The position numbers were made by a program, and so were the translations under genes. A stretch of DNA of 64,000 bases from Diplolepis rosae (Eukaryota; Arthropoda; Insecta; Hymenoptera; Diplolepididae), in contig JAPYXD010000755.1 in the NCBI GenBank assembly GCA_030998225.1, forward strand, positions 1,240,001-1,304,000, in the 5' to 3' direction. This document shows positions 1 through 64,000 of this stretch, piece by piece. A model generated the notes under the pieces. That model was given only the letters and a program-made list of their open reading frames with translations. It made no database searches and had not been told where the DNA came from. The stretch's first letter is position 1. Every line of letters starts with the position of its first letter.

Positions 1-1
1 T

Positions 2-2961
2 ATCGTTTCAACTGATGCTTCGAATTATGGATTGGTAGGGGTTTTGAGTCAGGACTTTGATGGTAAAATTCTCCCTATTGCATACACTTCTAGAACATTA
101 AATGAGTCAGAAACAAATTATTCAACCACACAAAAAGGAATGCTTGCCATCCTGTTCTCGGTTGAAACATTTCGACCATATTTATATGGGAGAAAATTCA
201 CGCTGGAAACAGACCATCAACCATTGACTTGGCTCTATAGTCTTAATAAACCTAATTCCAAGATTGTTCGTTGGAGACTCCGTCTCAATGAATATGATTT
301 TAGGGTAGTCTATAAAAAGGGTATCAGTAATCTCAACGCCGATGCACTATCGCGTAATCCCTATGATGGAGAGCAGTCTCGACACGATATTGAAGATAAA
401 ACCTCTTTAGAAGATTTCGACCCACTTGATTCCTCTTCCAAACTAGCAACGCACGAGGTGTTGACCTGCATGAATCGAACACCTGTGCGCCTTTATCCCT
501 TCTCCAGCAATCAAAAATTTATTACACGTGTCGAGAACGCTTTCCTAGGACTAAACTCTTTGCCGGTGGATAAGAACATAGAAAATAAATATTATCCATG
601 TCGCAATATACATAAAAAAAGAAATAAGTACGAATCTGACAGTGATGATGCCTTTGAAACAGCAGACGAGGGCAGTGATGGAGAACAGAATGAACCTGTA
701 ATCCATAATATTAATTTTGATCGCCAAAAGACCTTTGAGTGTGGGGCAAGATCTGAAACATCAGCTTGCAGTGCTCACACCGAGGATGAGGCAGAATTTG
801 ATAATCATACGTCTGAACCGCAGGATTTCGGGGCAATTTCCACAATAAGGAAGTCGCAGTGTTCGAATCCTCATCAGACAAAAGAAAAATGTCTAATGTC
901 CAAGTCGCCAGGTTGTGGGGCAATCTCGGGAGAAAGCCGGCTTGCAGTGCTCACACCTGTATTCGATAAGGACGATAGGCACAGTAATTGTTTTGATAAT
1001 CATGCGTCTGAACCGCAGGATTTCGGGGCGATTTCCACAATAAGGAAGTCGCAGCGCTCGAATCCTCATCAGACAAAGAAAAAATGTATAATGTCCAAGT
1101 CGCCAGGTTGTGGGGCAACCTCGGGAGAAAGCCGGGTTGCAGTGCTCACACCTGTATTCGATAAGGACGATAGACTCAGTAATTCTGTTGAGAAAAGGCA
1201 AGTCACTGAGTTCAGGATTTTTTATCGCGAGGGTACTAATCTAAAAATTCAAGAAAAAACGAGCAATCTTGAGAATCAATTTGATGATAATTACGACACG
1301 GATTTTTCAGAATCAGAACAGGAAATCTTAAATAATACTTATCTTTGTCAGCCAGTACTCGTTAACGATGAACCTATTCCTTCAACCTCTGGTCTGTCTC
1401 CAGCATCCAAATTTCATAGTACCAACGAATTAATAAATCCGGAATTTTCTTGTATAAAAACGTCAAAAGATAAACTCCACATACGCGACGATAATCTTGT
1501 ATTATTCATCCCCGCTGATTTAAAAATTATAACTGAAACTGGCAGGGAACTCATACAAGCCAACAAGCTTATATATGAAGACCTCCTCAATGAAAATCAT
1601 GAAAATTTGCAAATCAAAAATGTAATTGTAATTAAACACGAAAATTATTGCATTTTTTATTTAATAATTAAACAAAGTTTTGATTCAAAACCCTATCTCC
1701 AAGACATTATTGCTCCAATACACGGATTAAAGGTTGCAATGGATAGTCTGAAAATAAAAACTGTTAGCATTTCTAGAATAGGGAATGGATTCAATCAGAT
1801 CTCTTGGCCCACTGTAGAATCAGAACTTAGAGCTGTCTTTGGCGGGGGCGATTACACAATAACAGTGTGCTACGGCGAAATCAAGATCCCATCAGAATCA
1901 GATTGGATAAAAATAATACGCGAAAACCACTGCTCCGTTTCAGGTGGCCACAAGGGTGCAAGGAAAACGTATGAAAGGATTCGTGAGAATTTTTACTGGC
2001 CCAACATGCGAGATAAAATCCGAAAATTTGTCCGCGAATGCGAAACATGTAAACTATACAAGGCTGTTAGGATAAAAACAAAACTCCCTATGCGTATTAC
2101 CGATACACCGTCCGAATCATTTGAAAAAATGGAAATAGACATCGTCGGTCCACTACCAGAAACGGAAAACGGCAATAAATACATTCTCATAATTCAAGAC
2201 AACTTAACAAAATATTCCGACGGTATACCCTTACGTAACACTGAATCAAAGACTATTGCTTTAGCCTTTGCTGAAAATTTCATAACCAGATTTGGATGTC
2301 CCAAAATAATACATACCGATCAAGGTAGTAATTTTATAAGTCAACTAATGCTCACATTTTGTAAAATATTCAAAATTAAACACATTAGGTCGACAGCATT
2401 CCATCCGCAATCATTAGGATCGTTAGAGAGGAGTCACTATGAGCTCATCCAATATCTAAAAATCTATTGCAAGAAATCAAATTGGGACAAGTGGCTTCGA
2501 TTTGCATTGTTCTCTTATAACACAAGCAGACACGATGGAACTGGGTTCACTCCTCATGAATTAATATTTGCAAAAAAGGCCCGGATGCCATCCGAATTTA
2601 TGAAACACGAACTACCCTTAACATACGACTTATTTTTGAACACTTTAACGCAAAAAGTAACTAAAACTCAGGCAGAAGCTAGGGAAAGACTCTGTGCAGC
2701 AAAAGAACGAGCGAAAAGATATTATGATGCGAAATTAAATTGCCAAACTTATTGCGTCGGAGATCCCGTGTACCTTCAAAAAAGTAATAAAATAACAAAA
2801 TTAGATGCGGAATATTCAGGTCCTTTCAAAATCGTAAATATTTTTGATAATAACAACGTGAGCTAGAATTAGGTCAAGGAAAAACAAAAATCGTACACAT
2901 GAACAAACTGCGTCCACAAACTATTAAAATATTTCTGAACGCTCAGGAAAAAGAGCAATAA
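2..2961 (+). pseudogene. Ty3/gypsy retrotransposon pol, C-terminal part (RNase H and integrase), frameshifted near its end
   Basis: The frame is open from the window edge, so reverse transcriptase lies outside. The first residues carry the RNase H T-D-A-S motif (D at nt 14-16) and the domain runs to about nt 360. A long spacer follows. The integrase His/Cys zinc finger is at nt 1928-2060 and the catalytic core has D at 2138, D at 2318 and E at 2426, the last two 35 residues apart as expected for DDX35E. The main frame stops at 2864-2866, but a shifted frame carries on to 2961 with the N-K-L-R-P tail usual for gypsy pol, so one indel lies near 2855. No env-like ORF follows. The element class is clear; activity is unlikely because of the frameshift. 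Confidence 0.93.
800..1189 (+). repeat. In-frame 195-bp tandem duplication inside the pol spacer
   Basis: Two adjacent 195-bp copies begin at 800 and 995 and differ at only scattered bases. Because 195 is divisible by three, the spacer protein gains a repeated 65-residue block without a frame break. Each copy encodes a C-G-A-x-S-G-E-S motif followed by a V-L-T-P-V-F-D-K-D-D stretch. Its role is unknown. Confidence 0.9.
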
Positions 2962-3768
2962 ATACTCACCGATCACTCCTTGAAACAAATCGTAACCTTT
3001 TTGGTAATTGTAATACCTCCAACGTCATATATTTTTACGATTCACAAAATCAACGAAGAACCATTGATTAAATGGAATCGCGTTCCATTCGACCCCGAAA
3101 TTAGACCACCTTAGAGTATGATCGGGACTTATTCTGTAAAAATATTATAAAATAAAAAAAAAATAAATAAAATAAAAATTAGAATCAACACACACACATA
3201 CTTATACATACTCTCTTAATTTCAAAGTCACATTTGATCCTAGTTTTCTAAATAAGAGGGGGGTGAGAGTTGAGCGACTAGGCCTCGCTCAAAACATGCC
3301 CTTACTATAAAAATCAATATAAACAAGTAGGGTAAAACAAAATTTGCAGGTTAGACTTACCATCTACAAGTGCATTTTACCTCATCCTAGTACCATTGAT
3401 CATAATCAGACGAAACACACTCCACAAATAAATATAGATAAGACTTCTTTTTCTCTTCTCAAACGTTGAATTCAGGCACTTATATTTTCTCATTCGGTCT
3501 CTCTTCTTTTCTTCACTAACCCAAATGTTGACACCTGTCACATGCAATCATGTACGATCATCAGGGATCACGTGGTACGGTAGCGTCGTCTGCTTAATCG
3601 AATTCGTTGCGTATCGAATTATATCGAACACATCGAACTATAGGCGCGAATTTCGAATTTCGATATTCTCTCTGTCCCATAGACTTCTGCTCGAATAAAG
3701 ATCCACAAATTCAAAAATCTAGATAGGTAGGAATACAGTAAGATATTTTCTGACGAAAAATCTTCTTA
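2962..3768. other. Non-coding 3' region of the gypsy element
   Basis: No ORF or env-like reading frame was found between the end of pol and the putative LTR. The sequence is AT-rich with a short CA run near 3190-3200 and a purine tract near 3250. Confidence 0.5.
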
Positions 3769-4820
3769 TAAGGGTGGAGGTGTAACGAGCGACTATAGGT
3801 TCTCGCTCGAGGCCGATTAATTTAATCGACCTATCGAATTAAGCTCGCGCGATTTTCAGCTTTGAAATAAATCAAATCGCGTTTAAGGAAATTCCCATCC
3901 AATTTAGATAGATGAATTTCCCACGGGACACAGCTGAAAATAATAAAAAGACCCTGAGAAAAGCGTAGAAATATCCTAGCTAGAAATATTACTTATAAAT
4001 ATTAGATTTAAATTTATTATACGAATGGTCAACATGTGCCGTCGGCAAGGAATTCAACAATGTAAATTAGCTTTAAGATTTCTCTGTAAGTTTTATATTT
4101 CTTCTGTGTATACTAGTTTTAAGGATAAGAAAAGGTTAAGTCTGGACCATAGGATTAAAATAAATGAAGTTAAGATAGAACTAGGAATATAGAAGTAATA
4201 CTCATTCATTTAAGGTAGGCAAAAAACTATACGGAAAAAGCTAGGTAGATAGGTATAGAAACTTTAGTCACATAAAGTTAAAGAAATTGAAAATAGCATG
4301 TCTGGTCGCCAGAAGGAAGTAAAAAGTAATCCTTTAAGATTTACTGTTTTACTGCCTTCCTTTGCGCTTTCACTGCAAGCGCCATAAAAACTTGCAGCTG
4401 AGAGGAGAGGGGCTAGAACTGGGGTTTTCCGAATCGGGCTTCTTCGGATTCGGATTCTCCTAGTCGAGCTTCTCCGGGAAATTGGGCTGGACCTAGCGAG
4501 GGCCACCGTGTGAAATCGAGAGAGAGGTGATGCGTGAGTCCTGTAGAGTGGAGGAATGAACAGAATGTACGGAACCTTCAATCCAAACTATTTTCTGCCG
4601 GTTATATAAAGTAAGTCGAAAACTTCTACAAATTCCCTCGTTGAATTTGTAGAGCATCGAACTTCTGCAACATTTGTGAAAATCGGTATTAAAATTTATA
4701 AAGGTTCAGATTTAACGAGGTTTTAACTATACAAAGGTGATTAAATATTAATTACACTCAAAACCTGTGTTTATTCATTTATTAACTTTGAATTTTCCCG
4801 GTCCCTATAAAGGGTTAACA
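3769..4820 (+). repeat. Probable 3' LTR of the Ty3/gypsy element, with preceding polypurine tract
   Basis: A purine-rich tract (3769-3780) directly precedes TGTAACGAGCG at 3781, the arrangement expected at a 3' LTR. The stretch includes a TATA box (ttatataaag, about 4601-4611) and a possible TG...CA end at 4820. No 5' LTR is in the window for comparison, so the right boundary is tentative. A second G-run at about 3256-3262 is followed by a related gagcgacta...ctcgctc hairpin motif and is an alternative start. Confidence 0.5.
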
Positions 4821-5260
4821 CTGGAACGAACCAATCGTTTTAGAGTTTGACCACCCGCCATATCACGCGTGCGCGGCTTGTAACACCACCCCAGCTCTAG
4901 CACCATACTCGGGAAGTTTAGTAACTATTAGCTTACGAGTAAACTTTGCTTATTTTCGGTTACACTACTTTGGTCTCCTTATGTCTATTTTCCATGCGAC
5001 TTGATTTCACGTACGCTTCCAAGCTGGTTGTGTGTGTGTGTGTGTCGAGTGCCTATACAAACAAATTAAAATGCGGAGAGTGTCTATGCATTGCCCATGA
5101 ATTACGTGTAAAGTAGTCAACTTTGAAATTAATTATCTCAGCTTCGGTTCGGTTGAAAAATTTGAAATCAATTTACATAGCATATAAAGAATCATTCTAT
5201 TTAAATATAAGCTTCTTTTTAAAAAAATTCTATCAGAGATCAATTTTTTTACATACAACC
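4821..5260. other. Gene-free interval with a short TG microsatellite
   Basis: I see no coding or repeat signature apart from a (TG)n run at about 5029-5044. Confidence 0.5.
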
Positions 5261-6346
5261 TTAAAAAATGCTTTTGCTGGCAAGCATAGGAAATGATTTA
5301 TTTTGAGAGTTGACTTATTTCGATAATTTGAATTTGAAACCTGAGGAAATATCCTTAGTGAACCGGCTGAACGCTAGGTTTATGCTGCAGCTTAACGCTC
5401 AATTCATGAAAGCGACGACAATTTTATACAAACATTACTTAATATTGTTTATTAATATCAGTATAAGCTTTAATTTTGTTCCATATTTATATTGCATTTG
5501 TTATAAAATTTAACCACTTTTAATACAATATTCTTAAATTCTAAATATTGACTATTATAATAAAAAGTGGAAGTTGTATTGAACTTTTAATAAACGCGAA
5601 TATGTTGTTGGTTAAATTGAATTTAGTTTCCATAAATGATAATCTTCGTAGCTTTTATGAAAGCATTCCCTATTATTTAGAAAACATTTCTTTATGAAAG
5701 ATTGATATAATTAACTTTATTCATTCGGCTGGTGAACATTTGTTATAATATGTCACTACAGTCGATAAAGTGAAATATTTTTATTAATGACTTTCCGTCG
5801 AACTTATTACAATGTCTGTGTAACTTTGAAACATTAGCGTATATAGTCAAGACTCGTTTATTGCAAGGGGCGAGACTCGTCTATTGCAAGGCCCAAGCGT
5901 TCCCCTAACTCCTACCTTTGCCGTATATACAACACTGATTGGGGCGATAAGCAATCCATTTCTTGCTCTGAAAACCAACCTTGCCGATAGTTGCGGTAGT
6001 GAGAGCTCCTCTTGTCTTGCAATAAACGAGTCTTGACTGTATAATGTCATTAATTTTATTATTCAATACATGTATTTGACAAATTTCCATTTTATAATCT
6101 TTAATTATATTTTCAAATTTCGCGCACTAAATGCTTTGGTATTGCGCTTGAAGTCGAAGTCGAAGTTAAATATTTATTTTGTCGCTTTTATGAGTTATAT
6201 TTCTACTTTACGCTAGGTTTGCACTAAGGTTTCAGCCGGTTCCCTAGGGATTTTTCCTCAGGTTTTCAATTCCACTCATTGAAATAAGGTAACTCTCAAA
6301 ATAAGTCCTTTCCTATGCTTGCCAGAAAAAGCATTTTTCAAAATAT
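5261..6346. mobile_element. Non-autonomous element with long inverted ends (~130 bp)
   Basis: The sequence at 5261-5395 recurs as a reverse complement at about 6213-6346. Shared landmarks are ctggcaagcatagg, ttttgagagtt, aacctgagga and aaccggctga. No transposase frame lies between the arms. The interior contains the separate MITE at 5844-6039. The precise ends and a target duplication were not resolved. Confidence 0.8.
5844..6039. mobile_element. Pogo/Tigger-type MITE, 196 bp, with TA target duplication
   Basis: The ends are inverted copies of CAGTCAAGACTCGTTTATTG (the left end has T for the first C) and each is flanked by TA (5842-5843 and 6040-6041). A CAGT-type terminus with a TA duplication is the usual signature of pogo-type Tc1/mariner relatives. 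It is nested in the element at 5261-6346. There is no coding capacity. Confidence 0.8.
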
Positions 6347-6904
6347 ATTTGGTTCGTACAAATCAAACTTGGGTTCTTAACTTTTTTTAATAAAACCTAG
6401 TGTTCAGCTAGTTCGCTAGGGTAAACCGTAAAAAACATATAGTGTGTTAATTTTTTCTATTTTTATATACATTTATAAAGGTTGAATGTTGTAATTGCTG
6501 GTATTCATTTAGAAAAGTTTATGACTAAAGATTTTGCATAATAATGCTAGATGGTGAGATTTAATTTTGCAAGAAGAGAATCAAAATGTTGACTGATAAG
6601 ATTTCAATACTTATCGCAATAAAACTCATAACTAATCGTTGTGAAAAAGAATCATTCATGATTCTGAATCCATTATATTGATAATATATCTTTATTTTAA
6701 TTTATTAATAAGAGAAAATTATGAAATTTTTTATTAATATCTGCAATGATAGCCCTTCTAATTTTCTAATTTGAATCGCTTTACTCATTTTTCTTTACAA
6801 TGAGATGATTGTTTTTACAATTATTTGCAACATTTTTCTCTAAAAATTCGCTCTAAAATCGATATAATTCATTTCAAGAAGTTAGTGTACATTAAACATT
6901 AAAC
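6347..6904. other. Gene-free AT-rich interval
   Basis: No ORF, RNA gene or repeat boundary was recognised. The aacctag...gctagttcgctaggg stretch near 6395-6425 loosely resembles the preceding inverted arm. Confidence 0.4.
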
Positions 6905-7345
6905 ACCAAACCACCCTCCCATTATAAATTGGCGGAATTCAATCCTTGAGCTCAATCTGGCTGTAACACCGAAACCACACTCTGATCTGTAACATCGAAG
7001 CCACTCTAACTGTGACATTGAAGCTACACTCTGATCGTAGCATTGAAAACACTCTGATTTGTGCCATCGAAGACACTCTGATCGCAACATCGAAAACACT
7101 CTGTGACATCGAAAACCGCATTCTGATCTCAATAAGTTACCTTTAATCGGCGAAATAAATCTTCAAGTGGTTTTATCATCCCAGCACTGGCACAGGTCTG
7201 TCTACCCGGTGGATCGGTTCCCTCAAATTCAAGGCCAACCTTACAATACTTCAGGTAAGTTCTATATTAGTTTTTCTATTTAATCCTTGTCATTCAGTTA
7301 TTTAATGTTTAGGTTTCTCCTCTAGGAACCAATAATTTAGAAGAG
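6905..7345 (+). repeat. Gypsy-type LTR/leader, copy 1, with short internal tandem units and a possible small intron
   Basis: The same sequence occurs inverted at 40975-41395. The 5' half is built from imperfect units of about 25-30 bp around acactctgatcg..acatcgaa. The 3' half holds a CAG|GTAAGT donor-like site (GT at about 7254) and a pyrimidine-rich tctcctctag acceptor about 70 bp later, and both sites are conserved in the inverted copy. Here the repeat lies upstream of a gag-like frame, whereas copy 2 lies downstream of a pol fragment, which is what an LTR would do. Confidence 0.65.
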
Positions 7346-7843
7346 GATTCCTTTACTGGTTACCATTTCGATCAAGCATGTAAATTCCACTCATATATAT
7401 ATAACTGCCCAAATTCAACCGGTCAAATTAACTGATTGATCTGCTGTTTCTTCAAGTTTTTATTTCTGTGTTAAATTGGTTGTGTGAAAATATATATGTG
7501 TTCAAATGTATTTCTAAATATATTACTTAATTTAGTCACCTTTTGCTCCCGTTCCTTTAGCTTGAAGCCTCGTGCTTCATAAATAAAATTGTAGCGACGT
7601 TTCGTTGGCTATGGGTCATTTTAATTTTTGTATAGAATAAAAAGACGATAAATATTTGAAAAAAAAGATCACAGAACACTCGTAAAATATATATATGCAC
7701 TAACTTTTGAAAATATAATTGAAATTTATTCAAATAAATCTATTGATAAGTGAATTTATGATAAAAATTTTTTGTGGCAACCAGGACTCTTCTATTTTCT
7801 TTCATAGAGTGTTTCATTTTGGCAAAAATCTCTCTTAATTTCA
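7346..7843. other. Gene-free interval between LTR-like repeat and gag remnant
   Basis: Short TA runs and an aataaa are present. A tttcag acceptor-like site sits immediately before the gag-like frame. Confidence 0.4.
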
Positions 7844-8219
7844 GATAAGAATATAAATTCAAATCTACAAAGAACTACGCGTAGCAAATCAAAGGTACTT
7901 GCAGAATCTGAAAAATTATTGAAAGAAAAAGACGCATTCAATACTAATTCTAAACTAGTACAGAGTCCACCTTTGAAACCTGCTTCTACTGAAACATTAG
8001 GGACAAGTAGCCAAAGTTTTCGAAATTTTTTAACGAAACCTTAACTAATGATAATAATAAATATCTTATTTTAAATCTTCCCAGTTTAGGAAAGGATCAT
8101 TTGAATAAAACTAATCCCAATCTAACATCTTCATATAAGAAAATTAATTTTCAAATTAAAGGTTCTCCTTCTTTAGAGTATCTTAAGAAATATCAAGACG
8201 ATAGTAATATAATCAGTTG
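7844..8219 (+). pseudogene. Gag-like remnant with an in-frame stop
   Basis: One reading frame runs from 7844 to 8219, interrupted by TAA at 8042-8044. It is rich in S, K, N and L, with a basic start (T-T-R-S-K-S-K-V-L). It follows a tttcag site and a gypsy LTR-like leader, so an N-terminal gag fragment is the likeliest reading, but I see no zinc knuckle or capsid motif. Its identity rests on context. Confidence 0.4.
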
Positions 8220-8500
8220 ACCAGCTGGCGCACCAAAACCTCATGGAGGACTGAGTTGAATGCTCCCTTAAGATCGAGTGCCAGAGCGAGAGTGCCCTCC
8301 CCAATATCCATGCCCTGCAAGATATCACACATGACTATTCCCACGCAATTGAGGGATGACCTACCTCCTAAATCCGAACTGGTTTCTAGGCACTCATTCC
8401 GATCGCTCAGAAAGGAATTCCATTCTCCTCTGGACTAGGCGTTCAAAGATTTTGCACAGGGTTGAGGTGAGAGAGGCCGGTCAGAACCTGTTGCCGCCTT
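8215..8500 (-). pseudogene. Non-LTR retrotransposon reverse transcriptase fragment
   Basis: On the minus strand, pieces in shifted frames read F-R-P-x-S-L-T-S-T-L-C-K-x-F-E-R-L and A-L-D-L-K-G-A-F-N-S-V. These are RT motif 1/2 and motif A of Jockey/I/R1-type LINEs; the D of motif A is kept. There are several frame breaks and stops, and neither the rest of the RT nor the endonuclease is present. The fragment abuts the gag remnant and was probably inserted beside it. Confidence 0.7.
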
Positions 8501-8904
8501 GGCTCGGGATGAATATGACGAGACTATTCAGAGTTATGGTAACCACTTTATTACAATTTTCAAAAATTGGATGACGAACGCTACTATAGACAGATACTAC
8601 AGTTTTGCGTTGTAATCACAATGGCCCGATAATCAAGCGGATTAGGGGGCCTACCTGGAACTGTAACAGTATAGTCTGGCTGTAGTGGCACGCGTCAACC
8701 AATTTGTATAAATTAATTAACCGAAAACAAAGGCCCACTCGAGAAGAAGCCGAGATACGTGTCAAATATTTTTTGCTTATCCATCTCAGAAAAATTTCTG
8801 AGCTCAAAGTCGAGATAATACTTGCCGAGGTCCCTTTGTAAGATAGAATGACTTATTACATTCTTTCATCATTCTACATTTCATCGAATACATTCTTTAA
8901 ACAA

Positions 8905-9135
8905 TTTTTTCTGTGAAAAAAGGAACGCTTCCACTCCGCTGGGTATCAAGCCCAGGACCTTTCGATTGCCGGTCAATATATCCGTGGCCAAATTGGCGTA
9001 AATAGATTCTGTGAGAAAAGTTTTGTGGAACCTCCGTAGCTCAGATGATAGAGCATTCGACCGGCAATCGAAAGGTCCTGGGCTCGATACCCAGCAGAGT
9101 AGAAGCGTTCCTTCTTTTCACAGAAAAAATTGTTT
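8905..9135. repeat. Foldback unit containing a tRNA-like sequence and its truncated antisense copy
   Basis: The left part (from tttttctgtgaaaaaagg) is the reverse complement of the right part, so the segment can fold on itself. The right arm holds a full tRNA-like sequence; the left arm holds only its 3' half before diverging into an unrelated stretch around 8976-9010. A near-identical unit lies at 10409-10645. Confidence 0.8.
9031..9100 (+). repeat. tRNA-like sequence, copy 1 (plus)
   Basis: It has a perfect A-box (tagctcagatg), a near B-box (ggctcgatacc), a 5-bp anticodon stem ttcga/tcgaa and a CCGGCAA loop. The implied anticodon is GGC (Ala), but position 33 is C instead of the near-universal U. 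An extra-long pairing (ggaac/gttcc) encloses it. It is better read as a tRNA-derived repeat than as a working tRNA gene. Confidence 0.7.
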
Positions 9136-9895
9136 AAATATATATTGAAAATTCCATCTGGTCTTAAATGGCGTTAATTCTAAATCACAGGTTGATGGGG
9201 TCGATATGGTAGAGTTCGGTTATCATGGTGAATGATACACTCTTCTAATTATCGACATAATCGACTGAAATGATTTAGAAAAATTTGTATACAAATCCAT
9301 CCTTCATGTAAAAAGGTATTGTATCAACTACTGCAATAATCCAATATTGTTTGTACGTTGAAAGTTTTGGAAGTAAATAAAATAAGTATTAGAGTTAAGT
9401 ATTATCAATGAGCCAATAATTGACTCCAGTACTTATCACAATTACACATAACACGGCCTTAACTTGATTACTTATCGCGAATACCTCGCTCTAATATTTA
9501 ATTCTAATACTTTTGACGCAAAATAGTAATGATTTCACCAATACATACTCCAACACTTATTCCAATAATTATTTCAATACTTTATTCAATACTTTTTTTA
9601 CAGTCCAATTATATATGAGGAAGTATCATATTTGTAAAATTTTACATCCACTATTCTCAACCAATGCTACAACTTGTATATTACCTATGAGACCTAATTA
9701 TTTCTCTTAAGAGATATCTACTTTCCTGATAAAACTCCTCACATACACCTAAAACTGTTAAAACTTGCATATTTGCTATATATTTATATATTTTTCACAA
9801 ATTTTATTTATTTTGAATGTTGAAAATTCTTTTTTAAAGGTTTACCCAAGTAAAAATTTTATTACGAAATTTTCTGTGAAAAAAGGAACGCTTCC

Positions 9896-9965
9896 ACTCC
9901 GCTGGGTATCGAGCCCAGGTCCTTTCGATTGCCGGTCGAATGCTCTGTCATCTGAGCTACGGAGG
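9896..9965 (-). repeat. tRNA-like sequence, copy 2 (minus)
   Basis: It has the same A-box, B-box and anticodon-loop layout as the copy at 9031-9100, on the opposite strand. It is followed by a unique-looking block (about 9985-10190) that recurs inverted after copy 4. Confidence 0.7.
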
Positions 9966-10228
9966 TTCCACAACTTTTCTCACAGAAACTTGTTAACGCC
10001 AATCATTGCTACGGATAAACCGGGAACTATTTTCTGATCTTTCTCAATCATTTCAGTCGATTATGTCGATCATTAGAAGAGTGTATCACTGTATGTGATA
10101 ACGGAACTCTACTATATCGACCTTATCAACCTATGATTCAGAATTAATGTAACGTCTCGCAAGACTAGATGTAATTTTTTTAATTATAATTATTGAAGAA
10201 ATTTTTCTGTGAAAAAATGAACGCTTCC

Positions 10229-10298
10229 ACTCCGCTGGGTATCGAGCCCAGGTCCTTTCGAATGACGGTCGAATGCTCTGTCATCTGAGCTACGGAGG
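10229..10298 (-). repeat. tRNA-like sequence, copy 3 (minus), mutated anticodon loop
   Basis: It matches copy 2 closely, but the loop and the base of the anticodon stem are changed (gaatgacggtcgaa on the plus strand), which breaks the stem seen in the other copies. Confidence 0.65.
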
Positions 10299-10408
10299 TT
10301 CCACAACTTTTCTCACAGAAACTTGTTAACGCCAATCATGGCTACGGATAAACCGGGAACTATTTTCTGATCTTTCTAAATCATTTCTACATTTCATCAA
10401 ATACATTC

Positions 10409-10645
10409 TTTAAACAATTTTTTCTGTGAAAAAAGGAACGCTTCCACTCCGCTGGGTATCAAGCCCAGGACCTTTCGATTGCCGGTCAATATATCCGTGG
10501 CCAAATTGGCGTAAATAGATTCTGTGAGAAAAGTTTTGTGGAACCTCCGTAGCTCAGATGACAGAGCATTCGACCGGCAATCGAAAGGACCTGGGCTCGA
10601 TACCCAGCGGAGTGGAAGCGTTCCTTTTTTCACAGAAAATTTCGT
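10409..10645. repeat. Second foldback tRNA-like unit (tRNA-like copy 4 at 10544-10613, plus)
   Basis: It has the same architecture as 8905-9135: a truncated antisense half, the same ccgtggccaaattggcg linker, then a complete sense copy at 10544-10613. The block after it (10660-10810) is the reverse complement of 9985-10190, so copies 2 and 4 with their flanks form a larger inverted duplication. A more diverged copy of that flank is at about 9195-9290. Confidence 0.75.
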
Positions 10646-10974
10646 AATAATTATGATTAAAAATTCCATCTAGTCTTGCGAGACGTTAGATTAATTCTGA
10701 ATCATAGGTTGATAAGGTCGATATAGTAGAGTTCCGTTATCACATACAGTGATACACTCTTCTAATGATCGACATAATCGACTGAAATGATTTAGAAAGA
10801 TCTAAAAATATTATTATTAATTTTTTAAGTTCACAATAAATTAATAATTACTAGTGAAGAGTTTGAAAAACATAACTCTTATGAGTATAAATACGAACTC
10901 TTCCTCAAATCAGACTAATAATGTAATGAATAAAATTCACAATTATTAGTAAATGTATATGTAATAGTATATTA

Positions 10975-11428
10975 TGTGCCTAGGCGCATAATGAGGGCTA
11001 TTACGCGACGAGTGACAATGCTCGCAGGAGATCGAAGCCCAGGCGCGATCAGTCCTGCGAGCATTTTAAGCGAGTCTCGTAATTACCCGAATTGTGTGCA
11101 TTGGCACATATTCTATTTTATGTGACTTACGCGCATATACGAGATTTTATGCGTACACTCGAATCCAATCTGAAAAGGTTGAAATTGCCGTGATTATCGC
11201 CCTTCTCACTGGACATTTCGCGAATACTTCCGGCCATTTTGATTTTTTCAATCTTGTGTAGCAGTAGCGTATTGTAATAGACGCATGCGCAGTTCCAATG
11301 TACAAGGCTTTGTCAGTACGGTGCCAACGCTGTACGAAGTAGAAGATTACGCTCCGCTGTATCGTAATACACAACATTACGCTACTCTCAACTGTAGCGT
11401 AAAAGCGAGTTTACGCCCCGGAGGCACA
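10975..11428. mobile_element. MITE with TGTGCCT ends and TA target duplication
   Basis: The left end is TGTGCCTAGG and the right end is CCGGAGGCACA, each flanked by TA. The interior contains a strong inverted repeat, aatgctcgcagga (11018-11030) against tcctgcgagcatt (about 11053-11066). No ORF belongs to it. Confidence 0.65.
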
Positions 11429-11948
11429 TAAAAATATTTCCAATTATATATATAGGGGAGAGTGGAGCATTGTTGTCACTTTTTTTTCGAAGTCATTTTT
11501 CAAAACTAAAAATGGATTTATTGTTAATGCTATACGTATCGTTATATTTTGAAAAAATCTGAGTACAAAATTTTTGAAATCATTTTGGTTATAGTGATAC
11601 GTGCATTTGTAAAAAAGAAAAATTGAAGTTATGGAGTATTCAAAAATCATAGGACAATGTCACTACTCTACAGAAATTTCAAGATAATGAACAAAAAAAA
11701 CATTGGTTTCATTACTTATTGTAAAAAAAAACCGTTGTCACGACAGTTATTGGTAAAAGGGTACATTTTTCATCAATTTATGCTACAGTACCGGCTAGAA
11801 TTGTCAGTCCACTAAAAAAAAAAAAAAATGGCATTAAAAGATGCCTCTATTTTTTGCAGATATCTCAGTACGAAATAAGGGCCTAAAGTTCTTCAAAAAA
11901 ACGATTGGAAAGTTTAATAAATTTTGCGTCGAGTGAGCTTTATTTGAC
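11429..11948. other. Gene-free AT-rich interval
   Basis: It begins with a short TA run and homopolymer tracts. No coding signature was recognised. Confidence 0.4.
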
Positions 11949-14172
11949 TTATTCTCTATGGAAAAAGACCGAGTTAGCATGTGAGAAAGACCGACCTAAT
12001 TTCGGATTTTTCCAAATTTTCTACTCAGCCATTTTTTTTTAATTGGCTTAAGTGAGGCATAAATTATTCAAAAACGATTTTGTGGGAAAAATTTGATAAA
12101 CAATTTTTTTAGCTTATTTTCCGACACATTTGAGCGCTCAAAAACCTTTAAAAAAGCAGCTCAGTTGTGTGCGGCATTTTAAGTGTATTACAGCTCTGTT
12201 GGTAGTTTTCGCTGGTACAAATCAGTTTATCTTCTTTGAAATATATGCAATAGTCTAAATGCCGTCGTTTGGTCTATTGCGCCGAAAGCGATATCCAGGG
12301 GTAAAAGAGTGGTTGATATTGCAACTGACATCTCTGTTATTACATACAATGACGGTTTTCGAGGATTGTTAGATGTCATATAGTAAATGCGTTTTGGAAC
12401 TTTAAACGCGTTTTTCTCGAAAGAATGTCTTTCAAATTGGCGTGCATCATACCTTGCCCAATTTTTGTCGGATATACTTGAAATTTTAGCTGTGTCTTCT
12501 TAGATAAATTATCTAGGGAGTACACATGATTTTCAAGATTGATAAATAATTAAATTTTTATAGACAAATTAAAGTCGATTTTTAGCTAAAAAATGAAAAA
12601 AAATTGAAGCTGATGCCAATTTGCGAATTTAAAAGAAAAATTTATAATTTTAGGTACTTCCTTAGAAAAACTAATGTAGATTAACGACAAATTTTTTTTT
12701 GCTTTAGGTGGTGTTCGGAGACTGTTTTGTTATACGCCGATTTCTTCCTCGGGAAAAACCCATGTTCAAGTTACCGAGTGCCACGACGCCATTTTGTATC
12801 GTAAATTTAAACAAAATTTTTTTTTATACTTTAATACATGTATAATAAAGTCTTAGCATTTTACTCAAATGCATTGACTAGTTTTCAAAACAAAAATTCC
12901 CAAAAAAAGTTCATTTTTCAATGTGCCTGGGTAGTAAAGCCCTTTAATCAACTTTAGCTCTCTGCATGCTCCAGGGAAGTGATGGGAAAAAATTGAAATT
13001 CATATATATTGAACCTAAGAATCTCCCCTTTAAAACGAGCTAAGAAAAATTGATAATCTTTATCGATTCTCAAGATATGATTAAATGTGTAAAGTCGTGC
13101 ACGTTCGACTTGCGACTAGCTATTCAAGGGTCAGTCGGCTCTCGCCTCGCGAGCAGGACCGAATATGCACTGGCATCATGCAGGGCCCCGACATTGGAGA
13201 CTTGTGTTTCTCCAAATAAATTAAATTCTACGGCTATAATAATTCGTTAACGCTACAAGTTTGATTTTTAAAATATATGAATAATTATAAATAATGCGAC
13301 TTTACATATAAGCAGACTTCTTAATGAAAAAATTATAATTAAAAGTGATTAAGTGAGTTAATATAATACTTCTCATTACAAATGTTTATTTGAGTTTAAT
13401 TAATGAACGTCATATAATTAAACAACTGTTGACACTTTTTTAAATTAAATAAAAAATAAATTGAAAACGTTTGTTGAAAACTCTTATTCAATACAAATTT
13501 AATTTGATTCAATTCCAATTGTAATCTTTATTTAATTTTGATAAATAAACATTAAATAATGTATTATATCCTACCTAACTTTTTAAAATTCTTACAAAAC
13601 AGCCTGGACTTTGAGTTTAAAATAAATCGAAACACACTTTGAAACTATTATCTTTGAAATTGTAATTTTGGTTTATGTAATAAACATTCAAACATTCATC
13701 CATTCATCAATTTCATTTTTTCAATATTTACAAAATGGCTTGGACTTTAGGATTAAATAGAAAATAAATTTAAACTGCTCGCTGAAAATTTTTTTCACTA
13801 CAAAAATTAACGTAGACTTACTTTCTATTGGAAATTTTCATTTAATTTTTATTAATGAAGAGCGCATATTCGGTCCTGTTCGTGAGGCGAGAGTCGACTG
13901 ACCCCCTTGGATGGCGAGTCACAAGTCAATCGTGCCCGATTTTACATATTCAATCATATCTTGAGAATCAATAAAGGTTTTCAATTTTTCTTAGCTCGTT
14001 TTAAAGGGGAGATTCTTAGGTTCAATATATATGAATTTCAATTTTTTCCCATCACTTCCCTCGAGCATGCAGAGAGCTAAAGTTAAATAATGGGAATTTG
14101 GAAAAATCTGAAATTAGGTCGGTCTTTCTCACATGCTAACTTGGTCTTTCTCTATAGGCTTCGAGCAGAATA
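11949..14172. mobile_element. Inverted-repeat element with ~300-bp arms, left arm interrupted
   Basis: The left arm is in two pieces (11949-12018 and about 12950-13175) that together match the reverse complement of 13855-14172. Shared landmarks are gcatgtgagaaagaccgacc, gagctaaagtt/aactttagctc, catcacttccc and ggtcctg. The centre (13176-13854) is AT-rich without a transposase frame, so this is a non-autonomous element. Confidence 0.85.
12021..12934. mobile_element. MITE-like insertion in the left arm
   Basis: Removing this block restores the match between the two arms of the 11949-14172 element. Its ends are roughly inverted (CTACTCAGCC at the left, GCCTGGGTAG at the right). It shares the internal string aactttaaacgcgtttttctc-type core with the MITE at 39709-40909, suggesting one superfamily. 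Confidence 0.6.
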
Positions 14173-14418
14173 ACTGGTGGCGCCGCAAGTGGCCGAACAG
14201 TGAACAAACGTGTGGATAATAAACATAAAAAAAGCATTAAAAGCGTTATAAAAAATTATTTATTTATTTTTTGAAAGATAAGCAGGCCGAAATATTTAAA
14301 AAGATTAGTGAATATACATTTTGACTCGTGCAAACACTTATTCTTAGTCAAACTAATCTTTGTATTTATAGTGATAATACTAAAATTGTTGTCTATGTAG
14401 CTTTATGTTATAAACAAG

Positions 14419-15908
14419 ATGGATTTGATTTTGAAAACGGGATTCGCCGAAATATGTAATAAATGGACTTTTAAATTATCTAAAATATCGAAAGGAGAGA
14501 AATTGGTACATCCCAATCACGTGACTGATGTAAGGGAAATGAGAAAAGATGGGAAAGTCACGCTCGCAGCATTTTGTTTACGACAAACATCAGTTACTTC
14601 GAATCCGTATAAAGTCGAAATTGACGCAAGTTTATACATTAATTATACATTAATTATACATTAATTATACATTAATCAAAGTAAATTGCCCCAATATTTT
14701 TTTGTATTTCTGCGTAACGTGTTATCTTTTTGTAGATCGACGGAGACAGAGAAATAATAGATGCTCGGTGCAGCTGCGTGACAAAGATGAGGAAACGATG
14801 CAAGCATATTTATGCTTTAATTTATTATATGAACAGTGACCAAAGTGCATAGAAAACGAGTTATGAGAAAGAATGGGGAAAACCATCTGCGTCGCAGTTA
14901 TCCAAAGCTATGTATTCCAAGGGAAAGGGAATTTCGAAGCTTTTTCCACAGCGAATCGACATTGATGACAATTCCGATGCCATCGAATTTTCTCACCACG
15001 AATTGAATGGATGGGATTGCGCAATAAAAGATATTTTGGTCTCTAAAATTCGAAATGCAGAAGATTTGAAGAGCAAGGCAGCGCTTAGGGATGCTGAAAT
15101 TGCAGAGAATATACGTATCGAAGGAGAAGCTTTGTCTGAGTGCATTTCTTTATTTATCGAATTGTCGTGTAGTAACCAATTGTACGGAGAACAAATGACC
15201 TTTCTATCTGAGTTCGAAAAAGAGTATTTTAAGAAGAATGTTTGCATAAATGAAGAAGACATAAAACAGCTGTGCTTGAGTACAAGAAATCAAAGTACCT
15301 GCCAGGGCTGGTCAGATGCACGAAATGTAAGGATAACTGCAAGTACAAAGGCACACGCCATTAAAAGGTTGCAGTAAAAGAAAAAAGAGGACCTCGCACA
15401 AGACTTCATCGCAGAAAAGTTAATATCCAATAAAAACTTGGAATACGGATCATCTAATGAAAATATGGCAATTGACAATTATAAAAAAGTATTCAACGTT
15501 CAAGTCGTCAAAGCTGGATTTTTTCTTCATCCTCTTCAGCCGTGGCTTGGTGCTTCTGACGACGGGATCGTTATCGATAATCGTCAAGTAACTCGAATCC
15601 TGGAGGTAAAATGCCCTATTTCTTGCAAAACAAAACCAATTTTCGATCGTGGGAAAGATACGTGCAATGTCGGCTATTTAAAATTAGAAAATAAACAAGT
15701 GTACCTGAAAGAGAGTCATCAGTATTTCACGCAATGTCAAATGCAATTATACGTGACGGGAATGTCGATCTGTGATTTATTTCTATGGTCACCAAAGGGT
15801 TCTTGTAAGGTAGAAATTCACTGAAACGAAGAATTCCTCGCAGACGTTGTTCCGCGTTTGACGCATTTTTATTTTTTCTATTGTTTAAAAGCGTTGTGCA
15901 ATAAGTAA
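14419..15908 (+). pseudogene. SWIM zinc-finger / YqaJ-type nuclease gene of an ISL2EU transposon, three nonsense codons
   Basis: Exon 1 starts at ATG 14419 and ends at 14625. The best-phased intron is 14626-14735, with a GC donor (GAC|GCAAGT) and a TTTTGTAG acceptor. Exon 2 opens with a SWIM finger (C-S-C ... C-K-H, 14770-14815), then a YqaJ/lambda-exonuclease fold: W-x-x-A-R-x-V-R-I-T-A-S (about 15310-15345), G-A-S-D-D-G-I-V (about 15550) followed by L-E-V-K-C-P (15600-15620), and Q-x-Q-M-Q-L-Y-V-T-G (about 15735-15765). The same frame is interrupted by TAG (near 14850), TAA (15375-15377) and TGA (15822-15824), then continues to TAA at 15906. ISL2EU elements are known to carry a YqaJ nuclease beside their transposase, and this gene converges with the transposase about 190 bp downstream. 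No other frame damage was seen, so decay looks limited. Confidence 0.85.
14634..14682 (+). repeat. Short tandem repeat inside the GC-AG intron
   Basis: Four imperfect copies of a ttaattatacat-type 12-13-bp unit lie within the 110-bp intron of the YqaJ gene. Confidence 0.8.
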
Positions 15909-16097
15909 CGAAAATGGGACCGTTAGGCTGTGTAATAAAAACATTACCAAACATATATTTTGTTATTTATTCAATTAAATTCAAATTGTATACAAATTTC
16001 AATGTGAAACTTGTATATGATACACATGCGGTATATTTTTTTATTCACTTTTCCTTCGGTGTAAAAGTATATTTTTCCACCACGGGAAAAAATGAAG

Positions 16098-17942
16098 TTA
16101 AGTCGTTTCACAGGCATTGCTTAAACCAGTTTTCTTGGTTTTGATGATTGGTGGCTGTAAATTAACTAAAATTCCTGCCATTAAAACAATTGCGTCGATG
16201 TAAGGCAACATTTTCATCGTTACTTTAGACAGAATGCGATGTGTTTTGATTCGTTAGATTATACGTTCAATATGAATCCTAACACTTGCGATTTCTTCAG
16301 TTTCTACAACTTCTTTCTCAGTAAAATATTCAGCACGAAGGAAAGGCGGCATCACCAGAAGAACCTCGTTTCCTGAATCGTCTATTTTGGTTTTTATACC
16401 GGGGAAACCTTTGTCTGCTAGAACCATATCTCCAGGTTCCAAAAGATCTAACAAACCACTTCTATTGGTTATTTGCGCATCTGAGGTTCTTCCTCCACTT
16501 GTTTTGGATATAAAAGATATGAATCCATTTGGTGTACAGCCTACTAAAACTTTAAGCGTGAAACCTTTTTTATAATGCGAATAAAAATGTACACGCTCAT
16601 TGACTTGAGGTGATTGTTCCTCAGGAAATTCTGTGCAGTCGATTATAATGCGACAATTGCCATATTTTTCTTTGAAAGAATCAGGCATTAAATCTCGAAC
16701 AACTTCTCTTGAAGGCCAATGAATTATGTTTTTACATTTTCGTACCAGAATCCATAAAATTGATTTAAATTGCCGCGAAGCAGTTGTCCTGTTGTATCCA
16801 AAAATAATACCTAGAGCAGTGGAAGTTAAACTTAACTTCATTTTCATCAACAAAAGGAGCAATCGGTCTTGTTTCGACAATTTCTCATTTTTGACATCAA
16901 CGATGAAACCCAATAAAAAGTTGAATGCTAAAAATTCACACCTGCAATGTCGATCATATTTTCATCGCTTTTAATTGAATTAAACCCGTGAAATCCTTCG
17001 TTACATTTTAAATTTGATTCGCCGACAATGGGATCTGGACCGACATATTTACTTGCGTATTCTATATCCGTACCACAATTCTTATCTGCAGTTTTGTTCA
17101 TCACAGAAGGAGTACTTTTTGTTTTTGTCGTTGAAATCGATGAAATTGGAGTCGCTGCATCGCAAGTGTCACCGAGCACGATCAGATTACTACAAAAAAT
17201 ATTGCAATTCAAAGAACTATCATTTTCTAAAAAGTCCAATTGTGAGGCTTGATCCACCATGTTATTATGGCATGGAAATGGTGCTCCTGCAGTCATCGAA
17301 GTGTCACTGATTATTTGATTTCTTTCCTCTTGCTTAATTAATAGAATATTTTGACGTTTGCGACTGTTAACGTCCCCAATAACTTGCCTTTTCAATTTTC
17401 TGTTGAATCTGTTACAAAGCAAATTGCAAAATTATTATTTTTTTTTTTAATTGGACCATAATAAATGTTTCGAAATTCTGAAATAATGACCTTTCTTTAG
17501 CTTGATTGTTTGGACGTGGCTGTTTTATATAATCAGAAGGAAAAATAGTAGGCAAATAACTAGGATGCAATGGATGTTCAGACTTGGCATTGTCAATAAA
17601 ATGCGCGCTGCAAATTTTTGAATATTTCGTAGGTTGCCAAGAAGACCCGTCCACACTGAAATAATTTGCAAATTACGCCTCATATTAAACAATAAAAATT
17701 TGATCTATGGAGACATTCGAATGGTTTCACAAAATTGTTTGGTTATGTAAAATTGTCACTTACTTTATCCTACGAATCGCGTTTATCCACTGTTGCCGTT
17801 GAATATTGTTGTGTTGCTTTATCGAAAAACCATAAAATTTTATTCCCGTTGTATTACCAGAAGTATTATGACAGCCCACAACACAACACGAATGTCCACC
17901 TTTCATTTGCTTTTTGACAGCTGCAGAGTTGTTTACATTCAT
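16098..17942 (-). pseudogene. THAP-DDE transposase gene of the ISL2EU transposon
   Basis: Exon 1 (17942-17764) and exon 2 (17655-17491) together encode a THAP zinc finger, with C-V-V-G-C near the start, C-S-A-H in exon 2 and the terminal L-P-T-I-F-P box. They join in phase over a GTAAGT...TTTCAG intron of 108 bp. Exon 3 starts at 17408 after an 82-bp intron, also in phase. Between exon 3 and the transposase core (16950-16100) the frame changes, through either a 44-bp intron ending at about 16953 or a one-base indel. The core is a DDE_Tnp_4 type with D in I-D-C-T-E-F, D in L-A-D-K-G-F and E in H-I-E-R. A TAA at 16254-16256 cuts the frame a few residues after the catalytic E, and the same frame continues to 16098. 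All three catalytic residues survive. Confidence 0.85.
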
Positions 17943-18140
17943 TTTAACACAAATTGCATTATAATTCGCGCGCGTTTTAAATGAAATAATACTTTTTGTA
18001 AATAAAATAGTTAGTAGTTCTATGCAAGTAAGAATTTTTATCCGAGTTTTTTAGAATAATATTGTTTTAGTATTATTCCGTGTTCTTCTTCTATTATTCC
18101 TATGTTAATTCATCTTGATTTATCCACACAGAACTTCTAA

Positions 18141-18739
18141 ATATGATGTTTTTCTAGTTTTTATCGCTGAGAAATATAATTATTTTATTTATTCCTACAC
18201 CTTATAGTTCAAATTTGATTGTAGAATCATAATTGCAATGACTTAAATGATTTTTTTACCGTGTTTATTCATAATATTGCAAAGTCAGTGAATTGTCGGT
18301 GTATTCGTTGATCGTTCCCTAATACGGATCCACTAGGGTAGTTTCACCACACGCCAATAGATAAGCTATAGTCAAGTTTGTGGTCGGGAAAATTCGGTTC
18401 AATTCGGCAAGCTTCGTAATATATTCGCGCGACGGCATAAGATTCAAATTTTCTTCCAAATCTTCCAAATCATTCTACTAACCCCGACATATCATCGAAT
18501 ATGTATCTTAACACTTTTGGAAATGTATATATTATCAATTTATACAATACTTTATTAATTACAAATTATTATACATTTTATTGCTTTCAAGAAATTCTTC
18601 AAGTAAATTAATATTACATACATTTGAAAAAGTTTTAAAATACATATTTTATAAATATAATATTTTTTTATTTAAATAGTATTTTTAATCAATTACAAGG
18701 AATGAAATATTAAAATTTCTAGCACTATGTTCTCAGCGA
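18141..18739. repeat. Fragment of the outer inverted repeat of the 35-39 kb element, plus AT-rich DNA
   Basis: 18140-18300 (ttctagtttttatcgctgag, then atttattcctacacctt and catgattgcaatg-type strings) matches 38735-38860 directly and 35345-35465 inverted, so this is a third copy of that sequence. The rest (18300-18739) shows nothing recognisable. Confidence 0.6.
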
Positions 18740-19179
18740 AATTATTTTGACTCTCTGATTTTTTGGGCTCTTCGAAAATGCCTATATTGATTTTTGGGCC
18801 CCAACCCTTAACATCAAAATGCACCCCATATGGCCATGTAGAGACGACTTTCACTAAAAATCATCTTTCTGCAAACTTTATGGTCTAGGAGTACTCTATG
18901 ATTTTTGTGCTCTTCGAAAATGTCTATATCGATTTTTGGGCTACAACCCTTAACATCAAAATGCACCACTATATGCCCATCCAGAGGCCATTTTTCACTC
19001 AAAATCATCTTTCTGCAAACTTTATGGCCTGGGAATACTCTCTGATTTTTGGGCTTCAACCCTTAACATTAAAATATATAAACCACAGGACGACACGAAC
19101 AGAAATTTTAGTATATTGCAATCAAACCGGCAGGGTAAATTTCTTTAAAAGATGTCCAAAATAATTCTTAATAACAAAA

Positions 19180-19570
19180 ATATGAAACCAGAACCATTTT
19201 TAATTTTGAAAACTTTATATGAGGACTTTATTACCGGATTTTGTCACCGATCGAGCTCTTCTGTTCTCCTTCTAGGTGGAAACTGCTTAAAAATTTACCC
19301 GGGACATTTGGCTTTGATGACTGACAATTTTTTTTTTTTAATGCTATCCTGAGAAGTTCTTTTCCTTGTTGAAAAGACCATTGTCCTATACCTAGTTGAG
19401 AAATAAGTGACGGTTGTGGTGATTCTTACAAGTGGACGAAAACGTTTATATTTAAAGGGAAATCTTTTCAATTTTTTTAATATAAATATCATCTTTCCCG
19501 ACAGTCCATTTTATATTGATTTTTCAAGCAAGCTTTACAGAAATATTAATTATTATCATATCCATTGTTA
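19180..19570 (+). repeat. Dispersed repeat shared with 31310-31670
   Basis: The two segments share long diverged similarity in the same orientation, including cattgtcctatacctagtt/tattgtcctatacctagtta, tcctgagaagttcttttcc/tcctgagaggttcttttcc and a common ending ttacagaaa. Frames are broken in both and the family is not recognised. Confidence 0.65.
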
Positions 19571-20776
19571 CGTACGGCTATTATCAATTAAATAAAAATC
19601 AGAAGGGGAGCAATGCGTTAAAATTGCTCCACCTTCCTCACTGATGACTCGTAATAATGTTAAAAAGTATCCCTTAGAGAAAGTGTTCTTGTCGTTTTGA
19701 GATTCGCCAAGAATATTTTCCATTGAAGATCTCTTTTTTTCTTCCACACCGAGCTGATTACGCACTATTAGCACTTGCGGCTAATTGGCCACCGACGCAA
19801 TCTGAAATTTAAAGAAACGCGAACCTTAGTGGCGGAAGTACTCAACTTCCCGCGTTATCAACTTTGCGGATAGCTCCCGTCGGATGAAAGACTTTCCTTA
19901 TTTTTAACGCTCGCCCAATTGCTTTCGACTCACGAGCGGGCAAGATAGAATTTTATGATTTCTACTCTCGAGTAGTTCTGGTCGGTTTCAGGTTGCTCGA
20001 GTAACTGCGAATTTGATTGAATTTAGATTTGCCTCGAAGACTCGTATCGATGGTACCCTGGTGAGAAATTTTAATGATTTTGGGATTTTATTCAGGACAT
20101 GCTGACAAGGAATTTGGACATAGTTGATTTCCAAATGATTGGTAAATTCAAACTCTTTTGATTCTGTTGCCAAATGAGAATTTTTGTTGACGTAATCGCT
20201 TTCCAATCTTTTGAAATAAGTCGGACTCGATATTAATTTGACCCCTTTTTTATTTAAATTCGTTAATTAAAATTCTGATACCTTTCGTTATATTAACCGA
20301 AACTGGTACAGTTTTTATTAACATTGGTCCACTCATTGGCTAATAGATTATTTTTATTAAATTGAATTTAGTTTTTATTAACTAAATGCATTTCATGAAT
20401 TTAGGAATAATTGGATTGATTGGCATCGATACCAGTAGTCGAGGAACTTCACATTCCACCCTTAGGGTGCGTAAGGACAATCCAAGTACGTGTGTCTAGG
20501 CGAGCGTAAATTTAAGGTTCTTATGGTCTTGATTTTGGCGTCATACGTGCTTATCCAGCTCTAAATTTTGTTTACGTACCTGTGTGTGTGTGTGTTTGCC
20601 ATTTTCTTCCTCTCTCCTTGGTTTTGACCCTTTTATATTAATTTATTTATTTTTGCACCGTTGCATTCATTCCTATTTCGCCATTTAAAATTTTACATAT
20701 GGCGAGAAGATGGCCTCATTCATTTAGGCAATTATACCTGTTAATTAACTAAAATATATACAATACCATAAACATA

Positions 20777-21688
20777 CCAGGTGTACAAGTATGAAACCGG
20801 TAATGACATCTATGTGTCGCTAGGTAAAACTTTTCGCTCTGTCAAACCAAATCATTGACGCCATTTCTTCGCATTGAGTTCTGTCAACAATATTCAGTTC
20901 ATAAGCAATCAAGTTTCATACAACAACTAATTTTTTTTCGCTAGTAAAAATGTCGATTTTTGTGCCTTCAAACTACGATTTGCGTACATCATTGATTTTC
21001 TGTTACCAATTGAAGAAATCTGCTTTGGAAGCCCATCGAATGCTTGTGGAAGCTTACCGCCAGCATGCTCTAGGCAAAGCACAGTGCAACGAGTGGTTCA
21101 ATAAGTTTAAAAGTGGCGATTTCGATGTGAGAAACGAAGAACGTGGAAAACCACCGATAAAGTTTGAAGATGCCGAATTGCAAGCATTATTGGGTGAAGA
21201 TGATGGTCAAACGCAACAACAACTTGCAGAACAATTAAATGTGGCCGATTTGAATCGTGCTTTGCGCCAAAAACGTCCAGAATATCAAACTAGGCAACAC
21301 AAAGTGATTTTTCTTGATGACAATGCACCAGCACATCGAACAAAAATGACTCGGGAATTGGTAAATTCGTACAGCTGGAAAGCCCTCCCCCATGCGGCTT
21401 ATTCACCAGACTTGGCTCCATCTGACTACCACTTATTTTCATCAATGGGGCACGCACTTGCTGAACAGCGCTTCGATTCGTACGAAAATGTGAAAAAATG
21501 GCTCGATGACTGGTTTGACTCAAAAAACGAACAATTTTTTTGGCGAGGCATACACAAATTGCCAGAGAGATGGGAAAAATGTGTGGCTAGCAATGGCCAT
21601 TACTTTGAAGATTGAATGTATAACCATTTTTATTAAATAAACGTGTATTTTCTGAAAAAAATTACCGGTTTCATACTTGTACACCTGG
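20777..21688 (+). mobile_element. Internally deleted mariner with perfect 28-bp inverted ends and TA duplication
   Basis: The ends start CCAGGTGTACAAGTATGAAA and are identical inverted copies over 28 bp, flanked by TA at 20775-20776 and 21689-21690. The element is 912 bp against about 1.3 kb for complete mariners, because the middle of the transposase gene is missing. Perfect ends and an open frame suggest recent movement, presumably mobilised in trans. It lies inside the 18740-22540 element. Confidence 0.93.
20950..21615 (+). CDS. Mariner transposase, in-frame internal deletion, catalytically incomplete
   Basis: The ORF has 221 codons against about 345 in the family. The N-terminal helix-turn-helix region is present up to the Q-Q-L-A-E-Q-L-N-V motif (about residue 102). 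The frame then jumps directly to L-N-R-A-L-R-Q-K-R-P, so the linker and the first catalytic D (T-G-D-E motif) are gone. The second D (L-D-D-N-A-P-A-H) and third D (A-P-S-D-Y-H-L-F) remain, 34 residues apart (DD34D). The deletion kept the frame. The product might still bind element ends and act as a repressor, but it cannot transpose by itself. Confidence 0.9.
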   Translation: MSIFVPSNYDLRTSLIFCYQLKKSALEAHRMLVEAYRQHALGKAQCNEWFNKFKSGDFDVRNEERGKPPIKFEDAELQALLGEDDGQTQQQLAEQLNVADLNRALRQKRPEYQTRQHKVIFLDDNAPAHRTKMTRELVNSYSWKALPHAAYSPDLAPSDYHLFSSMGHALAEQRFDSYENVKKWLDDWFDSKNEQFFWRGIHKLPERWEKCVASNGHYFED

Positions 21689-21782
21689 TATACATATATA
21701 ATAAAATACATAATAATATACATGTATATATAATAAATATATATATATATATATATATACAAAATACACTTATTAATTAACT

Positions 21783-21817
<35 letters not shown>

Positions 21818-21870
21818 ATATAAATATACAATAATATACATAATAATATATATATATGTGTGTGTGTGTA
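21689..21870. repeat. TA/TG microsatellites
   Basis: Runs of (TA)n occur at about 21737-21760 and 21787-21813, then (TATA)(TG)n at 21848-21869. Confidence 0.9.
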
Positions 21871-22540
21871 CCAATTACTCGGATACCCTAATGTTTATGT
21901 TTACTTGAAGAGTTGAGTCACTGCTCCACATTCGCAATTATCATTGTACTCTTTCTAGGTCCCTGAACCGACCGCTCAATCATGCAACTGCTGAGCACGC
22001 AAAATGCTCAGGTTGCGACAACTGAAAACAATTTCTCCTACATATTTCCGCCTTTGTGCGAAAAGTTTTGAATGGACTATTAAATCTTTATTTATTTTAT
22101 AATCTTAGGTAAATTTCGTTTATTTTTAGCTGGTTCGTAAAATCCACGTATGGTATTTTATTGTTATTAAGAGTTATTTTGGACATCTTTTAAGGAAATT
22201 TTCCCTGCCGGTTCAATTGCAATTCACTAAAATTTTTGTTCGTGTCGTCATATGAATTATATATTTTGTTGTTAAGGGTTGAAGCCCAAAAATTAGAGGG
22301 TATTCCCAGGCCATAAAGTTTGCAGAAAGATTAATTTTATTCGAAGTCGTCTCTACATGGCCATATAGGGGTGCATTTTGATGTTAAGGGTTGGAGCTCA
22401 AAAATCTATAGAGGTATTTTCGAAGAGCCCAAAAATCAGAGAGTCTTGCTAGACCACAAAGTTTTCAAAAAGATGAATTTTATTCAAAGTCGTCTCAACA
22501 TGGCCATACAGACATTTGCGAAGAGCCCAAAAATAGCCCA

Positions 22541-24104
22541 AAAATGCAGCAGATCTCTTTTTGTAGAATTCCAAATTTTTTTTCAAGGGTTGTTTTTTTA
22601 TGAAAGGGGTAGTTTTTTGTCATCGGTATTTGTTGATTTGACGAACCCAAAAAAGCCTAAAATTTGGTTGCTTTTATATTTTTGCTCAATATTGTTTTGA
22701 GATAATGGAGGTGCTAGCTTTATGTAAGCCAGCACCTCCACAAGAAATTTAATTTTCTGTAAAAAGTAAAGGAGTCCAAAATGTTTTATCGGTGCCCAAA
22801 AAAAGGCCAAAATTCTAAGAAATAATAGATAGTGGATTTCCGTTATGGAGGTGCCACCTTAACGGATCTGTTTTTATTTTAATTAATTATTTTTAATAGT
22901 TACAATTGTTCATTATTTAAAATGTTTAAATATGATTTTTGGGATTTAGTTTTGATTACATAAACGTAGTTAATTAACAGAAATGAATTGCAATCATTTA
23001 AGGGATTCCAAATTAGTGACTTTATAAATGTCTATTCTTTACATAGTAAACTCTTTTAGGCCTTCTTTTTATTTATATGATTTTATGCTTCAATATGAAT
23101 AATATTGATTTCATACATTATTTTCATAAATATATTATTTTCATACATTATTCCTTTTTTTATCTTATCTCATTTGTCGAAATTCTATACTTTCAAGTAA
23201 CTAACGTTCCAAATTGCACAATTTGGAATTATTTTGATTTTCTCACTCTAAAAATAATTTTTGGTTTTTCAAACATTGTATTAAAAACGTGGATAATGAC
23301 AAAAAATATGCTAGCTTAAAATTTTATGAAAGTAGGCTTGGTTTGATCCACATTTTCATATGCTCTTTGTGCTTAAACTCTATGGCGAAATAAAATAAGG
23401 CTACAAAACACAATATGTATTTTAAGATGATTAAAGTAGAATCATGTTTATTTTTGAAAATCTGCTTTTTGTTTGATATAAACCATGTTATAAGCCTCAA
23501 AACTAGTGATAATACAGGAAGAGTAACAATCTAAACCATTGTTACAATTCAAAAACGACTTGTGATTGTGCTCAAAAAAAAAAAACTTAACTAACTTTTA
23601 GCAGAAGATTACAAATCAATATTTCAAATAGAAAAATATCAAATATCAAATATAAAATTGAAATTCGTCCAATGTGAAATTACTTAAACGTCTTGAGTGA
23701 CGCCACACAAGGCAACTGTCATATTTATGGTTATACTTCAAAGAGTGTACTCCAATGCTTATCGACGCGAAAGGATAATATTTTTAACTAATTTTCAATT
23801 GTACCTATATCTTCAGACTCATGAAATATTTCGTAATAAATTGAAATTTCATTAGTTTCCTGTCATAATTTTATTTCCATTTTCTATAATCTTCTAATGT
23901 TTTTAAATACAAATTAAATCCGACTAGCTGTTTTTTTTTGCATAAGTAAAATTTTTTAATCATTGATATTGTATCTTCAAATTACATTTGAATATACATA
24001 TAAATAAATATATATTATATATTTTTTTCTTTTTTTTTCATGAGGAGGAAAAATGGCGACATCTTTTTATAGACGTTGTACGTGTCCAGGCATACCTGTT
24101 GAAA
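22541..24104. other. Gene-free AT-rich interval
   Basis: A short hairpin, ggaggtgctagc...gccagcacctcc, lies at about 22705-22740 and its first half recurs at 22845. No conserved protein or RNA was recognised; the short ORFs here lack any family signature. Confidence 0.5.
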
Positions 24105-26080
24105 CCAAAAAAAAACCCCTCTCTCGAACCAATACACCGCCCGCGGAACCGCCTTTCGGCTTTAAACTTCACGGGTGGTTGGTTTCAGCTTAAAGTCGCG
24201 TACGACTCTTCCGTCATCCGTTCGCCTGGGACTCCTATCCGCGGACACATGCCCGTTAGGCAGGCCGGTCGACGCTGACAGCCAAGTCCGCCCAAGAAGC
24301 AGGACCGTGGGTGCAGGCCCCGATGCGATTTCTACTGGCCCTCTTGTTGCCGCGCTCTGCGCAGCCCATCGAGCTCCCTCGTATTCATCACCAGGGTAAC
24401 AAATGACTCGATAAGCATCCATATCTGTTCAGACTGGAGCATGAGAGAGACCATCCTGTCAGGAGTGAGTTGTGCGCCCACTGCCTGACCGACAGCCTCC
24501 CTTTCCGCGCCCCACCTGGCACTGACAAAGTTTGTTAAGCAGGTGAGCTCCTTCGGGAGCTGAAAGGTCTCCTTCCTTTCCTCTGACAATAAATCTATTG
24601 GTGGGACGCTCGCCAGGACCAGCGCAGCGCTCCTCGACACAGTTCGGTATGTTGAGACAATTCTCAGCACCACACCTCTCTGTGCTGAGAACAGCTTCTT
24701 CTGGATAGCATGGTTGTTAAGGGCACTTGTCCACTCGCCACCAGCCTTCTCTTGGCTTTCTTGGGGCCACCAAAGTTAGGCATGAGCCGAGTCAGAGCGG
24801 CTCCACATTGGATGGCTTTGGCAGTCGCGATATGCAGGTGTTCGCCGAAGCTAAGCCTTCGATCCAACTGCACAGCCAGGTACTTAATGCTCTTTTTCCA
24901 CTCAATTTCATGTTCCCCGAGAACGATCTTCGGGGATTTAAAGGATGTACGTCCGTGACCAGCAAATTTTCAGTCTTTTCAGGGGCCATTTTCAGGCATC
25001 TGCTATCCAACCAACGTTTTGCCCGCCAAAGACTTTTATTGATCCTCAGCTCCGGGATTCTGACGTCGTCAGCGGCGCACACGACCAGTGCGTCAGTCGC
25101 GAAGCCGATGATGCTCGTTCCAGCAGGTAGGTCCATGCGCAGGAAATCGTCGTACATGACGTTCCAAACGAGTGGGCCCACTCGTGACCCTTAAAGTGCG
25201 CCACGTGTCATCTCTTCTTTGAGAGACCACATTTCGCCCTCGTATATCACCCACCAGTCGCTCAGATAGTCATCTATCATTCGCAGCTGGTAGTCTGGAA
25301 CCTTTTTCCGCACCATCGCCTCAATGCAGACGTTCCACCTCGCGGTATTGAACGCAATGCGTATATCAATGCTGATCAACGCGCAGAATCCCTTACGCTT
25401 ACCAGTTCCTCTTCTTACTTTAGTGGCGATGTCCACCACTGCCTGGATGGCGTCCACTGTGGACCTGCCTTTCCGAAAGCCGAACTGGTTTTCCGAGAGA
25501 CCGTTCTCGCCGACCATTTCCTCTAGAAGCTTCCCCATTGTATCCAATAGACAAATAGGTCTATACGATGAGGCATCTTCTAGAGGTTGGTTGCTGTCTA
25601 CGAAGAACCTCCCCTCCCGAAGACAGGAGTTGGAGGCTTCCAGGAGGATCAGCGGGTATGTTCCGATCACCTCTTTGAGGATCTCGTTTGGCACCCCGTC
25701 GATACCCGGCGCTGTATTTGCCTTAAGCCTCCCACCCGCTCTCTTTAGTTCCTCGAGAATGAAGAGTTTTTCGCGCTGGACCACGCAGGAACTTCGGTAC
25801 TGTCTTTGGAACGGCTCTACGTGTGGAAACAAGCTCCGTACAATGTACTTGACTCGATCGGCATTATCCAGGCCTGGGGTGTTTCTTCTAGTCACCAATC
25901 TCTTAGTGACTATTTAGAAGGCGATACCCAGTGTGTCCTTCTCGACTTCCCCGATCAAGTCTTTCCAGCACTGAAGTCGGCTTTGCTTTATGCCTGCCTC
26001 AAAGCTGATTTTGCTCTTTTCCATGCCTCGCGCATTGTTCGAAGGGCTACGGCGCATCCACCGATTCATTTCAGTCTTGT
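24105..26080 (-). pseudogene. R1-clade non-LTR retrotransposon ORF2 remnant (RT and C-terminal region)
   Basis: On the minus strand the frame enters at about 26060, upstream of the RT, with C-W-K-D-L-I-G-E-V-E. RT motifs follow: T-A-P-G-I-D-G-V-P-N-E, S-S-Y-R-P-I-C-L-L-D-T, E-N-Q-F-G-F-R-K-G-R-S-T and S-I-D-I-R-I-A-F-N-T-A. The catalytic F-A-D-D box is altered to F-A-T-D. TAA stops lie in the main frame at 25914-25916 and 25191-25193, and a frameshift near 24900 moves the thumb and C-terminal region to other frames (to about 24160). The apurinic endonuclease domain is missing, so the copy is 5' truncated where it meets the Tc1 remnant. Confidence 0.88.
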
Positions 26081-27052
26081 TCGAAGTATTTTTGTGCACC
26101 CATGCACGCGGACCGAAGTGCTTAAAAAGTCTAAGCACTTCGTGCAAATGTGGGTAGAGCGGTATAGGGACACAAAAACCGTCGATGACCTGCCAGGGAA
26201 AGGAGAGACGCGAGCAACGTCCAGTAAGGAGGATAAGATGATCGTTGCACTGTTCAAGCGCAACCCAACTCTCCGGCTGCGTGAAGCCAAAGCTAAGCTA
26301 GCGGAGAAGGGACTACACGTTAGTATAAACACCATAAGACGCAGATTAGCTGAGGCGAAACCCCTGCTTTCAGAGGTTCACATGGAAAAACGCTTGGCTT
26401 GGGCTACGGAAAATGTTGATCACAATTGGTCCAATGTACTTTTTTCGGACGAAGCGTCCTTTTAGGCATGAGTTCCCATAAAACGTGCCTGGTCACCCGC
26501 TGGTGAGCGTTTCCTCTAGCGAACTGTTAAACATCCCATAAAGATCCATGTTTGGGGATGCTTCTCACAGCGCGGTTTTGGCTGTTTAGAGCTTTTTACT
26601 GAGAACCTCAACGCTCAAAAAATGCTTCAAATCTACGAACATGGCCTTCTGAGATCTGCAGAGAAGATGTTTGGAGCCAACAATAAGGATTGGATCCTTG
26701 AAGAGGACAAAGACCCCAAACATCGCAGTTACCTCTGCACGTCCTGGAAAGCAGAAAAGGGCATCACGAACTTGAACTGGCCTTCACGATTTCCTGATGC
26801 GAATCCAATGGAAAATGTGTGGAGTGTCGTGAAGAGCAAACTTGCAGGAAGGCGTGCATTTACCCTGAAGCAGATCTCTCGACGAATTAAGGAGAAGGTG
26901 CCAGGGCATTATTCAGAACAACGGCGATTGGACGGTTTATTAGGTGAGTATGCCCTAGTGCTTTATGCGCACTGTTGTGCCAAAAAAGAAAAATGAGGTT
27001 TTCTTCAAAACTTTCCGAGTAAACGCATACCTTTTCTTGTGGAACAGACTGT
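26081..27052 (+). pseudogene. Tc1-type transposase remnant, 5' truncated, right inverted end kept
   Basis: The frame holds a helix-turn-helix (K-K-S-K-H-F-V-Q-M-W-V-E-R-Y), a first D in L-F-S-D-E-A-S-F, a second D in E-E-D-K-D-P-K-H and an E in N-P-M-E-N-V-W, 34 residues after the second D (DD34E). TAG at 26463, TGA at 26469 and TAG at about 26517 interrupt the same frame, which ends normally at 26996. The right terminus gaacagactgTA (about 27042-27053) matches the ends of the Tc1 at 60346-62643, so both belong to one family. The left inverted end is absent. Confidence 0.85.
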
Positions 27053-27235
27053 AAACTCCTGGGTTTAATTTGTTTATAAATCCATTAACATTCTTGCAAT
27101 AGACTAAAGATAGTTCTTGATCAAAATTTAAGTATTTCCGAAAATACCAAAAATTAGGTCGATTCGTGGATAGCCTCAAAATGTGAAACATTCTTCCGAC
27201 GTGATATTTATATGCTGCCAAAAATATAGGAAAAA

Positions 27236-27343
27236 GTAGTGGCAAGCGATGGGCAATACTTCGAAAAAAACATAAGGTTCTGTTCTTTCACAATAAATGC
27301 CCAATTTTTAATAAAAAACGCCGGAAACTTATTTGTATACCTG
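27236..27343 (+). mobile_element. 3' end of a second, different mariner
   Basis: The frame encodes V-A-S-D-G-Q-Y-F-E, the usual mariner C-terminus, followed about 70 bp later by a terminal-repeat-like gccggaaacttatttgtatacctg. It is similar to, but distinct from, the end of the mariner at 20777-21688. The rest of the element is missing. Confidence 0.7.
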
Positions 27344-28914
27344 ATATATTCGTCACAAAGTCCATTTGATATTAAAAACAGGCCTCACCAGATAGGGAAA
27401 TTCCAGGAATTTTCGTCGAAAATCCTTATTTTCCAGATGTGGCAGTTCCACCACTACGACTCTTTTCTCGTCTTTGAAGAGTTGGAGTGGTGGTTCATTT
27501 CGCGCGCTGTCTGTCGACTATCGTGAAGTATATTGAGGAGGCCAGTACCGAAATGTGAAATCATTACTAGGATGATTTTAGTGTAACTGAAATTAGAAAT
27601 TCTTCAAATTTTATTATAATTAGACTTAATATGAAGAATAATTTGTACAAATCCCCTAACTACAAAAATATTATATAAAATACTTATTTATCATTGAAAA
27701 ATGTATATTTATTAGTAATTTATAAATCGTTTGTAAATGAATCATATATTGCAAGTATGTTAATGGAAAAAAAAATCTTGAAGGCTTGGAAGACACGTAT
27801 TTATACATTATACCCGTATATAATATATTTTAATATCTCATACTATGTATAAAATATTTTTACCTTTAAAATATGCCAGCAGTTTTTATTTACCATATTT
27901 TAAGTTTTTAAGACGATTAAAATATTTAATTATAATAATAATGAAACAAATTTCTAATCTCAAAAGCATCTTATAAGCACCCTGGTAGTGATACCCCACT
28001 TCGATACTGCATTACTGAATCTACGTCACGAAAATCAGAAGGGAGCACGTGACATTAACCACCACCCAAACTTTTCCGTGCTGAGTGAGGTGTCGTAATG
28101 GGAGAAATGCCACATCTAGACTAGACTTATGGATTCTGTCGGATCGAATGTCGCAAATTCGATTCGATTCGCCTTATTTTTTGGATCGGATTTTTTCGAT
28201 TCGAACAGCCATCCGTCGAATATACTGAAACATTTCGACCTTTACGATCTTTAATTTATCAATTTTTAAACATTTATCAAGTTATTTTTGCCCGATTTGG
28301 TCAAAAGTTTCGCGTTTAGATTCTGATTTTAAATTTCGAATCTGCAATTTCTAATTATATCAATTTCCTGAATTTTGGAAAGGCAACTTTGCCCTATTTT
28401 AGGCCAAAATTGTCCGTTTATAATCTACGTGTGGGTCACACGAAGGGTGAAAATTTCGCAAAGTAGGATTCTTGATTTTAAGAGCTAGAACACCGAAGAA
28501 ACTCACTATTTTTAATTTTGGAGAGAGCGAACGTCAATTCCACGATTCCTCGTTTACGCAAGGCGTGATTTGAAGGATTGAATCTAAAATACGAGAACAA
28601 GAACTACATTAATATTTTGGAGTAGATTCGCGCAGTTGCGCCACAAAAATGACGATAAGACGTTCTATTTTGGGGGTTGGTCCCTACTCCTGAAAATAAT
28701 GTTGTTTGACCTTTTGGATCATGGAATAGCTTGCTCTGCCAGATAAATTACCCGGAGAATACCTCAGTTATTGGATTTCGCGCCCTACCGTTTATTTAAA
28801 AATTTAGTTAAGTTAAGAAAGCATCAGTAAAGTCGGTTCCAAATTTTGGAAATTATGAGCATAAGCTCCCGACGAGGTCATCATTTGCCTTTTCCCTCCC
28901 ACAAGAATAAACCA
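27344..28914. other. Gene-free AT-rich interval
   Basis: No protein family is recognisable. The atcggatcgaa-type strings near 28140-28210 resemble ones near 32680-32700, pointing to a further dispersed repeat. Confidence 0.4.
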
Positions 28915-29120
28915 CAACTATACTGGACCTTGGTTGACCCAATTGGAATTTATTTAGGGAAGTGTAGGGAAGCACCGTGGCAGCGAAGTGCCCTCAGGGC
29001 TCCGACACTGCTCGGCAGAAAAGAAAAATTGTAAGGATGGGAGCTTTCTCCGAGTCTCACTTTTTGTGAGTGCACGGATACTTGCCTCCCGGGTTGACCA
29101 TAATCCAGTAGTGTCTGCTC
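28915..29120. repeat. Inverted repeat with GC-richer core
   Basis: actatactggaccttggttg at about 28917 recurs inverted as gttgaccataatccagtagt at about 29094. The enclosed ~150 bp is noticeably richer in G and C than its surroundings and contains small stems (gcaccgtggcagcgaagtgc; ctcactttttgtgag). It could be a small foldback element or a structured RNA; no known snRNA or SRP signature matches. Confidence 0.45.
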
Positions 29121-30980
29121 GAACTTATTGCTCGCTATTTTTAATTCATAAAAGAAGACCCACGTGAATTTGAGAAAAATCCAATCTACGATAACTTTTT
29201 TATTTAAAAAAAAAGGTGATCCAAAAAATCCCTAACGAATAAGGGTGGACCAGGAACCATGGACGATCTGGTTCTCAAAGTTGTTCACCTGATCATGAGA
29301 TGCAAGTGAACATACTCGAGCCCGAGATCTTGAGACAATTTTTGAAACGCCCCGGTGTCGAGACGTGCTCTCACCTTTCTGGGCAGCGCGCCTGTAATAA
29401 TATTTGTGGATCAGCAACCGTGCACGTTACCTCGGTTTTCCACCTCTCGATTAATTTCCCCCCTTAATTAATATGCGCGCGCCTCAATTAGCGACCGCGA
29501 TCGAGTCCAATTAAATCAATAAATTAAGAGTTTTATGCACCATGTTTTCCCCCTTTTTTCGACCGTTTTCGGGTTGAAAATCAGTATCAGGAAAAAACTG
29601 ATATTCTCGCAATTATGACGATGTTTTTTAGATTTCAAAAAGTTGCATATTTCGTCCCGTGGAAGTGTTTAAAAATTGATGTGCACTCAAAAGCGAAAAC
29701 GCACCGCGCGACGATGACGAGAAAGCCTTTCCCCCATTTCACCTCCCGCTGGCGCGTGCTACTTGCGTGGGCGCGGGTTCCTATTGGACAGCGGTGAGGG
29801 CAGGCTTGAACTTCGTGTAACGCTTTTTATAATAAAAAGGAGATTTCCAATAAATCAACTTCTATTTATTATTGTTAAGTGACCCATTTTCATAAATACA
29901 GTTATTCGTAATGTTGAATACTAATGGATTTTACGGCACAATGATAATTATCTTTACTTATAATATCAAAAATCTATAATACTTGCAATGTGGCAATGAT
30001 TATAATTATTTATTTAAAATGAAATAACAATTATATTTGCTTATTCACAATATAATAATAACTGTATTCACTTATAACCATACAGCTTGGTTCTATTTAT
30101 TTATATATTACATTTGTTCATTTGGTTATTTTATTTAATCATTAATTAAAACTCCCATGCATGTAAATGAACAAATGATCCTGCTATAAATAATAAAAAA
30201 GAATATAATATAAAAAAAAGTAACAGTGTGGGACGCCCGCCTATCCAGCGGACCATGCCACACGCTGCTTGATCTGAGTGAGTGGTCGGGTGGCAGCAAC
30301 CACAGGTTAGTGTGGCGCTCGCTCAGAGTACGAACGAAAATGTCCGTGAAAAGTAGGCTGCTTCATTCTCGCCACATTCACTTCCGGTTTGGAAGTAAAT
30401 CGTCTATTACTGGGCGAATACTCAATGAGACATCGCAATTCCTTCGTGCGAGTCTCGTGGGAACCTACTTGTTCTAAAAGTAACCCTAATTTCGTGGATT
30501 CTTCCCTCGTTTCGTCGCAAATGGCGGATACTTGACGCTGGGCCGTCTCAATACATACATTGTATAGTTGTATTTTAATTTTATATCGCCATGGTCGAAA
30601 GAATTTATTATTTTTAATCTTATGCACAATTTAGATTATTTTCTTTCAGCTAAAGTCGGATTTTTCTTTAATGATACTTTTCTTAAATTCTACTTTCTTT
30701 GAGACTGATTATTTGAGAAAGTGTGTGCAACATAGTTTGGAATTTTTATGCTGGTCTATTAATAATAGAAGTACATAGGTATAAATAAATACGAGTAATG
30801 TCATAGAGAAATTCTTAACTTTATTATTATTTTTAAAGTGACATGTTTGATAACATGTCTGCTATTATATTGACCCAAAATTCATAGAATTTTTTTCATT
30901 TCTCATTATTTTGGCATAAGGTCAGATTCTTTTTATTTTCTTCGATTGAAATTTTCACTATTCGATATGAAAATACTCAA
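29121..30980. other. No recognisable gene; GC-richer block at 30225-30560
   Basis: The short block starting gtgtgggacgcccgcc is compositionally unlike its surroundings and may be a LINE or untranslated-region scrap, but no conserved motif could be read on either strand. Confidence 0.35.
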
Positions 30981-30984
30981 AAAG

Positions 30985-31060
30985 AAAGCAAGGCAAACGT
31001 TTCGGCCATATATGGGGGCCCTCTTCAGTGCCATAAATTCAAGGATTAAATCAAAAATTT
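30985..31060 (-). ncRNA. Penelope-type hammerhead-like motif (degenerate)
   Basis: On the minus strand, ctgaagagggcccccatata leads to ggccgaaacgtttgcc: a CTGAAGA box, a GGGCC/GGCC stem and GAAAC (30999-31028). This arrangement is typical of the repeat ends of Penelope-like elements, which are known to carry hammerhead ribozymes. The core has A where the ribozyme needs U (CTGAAGA for CTGATGA), so self-cleavage is not expected. Confidence 0.5.
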
Positions 31061-31309
31061 CTGTAAAACGTAGATAATTAAAATAAGAATTATCATAAAA
31101 TTGAAAAACTTATCTCATAGCTTGCAATTCAAAATGAACTAGTCCAGTATGCAGCATCACGAATTGAAAAGATATTTAGAGTTCACTGTGAATAAAAACC
31201 CGGATAACCAATAAGCCGGAAAACAAAAAAATTTTCACACGAACCGACCGCAATTTGGAAAATTTTTTTTTATTAAAGAACGATGCCGAATTGGTAATCA
31301 ATGGCAGAA

Positions 31310-31670
31310 CGCGAACAAGGTTTACATTTTTAAAAACTTTGCGTGAAGACTTTGTTACCGGAGTCTCTTACAGAATGATCTGAACTGTTTTCAAAACCGA
31401 CTCGAGACATGTGGCTTTGCTGACCGAAAATTTTATTATATAAGCAATCCTGAGAGGTTCTTTTCCTCCTTGAAGAAGACTATTGTCCTATACCTAGTTA
31501 AGAAATTCGAGACGTTTATGTTGATTTTCAGGGAGTGGACGAAGGTGTGTATTTTTCAAGAAACGACTTTTTATATCAGCTTCACGGACAATCCATTTAA
31601 TATTGAATTTGCAAGCAAGGCATTACAGAAACATAAATTATTATAATATCTATACATGTAGTTTTACTCA
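31310..31670 (+). repeat. Dispersed repeat shared with 19180-19570
   Basis: This is the second diverged copy in the same orientation. It directly follows the Penelope-like motif region. There is no intact frame. Confidence 0.6.
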
Positions 31671-33480
31671 ATATTATTTGAGTATGTTAAGAAATAAATA
31701 AAAAAATAGAAGGTTGTTTATTACTGCATTCAGATTTATTCTGAAATGTTTGGAAAAATAATACATTTATCTTTAAAAAATAACAAAAATGCAATTTTAG
31801 TATTTGTGATATTCAGTATCACATTTTAAAAAGTATTATTAAATTTAATTTGTTCTGAAAATGGTCAGAACTATGATATATTCAACCTTTATACTAAATG
31901 TGCCATTTAAAAATTTTAAAGTGCTTTAAGAACTTATAATTTTCGTACAAATAGATATACATTCTTTTGGACTATCTTAAGATATCGAGATAAGATATCA
32001 AGTTGAAATTTTAGGCTCTTGAATAAGTGTCACGAAGGGAATTTTTTTTGCTTCTAAATTTTTACAATTCCAAAAACAATTTAGATAAAAATTATTTTTT
32101 TAATTATAAACATTCCTTAATGCCTTTCATTTAAGTTCTCAAAACTTCAAATCGATATCTTATTTCGTGTGGCCGGAAGTTGGTTTAAAAAGTAAGGTAG
32201 TAATCGGGTAAGTGTGTCATGGCCTTGAAATTAAACTAATAAAAAAGTATTTAATCGGGTGCATAATATTTTCTCGTAGATTCTAATAGAGTTCATTCAA
32301 ATGTACAAAATTTAATTTCTATAATTTCGTGTACAATTTCATTGTGCTTAAAAAATTATTAATAAAATTATGTTCAGTAGGGTTTTCTCTTTTAGCGTAC
32401 AGTTTTATTGTGTAAAGTTTATTCAAATTTCCAAAATTAAAATTATTATGTCTTGTTTCAGTTGTAGAGTTTTATGGTATAGGATAAATTTTAGTGAGTT
32501 GGTTAAAAATATTAAAATTGTTAAATATATATAACTGTGTATAGTCGCTGTGTCTCCTGTGTCCCTTGTTTCGAGTTTTCAGGCGTATAGAATTTGATTT
32601 TGTAGTTATTTCATTAAATACAAATCACGTTGCCTGATTCTTCAAACAATTTTAATACACATTCGACGTAGGCCAATATCGGATCGAAAATCGAATCGAG
32701 TCTTTTTGCACACCTCTAATCTAGTGAACGAACCACACTCTCCTCTCTGGTGAGGCCTGTTAAAAATATCACATTCAAGTGTTTTTCATTTGCAATAAAA
32801 AATAATATTTTATGATGCATAATATTATTTGTTTGTAATATACTATATAGATATATATATATATATAAGGTATATAATAATAATTTTTATTTGCATAGTC
32901 GCATTATCTTGTAAAAAAACAATATAAAAAACACAAATAGATGTATTCTTCATTACTATATATATTTAAGTGTTTGAATATCCGGGACTAATACAAAATA
33001 ACAAAACCACAAATTAACGAAAAAAAAATTGCTGAAAATATAAATTAACGAATTATAAAATACATGAAATGATGAATCCCCATAAATACTTCAATTCGTG
33101 AAATTTAAATTCCCAAAAGTAATTAATAATTTGTAAGCAGTTAAATTTTTGGTCTTATTTATAATTTCATGAATAGCTAATAAATTAATAATTCATTAAA
33201 TATGTTCAGCAGTTTCAAATTTTGGGAATGGGAATATTTGTGAGAATTTAATAATTTGTTTATTTTATGTTTCGTCGATTTTATTTATTTATTTGTATTT
33301 TCGAAGTAAAAAAAATTTTTATTCACTATCTGACTACACTATGTAGAAGTAAATATTTTAAAGGGTTCTTCATATTTAATTTGTAATTTTTATGCATTTT
33401 TCGTATAGTAGTGCATGGTTTTGTAGGACGAAGTTACTACTAGCGCCATCGCACGCCCGTTTTCAACTTTTGTGACCCAT
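31671..33480. other. Gene-free AT-rich interval
   Basis: Homopolymer tracts and a (TA)n run at about 32850-32868 are the only features seen. Confidence 0.4.
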
Positions 33481-33790
33481 TTTTAATATTGAGCAGTATT
33501 TAGTGGAAAAGTCTCCAAATGGAGAAAATAATTTTTCGGTCTTACGATCATTTCGGTCATTTAATGTTTATTGACGCTTCGTGATAATGTGGTTTGTAAA
33601 ACTAACAACGCCATTAAAGTTTAAAAAGACTTCTCATCATATGATGAATATAAGCTCTTCACAATATGATGATCTGTGATAAAAATTAGATATAAAAACT
33701 ACGTCCGTTTATTTCATTTTGACTATTTGAATAAACAAAAACTGGAACGTATGATCGAAATATTATTTTCTCGATTTGGAGGTTTTTCTA
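33480..33790. repeat. Foldback repeat, arms ~60 bp
   Basis: gtctccaaatggagaaaata (from about 33509) and the following cggtcttacgatcatttcgg match, inverted, 33730-33787 (tattattttctcgatttgga). The loop contains the short palindrome catcatatgatg. Confidence 0.6.
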
Positions 33791-35270
33791 CTAAACAAGA
33801 AAAATGTTCGATGAGAAAATTGCTACTTTTTTGAGGTTTATTCATCTCAAAATTAGAGATTTCAAAAATTGAGCAGTATAACGGATGCACCCCCTTGCCT
33901 TCAATTGATACGTACGTTATCAATTAGGTGACACATGATAGAAAAAAATCACCCTAGCTGGTTCTAAAATCATTATCATTTTTTTAATTTAGTCTAAATT
34001 TCACAACTTTCCCATATTATTTGAAAAATGGAATGTCATTTGTTTTTTCTATTAGTTAATTTATAATTGAAAAATTCGTATCCTTTCAGTTTTAACTCCT
34101 AACATTTTTAAAATCACTTTAGCAATACATTTTCATGCTCAGGCATTTCGCACGTTTTGTTTTTAATTCAGTAGTATTGTTACTTCAGTATCGTAATATT
34201 TCTCTTATTAAAGAATATTGTAGATCAATCTTGGCCCAATCGATTTCAGTCAATTGAGTTACTGATCCAAGTTAATCTTAATGGATATTTCAAGTCGACT
34301 CCCTCTTTGGAGTTGTAAGAATATTAAGATTTCTTTGCAGCACTCAAAATTAATTTGGCTACTATCGACTAAACTAACGACTAAACTATCAACGAACTCG
34401 CGGGTAAAAATCTGGTAGAACTGGACTGTTTTCTCGTATATGTTATATCATGGTGTTGAATTCACTGAACTAAGCTGGATTGTCTTCTGTTAAACCTTTT
34501 GTTTTTTATAGGATTTTGAAAGGTCAACTATGACGAGCTATATGCTCTAACAAGGCACGTGGTCTAACAAGGTTAAAAAGTACATGTAATGAGTGATGTT
34601 GATATGTGTGATAAGTGCATGTAGTAGTGCGTTGATATACACACGGTAATGTTATTTTGATCCCTTTATTGGTTTTTTGATCTACTTGTAACTTCGAGTT
34701 GATAGAGTCGTGGGACGTGACAGTATGTATTATTAATATATCAGAAAATTTACATCCAGAATTATGATCAACAAGAAATTGAGGTTGAAAAGTGGAAAAT
34801 AAGTGGTTTGGAGAGTTTTAAATTGATTTCAATATAAGAACAAATTTTTATTCCAGACTAAATTAAATCAAACAACTCATTCAAATGAATTATTTCTACG
34901 TGTTAACGTCCAAAATAATCAAATGAAAATATTGGAAAAGCTAAGGTATTGACTAATTTTTCCTTAAAACAAATTTCTGAAAAATTTGTAGAAAATTCAT
35001 GCATGATAAAATGGCTAATCCTCATTGTATTATTTGAATGATATGGATATTGAGACGGCTTAGTATCAAGTCTTAGCCTTTTTAGTTCGCGAAATAACTT
35101 TATTAATTTCAATTAATAAGTTTAAGCAAGCGCTAGCATAAAATTGCGCAACCAGCGAGGGCATTTAAACTCTGGACTTACGTGTGCGTAGGATATTGAA
35201 ACGGAGCTCGTCTCTTGCTTAGATGCATTGTAGCATCACCTTGGCAATAGATTTAGAGAATCCGTTTGGT
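33791..35270. other. Gene-free interval
   Basis: Nothing recognisable was found on either strand apart from short AT-rich tracts. Confidence 0.4.
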
Positions 35271-38200
35271 ATATGCCGTCCTCCCTTGCGGACCCGGTTG
35301 AGAGAACGGTCAGAGAATACTCTGACCTCGCATTATTATGGCCAAGAAAGGTAAAAAAAAAACATTTAAGGCATTGCAATTTCAATTCAGTGGCGAAATT
35401 TGAATTAGAAGGTGTAGGAATAAATACAATAATTTTATTATTCAGCGATAAAAATTAGAAAAACATCATACACCTGGAGCAAAATTCGTCAAGTGTACCC
35501 GCCTAAAAACTTTTTGTCTCCGATTTCCTTAAAAGTCCGCGAAATTATTGTGAACCTCTTTTAATTCCCCTAAGAGAATGTCTCTAGTACGACGGGTTGT
35601 CAGTATACAGGAGCTCGAATTTCCAACCTTTTACCGCGCACGCTGATACTCAATTAACCATAACTTCTGCAAAAGTTATCCAAATTAATTTTTTTATGAG
35701 GTCTTGGAAAGGTTTTTTCATCAGCTTTACGCTGAAAGCAATGGTTTTAGATAAAAAAAATGATTTGTACTTCATTTTTTAATTTTAAACATATTTTTGA
35801 GTTTTTCTACAAGTGTGTTTGCTGATGCAAATCTACTCTTGAGTTCTTGAGCTGTGATGGCGTGATTTTCTTTGGGACTAAAGAATACTAAAGTTTCAAC
35901 TAAATTTCTCTTTGCCCATTGATACAAGGCATCAGCAGTCAAAATCGGATCTTTAGATGACGCTTCTAGGCTAGCACGCGCTGCGAGTCTTTTGAAATTT
36001 CCCCCAATACTATCACAAGGGCCTTTTCCGTACGCCGTTGCATGGAAATGCTATTCGGCTGGAATACCAAAATCCATTTCATGGTGGAGCAAATTGATCA
36101 AGTTATATTTATTTTTAAAGTGCTGGGTGTCTCCATCTGCAAAATAAATCATTTTTCTGGGTTGAAAATTCTCTTTCAAATAGTGTGTAATAATTTTTTG
36201 AAATTCGTACACAGCAATTGTGTCATGGCTCAAACAGTCTGATAACATAGCAAGACTGCGGTGCTTTAGAATGTTGTCCTCTTTATAATAAATTACCACT
36301 GTAAAAATGGTAGCCTGATCATTGTTCCAATTAAATGACTGAGCTGCATTCTGGACTACAAAGGCATATAGTTTTCAGCGAAATCATATAGGATAAGAAA
36401 TTCTCCTTCTTTCAGTGTGTCCTTAAGGTTTTTGAAGAAATACGACTGTTGTTTGGCTGTAAAAGAGTGAGGTTTAAGCTTAAGAAAGCGTTCGCGAATC
36501 TGTTCAGCAAAATCTTCTGCGTCTGTTATTTCCGTGCGTAACGTACTTCTGTCAGTTTGTTGCCAAGTCTGGAATTCTATTCTGTTAATACACTGGTCTG
36601 CGAGAACTGATGTTATAAACTCCTTAAGTGCGCTTGTACCAGGATACGCTGTGCATTCATTCAAGTAGCATTCTGAAGTCGGAACGCTACACATAATCCT
36701 GTTCATAGCTTCATGATAAGTCTTAATGGGGGAAAAATTTTCGCAGGTTGGTTCTTTCAAATCTACAGCATCTAGCATTAGATTAACGTTTTCATGATGG
36801 ACACAAACACAAACAGTATGCGTACCACTGGCTCCAGCGAGTATGCAATTTCGGGGTCTAAGCTGAGAGAATTTTGATAAGTAAATTTTAACTGTAGGAT
36901 GCTGAGCCTTAAAATTTGCATATAATTCAGAAAGATTGCACAGAATTAACTTTTTTTGAACTTTTTTTTACGGAAACTAAATCTTTCATGCCAGGCATCA
37001 TACGACTATTCTCATCATCAAGGTAAACTTGCTTGACCAAATTTTCAATCTCGGAATCTAAAGTTTTACCTTTTTTTAAATTAGGAGAAGTTAAAATACC
37101 ATTCTCAGCTACTAATTTATTAGCTTTTCTAGTTTGGCGTTCAGAAGCACCAAATTCTTTAGCCAATTTTATGCGGCCCCAAGATTTCGGAGCAAGAGTT
37201 AAAAGTAACACTTTTTCTGAATTACTTGCAGATTTTTGAAATTTTTCGTTTATTTGTTCAAGAACCTCCATTCCGACGTAATGATTTTCATCAGAACAAT
37301 CAGTTTTAGATTTTTCAAACTTGGATGTCGAAGGATCGGCAAAGATATCGTCGTCTTCCATTAAAATATCATTCTCGAGAATAGGAGATTTCGTTGATCA
37401 CTGAAGCATCTTCAATTGATGGATCAGTATGAGAATACAAAGAGGATAGCAATGCAAGTTGAGAAATTTCTTTTCTGCAATTTACACACAGTTTCGCATC
37501 GATGAGTATACTGCGATACTTTTTTTGAAGAGCTGCAGAAATTATTCTTAAACTGCATGGATCACGCTTATGATTTTCCTTCGAAAAAGGACTGTAGCAA
37601 CGACGACCCAAGCTGGTTCTTCTTGGCATGATTGAAAATTAAGCAGAAGAAAAAGCTAAGTTGGGGCACTGAATAACAATGCGAGTCCATCCACGGAAGG
37701 TGGGTAAATGTTCGAAATATAGTATTCAAGTAATACTATGTATATTTTGAATAATGAGAAAAGTAAATGAGAATAAATAATATACGGGAAAATACAAACC
37801 TGCAGTATTATGACGTAGAAATAAGCTGAAGCTAAATCACATAAAAGCAATTTCTGATCGAAATATAAATGGCAATTATAATAACTAATTTAACTTTACT
37901 AATTTTTTCGGCGGGTTTTTCAAATTCTCTCAAACGTCTTAAAAATGAAGTAACAACATAAAAGTGGATTTTACTAGTCCAATAAATAATAAAACTGATT
38001 ATCTGTGAAATAATTTATAACGATAATAATTGTTTGGTTAAAAAATGCAGTTTGTAGTCGATTATTAGTAGTCGACTAGAAACCGTGCATTCTGAATTTG
38101 ATGCATGGGCGCTCGCGAGGCCGAAGCCGCGCGCATGGAGTGTTATATATCTCCACCAATTTCTTTCGCCCTACTATCGACCATGGCTCATTTTAAAGGG

Positions 38201-38950
38201 AAAAAATCAAGCTTTTTTTTAAACATAATTTTGGAAAGAAAATTAACGTTCGCATTTGGAGAAAAACTCAAAAATATGTTTAAAATTTAAAAATGAAGCT
38301 CAAATAATTTTTTGAATCTAAAACCATTGCCTTCAGCGTAAAGCTGATGAACAAACGTTTCTAAGACCTCCATAAAAAAATTAATTTGGATAACTTTTGT
38401 AGAAGTTATGGTTAATTGAGTATCAGCGTGCGCGGTAAAAGGTCGAAAATTCGAGCCCCTGTATACTGACAACCCGTCGTACTAGAGACGTTCTCTTAAG
38501 GGAATTAAAAGAGGTTCACTAGGACAATAATTTCGCGGACTTTCAAGGAAGTTGGAGACAAAAAGTTTTTAGGCCGGTACACTTGACGAATTTTGCCCCA
38601 CCTGTAGTTCACAATTGGTGGAATGTCTCCACCGTCAAGGTTGACTATTGCTTGGAATAAGACACAACTACTTTTATCTCACTTCTGGAAATGGTGAACC
38701 ACTGCACTGCCTTCAATAACAGGTTTTGATGTATTTCTAGTTTTTATCGCTGAATAATAAAATTCTTGTATTTATTCCTACACCTTCTGAATCAAATTTC
38801 GCCACTGAATCATAATTGCAATGCCTTAAATGTTCTTTTTACTATTCTTAGCCATAATAATGCGAGGTCAGAGAATGGTCAGAGAACAGTCAGAGTACGA
38901 TCAGAGTATTCTCAGACCGTCCTCTCAACCGGCTCCGCAAAGGCTGCCCT
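35271..38950. mobile_element. DNA transposon with long inverted ends, ~3.7 kb
   Basis: An inner pair of inverted repeats, about 35470-35815 and 38240-38600, starts with cacctggagcaaaattcgtc on the left and caggtggggcaaaattcgtc on the right (read inward). An outer pair, 35271-35466 and 38730-38945, is also inverted, but on the right it is separated from the inner pair by about 125 bp. The right outer arm has extra cagag/tctga-type tandem units. Either the whole is one element with ~550-bp ends and a later insertion on the right, or one element sits inside another. It contains the minus-strand gene at 35772-37629. Confidence 0.75.
35772..37629 (-). pseudogene. Broken gene of a repeated insect ORF family, probable DDE-type transposase
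   Basis: Starting at 37629, the frame encodes a basic, C-x-x-C-containing N-terminus, then a helical block with G-A-S-E-R-Q-T-R-K-A-N-K-L. In a shifted frame H-T-V-C-V-C-V-H-H follows (about 36825), then W-Q-Q-T-D-R-S-T-L-R-T-E. Acidic motifs follow, spaced like a DDE enzyme: D-F-A-E-N-Y, L-S-D-C-L-S-H-D-T and Y-F-A-D-G-D. Frameshifts lie near 37365, 36950 and 36365, and a TAG at 36051-36053 follows F-G-I-P-A-E; the frame then ends at 35772. I recognise the family as one that recurs as 'uncharacterized' proteins in insects and cnidarians, but cannot name its superfamily. The last codons lie inside the left inverted repeat, so the right repeat carries a duplicate of them. Confidence 0.7.
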
Positions 38951-39708
38951 CCCTGTTATGAAGTTAAAAGCTTATAGCTAAATTCTGAGTGATTTTCGGG
39001 AAAATTGAGTTCAAGGTAATCGTGAAAAGTGACAACTTCTCCTCTGCTTTGAAGCCTTATTGGGACATCTCAATCCTTGTTGCTTCCTACAATCTCTTCG
39101 CCACATAAGAAAAATAACTGCTTTGTACTTGAGAGAGGCATCGCGGAAGTTTTTCCAAACCATACCCTACCCATTTCAATAAGAAAACTCACTTTGAAGC
39201 CTTTCATTAAAATGGGACATCGTGAGGCTCTTATTAATTTTCCATCTCTCACCAAAACACCTAATCTTTAGAGAAGAGAAGTTTTCGTGAAATTGTTCGT
39301 GTTCAGGAATGAGCCGCACAGAAATAAATGATGACAAACGATCAGGACGATTATATTCATATCGCTGATCATAACTGATATTTCTGTGCGGTTTGTTCGT
39401 AATTTTTCTTTCAGGTGTAAGTCTTCCCATTCGAACGCTTACGAAAAAATAATTAGCACTAATATAGAAAAATAACAAAAAATAAGCCCTTTGCCACATT
39501 CTGTTCCAGAAAAACCTCGCGGTGAGATTTGATAAAATTTCATACGCGTCATCTATATTTACCCGAATAGGCTCTAACCAATTCAGAAAAGTATAAATCG
39601 CTAGTCACATGTTTTTCGGTTTATAGCAAGGAAATACGTTGAAAACGCTCCACCTTCATGTACATCAAGGTCGAAATTATGAAATGTTACAATATGATAT
39701 TACTTAAC
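38951..39708. repeat. Gene-free interval with an 88-bp hairpin at 39308-39395
   Basis: ccgcacagaaataaatgatga and its inverted partner gatatttctgtgcgg bracket about 50 bp. No coding sequence was recognised in the rest. Confidence 0.5.
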
Positions 39709-40909
39709 GGGGTAGTCTTATGTGACGACTTTAAAAAATAAATTTTTTTTACATATTTCGAAGGTAAAATATATTTAAAATATAGTGTAAATATTTCAGA
39801 CCGAAATTCAAAGTATTAACGAAGTTACAGCATACAGTCGAAAGCGCACCGCAAACGCGCTTTGTTAGCTGCGCGCCAGCTGTAACGGTCTCACCTCTGT
39901 ATTATTGTCAGAAAATTTATTTTCGAAAAATCACTGAAAATGACGCCTATTAAGAAACCGAAGGTTTATTGTATGCATTAGGCGTAGCAGATTAGTGCAA
40001 GTATAATTTTTTTACGAAAATTCTGTTTTTGTAACTTTAAACGCGTTTTTCTCAAAACATCTTTTTGTTATTTACTAATAAAATTGTTTAAATCTGCTAC
40101 CTACGAGAGCAACATACCTCCAAAACAATAATCTTTTTGTATTTTGTGTTTCAGATAACCCAAACTGCCGAAATCGCCATGACCAGTCATCTGCCTTTTT
40201 TTTAAGATGTTCACTTTGACCGTAAAAAAAAACAGTCACAAAGCATTGTAAAATGAACTGAATACATTTTTTTATTCGATATAAGACGTCAATAATAACA
40301 TATAAAAAATTGGAATGATCTTGTGAGAAAAGATTACTGAAATAAACTTCAAATTTAGGCATTTACATGAGACTACCCATGGGAGTGAAGCCCGCTTTGG
40401 AAGAGGAGAAACACGTCCATGCAAATGTGGGGGAATCACGCAGCCAATTAAAAATCCTCCAGAAAACCATGGAAGTGAAGCCTGCTTTGGAAGGGGAGAA
40501 AAACGTCCATGTAAATGTGGGGGAACCACGCAGCCAATTAAAAATCCCCCAGAAAATAGTTGATCTCGCGGTTCAGATGAGTCATAGCAGCTTGTGAAAT
40601 GACATTTAGTCTAAAGCCAAGGAAATTAATGCTAAATACTCCAATGAGGCACCAGAGGCGATCAAGTTATAAAATTACAAGACCAAATTTACTGCTTAAT
40701 ACATAGTAATACAAAGTTTTGCAATTTCAGCACCTGATCGCTTCAGATGTATAAAAATTTCATTTTAGAATGTGTTCAGGCAAAGTGGTCAGGAGGGCAG
40801 CGGGAGCACTGAAAGGCTCCATGCAAAAGTGGGGGATCGCATGCATTTACCGCCATGTTTGTTTCCAGTAATTTATCATTGGGTTTCACCCCCATGAGAC
40901 TACCCCCTC
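39709..40909. mobile_element. MITE-like element with GGGGTAGTCTCATG-type ends
   Basis: The left end ggggtagtcttatg and the right end catgagactacccc are inverted copies. A further catgagactaccc occurs internally at 40366. The related internal string aactttaaacgcgtttttctc occurs here and in the insertion at 12021-12934. The ggggtagt start also resembles the MITE at 52513-52962. Confidence 0.6.
40381..40560 (+). repeat. Two 90-bp tandem copies
   Basis: ggagtgaagcccgctttgga begins one copy and ggaagtgaagcctgctttgg the next, exactly 90 bp later. Similarity is about 90%. Both contain tccatgcaaatgtggggg-type strings. Confidence 0.85.
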
Positions 40910-40974
40910 AAAATATAATCTTATTTTATATTTCTGTATACATTCTATTCAATAATATTATATTAGATAAAGAA

Positions 40975-41395
40975 TCTACAGTTTATTGGTTTCTAGAGGA
41001 AAAACCCGAACATTAAATAACTGAATGACTAGGATTAAATAGGAAAATGAATATAGAACTTACCTGGAGTATTGAAAGGTTGGCCTTGAATTTGAGGGAA
41101 CCGATCCACCGGGTAGACAGGCACCGGTGCAGATTCTCCAGCGTAGGTGCAATCCCCAAGATAAAAATTCACAGCTGCCAACTCGGATGTCGGACTCTGA
41201 GGGTCTCCAGAAGAATTTAGAACACTCGGTCACTCGGCCAACTTTGCACCAGTAGAATTTTATAAACTTATTGAGATCAAAGTGCGGTTTTCGATGTTAA
41301 AGAGAGTTTTCGATTTTGCGATCAGAGTGTCTTAGATGGTACAAATCAGAGTGAGCTCAAGGATTGAATTCCGCCAATTTATAATCGGTGGGTGT
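40975..41395 (-). repeat. Gypsy-type LTR/leader, copy 2
   Basis: This is the reverse complement of 6905-7345, including the acactctgat tandem units, the ctacccggtggatcggttcc block and the CAG|GTAAGT and ctctag splice-like sites. It has an extra stretch between the tandem units and that block. On the minus strand it lies downstream of the RT fragment at 42355-43543. Confidence 0.7.
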
Positions 41396-41888
41396 TTGGG
41401 TGTTGCCCTTAGCAACCCTTTGGTGAATTGCGCACCCTAATGCATTATCCTGTATAATGCTCCAATTTAACGTATGTGCTAATGGGTATCGATCTGACTG
41501 ATAAAGACTAATGGTTTTTAAAAGATTTGAGTTCTCAGAAAAGTTAATTAAATTTCGATCAATAAGACTAATTGCTAAAGGAAGTGTCAACCAAATTAAT
41601 TTGCTATAATTTTTTCAACTCTTTTTTAGTTGTTAAATATGTCATTACTTAATATAATTTATGTTCAAAATTTAATAGTACTATTCAATACAATGGTTTT
41701 CATTTCTTCAAACTGTTCACACTTTATTTTGTAATAAATAAGTAAATATGTATAATATTACTATTAATTGTCACGGGGACGTGATACCTCACTCCCAAAG
41801 TTCGAATCATGGGGGTGAAATCACCATGTTCGACTTTTATTAGTCATTTTAATTTTTTTGAAAAAAAATTTCGTTCGTTAAAATTCAG

Positions 41889-41928
<40 letters not shown>

Positions 41929-42354
41929 GTATACGTCGCATGGATGTGACACATCCCCCCCCCCAAAATGCGAAACATGAGTTGAAAAACACCATGTTCG
42001 AATACTGTTAAATATTAAGTTTTATCCATTTTTCTTAAAGGTGGTAGTAAAGGAGATGCCACCATAAATGCTTTTAGGACGAGATTCTATCAGTTTACAT
42101 TGAAAATCTACGTTTAGGAACAGTTGCAGTTTGAGATGGTAATTCGTTCTTTTTCTCATTTAAAAGGACTTATTTGTCTAGCATTTTACGACAGGTACAA
42201 GACACGAAAATGCTTACTAAAGTCGATAAATACACTCAACACTCACATTTATTTGAATTTTTCCTAACATTTTGAGATGATGATATTTCATTCATATGTT
42301 ACACTCGCGCATGTTTGATTCTATTGAAAAACTTTTAATTATTATTACATAAAT
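41396..42354. repeat. Diverged tandem pair separated by (TA)n
   Basis: acgtgatacctcac...caccatgttcg (about 41780-41838) is repeated as atgtgacacatccc...caccatgttcg (about 41944-42000), with a (TA)n tract at 41890-41922 between. The remainder is unremarkable. Confidence 0.6.
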
Positions 42355-43543
42355 CTATTTTTTTTTGTTTTTCCCGTAATTTATATATTGAACAATTGAA
42401 AAAGGGGCTCTTCTGTGGTCGCAAAATTTTATATAAAGCGTCGATACCAACCTGCTGAACCTAGAAAACTCCGAAGTTTGCGAATATTTCGAGGTGCTGG
42501 CAAGTGGTACCTGATGGAAAGCCTGGTCCAGGTCAATTGTGTTACTGTAATTAGCTTTCTGGAGTTTATCCAGGATTTTCATCTTTGGTGGAAGAGGATA
42601 AGCGTCCTTTTTAGTGGCTAGGTTCATTTCTCTCAAGTCGATGCAATAATGATAGGTGCCATTTGACATCCTTGCCATAACATTTGGTGAGGACCAAGCG
42701 CTATTGGACGGCTCCACTAATTTCTGTTCAATTAGCTTGTCAATCAGCTTGTTCATCTCGTCCATAACCGCAGAAGACCGAACATGGTACTTTTGCTTGA
42801 TGGGCGGATGGTTCCCCACATCGACGATGTGCTTGGCAAGGTGGGTAGCACCCAGTTCCTGTTTTGAAACCTTTAATTCGCGCTTAAGGAAATCCTTCAC
42901 CAGGGCCATTTGTGTTTCAGTAAGTTTCTTAATCGCGGCGTACCCATCGTCGTCGATCCGCGCCAAATTGGACAATAATTTAATTGTGGCAGTGCATTGG
43001 TACTCAAAATTCCGTACACTTTGTATTGTACGAACTTCTGGACGACGTCTAGAGTGCTAGGTAGCGCAGCCTATCCTAATACTAACTCTGCGCTACCATT
43101 CGCGAATAGAATAACTTTAATTTCAGAGGATTCAATCTCTTGTTTAAATTCTGCGGCTAATTCTATCCCCTCTTTACCCAGAATGGATTTAGTGGAACCC
43201 GAGTCCACTAGCGCGTCGAGTTCTCTGTTGGCGATTTTTAATTTTACAAAAAATCGTGTGCCGGAGGCTTTTTCGAAGCTTTACACTCCGGTGTAGGACA
43301 ATCCGGGGCCTGATATCCCACGTGGGGTGCAGGTTTGCCGTAAGGGAGGCAATTCCTGCATATTATTGCCGATAATGTAGGTGGCGCTTGAGAAATCGCG
43401 TCGACGATCACGGCATTTTGTTTAGATTTGTTTCTTTTGGGGGGGGGGGGGGATCTCTGCGCGTACTTATCCCTAATTTTTATACCCAGTTTAGGATTTC
43501 TTTGCCTAAGTAGGCTATTTGACATAGCCTCACATCTTACCAT
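42355..43543 (-). pseudogene. Gypsy gag zinc finger, protease and 5' half of reverse transcriptase
   Basis: Read on the minus strand. The 43543-43244 frame ends in a C-R-N-C...H...C zinc-knuckle-like segment. A shifted frame encodes the protease motif L-V-D-S-G-S-T-K-S (about 43195), broken by a TAG near 43070. The 42975-42355 frame encodes the RT fingers and palm: H-H/N-P-P-I-K-Q-K-Y, N-S-A-W-S-S-P-N-V, C-I-D-L-R-E-M-N and T-I-D-L-D-Q-A-F-H-Q-V. The sequence departs from RT before the Y-x-D-D box, so the catalytic centre is incomplete, and the LTR-like repeat lies further downstream. A run of 14 G at about 43438-43451 falls in the gag part. Confidence 0.85.
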
Positions 43544-45225
43544 CTGTTTGACCAGGAGAGTCTCTTCCCTAGAGGCAAAAAAAATAAAAGAAAATGCCGT
43601 AGACAGCTCTCAGACTTCCTTTTACAGTTATTGAAGTGGATTCTTGGACTTTTGATGCATAGCCTTATCTTCAAACACATGTACCTTTTTTCCTGATGCG
43701 CAAAACAAAATTTCAATTGAGGTGTTCTCGATTGATTTTTTTACCAATTTTTATACGGTCATAACAATTTTTAGAAAGAATTAAAGTTTCACATTCATTT
43801 TTGAAAATCAAAAATAAATTTGACTTTTTACACATTTTGACACTTTTCTCGCTTTAATAATAATTTAGAAAGAAAGATGAGGTTTTTTCCTACAAGACCC
43901 TTAATTTTCAGGGTGGCATTTCAATTGGTCTATGATTAATGGAACGATAAGTAACCAGGGGCATGTCCGAATTGATGAAGTGTATTACAAAGTAAATAAT
44001 TCCACCTTAGGATGAAAAGAGTCAGTTATTACGTCCGCAAACGTCGGCCTTTTTTATCCTATGGTGAAAGTATTTGCTTCGTGAAGTACTTTGCCGGTTC
44101 GGACACGTCCCAGATACCACGATAGGGTGGGAGGCGTGCGTTCTCCGCTAGTGCGCTCACGCCGGGGAATTTTGTGGAACGCTCTAATTATATTATACTA
44201 TCCTACTTCTGCCTCTATATGGCTGCCTTTCCCACAAGAAAAGATAACACTGTCCGACATTTTCGAACTTTTTTTTTTGGCACTTGTCCAATGATAACTG
44301 ATTTCGATAGGTTTTTTACCGTAGAACCCGAAAACGGAAGTAGAGAATTGGCATTGGTTTTCGAGAGAAACGGGGTCAAAAGTCCCAAAAAACGTGTTTT
44401 TGGCCAATATTGAGGACGTGTAAAAATGTAACGCGAGCCAATAGAACCTTCTGAGATGGATGAAATGAATGTTTGTTTCTTGCCCTTTCGGAGTAATAAA
44501 CATAAAACCAGGTGCCATGAACTTGAAATGGTTGGGAACAGACTTTGTACGTGTACGCGCACCCATTCATCCGCACGCTTCCACCTTGGCGCTCGCTGAT
44601 CTCAGAGAAAGAACGTGATTCCAACTCTTCAGAGAGCTCCATCGCCTATATGATTCGACATGCGTTCAAGTTGTTACGCAACAAACATGATCTTACGTTT
44701 TTTTGTGCTCTCATCTTCCCCACATGCCTTTTATTTTATAAGTATCCGTCTCTTTCATGAATTGTTTTGACTTACAGTTTTTTTGCATGAACACTCCTGA
44801 ACCATCATTCTGGTCCTGTTTTATTCATTCTCTCGAACATTTGTAACCGATTTTTATTTCATTTAAAGTTCAGTAGCTCCATGCGTTCGCATATTTCTGA
44901 TCCACATACATGTGTATTAGCACTACTAGATTTTCTCTGCAGAGTGTAGTCACCGATGCTTACTTGCTCCTAGAAAGCGTTCACATAATCTAGGCTTGCT
45001 AACTCTAATACTGTTTGACTTCTTCGCTCAAGTCCTATTGGCTGATACTCATTTGTTCCCACTCTCAATGGTTTTGACGTTTAATTCTCAGGTTTATCTG
45101 TTTTATAGAAGCGTTTACGCATTTATTATCAAGTCGTTTGATTTACTCTTTCGAGTTATAATGTGATAGATTTAGTAAATTAAGTTGTCAAGAACATTCA
45201 TCCATTTGGTTTAAATTCTATTCAT
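43544..45225. other. No gene recognised
   Basis: Several overlapping ORFs of about 110-120 codons occur at 44198-44566 on the minus strand, but they lie in competing frames and none matches a family I know. A non-LTR or untranslated element fragment is possible. Confidence 0.35.
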
Positions 45226-46270
45226 TTGATTTGTGTTTTGTATGCAATCAAAATATCCCGGAAATGCGTGAACCGTCCAAACTCTTTCTGCTATGTGTGC
45301 GGTTCGTTTATGCTGAAAAGACCTGAAAGGATAATAGAAATACTGTTGCTCATATTACACAAAAAGTACAAGAAGAGAAAAGTTGACTATCCTGATCTGA
45401 CTCCGAACAACGTCCCTTGCCTCATAGTGACATTCTTCCTGTACCTATTCCACCAGAACAACAGAAAGAGTCTATATACGAAGATTTTTAAATGATTGTA
45501 GAAGATCAATATGGACCAATGTCAGATGAAGAAGATGATAAAATTGAAACTGAAGCTGAAGTATCTGCACTTTTAGATTCAATGGAGCCAACGTTTGATG
45601 GAAGCTCTGCGAATAGAACACAAGTTAGAGAATTGGAGGCTATTCATAGATTCTTTCAAATCTGGATTGAAAACTGTACCCCTACATAATGGTAATGAAT
45701 ATCCTTCAGTTCCAGTAGCATATTCGGGAGTCATCAAAGAAAACCTATGAGAATATGAAAATTGCTTTGTAGGAAATAAAGTATTCGAAATACTATTGGT
45801 ATATATGTTCAGACCTCAAATATTTTGCTCATTTTAGTGGGTTACAACTTGGTTTTACGAAACATAGTTACTTCATATGCGAATGGGATAGCCGTGCTAG
45901 AAATCTTCATTATGTGAAGAAAGACTGGCCTGTCCGCAATGCTTCTTCTATAGGTCAGAAGAATGTTATCCAAAAACCTAGTATAGATACTGAAAGAATC
46001 ATTTTACCGCCACTCCACATCAAATTAGGCTTAGCAAAAAACTTAATGAAAGTCATGAAGAAAGAAAAGCCCGGATTTTTTTATCTGAAAAAGATACTTC
46101 CAAGGCTGAGTGATGCGAAGCTGAACGAAGGTGTACTCAATGGACCACAAATAAGAGCTTTTCTTAAAGATTGCAACTTCAGAAGTACATTGAATCAAAT
46201 AGAAAAGAGAGCTTGGAATGCTTTCGAAGAAGTTTCTACAGGCTTTTTAGGTAATGCAAAGGATCAATGA
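45226..46270 (+). pseudogene. Degenerate copy of a repeated insect ORF family (transposon-associated)
   Basis: The pieces appear in the family's order. N-R-P-N-S-F-C-Y-V-C-G-S-F lies near 45260, then a deletion and a frame change to P-H-S-D-I-L-P-V-P-I-P-P near 45430. An acidic D-E-E-D-D block lies near 45525-45545. In one frame from about 45790 come L-Q-L-G-F-T-K-H, C-E-W-D-S-R-A, H-Y-V-K-K-D-W-P, L-P-P-L-H-I-K-L-G-L, L-S-D-A-K-L-N-E-G and N-G-P-Q-I-R. Stops and frameshifts interrupt it. This family recurs as long 'uncharacterized' proteins in ants, aphids and hydra; its biochemical role is not established to my knowledge. The C-terminal third is missing after 46270. Confidence 0.7.
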
Positions 46271-48352
46271 ATTGCTGATTGCTTATAAACATTGGGAAGT
46301 AAGCAGGTTTATAAGTTTATAAGTGGATGTATTATATTCTTTATTTTCTTATTCTTATTCTCCTTCATTTATTACTCTTATAACACTGTTCAACAAAATA
46401 TGACTTATGTGTTTATGAAAATGAGACACATCATTTCCAGAGTAGTTTTCTGTGCTGAATCCAAATCTGCTTTCTGTCAAGTTTTTGAGATTTTTCGAGT
46501 TAAAATTTTTCATTGAGTAATAGCAATTGTACTAAGGTATAATTAGACTCACTTATCCTCTTGATTCATACCTACATTGGCAATTAATAATCTTATTTCT
46601 ATGATTTTTGCATAATAGTATAATTGAATCTTAATAATGCTTTTAGGGGTTTACAGATCTGTAATATAATTTAATTACCTAAATATGATTGATATATTTT
46701 CATCGATCACTATTGATTGATTAATTGTTACTGATCATTATTAGCTATCATTAATTATTATTATTAACCGTATAACCATCTTCCGAGTAATGGTCACCAA
46801 TACGTTCGCTATTTCTTTCCCTCGTATTCTCTAGAGTCGGTGGTAATACTGGGTTAAAAACTTTCCCCTTGTTGCGTTAACTCTACCCTCCGCGTGGCGA
46901 AGAAGTGTGGTTTCTCACCATACGACCTTTTCTGCCGTGGACAGAACCTCACCTGCCAAGCCAGTGAGTTCATTTTTTGGTGGCTTTGCGAATTTACCAC
47001 GTCACAGGCTTCATACTCACATCCTAACGCCCTCCTGCTGAGCAGTGGACCTTTACTGGCTTCTTTACCTCAAAGGATCAGATACTAGATCATACTACAC
47101 ATTTTCTATCTAGGCAATTGTCACCATTTCGAGCATCCCCTGAGGAAGGAGGATTTTGAATTTCAATAACAGGATCAGAGTATCCCTACAGAATTTACAC
47201 GTTTTACTCGGATACTGAAGTGAGGCTTATCAGTCATGCTCCAATACCTTCATCAGTCTTTTATCATCGACATGTTTGGGCAGACAGTATATAATAACAT
47301 AGACCTATCTTTTTTTACAGAGGATTGGAAAACGCTATTCGCCGGTAGCGCGTAGACATAGTTTTCTGCTGTCTTTGTTCTCCAATCCCCATCAGAGAAA
47401 TATTACGAGACTAAACCATGCTCAATAAAGATTTGAAATTCATAGATTTCTCAATATGGATCATTTTTTATGTTTATTAATTTAATCTGAGAGAGCAATT
47501 TGACCTGTATGTCTCAAATGCTACTCCCTGAGAAAAGGAACTCGTTGTCCTGGCTACTCGGCTGAAAACCAGTTTGTACGGGATGAATTGGGTTGCCTTA
47601 TTCACCGACGTATTATAAAAGAACATGGCGAACGAAAGCAACCTGTCTCAATTGTCATAGTTTTTCGCATAATTTTTTATATAATTGGACAACACGACCT
47701 GACTCCTTGCTAGTGATCCGTTTGTTCATGGTCTATAACAGGAAGTTGGTACTTGTTATTTCTGGGTGGTGGTGGAATTTTGTTAACCATTTGATGTCGG
47801 ACAAAGAATTTCCCCTGGTCATCGAGATTCCCAAAGTCGTCAGGAAGTATTTTCCCAAGCCTTCTCGAGCCAGCTTTTCGGTTAATTTATTTCCATAAAC
47901 GCCTTCGTGATTTGGGACGCGATTTCAGATAACAGCCATTGATCTGAAGGTGGACATCATCTCCTCCTGTTCAGTACCATTTTTGACAGGTTTGTTCCTC
48001 CTGGTTTTCCAGTCATTTTTTTCCCATCTAGTGATTCAATGGGTAGCGTTGTCGAGTGAGAATTTATTGAAGCTGTCTGTAGCCATACGGCTAGCTTCTA
48101 TGCTTGGTAGAACAATCAGGCGATTATTTTCAGCTAAAGACCCCACATTGAACCGCAAAGACTCCTCTGCACATCCACATAGTTGTGCAGAATTTCCGAG
48201 TTTGGCTCTCTGGATCCCACTCACCTCACTCATAAGCCTCATCGAATATAACGTTATATTTAACATTCATTAAATAGGACTTGTATCGACCCTCAAATAA
48301 AAATTTCATACGGTGTTGTTGTTAATAGTTGGCTTTAGGATCCAGAAATGAT
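46271..48352. repeat. Mostly unrecognised; LTR-like fragment at 46900-47000
   Basis: gaagaagtgtggtttctcac...cacctgcca...gtgagttcat...tttaccacgtcaca resembles the end of the LTR-like insertion at 62097-62218 in the same orientation. No coding sequence was identified in the rest of the interval. Confidence 0.45.
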
Positions 48353-48379
48353 AACTCAGGAAGTTACATACTATCAAAC

Positions 48380-48408
48380 GTTTCAACTCTGATCGGAGTC
48401 CTCATCAG
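48380..48408 (-). ncRNA. Hammerhead ribozyme-like core, left arm
   Basis: On the minus strand CTGATGA (48402-48408) is followed by a GGACTC...GAGTT stem and then GAAAC (48380-48384). That is the conserved hammerhead core: box 1, helix II, box 2. I could not find a convincing helix I with a cleavage triplet, so activity is doubtful. Penelope-like elements are the expected source. Confidence 0.5.
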
Positions 48409-48708
48409 TGATCTTTATTTATGTAATGTAGTATGATATGGTTACAAACTGAGAGATTGTAATTCCCTCAGACATTTTTTAAAATTTTATCCTACTTTTC
48501 CTGGCCACCTACATATGTTGACATAACACACTGGTCACTATGAAGTTATCTATGCAACTGTATGAGCTCATAGTGACCAGTGTGTTATGTCAAAATTTGT
48601 GGGTGGACAGGAAACGAAAGAGGAGAAAATTTAATAAATTGTCTGGGGAAACTACAATCTCTCAGTTTGTAACTATATCATACTACATTACATAAGAAAT
48701 AAAGATCA

Positions 48709-48737
48709 CTGATAAGGACTCCGATCAGAGTCGAAAC
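48709..48737 (+). ncRNA. Hammerhead ribozyme-like core, right arm (mutated)
   Basis: CTGATAA then GGACTC...GAGTC and GAAAC. Helix II is perfect here, but box 1 has A in place of the essential G (CTGATAA), so this arm should be inactive. Confidence 0.45.
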
Positions 48738-48765
48738 ATTTGAAAGTATGTAACCTTCTGAGTTT

Positions 48766-51700
48766 TATTTAACACTTTCTGCCTCATTGAGGTTTGGAAT
48801 GTCGGTTCACTTCCTCTGTTCAAGATCTCCAGGTTCGTTGTGAACAAATACTTTTAAGATGATTGGACAAATGTAATAATGGCAGAGAGGATTAGCAATG
48901 TGGATAGTTTTTGTACCGTGCTGACTCTATCATTGCACCATGTGCTGATTTTCAGGTGTCAAATATTTCTCCCCTCTTTATACACCTATCATGAGAAAGG
49001 AAATGCGCTCATCGATTTTTAATATTTGATGCATGGTCATCAAATTGTAGAAACGATTTTAGTTTCTAATATATTTCAGAGTAAATTGAAATGTATTTAA
49101 ATAGTCTAGGCTTATAATCATTATATGGATTAAAAGCCTTAACAAAATTATTTAAATGTTCAGATGAGTCTTAGGTTTTGATTACAAAACGCACGTGGCC
49201 TTTGTTGCGGGAGAAGGAAGTGTGAATATGGAATATATGCTAGCCTTGCGATGTACAGCAGAGCACATCAAAATGTTTGTGGTGGCATACAGTGCATGGG
49301 TGTACGTGCGCTGGGCATCTCTCCCTCTTTCTCTCTCTTGCTTCCTCTCTTTTCTCTTTTATTATTCTCTTTTATTGTAATAATATAGTTGCGAGTTTGC
49401 TATCATTCATTCTCTTTTCTATTCTATTATCCCTCTACTCATCCTAGTTCTTACATCATCGTTCTCGTTTGACACTCATTTCTCGCGTTTCTCCCATTCT
49501 CTTATTTCATACTTTTATTGTCCCTAACGATCGAGTGCCTATGCACTCTCGTTATCAATTAATCTACATAATATAACATTGATGCACCTGGAAAACAAAC
49601 CGACGAAATAGTCTTACTTTTAAGTTTTATTTAAACTTTTAAAAATTTGATTGAAATGTATTTAAATAACTCGACTTAATTAATTTAGAAATTACTCTAC
49701 ATCTCAAGACCAGCTCGCATGACCAGAAATGCTGAGTTGCATTAGCCATTGGAATGCAATCAGGTTATGAACGCTCAAAAGTGTGCATTTAATTCACTTC
49801 TAAAAGCAATTGATATTGCATAAATTAGATTTTTTCCATTAATCAAAACATTTTCCAAAAAATATTGTACACTTTGGACCGCCCGTAACACTTGGTACAA
49901 CTGCTGCCAAAGCATTAACCAAGTCGGACTCAAACACAATTTTCTGTTTTAGAGGAACTTGTGAATATTCTACCGAGTTCAGTTGTGTATTAATGCTAAA
50001 AATAAGGAACTCGGTATATAAATTTCTTCGTGCGATTTGAATAGGAAAAGTGTGTTGAAAATAATTGTTCCAAGATAAGAGTCAGAAAGACTCAAATGAT
50101 GGTACCAATACTCTCTTCAGATTAATCAAATCAGCCTTAAGGTGGAACTCCTGGTTAATCCGAACTATTTTAATTGCTTAACATTGAATAAAATTATGAC
50201 AGTTGTCCTGGTCATTTTCAAGGTCAAACCCCTGAGCAACTTTGCAGCTTAATTTATTTTGGAGTAACATATGCAATTTTGATCTAAGTACAATAATAGA
50301 TCACTGGAGAGACACTCAAAGCAACTTAAAAAAATACAATATAATATAAATATTATTTATTTTTCGATTTTTTCAAATAGTACAATATTTGAATAAGATG
50401 GCACATTACACGTAATCAAAACTTTTAATTGAATATACCAGGAAAGTCCCACATTGTTGTGTTTTAATTCATTCCACGACGTATATTTTGCAACTTGGTT
50501 AAAATCACCGAATACCAGGTGACATAGTCACTTGTCGCATATCGTAGATGCTTTATGCGAGATACTTGAAACAACCTGCCTCTAGCTATGACAATAGCGC
50601 GCATTAAAGAGGAGGAAAACACAAGAAAACGAATCGCAACGTAACATGCTGCCACGATCAATGGCAACAACTTATGGAATTTGCTTACATATGATAAAAA
50701 TATGAAACGATACAAAGGTATTTACTTATTTTCCAAAGGTAAGTACTCTGATCTCTGGACGGGTACAAAATAGAAGAGACGTCAATGTACTTTTAAACGA
50801 AGCACTTCTTTTTGCCGGAGTTTTGTTTAATTATAATCGGTATATTTGTATGAACTGGTTTTCCGTGTGCACGATATTAAAATCTTCCAACCTCTTTGTG
50901 AACCTTCTTCGGCGTAGATTTTGATTTTCAGGAAACCGAATAGTTTTAACGTCCGTAAGCTGCGAGATTTTCTCGTGTTTCCAGCAGATTGATTACAAGT
51001 TAATTTGATGAATTCTTCGTTTGTCCGGCTACTTTGAAAACTCCTAACTTTATTTGATCAAATATTAAAAACTTCTAACACGAGCTTTACCGTGACGCGA
51101 GCCTTCTGAACTGTGGACGGCGTCTAATTAACGCAAGGACAATTTTTATAATGAGAAACTTGCTTGTCAACATTTTTCTTCTGACTCCAATTATTAATTC
51201 GGCTTGCCCTCGCTTGACAGATCGAATTGGGCAGTTTGGTGAGACAATTTTGATAAGCTTTGGATATTTTAGGTGATTTGGAAACGATTGAAGTTTAACG
51301 GTTAGAGTTTAGATTGCTCGAAAGCTTTGATGACATTCACTTGTTCTTTACTATGTGAAATTTTGTTATTGATATCATTTTAATGCTACTCTTTTCTATT
51401 CAATCAACCATCCGTAATTTTTAATCATTTATCATTTAATAATTGATCAATTATCATTGTTCGATAAATTGATGGTCAACAGTTAGTTGTATAGTCAATC
51501 AATAATTGGCTATTTATAGTGGAGCATATTTTGTGCCGTTTCCATAATTGTGGAAAATGATATTTTTATCTTGCTGACCATATTTACTGTCGATCAGGTT
51601 CATTCATCAAAATATAATTATTATTTCTACTCATCTTCATCAGCTACGAGATAAAAAATATACTAAGGAATGTACTGCTTCGTGTGTGTGCCAGCACATG

Positions 51701-52201
51701 AGTTCATTCACTCTTCTGTCTCTCTTCTTCTCACTTCTCAACTTTGCTTCACTATGACAATAACGTTTTCTTGTTGTTCTATTTCAATTAATTTCTAAAA
51801 TGGAAATTTGGAAACTGCATTGATGCATTGAGTGTTAAATTCATATTCATATCAAATTGGCATTTACGTATTTTCCTTTTCAGTAGTTATCTCTCCCTTT
51901 TGTATGTAATTTGCAAACATATTTTAACAATAGGTCCGTCAGTTTAGAGCGCTCGTAACATGTAATATTTTTTTCAAGCTTTTATTGCTTAAAATATTCA
52001 ATGAATAAAACATTCTTCCAATTTCCTTTTATTTAGTTTTGAAGCTATACACATCAAAGAGTACAAAATCAGATTTAAAATTTTTTTAGGAATCCGGTAT
52101 GAGGACCTGTTTAACGATGTATCCTTTTCAATGCACAATAATTATACCATCTTCAAAATTGTATTTTTGTTTCATCGTTCTCTGCTTTCTGTTTCATGTA
52201 G
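48766..52201. other. Gene-free interval upstream of the Relish exons
   Basis: No recognisable coding exon was found. A pyrimidine-rich tract (tctctccctctttctctctc) lies at about 49317-49380. Upstream Relish exons or its promoter could lie here, but I cannot place them. Confidence 0.4.
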
Positions 52202-52345
52202 GTCACCCACAACTGAGTCTTATTAGAAATTTGGATCCAATCTCAATGGATACTTCAGGAATCTGCGGCTTGGAGGCATCTCCAATGTCAGTTGATTCTT
52301 CTCCAAGACATGCCACTAGCTACATCACTTTTGCGGATGACGCTG
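52202..52345 (+). CDS. Rel: Candidate 5' coding exon of Relish (tentative)
   Basis: The exon is bounded by a pyrimidine-rich ttctgtttcatgtag acceptor and a CTG|GTATTC donor. It encodes an S/P/D-rich segment including M-D-T-S-G-I-C-G-L and S-P-M-S-V-D-S-S-P-R, ending F-A-D-D-A. It ends one base into a codon, and the next exon begins with the two missing bases, so the junction reads through in frame. Such low-complexity segments usually precede the Rel homology domain. Identity as Relish depends on this phase match and position; the segment itself has no diagnostic motif. Confidence 0.55.
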
Positions 52346-52512
52346 GTATTCATATTTATGTGTATTCAAAATTTAGTTAGTTTTTTATTTCCACGCTTTA
52401 ATTTATTGAAATTATTTCAAAGCTAAAAATACTTATTTAACATTTATTAAAAATATCTTTTTATTTAAATAACAAAATATAAATTTGGGGTATGACAGCC
52501 AAAGATGTTAAG

Positions 52513-52962
52513 AGGGTAGTACCGTGTGACGCGCCTTTTTTTAACGTTTATTTAGATGCCGACTGTCTCTATCGCCGCATCGGTCCATTTTCAAACACGA
52601 TGTTTACACGTCGAGTGAATAACGGTTACCGCTGGTATGCAAAAACAAAATTTTATACCTGTATATATCTATGTCGTTTACTATAATACGTTACTTATTA
52701 TATGTACACCTGAGTAGATATATAAAAATAAACACAGAAGGGACAAGAGAGTGGGGATGCCGGAGCTGCTGCTGCCGACGAGCACTGCTGTTTGGAGCGT
52801 TACAATATACCTGCGGCGCGCTCGCTTCTTTTGGCTATATCTTTAAAAGTATTTTGAATTTCAATCTGAAATTTTTACACAATATTTTCAACATATTTTA
52901 CTTGCGAAATATGTCAAAAACCTAACATCGATTTTTTGAAGTCGACACACGGTGCTACCCCC
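52513..52962. mobile_element. MITE with GGGTAGTACCGTGTG-type inverted ends, in a Relish intron
   Basis: The left end agggtagtaccgtgtg (from about 52513) is matched by cacacggtgctaccccct at the right (to about 52962). The interior has a GC-rich patch near 52740-52830. There is no transposase. Confidence 0.7.
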
Positions 52963-53059
52963 TGAAACGCCATTTCTGGGTTTTAGGCCCAAGTTTGTTG
53001 TTCACAATATTTTTGGAATATATTATTTCATAATTAAGATATAATATAGTGACAGGGTT

Positions 53060-53860
53060 GTTTGGGTAAGAATTAAAACAAAGCCAGTCGAAACACTTAT
53101 TATTCAAGTCTACATACCAACGTCAGCATACAAGAACGACGAAGTAGAGTGCGTTTATGAGGAGATAAAGGAGGTATTAAAAGGAGTTAAAGGAATTAAA
53201 GAATCGGACAATCTGATCCTAGTAAGAGACTGGACCGCGGTAGTAGGAGAAAGAAAAGAGGGAAATATTGTAGAAGAACATGGGTTAGGTAAACGAAATG
53301 AACGTGGAGACAGGTTAATAGAATGTTGTGCGTAACATAAGCTAGTCATAGCAAAGATTTAGGAACCAAATCAAAGATTGTGGGAGCCATCCGAGTACAG
53401 ATATAGACAATGACCACAACCCAGTTATTATAAAATGTACTCTTAAGTTCAAGACAACAAAGAAGGTGACAAGGACAGATAAATGTAATACCGGGAAGCT
53501 AAAGGACAAAAAGACAAGGGAACTTTTTCAGAAAGCGGTAAGGGATAAACTCGTTAAAACAGGGGATAGCGTAGTAGGTATTATCAATGACAGATGGACA
53601 AATACTAAACACGTTATTCGAAAAGCTACATAAGAGGTATTAAGGAAAGAAACAAGAGCAACTAGGAAACCGTGGATAGATAAAGAACATAAGAATTCAT
53701 GAATGGGAGAAGGAGATGCAAGAATGCTAGAGACGAGGCAGGGAAAACGCAATATAAGAGACTCGGGAACGAAGTGCAGAGAAGATGCAAAAAAAGCGAA
53801 ATGAAAAGACTTCGCTCAGGATAGGAACAGATGGAGAGCTGTATCAAACCAGTCTCAGGA
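53060..53860 (+). pseudogene. RTE-like LINE endonuclease fragment, in a Relish intron
   Basis: The frame reads L-I-I-Q-V-Y-I-P-T-S-A and then D-W-T-A-V-V-G-E (catalytic D-W-N changed to D-W-T), with G-L-G-K-R-N-E-R-G-D-R-L. Further on comes D-N-D-H-N-P-V-I, the D-H box, in a shifted frame. These are the apurinic endonuclease motifs found in RTE-type LINEs and in craniofacial-development-protein-2-like sequences. Stops interrupt it (about 53333, 53631, 53699). RT is absent. Confidence 0.8.
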
Positions 53861-54739
53861 CTGCTGACTATATAAAAACAACATAAAAAGTTTTAGTTAA
53901 GGAAATGATTAACTGGGGAGAAAATTAGACTTAGTTACAGTCAATAGTTTATATTTTAGTGGGAGTTCAGAAAAAACAGGATTAAAAATATATTATTCTG
54001 ATATACGGAAAATAAATCTAAGAAAATGCTTTTAAAATTCAAACAGATACTATTAGAGTACTTTTAGAAGATTTGTCTCAGTGGATTTGTGAGAGTTTAT
54101 TGTAACCGCATTTACTAGGTTCATCTATCAGATGACAGAGCAGCTTAGTAAACTCTGCTAGAGTACTTCAACCTGATGTGCGCGCATGCGTTATTTGAAC
54201 TATATTTCATAAAGTCAACAGTTGTGTGAGCTTAAACTTACATAAACTTAAAGTTACATAAATCACACATTAATCACTGTGAATATAATGGTGAACTTGA
54301 TGACGCCGGTGACTGCCATGCGACCAATCGTTTTATAAACTAAATACTAAATAATACTAAATTTGAATGACAAAACGGTGTATAACGTTACGCATGCGTA
54401 CTAAATTTCCAAACCAATGTGGTTAAAAAATGTAGAAAATTTTTCTAGAGTGGAAACTAGCCGAATAATTTTGAGTAACTATAACGATTTTATTAAAAAC
54501 TATAGCAAGTTTTATTATAATTCGCTTTATTGAAATCTATTGGAGTAATTTGAATGGATTTGGATTGGGTATTTTTTTTCTTGTGGGTTGTATACACAAA
54601 TACATCAGAATTTTTCAGCAAATAATGTTAATTTTTAAAAAAGTGATGCATAAATTATTATGCTGTGCGATCCTTCATATCTAGAACTTGTGAATGTTAA
54701 GTTGGCAGCTGTTAAATAGAAAAATGAATCACTTTATAG

Positions 54740-54885
54740 TTCTTGGACTTCCACAAATTAAGATTTTGGTCCAGCCTGTCGATAAATTTAGATTTCGGTA
54801 TAAATCTGAAATGATGGGAACCCACGGAAGTCTTCTGGGGGAAAAAGATGATACAAGTCAAAGAAAAGAAGTTCCAACTGTAGAA
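54740..54885 (+). CDS. Rel: Relish exon: start of the Rel homology domain
   Basis: The exon lies between a ctttatag acceptor and GAA|GTGAGT. It encodes L-G-L-P-Q-I-K-I-L-V-Q-P followed by the DNA-recognition loop F-R-F-R-Y-K-S-E-M and G-T-H-G-S-L-L-G, ending P-T-V-E. R-F-R-Y-K-S-E-M with G-T-H-G-S-L is characteristic of Relish rather than Dorsal, which has R-F-R-Y-x-C-E. Relish is the NF-kB factor of the IMD immune pathway. The exon starts with the last two bases of a Val codon and ends on a codon boundary. Confidence 0.93.
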
Positions 54886-54959
54886 GTGAGTTTATTATTT
54901 TTATTATTTAACAAAATGTATGCTTTCAAGAGTATATTTTGAAATAATATGATTTTCAG

Positions 54960-55123
54960 CTTATCAATTATCCTGGAAATGCTATTATTAGATGTTCTCT
55001 TGTTACATCTGAAGAAGAAAACCGAATGCCTCATGCTCATCATTTAGTAAAAAAGGAAGACAATAAAGAGTTTCATGACTTTCATGAAATTGAGGTTTCT
55101 GTTGAGAACGGACATATAGCTGC
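54960..55123 (+). CDS. Rel: Relish exon: Rel homology domain, middle part
   Basis: A 74-bp intron (GTGAGT...TTTTCAG) separates it from the previous exon, phase 0. It encodes L-I-N-Y-P-G-N-A-I-I-R-C-S-L and P-H-A-H-H-L-V, both standard Rel-domain core motifs. It ends in G-H-I-A-A at a GC|GTATGT donor, two bases into a codon. The following intron is 8.7 kb and is filled with mobile elements. Confidence 0.93.
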
Positions 55124-56167
55124 GTATGTGTTTCAAATAATATTTTTATTTACATAATATGAATAAACATATTCGTTGTTATGACATATAAAAATTTACA
55201 ATTATTCTACTGTTTTTAGAGTTCAATTGATGAAAGTATATTGTGTAATAAGTGTGAAAATCTTGCAAATACAGATAAGTGTGAGATTTGCAGCACAAGT
55301 CAGAGGTGAGGTCAAGGCGGAGTTCAAGTCAATTCGTCTCTGGCTCATACTGCTAACTTTACACTCGTCTGTGATTACATTCTTTTCCCACTTGTTATAC
55401 GCGTTATTTTTTATAACAAATGTCAAGAATATTCTGTCAACCAAAATAGCTTAAATTTAGTTTATCATGTTGAAATGTTAAATTAAATTAAAATTATAAA
55501 TTAAATTAAATGTTAAATGTTTAAATTTAGTTAAAATTAAGTTTATCATGGGGTTGTGCGCATGCACAACAGTAGTAAATATCATTCCTCACATCTACCT
55601 GAAATCTCTTTCTGCACGCTTTACACGCACGGTAAATGAGACATTTCTTACATTTGTCATAAAAAATATCACGTGCATCATGTAAGAAAATCAATCACAA
55701 TCAAACCACAATATACTAAAGTATTGCAATCGAAAGTAAACACATCCTTGACGGAAGTACATCGATACTTTTATTATTCTACTTCAGTAATATGGCACAG
55801 TGACCATCTTTGTGAGTTTAGATTCGACACAGTAGCGAACCCGGAACTAATAGCGCTGAGTGTCATTTTGTCCGGGTTTTATACTCGTACAGCAACTCAC
55901 GTACGACTTCAAAATTTGATCAAATATTGATTAATATCTGATTTGTTTGAGTGCATTGGTTCCTATAATATATAGCGTTTTATATAAATAACAATAAGAA
56001 AGTTTTTTTTTCAAATTGGTCACCGAAAAATATACCATATAATTTCCTTTCTTCAGAAAAATGGAAAATCTAATGAAATCTAATTTGAAACATAATTACT
56101 GGAATTTAAGTCTCGTACGGTACATTTTTGTGGCCTCCTGTTTGCCCATTGCCTTTTTAGACCATAG
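55124..56167. other. Start of the 8.7-kb Relish intron
   Basis: AT-rich intron sequence. The short ORFs at 55227-55454 and 55673-55930 show no family features. Confidence 0.6.
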
Positions 56168-56671
56168 ATGGCATCCGATCAATCTGAATGGTTGACATGG
56201 CCGTACCTCGTGCAACCTTTTCAAAGTAAACTAAGTGTACTTGTCAAAAATGCATTTGCGCTAGAGGATTGCGCTGATTCGTATGCCATTTTAGGCCATG
56301 TCCGTTACATTTCCGGTTCTGGTATATTCACTGAATTGCAGCAAAACCATATGAACTCATACCGAATCCCCAAAGTTCCACCTTTCTTTTGTGAAGACCC
56401 TTCCTCATGGATCCTATAAATCGAATGCTTCTTTAACCAGGTGCATATCGTCCACGAAAGGACAAAGGTGGACTTTGTAACCGCAAACCTTGATTTCGAC
56501 GTGATAGCTCACGTTATGGATCTTCAAACCGCGCACTCTTTGCACGCAGACACTTGTACTCTAATTAAAAACCAGATATTATCCGAATTTTCTGCTTCAT
56601 CGAAAAGTCGGTTTCGCAAGTTTCTGACGGGTGGAGCTCTTGTCCATGTCCCTGATTTTGATACGTCAGTG
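56168..56671 (+). pseudogene. Ty3/gypsy gag fragment, split by the Transib-like element
   Basis: One frame with a TAA at 56417-56419. The motifs V-P-P-F-F-C-E-D-P-S-S-W, V-T-A-N-L-D-F-D-V and L-I-K-N-Q-I-L-S-E-F...R-F-R-K-F-L-T-G-G match the capsid region of insect gypsy gag. The frame is cut at 56671 by CACAGTG. The gag text resumes at 63419. Confidence 0.8.
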
Positions 56672-57341
56672 CACAGTGGTCTGAAAAAGGAATTTTCTGT
56701 TCATAATCGACTATAGGTCGTATTTCTTAACGGATTTTGAATTTTCTTTTCTAGAAATTCTCAGCATTCAATTTTTAAGAGAATTTTCGATCACGATTTT
56801 TTAATTCTCATAGGACAGAATTTATTAATATATTACTATTAATATTCAAGTTGATTATTGTAAATAATTTTTTTAAACAAATTCTTACTTGCGTGTATTT
56901 ATCGTCAAAAACATTGTTTATTTCACTCTTATTACTAAGATTTTTCATAAGAGTCATAATGTGCACCGAAAAATTCACATAAATTGACAATTACTATTGT
57001 GATAAACGTTTTTATGAACGAAATCTCATCTCATCAGTTTTAATTACAGATAGATCGACTTTTCGGACCAGAAGTGGTTCATAATTGCCTTCAAAAGCAT
57101 TTTTAAACTTCAATCGTGATTAAACTTGAAAGGAAAAAATAATGTTTTCCAATTATTGTAGGAATGACATTTTTTGTGATAATTAACGAACGAAATTAAT
57201 TAAAAAGTAATTTATATGATTGTGATTAAAAAAATTTCAACTAAAAACTTGAATTTATCATTTTTTCTTAAAAGTAAGCCGTTTTTTACAGAAATTATCT
57301 ACCAATAAGTTAACATTGATTCTAAGGCTGTATATGAGATA

Positions 57342-59327
57342 CTACATAACAATTTGTATAATTGTTAATAACATTTTATATGAAAAAATGTCACAATTTG
57401 CCGTTTCATAGTGGAAAAAAATAACTTTTTCATCAATTATTGTTGAGATAAGCTCAATTGTGATACGTAACCAATAATCGGTCGTGGATTCGAATTGTTT
57501 GATTAGTTCTTCGATTTCATGATCAAGTTCAACTTCAACTTTTTTCCATTCAGGCGTTAAGGATGCAGTGAAAAGATCTGAGGACTCAAGAAATTTGTGA
57601 ATGTGGTCGTGCATAGTATGCCAACGACATATCTTTCGTGTATTGAACTGTCAAATATACTTGACATACGAGTTTTGAGCCTAGGAAGCCTCTTCGGAAT
57701 ACATGCCAATTGGTAGCATAAAATTCTCCATAACTTTTCCCCCATGTAGCAGTATTTTGTATTTTGTGAGCTGAAGAAGGCATGCAGTACCATGGATATA
57801 AGCTCACATAGAGTTTTGCCGTCCTAAAATCATACTCGTTGAAAAAGAGAGGGGGAATTTCTCTGCTACTAGCTAGCATTTGTATTACGTTCCTGAAAAT
57901 TTCAATCGTTTTCTCATTTACTCCAGTTATTTCTGAACCTTGACGAATATCCGAGAAAAACTGGCGAGCCTTATTACCACAATTAGAGTTGCCAGATCCT
58001 TGACTTGAATGATCAATTATTAACCCCATCTTCTCCTTAAATATCTTATCCAGGCATGTAATGTAGAAAGACCAAATTCAAAGTTGAATACAATTTCTGT
58101 TTTTTGCTTTACATGCTCTAGATCGTTCATTTCTTATGATGTCGCTCTGCAAATGTAGCAAGTAGAAGATTATGGAGCATCGGAGAGAGCTGTAGACACT
58201 TTTCCATCCACCATAGTTAATTTCATTTCCGCTGTAACTATGTACATGTCATTAATCATGGTAATTGTTGTGGGACTAAGTTTCTGAATTTAAATTTTGA
58301 AATTGTTAGTTTCCTATTTTGTCAATTTATTAGTTTCCTTTACATATTTAAGCATAATTGGTATACAAAGTTTTGGTGAGGAAGTATGAGGATCCATCCA
58401 AACTGTTTCGGACGTGTTTTTCACCTTTAAGCATATGCACCATTGATGCTTTACACAATGAGTCATCAATCAAATTGTTGTTACTAAACTTCTGATTGTA
58501 TTTTGCATCAGTTGACCAAATAAGACCAAATAAGTGATCTTTAACCTATTCTCTGAAAGCGGAAGACATAAATTCGTATCTTTAAAGAGACGTTTAATAG
58601 TGTGATCCATGAGAAACTGAATTCTAACAATGGCTCCTCTCCTTCCGAGATATGAATATCTAAAGGGTAGCAATCTTTTTTAATCTCTAATACATTCTTA
58701 CAGGAAAAATAAATGTCAGCATTTCTTTCCTTAGCCTGCAAATGAATAGTATTATATGGATGCTTTAACAGTCCGACTTGTTACATAAAAATTGAAGCTT
58801 CTTCTGAAGAGTACGGCACAGATGATTCGCATTCAGATATACTGGAAATGTTTAGGTTTTTAGTATTCTTGGAATTTAAAAGAACGACCGTAGCATTTGC
58901 AATTTTTTTCTCCCACTTGTCCGTAGATTTCGCAAAAATGCATCCTGTATCTCAGCAACCGTGAAATTCTTTTCAATGGACATTAATTTTCCTCTCTTTG
59001 TCGCTGTAGAAGCTTCTTCGAACTTTATACAATAACTTTTCCTACCCTCTTTTGTTTTTATCCTGGAAAATGTAACAATGAAGTCAGTGTTCAGCCATTT
59101 TTCAAACTTCTTTTCAAACTGACTTTTTGAAAATGAAAATTATATACATTTTTATAAAAGACACCTGAAAAATACAAATGTAAATGATTAGATACTATTT
59201 ATAGATGTTCAGGATCAAGACTGTACTCAGTTTGTAAGAAACTTAACAAACCTTGCACGTCAGGTTTCTCATAGGTAATAAGAAAGACCCGAAGACCCCT
59301 CTTACGCACTTTAAGAGTATCCATCAT
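57342..59327 (-). pseudogene. RAG1/Transib-like transposase gene, several frame breaks
   Basis: ATG at 59327 (minus). The core has the RAG1-like order. A catalytic-type D lies in T-M-V-D-G-K (codon 58207-58209). Then come a C-Y-I-C zinc pair (about 58150), L-S-T-L-H-A-W-I-R (about 58060), K-M-G-L-I-I-D-H-S-S-Q-G-S-G (from about 58025), an A-R-Q-F-F motif, P-W-Y-C-M-P-S-S-A-H-K-I with a second H about 5 residues on, and S-E-E-A-S (about 57700), the position of the catalytic E. In RAG1 the zinc pair, the H-x4-H pair and the final E follow the same order. Stops lie near 58165, 58135, 57692 and 57655, with frameshifts near 58655, 58025 and 57770. The C-terminal codons run into the left inverted arm. 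The family assignment is inference from motif order plus termini. Confidence 0.65.
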
Positions 59328-60454
59328 TTTATTTTTTATTACTAATGGTATTATAGTAATTGAACAAAATAATAATAATCAGAAATAATAATATAAACAA
59401 TTAAAATGTACAAACCTGCATGAGATATTTTAAAATGACGCCAAATGTCAATCATTCATATAAAAAAGTTTCAGTGCAGCCTAACTTGTTTATATGAACC
59501 AAAACTAATATTCCTCTTACGAGAGCGCGTTAAAGAGACATCCACCTAGTGACGAATTTCGAACTATCACTTTTAGCGGGAATTTGGAATCGTCTTTAAT
59601 CAAAATGGTTCATCTGGATAGTTTTTTCAAACTATCCAAAGAATTGAAATAATTTCAGGTAAACAGATATCATAATGTTTACAAATATTTTATTTTGGAT
59701 CAATAAATTATATAATTGTTCATAAAATTATGATTATATTAAACCTCAATGAAGAACAAAGTGGTGGCCAGTAGTAGTAATATAATCGCTTTCTCCATGT
59801 GAAAATAATAAATGTAGTTTTGTTCATAAAATTGTTTATAGCAAACATATATAATTTCTCAATCAATATTGTTCTTTACGTATCACAATTTAGCTTATCT
59901 CAACAATAATGAATGAAAACATCATTTTTTTAAATCTAGTTTTAGAATCACTGTTAGGTTATTGGCGGATAATTTCCGTAAAAAACAGCTTTTTTGTATG
60001 AAAAAGTGATAAATCTAAGTTTTTGGTTAAAGAATGTGTATAGTAATCATATAAACAATTTTCTTATTAATTTCGTTGGCTAACACGTTGAATGCCACGA
60101 GGGTCACCGGTGATCGGCACTCAACTTAGCAGTGACGCCATCGGGGCCACCGGTGAACGGCATCGCATAATAGAAAATTCATCAATAATTTTCTTCTTTT
60201 AGTTAATTTAAATTAAGTTTTAAAATGCCTCTGCAGACAATTACGAATCACTTTTAATCCGAAAAATTAATGTATCTGTGATAAAAACTGATGAGATGAG
60301 AATTCGATTATAAAAATGTTTATAACAATAGTAATTGCTAACTTACAGTCTGTTCAACAAGAGCGAGTCCTCGATTTTTCGAAAACTATTAGAAATTTTG
60401 AAACGTTTTTTTTTTATAAATAAAAGTACTCTCGAAGGACTACGGCGCTACTAC

Positions 60455-60715
60455 CTAATAGATAGTCCAGTCCCCATCGTTGTCCAGAATGGTCTGGCAC
60501 CTTTTCGGCGTGCTTTCCACTAATTTTTCAGCGTACATTTTCGATTGGATTCGCATCAGGGGACTGTGATGGCCAGTCCAAAGTTGTGATGCCATTTTCT
60601 GTTTTCCAGGCGGTGCAGAGGCGGCTTCGATGTTTCTGGTCGTTATCTTCTTGTAAGATCCAATCGGCCGTATCGGCTCCAAACATCTTTGTAGCAGACC
60701 TTAGAAGACCACGTT
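60455..60715 (-). pseudogene. C-terminal part of the Tc1 transposase
   Basis: In the relevant minus frame it reads L-L-R-S-A-T-K-M-F-G-A-D, Q-E-D-N-D-Q-K-H-R (second catalytic D) and N-P-I-E-N-V (E). It then goes out of frame. It is separated from the N-terminal part by the LTR-like insertion. Confidence 0.8.
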
Positions 60716-60720
60716 CATAT

Positions 60721-62218
60721 TGAGATGCAGGTTCTACCCGTGACCTGGCAACTCTTTAAACGGGCTGGCCCAACTAATTTTCTCTAGTATAAAATATACC
60801 TGAAAATAAAATATTCACTTAAAGGACTTAGTTGAGCGCCAGTCACCCAGGTTAGTGACGATATTTATTTAGAACAATGATGAGACTCGAAATTCCAGAA
60901 ATCAACACAAGGCGAGGTCAAACAATGTCACAACAGATTACCGGGTAATAATTAAAACACCAGAATTTAATTAATTAACATGTATCGGCTTAACAAGATT
61001 TATTGAAACAAATCAAAATGGATTTACTAAAAGCCTAAAATATGTACATTGATTTTAATAAACGCAGATAAAATGAAATATAACGGAAATCTCGGAAAAT
61101 TGCCGAGTCACGCGACAATATGGCGAATTACGTACATTCCCGCGCGTCGCCACCCGAGAGAACTAGACTTGACTAATTTATTTTAATTATTCAATTTCTT
61201 TTTCTGTCTAACCATCAAAGAAAGGCTACCGATATAACAAAAGGGCACTCGCGAAAAAGAGAGAGAAGAGAGGTGAAGTGGCTGCGGTGCATGTGACAGA
61301 CGCCATAAAACGTTCAAGTCAATTTATACTTATGCTCGGAATTCCGAGCCACTTGCCAAGAGAAAATTTAACCAAAGTCACTCACGCTACCTGTATGATA
61401 TCCTCCGTAATTGGGTCGAACCGTGGTACAAACTCATCTTCCATGGCTCGAAAATCCTTGTCTTAAATTTCTTTAAGGAGACAAAAGCGTGAGACTTGTC
61501 TCTAATATTCGCAGGACGAGAGTGACGATGGCCGACGCGACGCTGACAGAATTCCCGACCTGCCCCACGAATTACATGCGTGACCCAATCCCGGACCCGG
61601 AAACAGGTCACATGTCAAACATCCAATAGACGACTAGGCAACTCGTGTCTAGTATAATAATTGCCCTCGGCAAATAATTTCCATCAACACGCGGTTCTAT
61701 CATTTGCAACGAACGGCGCGTGTGGTATAATGACACCATTGTAATTAGTGTTCATTTACATCAAACTGCACAAATTTAGTATCACAAAATGTCTAAGATA
61801 CTAAATATCAAGCCCCAGGGTCAATGCGCCCTAGGGTACGTTTTCTGGGTCACGTGGTGGCGTCTGGTAGTCTTTGCGTCGCTCTCCAACGATCGATGGC
61901 GGCGATAATCGAAGCGTCGATCTATCGTGGCTCAAAACTCGACATGGCGGTCAATGTTAACATGGACTCGGTAGCCGGCTGTGCCTCATCCTCGACGCTG
62001 CTGTCCTCCGGTGGTGCTGTCCTCGTATTGCCCATGGAACAGACGGGACAGGAAGCGTGAGTGTGTGATTAGTGTATTTCGAGTGCTCTCGGGTGACGAA
62101 GAAGTGCGGGCTCTCGTCACACGACTTTTTCCCCAGGGACATAACCCCACCTGTCATACCGGTGAGTTTACCAAATTAAATATTTTCAATGTGACGGGTA
62201 AAATTTACCACGTCACAA
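60721..62218 (-). mobile_element. 1,498-bp LTR-like insertion (probable solo LTR) with CATAT duplications
   Basis: CATAT flanks both sides (60716-60720 and 62219-62223). On the minus strand it starts TTGTGACGTGG and ends CATCTCA. It has no ORF of a retroelement protein, which fits a solo LTR. A related terminal stretch occurs at 46900-47000. The superfamily is not determined. Confidence 0.65.
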
Positions 62219-62476
62219 CATATTTGGAGCATTTTCTGAGCATTCAAGTTCTCGGTGAACAGCTCTAAACACCAAAAACCGCGCCGTGAGAAGCATCCCT
62301 AAACATTTGCATCTTTCAGCAAGATCGTCGACTGTTTTATTGGCTTTATAACGCTCAACCCACTTCTTCACGAACGATTTCGACTTTTTTATGTATTTAA
62401 CAGCGGCTGTATGGGACATAAGTGGTCCCTTTGGATGGGTACACAAGAAGACCGCTTCAAAACGTTTCGCGTACAC
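62219..62476 (-). pseudogene. N-terminal part of the Tc1 transposase
   Basis: It encodes F-L-C-T-H-P-K-G-P and the helix-turn-helix K-K-S-K-S-F-V-K-K-W-V-E-R-Y, then V-D-D-L-A-E. The sequence then jumps, by internal deletion, to a region equivalent to L-F-T-E-N-L-N-A-Q-K in another frame. The first catalytic D lies in the deleted part. The fragment is cut at the LTR insertion point. Confidence 0.8.
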
Positions 62477-62927
62477 AGAACTCGTTATGACTCGCGTCTG
62501 TTCTCTCGGACAATTCGAGCGCTACTGAATTGCTTTGGTAATTGCGCCGTAGTCCCTTGAATGTACTTTCATTAAAAAAAAAAAGTTCAAAAATCTCTAA
62601 TAGTTTTCGAAAAATCGAGAACTCGCTCTTGTTGAACAGACTGTATGTGCATTTTTTGAAGCAAATTATGACTTATGAAAAATCTCAGAAATTAGAGAGG
62701 AACAAACTATTTTTTCGACGAGAAATACACCCAAGAAAGAATTTGTTTATAAAAATAATTTATTATAATTAAATATTAATAGAATTATTTTCTTTCTATG
62801 AGAGCAGTTGCAATAATTCTGGCTGATATTTTTCTTTAAGTTAAAAATTTACAAAGCTGAAATAGCCAATTTTGTCTATGTATTGTTGCTTTGTGGAAAA
62901 AATTGAAAAATCGCAATCGACAATTCT

Positions 62928-63308
62928 CACTCAGAAAAATGATTTGATTGAATCAAAGAAAATGATTTGTTTGAACGACTTTCTTTGAATTAAAGAAATG
63001 ATTTGTTCAAATGAAATAAAATTTGTTTGATTAAAAAAAAATATCTTTGAACCAAATAAATATTCGTTTGAATCAAATTAATTTTTCTTCAAAACAAAGA
63101 AATTAATGCATTGATATATGGTTAAAGATATAATTTGTTTGATTTAAGGCAAAAATTTATTTGATTCTAACAAATATTTATTTAGTCCAAAGATATTTTA
63201 TATGAATCAAACAAATTTTGTTTCATTAAAGCAAAACATTTCTTTACATCAAAGAAAGTGTTTCAAACAAATAATTTTTTTGATTACATCAAATATTTTT
63301 CCTGAGTG
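62928..63308. mobile_element. 381-bp MITE with CACTCAG ends and TTCT duplications
   Basis: The ends are CACTCAGAAAAATGATTTG and, inverted, CACTCAGGAAAAATATTTG. TTCT lies on both sides (62924-62927 and 63309-63312). The interior is made of many degenerate tttgattcaaa/tttgaatcaaa units. Its removal restores the Transib-like right arm. Confidence 0.85.
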
Positions 63309-63418
63309 TTCTTTTGAATTTAAAGCTGAGAATCTATAAAAAACAAAATTCAAAATCGGTTAAGAAATACGACATATAGCCGATTATGAACAGTAAATTC
63401 CTATTGCGGACCACTGTG

Positions 63419-63570
63419 CAGCGCGCCCTGAACGCCGGTAATTGTAGTAACGAAATCATAAAGGCTATTTTTATTACAGCCTCTAGCTCTAGTTAGGACC
63501 ATTCTGGCCATGTTGAATGTCGACGACGAAGTTCGTGAAACTATCGATGTTCACTATCATTCATAATTAC
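63419..63570 (+). pseudogene. Continuation of the gypsy gag fragment
   Basis: It reads R-A-L-N-A-G-N, then after a frame change V-R-T-I-L-A-M-L-N-V and E-V-R-E-T-I-D-V, which fits the part of gag expected after F-L-T-G-G. It is separated from its first half only by the element at 56672-63418. Confidence 0.65.
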
Positions 63571-63823
63571 CTTCCTTTTGGTTTGAAGTTAGGTTTCAAA
63601 GAAATGTTGAATTCTTATATAGATAGGCACTTCTTTCGGATTTTATTCATGTGAGTTATATAGAAAGTCGTCGTTTTTCCGAAACCTAGCTACAAATCAG
63701 AAAGAAGGCATTTATGAACGTTACTGTACTTTCGTCAAGAATGTATGCCATGACTTTTGTAAAGTCCATGTCTATTCTCTTTAATTTTTACTTAATATTT
63801 ATAATTTTCATGCTTTGCATTAG

Positions 63824-63965
63824 ATTTCATGGAATGGGTATTATACATACTGCCAAAAAAAATATTAAAGACGAGCTAGTCAGAAAGAAAAAAATAGAAG
63901 CTCTAGAAAAAATGCGTCAAAAAAATGTTTATGGTCAAGATTTGAGTGTAACACAAGTTACAAAG
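63824..63965 (+). CDS. Rel: Relish exon: Rel homology domain, linker to dimerisation region
   Basis: A ttgcattag acceptor supplies the third base of the Ala codon started at 55122-55123, so the 8.7-kb intron is phase 2 on both sides. It encodes F-H-G-M-G-I-I-H-T-A-K-K-N-I, the end of the N-terminal Rel subdomain and a hallmark of Relish, then a charged K-K-K-I-E-A-L-E-K-M-R helix and S-V-T-Q-V-T-K. It ends AAG|GTATTC on a codon boundary. The rest of the gene lies beyond the window. Confidence 0.93.
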
Positions 63966-64000
63966 GTATTCTACATTTTTATTCAATAAACTACAGATTT

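What the first reader, a model, noticed from the sequence alone, without database searches (positions are those of the whole stretch)
56672..63418. RAG1/Transib-like transposon whose ends are exactly CACAGTG
Both termini begin CACAGTG, the heptamer of V(D)J recombination signals, and are flanked by near-identical pentamers (CAGTG/CAGCG). The internal minus-strand gene keeps a RAG1-like order of motifs (D in T-M-V-D-G-K, C-x-x-C, H-x4-H, E in S-E-E-A-S). Transib is the known ancestor-type of RAG1, with similar ends and 5-bp duplications. The ~790-bp inverted arms are far longer than the ~40-bp ends I associate with Transib, so this may be a distinct lineage. I see no clear nonamer after the heptamer.
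Basis: partly seen in the sequence, partly recalled or inferred. Interest (0 to 1): 0.88.

Follow-up and report, generated by a model that had tools for sequence, protein, structure and literature searches.

The report
Dead Transib transposon with long arms
This is an old, broken copy of a Transib DNA transposon, the known relative of the RAG1 enzyme of our immune system; its ends match the immune recombination heptamer, as already documented for this group, so it looks like an ordinary member rather than a new lineage.

Summary
The stretch 56672-63418 is one DNA transposon with CACAGTG at both ends, CAGTG/CAGCG beside them, and inverted arms of about 800 bp (584 of 708 aligned bases identical). 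Its minus-strand remnant is a Transib transposase: the only solved-structure match below E 0.4 is 6pqn (E 5.9e-54), which I recall as HzTransib, and the two best relatives are 43% identical. A Tc1-like element and a hairpin element interrupt the right arm. The window's own 758-Mb genome gave 58 arm matches, a lower bound. Of 21 copy ends read, 10 begin exactly CACAGTG. Of 15 other Transib loci there, 11 show inverted arms of 283-755 bp and three show perfect 5-bp duplications. Hztransib was described in 2007 with 'long TIRs' and a 5-bp duplication (PMC1852546, passages). Long arms are therefore weak evidence for a distinct lineage. No RSS nonamer was found. Verdict: a decayed member of a known kind; low interest.

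The parts
56667..56671 (.). 5' target-site duplication CAGTG
   Evidence: sequence; the 3' partner differs at one of 5 bases
56672..57480 (+). left terminal inverted repeat, starts CACAGTGG
   Evidence: 584 of 708 aligned columns identical to the right arm
57481..59327 (-). degenerate Transib transposase gene (start near 59327; conserved C-terminus ends near 57489, next to the arm)
   Evidence: 6pqn E 5.9e-54
57681..57683 (-). TAG stop at the position of the catalytic Glu (HzTransib E436)
   Evidence: alignment, codon; E436 from PMC6941560 (passage)
59866..60345 (-). right inverted repeat, inner part (with a small unmatched G+C-rich stretch around 60084-60170)
60346..62643 (.). nested Tc1-like element, TA on both sides, ends CAGTCTG...CAGACTG
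   Evidence: the left arm shows the uninterrupted sequence at this place; related stretch at 26540-26818
60722..62218 (.). 1.5-kb insert inside the nested Tc1-like element, flanked by CATATT on both sides
   Evidence: the related stretch at 26540-26818 lacks it
62646..62927 (-). right inverted repeat, middle part (includes the TTCT duplication of the hairpin element)
62928..63308 (.). nested hairpin element (MITE-like), ends CACTCAG...CTGAGTG, flanked by TTCT
   Evidence: (81% self-complementary)
63309..63418 (-). right inverted repeat, terminal part, ends CCACTGTG
63419..63423 (.). 3' target-site duplication CAGCG

Best explanation
The stretch is an old, inactive copy of a long-armed Transib DNA transposon in a genome that looks like an insect's. 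When it was active, its single transposase would have bound both CACAGTG-ended arms, cut the element out with hairpins on the flanking DNA as HzTransib and RAG do, and pasted it into a G+C-rich 5-bp target, duplicating it. Shown here: Transib kinship, ends, arms, target preference and decay. Inferred from the literature on Hztransib: the cut-and-paste mechanism. The copy then decayed and took in a Tc1-like element, a further insert inside that, and a hairpin element.
For: 6pqn, listed as 'Putative DNA-mediated transposase' and recalled by me as HzTransib, is matched at E 5.9e-54 in two stretches; the other 4 hits have E 0.44-0.81 and none is RAG1. The spacings of its aligned catalytic residues (99 and 211) equal those of D126, D225, E436 given for Hztransib in PMC6941560 (passage), which supports the identification. 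128 relatives at E<=1e-3 (120 listed), the two best 43% identical over 99-100% of the query; one is named 'dna-mediated transposase, partial [Lasius niger]'. On a tree of 50 rows it lies in a set of 7 with support 100/100, with P0001, P0002, P0004 (Lasius niger), P0010, P0015, P0020. Of five relatives scanned, three match Pfam RAG1 at E<=1e-5, two of them above its cut-off. 58 arm matches in the genome, the window's own included. Of 21 copy ends read in 18 of 20 loci, 10 start exactly CACAGTG; 16 of 21 outer pentamers start with C, 14 end with G, 12 do both, against 3.3% of positions in the window. Perfect CGCTG duplication at family copy L018. Perfect 5-bp duplications at Transib loci L040 (CGCTG, after shifting both ends by one base), L042 (AGGCG) and L043 (GATAG). 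A sister copy, L010, carries transposase pieces 46-75% identical between its arms.
Against: The window's own duplication matches at only 4 of 5 bases. Of three family copies with both ends found, one duplication is perfect (L018), one is offset by a base (L021) and one does not match (L014). The second end of L010 was not found. The four Transib pieces and the joined read-through match no transposase family in Pfam at E<=1.
Confidence: 0.97

Rival explanations
1. A RAG-like (ProtoRAG/RAGL) transposon with RAG1L and a lost RAG2L gene.
For: CAC-type ends and 5-bp duplications are shared by RAGL elements (PMC7204232, passages).
Against: The protein matches 6pqn and no RAG1 chain. The 120 listed relatives are 25-45% identical, the best 43% over the full query, while Transib and the RAG1/RAG1L proteins analysed share less than 22% (PMC7204232, passage). 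No second gene of 80 aa or more was seen between the arms outside the nested inserts.
Confidence: 0.01
2. A CACTA/Chapaev-type element (CMC group) that converged on these ends.
For: C(2)C and H(3-4)H motifs are shared by EnSpm, Mirage, Chapaev and Transib, and the wider group mostly has CA..TG ends (PMC12730594, passages).
Against: Direct protein kinship to Transib. Transib's duplication is 5 bp (PMC7204232, passage), as at L018, L040, L042 and L043.
Confidence: 0.01
3. A distinct, new long-armed Transib-like lineage.
For: Arms of about 800 bp here and 714 bp aligned in family copy L018. Four of 15 other Transib loci show no arms within 1.5 kb.
Against: Arms of 283-755 bp in 11 of 15 other Transib loci of this genome, though these were picked for similarity to P0001; 'long TIRs' described for Hztransib (PMC1852546, passages); the transposase falls within a set of other Transibs.
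Confidence: 0.05

Closest known systems
Hztransib / HzTransib (Helicoverpa zea; PDB 6pqn, name of the entry recalled)
   Same: Transposase homology E 5.9e-54; catalytic spacing; 5-bp duplication and 'long TIRs' (PMC1852546, passages).
   Different: This copy is dead: broken frames, TAG at the catalytic Glu, nested inserts. The length of the Hztransib arms is in a figure that I could not see.
Transib transposase relatives P0001, P0002, P0004 (Lasius niger)
   Same: 43-45% identity; same tree set, support 100/100.
   Different: Ends and arms of those elements could not be read.
RAG1 / RAGL (ProtoRAG) elements
   Same: CAC-type heptamer and 5-bp duplication; weak Pfam RAG1 match of some relatives.
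   Different: No RAG2-like gene seen, no nonamer, no RAG1 chain matched.

Membership tests
Transib | transposase homologous to HzTransib | tested here: met
   6pqn E 5.9e-54 (entry recalled as HzTransib)
Transib | terminal repeats beginning with a CAC-type heptamer | tested here: met
   both window ends CACAGTG; 10 of 21 copy ends exact, 9 more differ by one or two bases, 2 by three or more
Transib | 5-bp target-site duplication | tested here: met
   window 4 of 5 bases; L018 perfect, L021 offset by one base, L014 not matching; L040, L042, L043 perfect
Transib | C(2)C and H(3-4)H between second D and last E | tested here: met
   CYIC and HKILLH in the joined read-through, with a frame break between the two His
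Transib | complete D-D-E triad in this copy | tested here: not met
   catalytic Glu codon is TAG; residues after the first Asp are missing. I read this as decay of the copy: both Asp are invariant in the 18 relatives aligned.
RAGL/ProtoRAG | convergent RAG2-like gene | tested here: not met
   no such reading frame seen between the arms; only frames of 80 aa or more were listed and no RAG2 profile was run
RSS (V(D)J signal) | nonamer at 12 or 23 bp from the heptamer | tested here: not met
   1-2 of 9 matches at those spacings; best in the first 60 bp 5 of 9, which chance gives

The most novel reading that the evidence does not exclude
This genome carries several Transib families with full-length open frames and long inverted arms that are still 94-96% identical (L029-L032), CACAGTG ends being visible at L031 and L032. 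Some may still be moving, and their long arms may serve the transposase beyond the terminal heptamer.
Probability: 0.35. Interest if true: 0.35.

Novelty: new member of a known kind. Interest (0 to 1): 0.17.

Why it matters
It adds a decayed family to the Transib superfamily from which RAG1 is thought to derive, and shows that in one genome RSS-heptamer ends and long inverted arms are common among Transib loci. It does not change the accepted account.

Tried and rejected
Pfam on the separate frames and on the joined read-through found no transposase family; the solved-structure search settled it. Searches of viral contigs and prokaryote genomes gave no relative. A search with the 5' flanking gag-like piece found nothing, so the insertion site was not confirmed by relatives, although the 84-aa piece before the insertion matches Pfam DUF7041 at 5.5e-7. 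Paper searches: (0 papers). One search listed 11 papers holding 'Transib' and 'long TIRs'; of these I opened only PMC1852546 (passages). PMC8355894, PMC9435367, PMC6941560, PMC7204232 and PMC12730594 were also seen in passages only. The 2005 Transib/RAG1 paper is not held. A search of the genome for other copies of the coding region did not complete, so coding copies of this family elsewhere are uncounted apart from L010.

Full report
What is there. The stretch 56672-63418 begins and ends with CACAGTG read inward, and CAGTG / CAGCG lie just outside. The left arm 56672-57480 pairs with a right arm split into three pieces (59866-60345, 62646-62925, 63309-63418). With the nested pieces set aside, 584 of 708 aligned columns are identical, with 263 gap columns; the score is 670 against at most 127 in 50 shuffles. 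The right arm was entered by a Tc1-like element (60346-62643, TA on both sides), which itself holds a 1.5-kb insert (60722-62218, CATATT on both sides), and by a hairpin element (62928-63308, TTCT on both sides). At the Tc1 site the left arm shows the uninterrupted sequence.

The gene. Between the arms, on the minus strand, lie pieces of one protein in three frames. Three single pieces match relatives at 51-54% identity over 54-94 residues. The joined read-through matches 6pqn at E 5.9e-54 in two stretches; the other four hits have E 0.44 or more and none is RAG1. The listing names 6pqn only 'Putative DNA-mediated transposase'; that it is HzTransib is recalled, and is supported by the catalytic spacing below. 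There are 128 relatives at E<=1e-3 (120 listed, 25-45% identical), the two best 43% identical over 99-100% of the query. The joined read-through matches no Pfam family at E<=1; of five relatives scanned, two pass the Pfam RAG1 cut-off, one misses it narrowly, one is weak and one has no match. On a tree of 50 rows (49 of the 120 listed relatives plus the window copy) it falls in a set of 7 with support 100/100, on a long branch of 1.01, as a decayed copy would.

Decay. About 38 residues present in P0001 are missing after LHAWIR, and residues following the first catalytic Asp are missing. Hztransib's triad is given as D126, D225, E436 (PMC6941560, passage); the spacings 99 and 211 equal those of chain positions 109, 208 and 419, so E436 is the Glu after SEEAS. 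In the window that codon is TAG. The conserved C-terminus ends near 57489, almost where the arm begins, so the left arm fills the space from gene to end; the gene starts near 59327.

Other copies. The genome in which the window lies (757,744,533 bases, 428 contigs, unnamed) gave 58 matches to the first 301 bases, the window's own included, with 40 of 256 candidates scored, so this is a lower bound. In these, 21 ends were read in 18 loci, six of them placed by extending the match by 2-5 bases; L019 and L027 had none. Ten of 21 start exactly CACAGTG; of the other 11, nine differ by one or two bases and two by three or more. Three loci have both ends: L018 with a perfect CGCTG duplication, L021 offset by a base, L014 without a match. 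Outer pentamers prefer C at the first and G at the last place (12 of 21 with both; 3.3% of positions in the window). L018 has aligned arms of 714 bp at 84%. L010 carries transposase pieces 46-75% identical to the window's, but its second end was not found.

Other Transibs in the genome. A search with P0001 gave 76 matching rows with 70 of 963 candidates scored; at least 20 rows show an open frame of 600-704 aa with no stop in the matched part. Of the 15 loci held (L029-L043, the best matches to P0001), 11 show inverted arms of 283-755 bp within 1.5 kb of the match, several cut by the locus end; L033, L034, L038 and L039 show none. Perfect 5-bp duplications are seen at L040 (CACAGTG at both ends, after a shift of one base), L042 (CACAGTG at both ends) and L043 (CACAGTG and CACAATG); at L031 the locus ends after four matching bases, and its second end reads CAGAGTG. 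All these loci were chosen by kinship to one relative, so they show that long arms are common in this part of the Transibs, not in Transib at large.

Comparison with print. Hztransib was reported as 3518 bp with 'long TIRs' and a 5-bp duplication GCTCG (PMC1852546, passages). Transib ends resembling RSS, some with identical heptamers, are described in PMC6941560 and PMC8355894 (passages). The shared C(2)C and H(3-4)H motifs are in PMC12730594 (passages). Thus the type of ends, the duplication, the motifs and long arms are each in print for Transib; the length of the Hztransib arms was not visible to me. No nonamer: 1-2 of 9 at spacings 12 and 23, best 5 of 9 in the first 60 bp, within chance.

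Conclusion. A dead member of a known superfamily. The finding's identification was good; its suggestion of a distinct lineage is not supported.

Noticed in passing
56168-56671: The 5' flank carries a remnant whose second piece (56420-56671) matches Pfam DUF7041 (5.5e-7); I recall this domain from insect gypsy gag proteins. The Transib seems to have landed in a retroelement remnant, and by eye a gag-like piece resumes after 63423.
   Followed up: partly
60722-62218: A 1.5-kb insert inside the nested Tc1-like element, flanked by CATATT; of unknown type, possibly a solo LTR (its end reads TGTGACG...CGTCACA).
   Followed up: no
60094-60162: Two 26-bp G+C-rich near-repeats in the right arm with no counterpart in the left arm.
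   Followed up: no
2-2866: Long open frame with RNase H and integrase domains of a retrotransposon, by look Ty3/gypsy-like.
   Followed up: no
16254-16913 (-), 20950-21615 (+), 25191-25898 (-), 25806-26465 (+): A DDE_Tnp_4 transposase, a mariner-like (HTH_48) remnant, a reverse transcriptase piece, and a Tc1-like (HTH_Tnp_Tc3_2) remnant.
   Followed up: no
L029, L030, L031, L032: Transib loci elsewhere in the genome with open frames of 644-648 aa without stops and inverted arms 94-96% identical, a sign of recent activity.
   Followed up: partly
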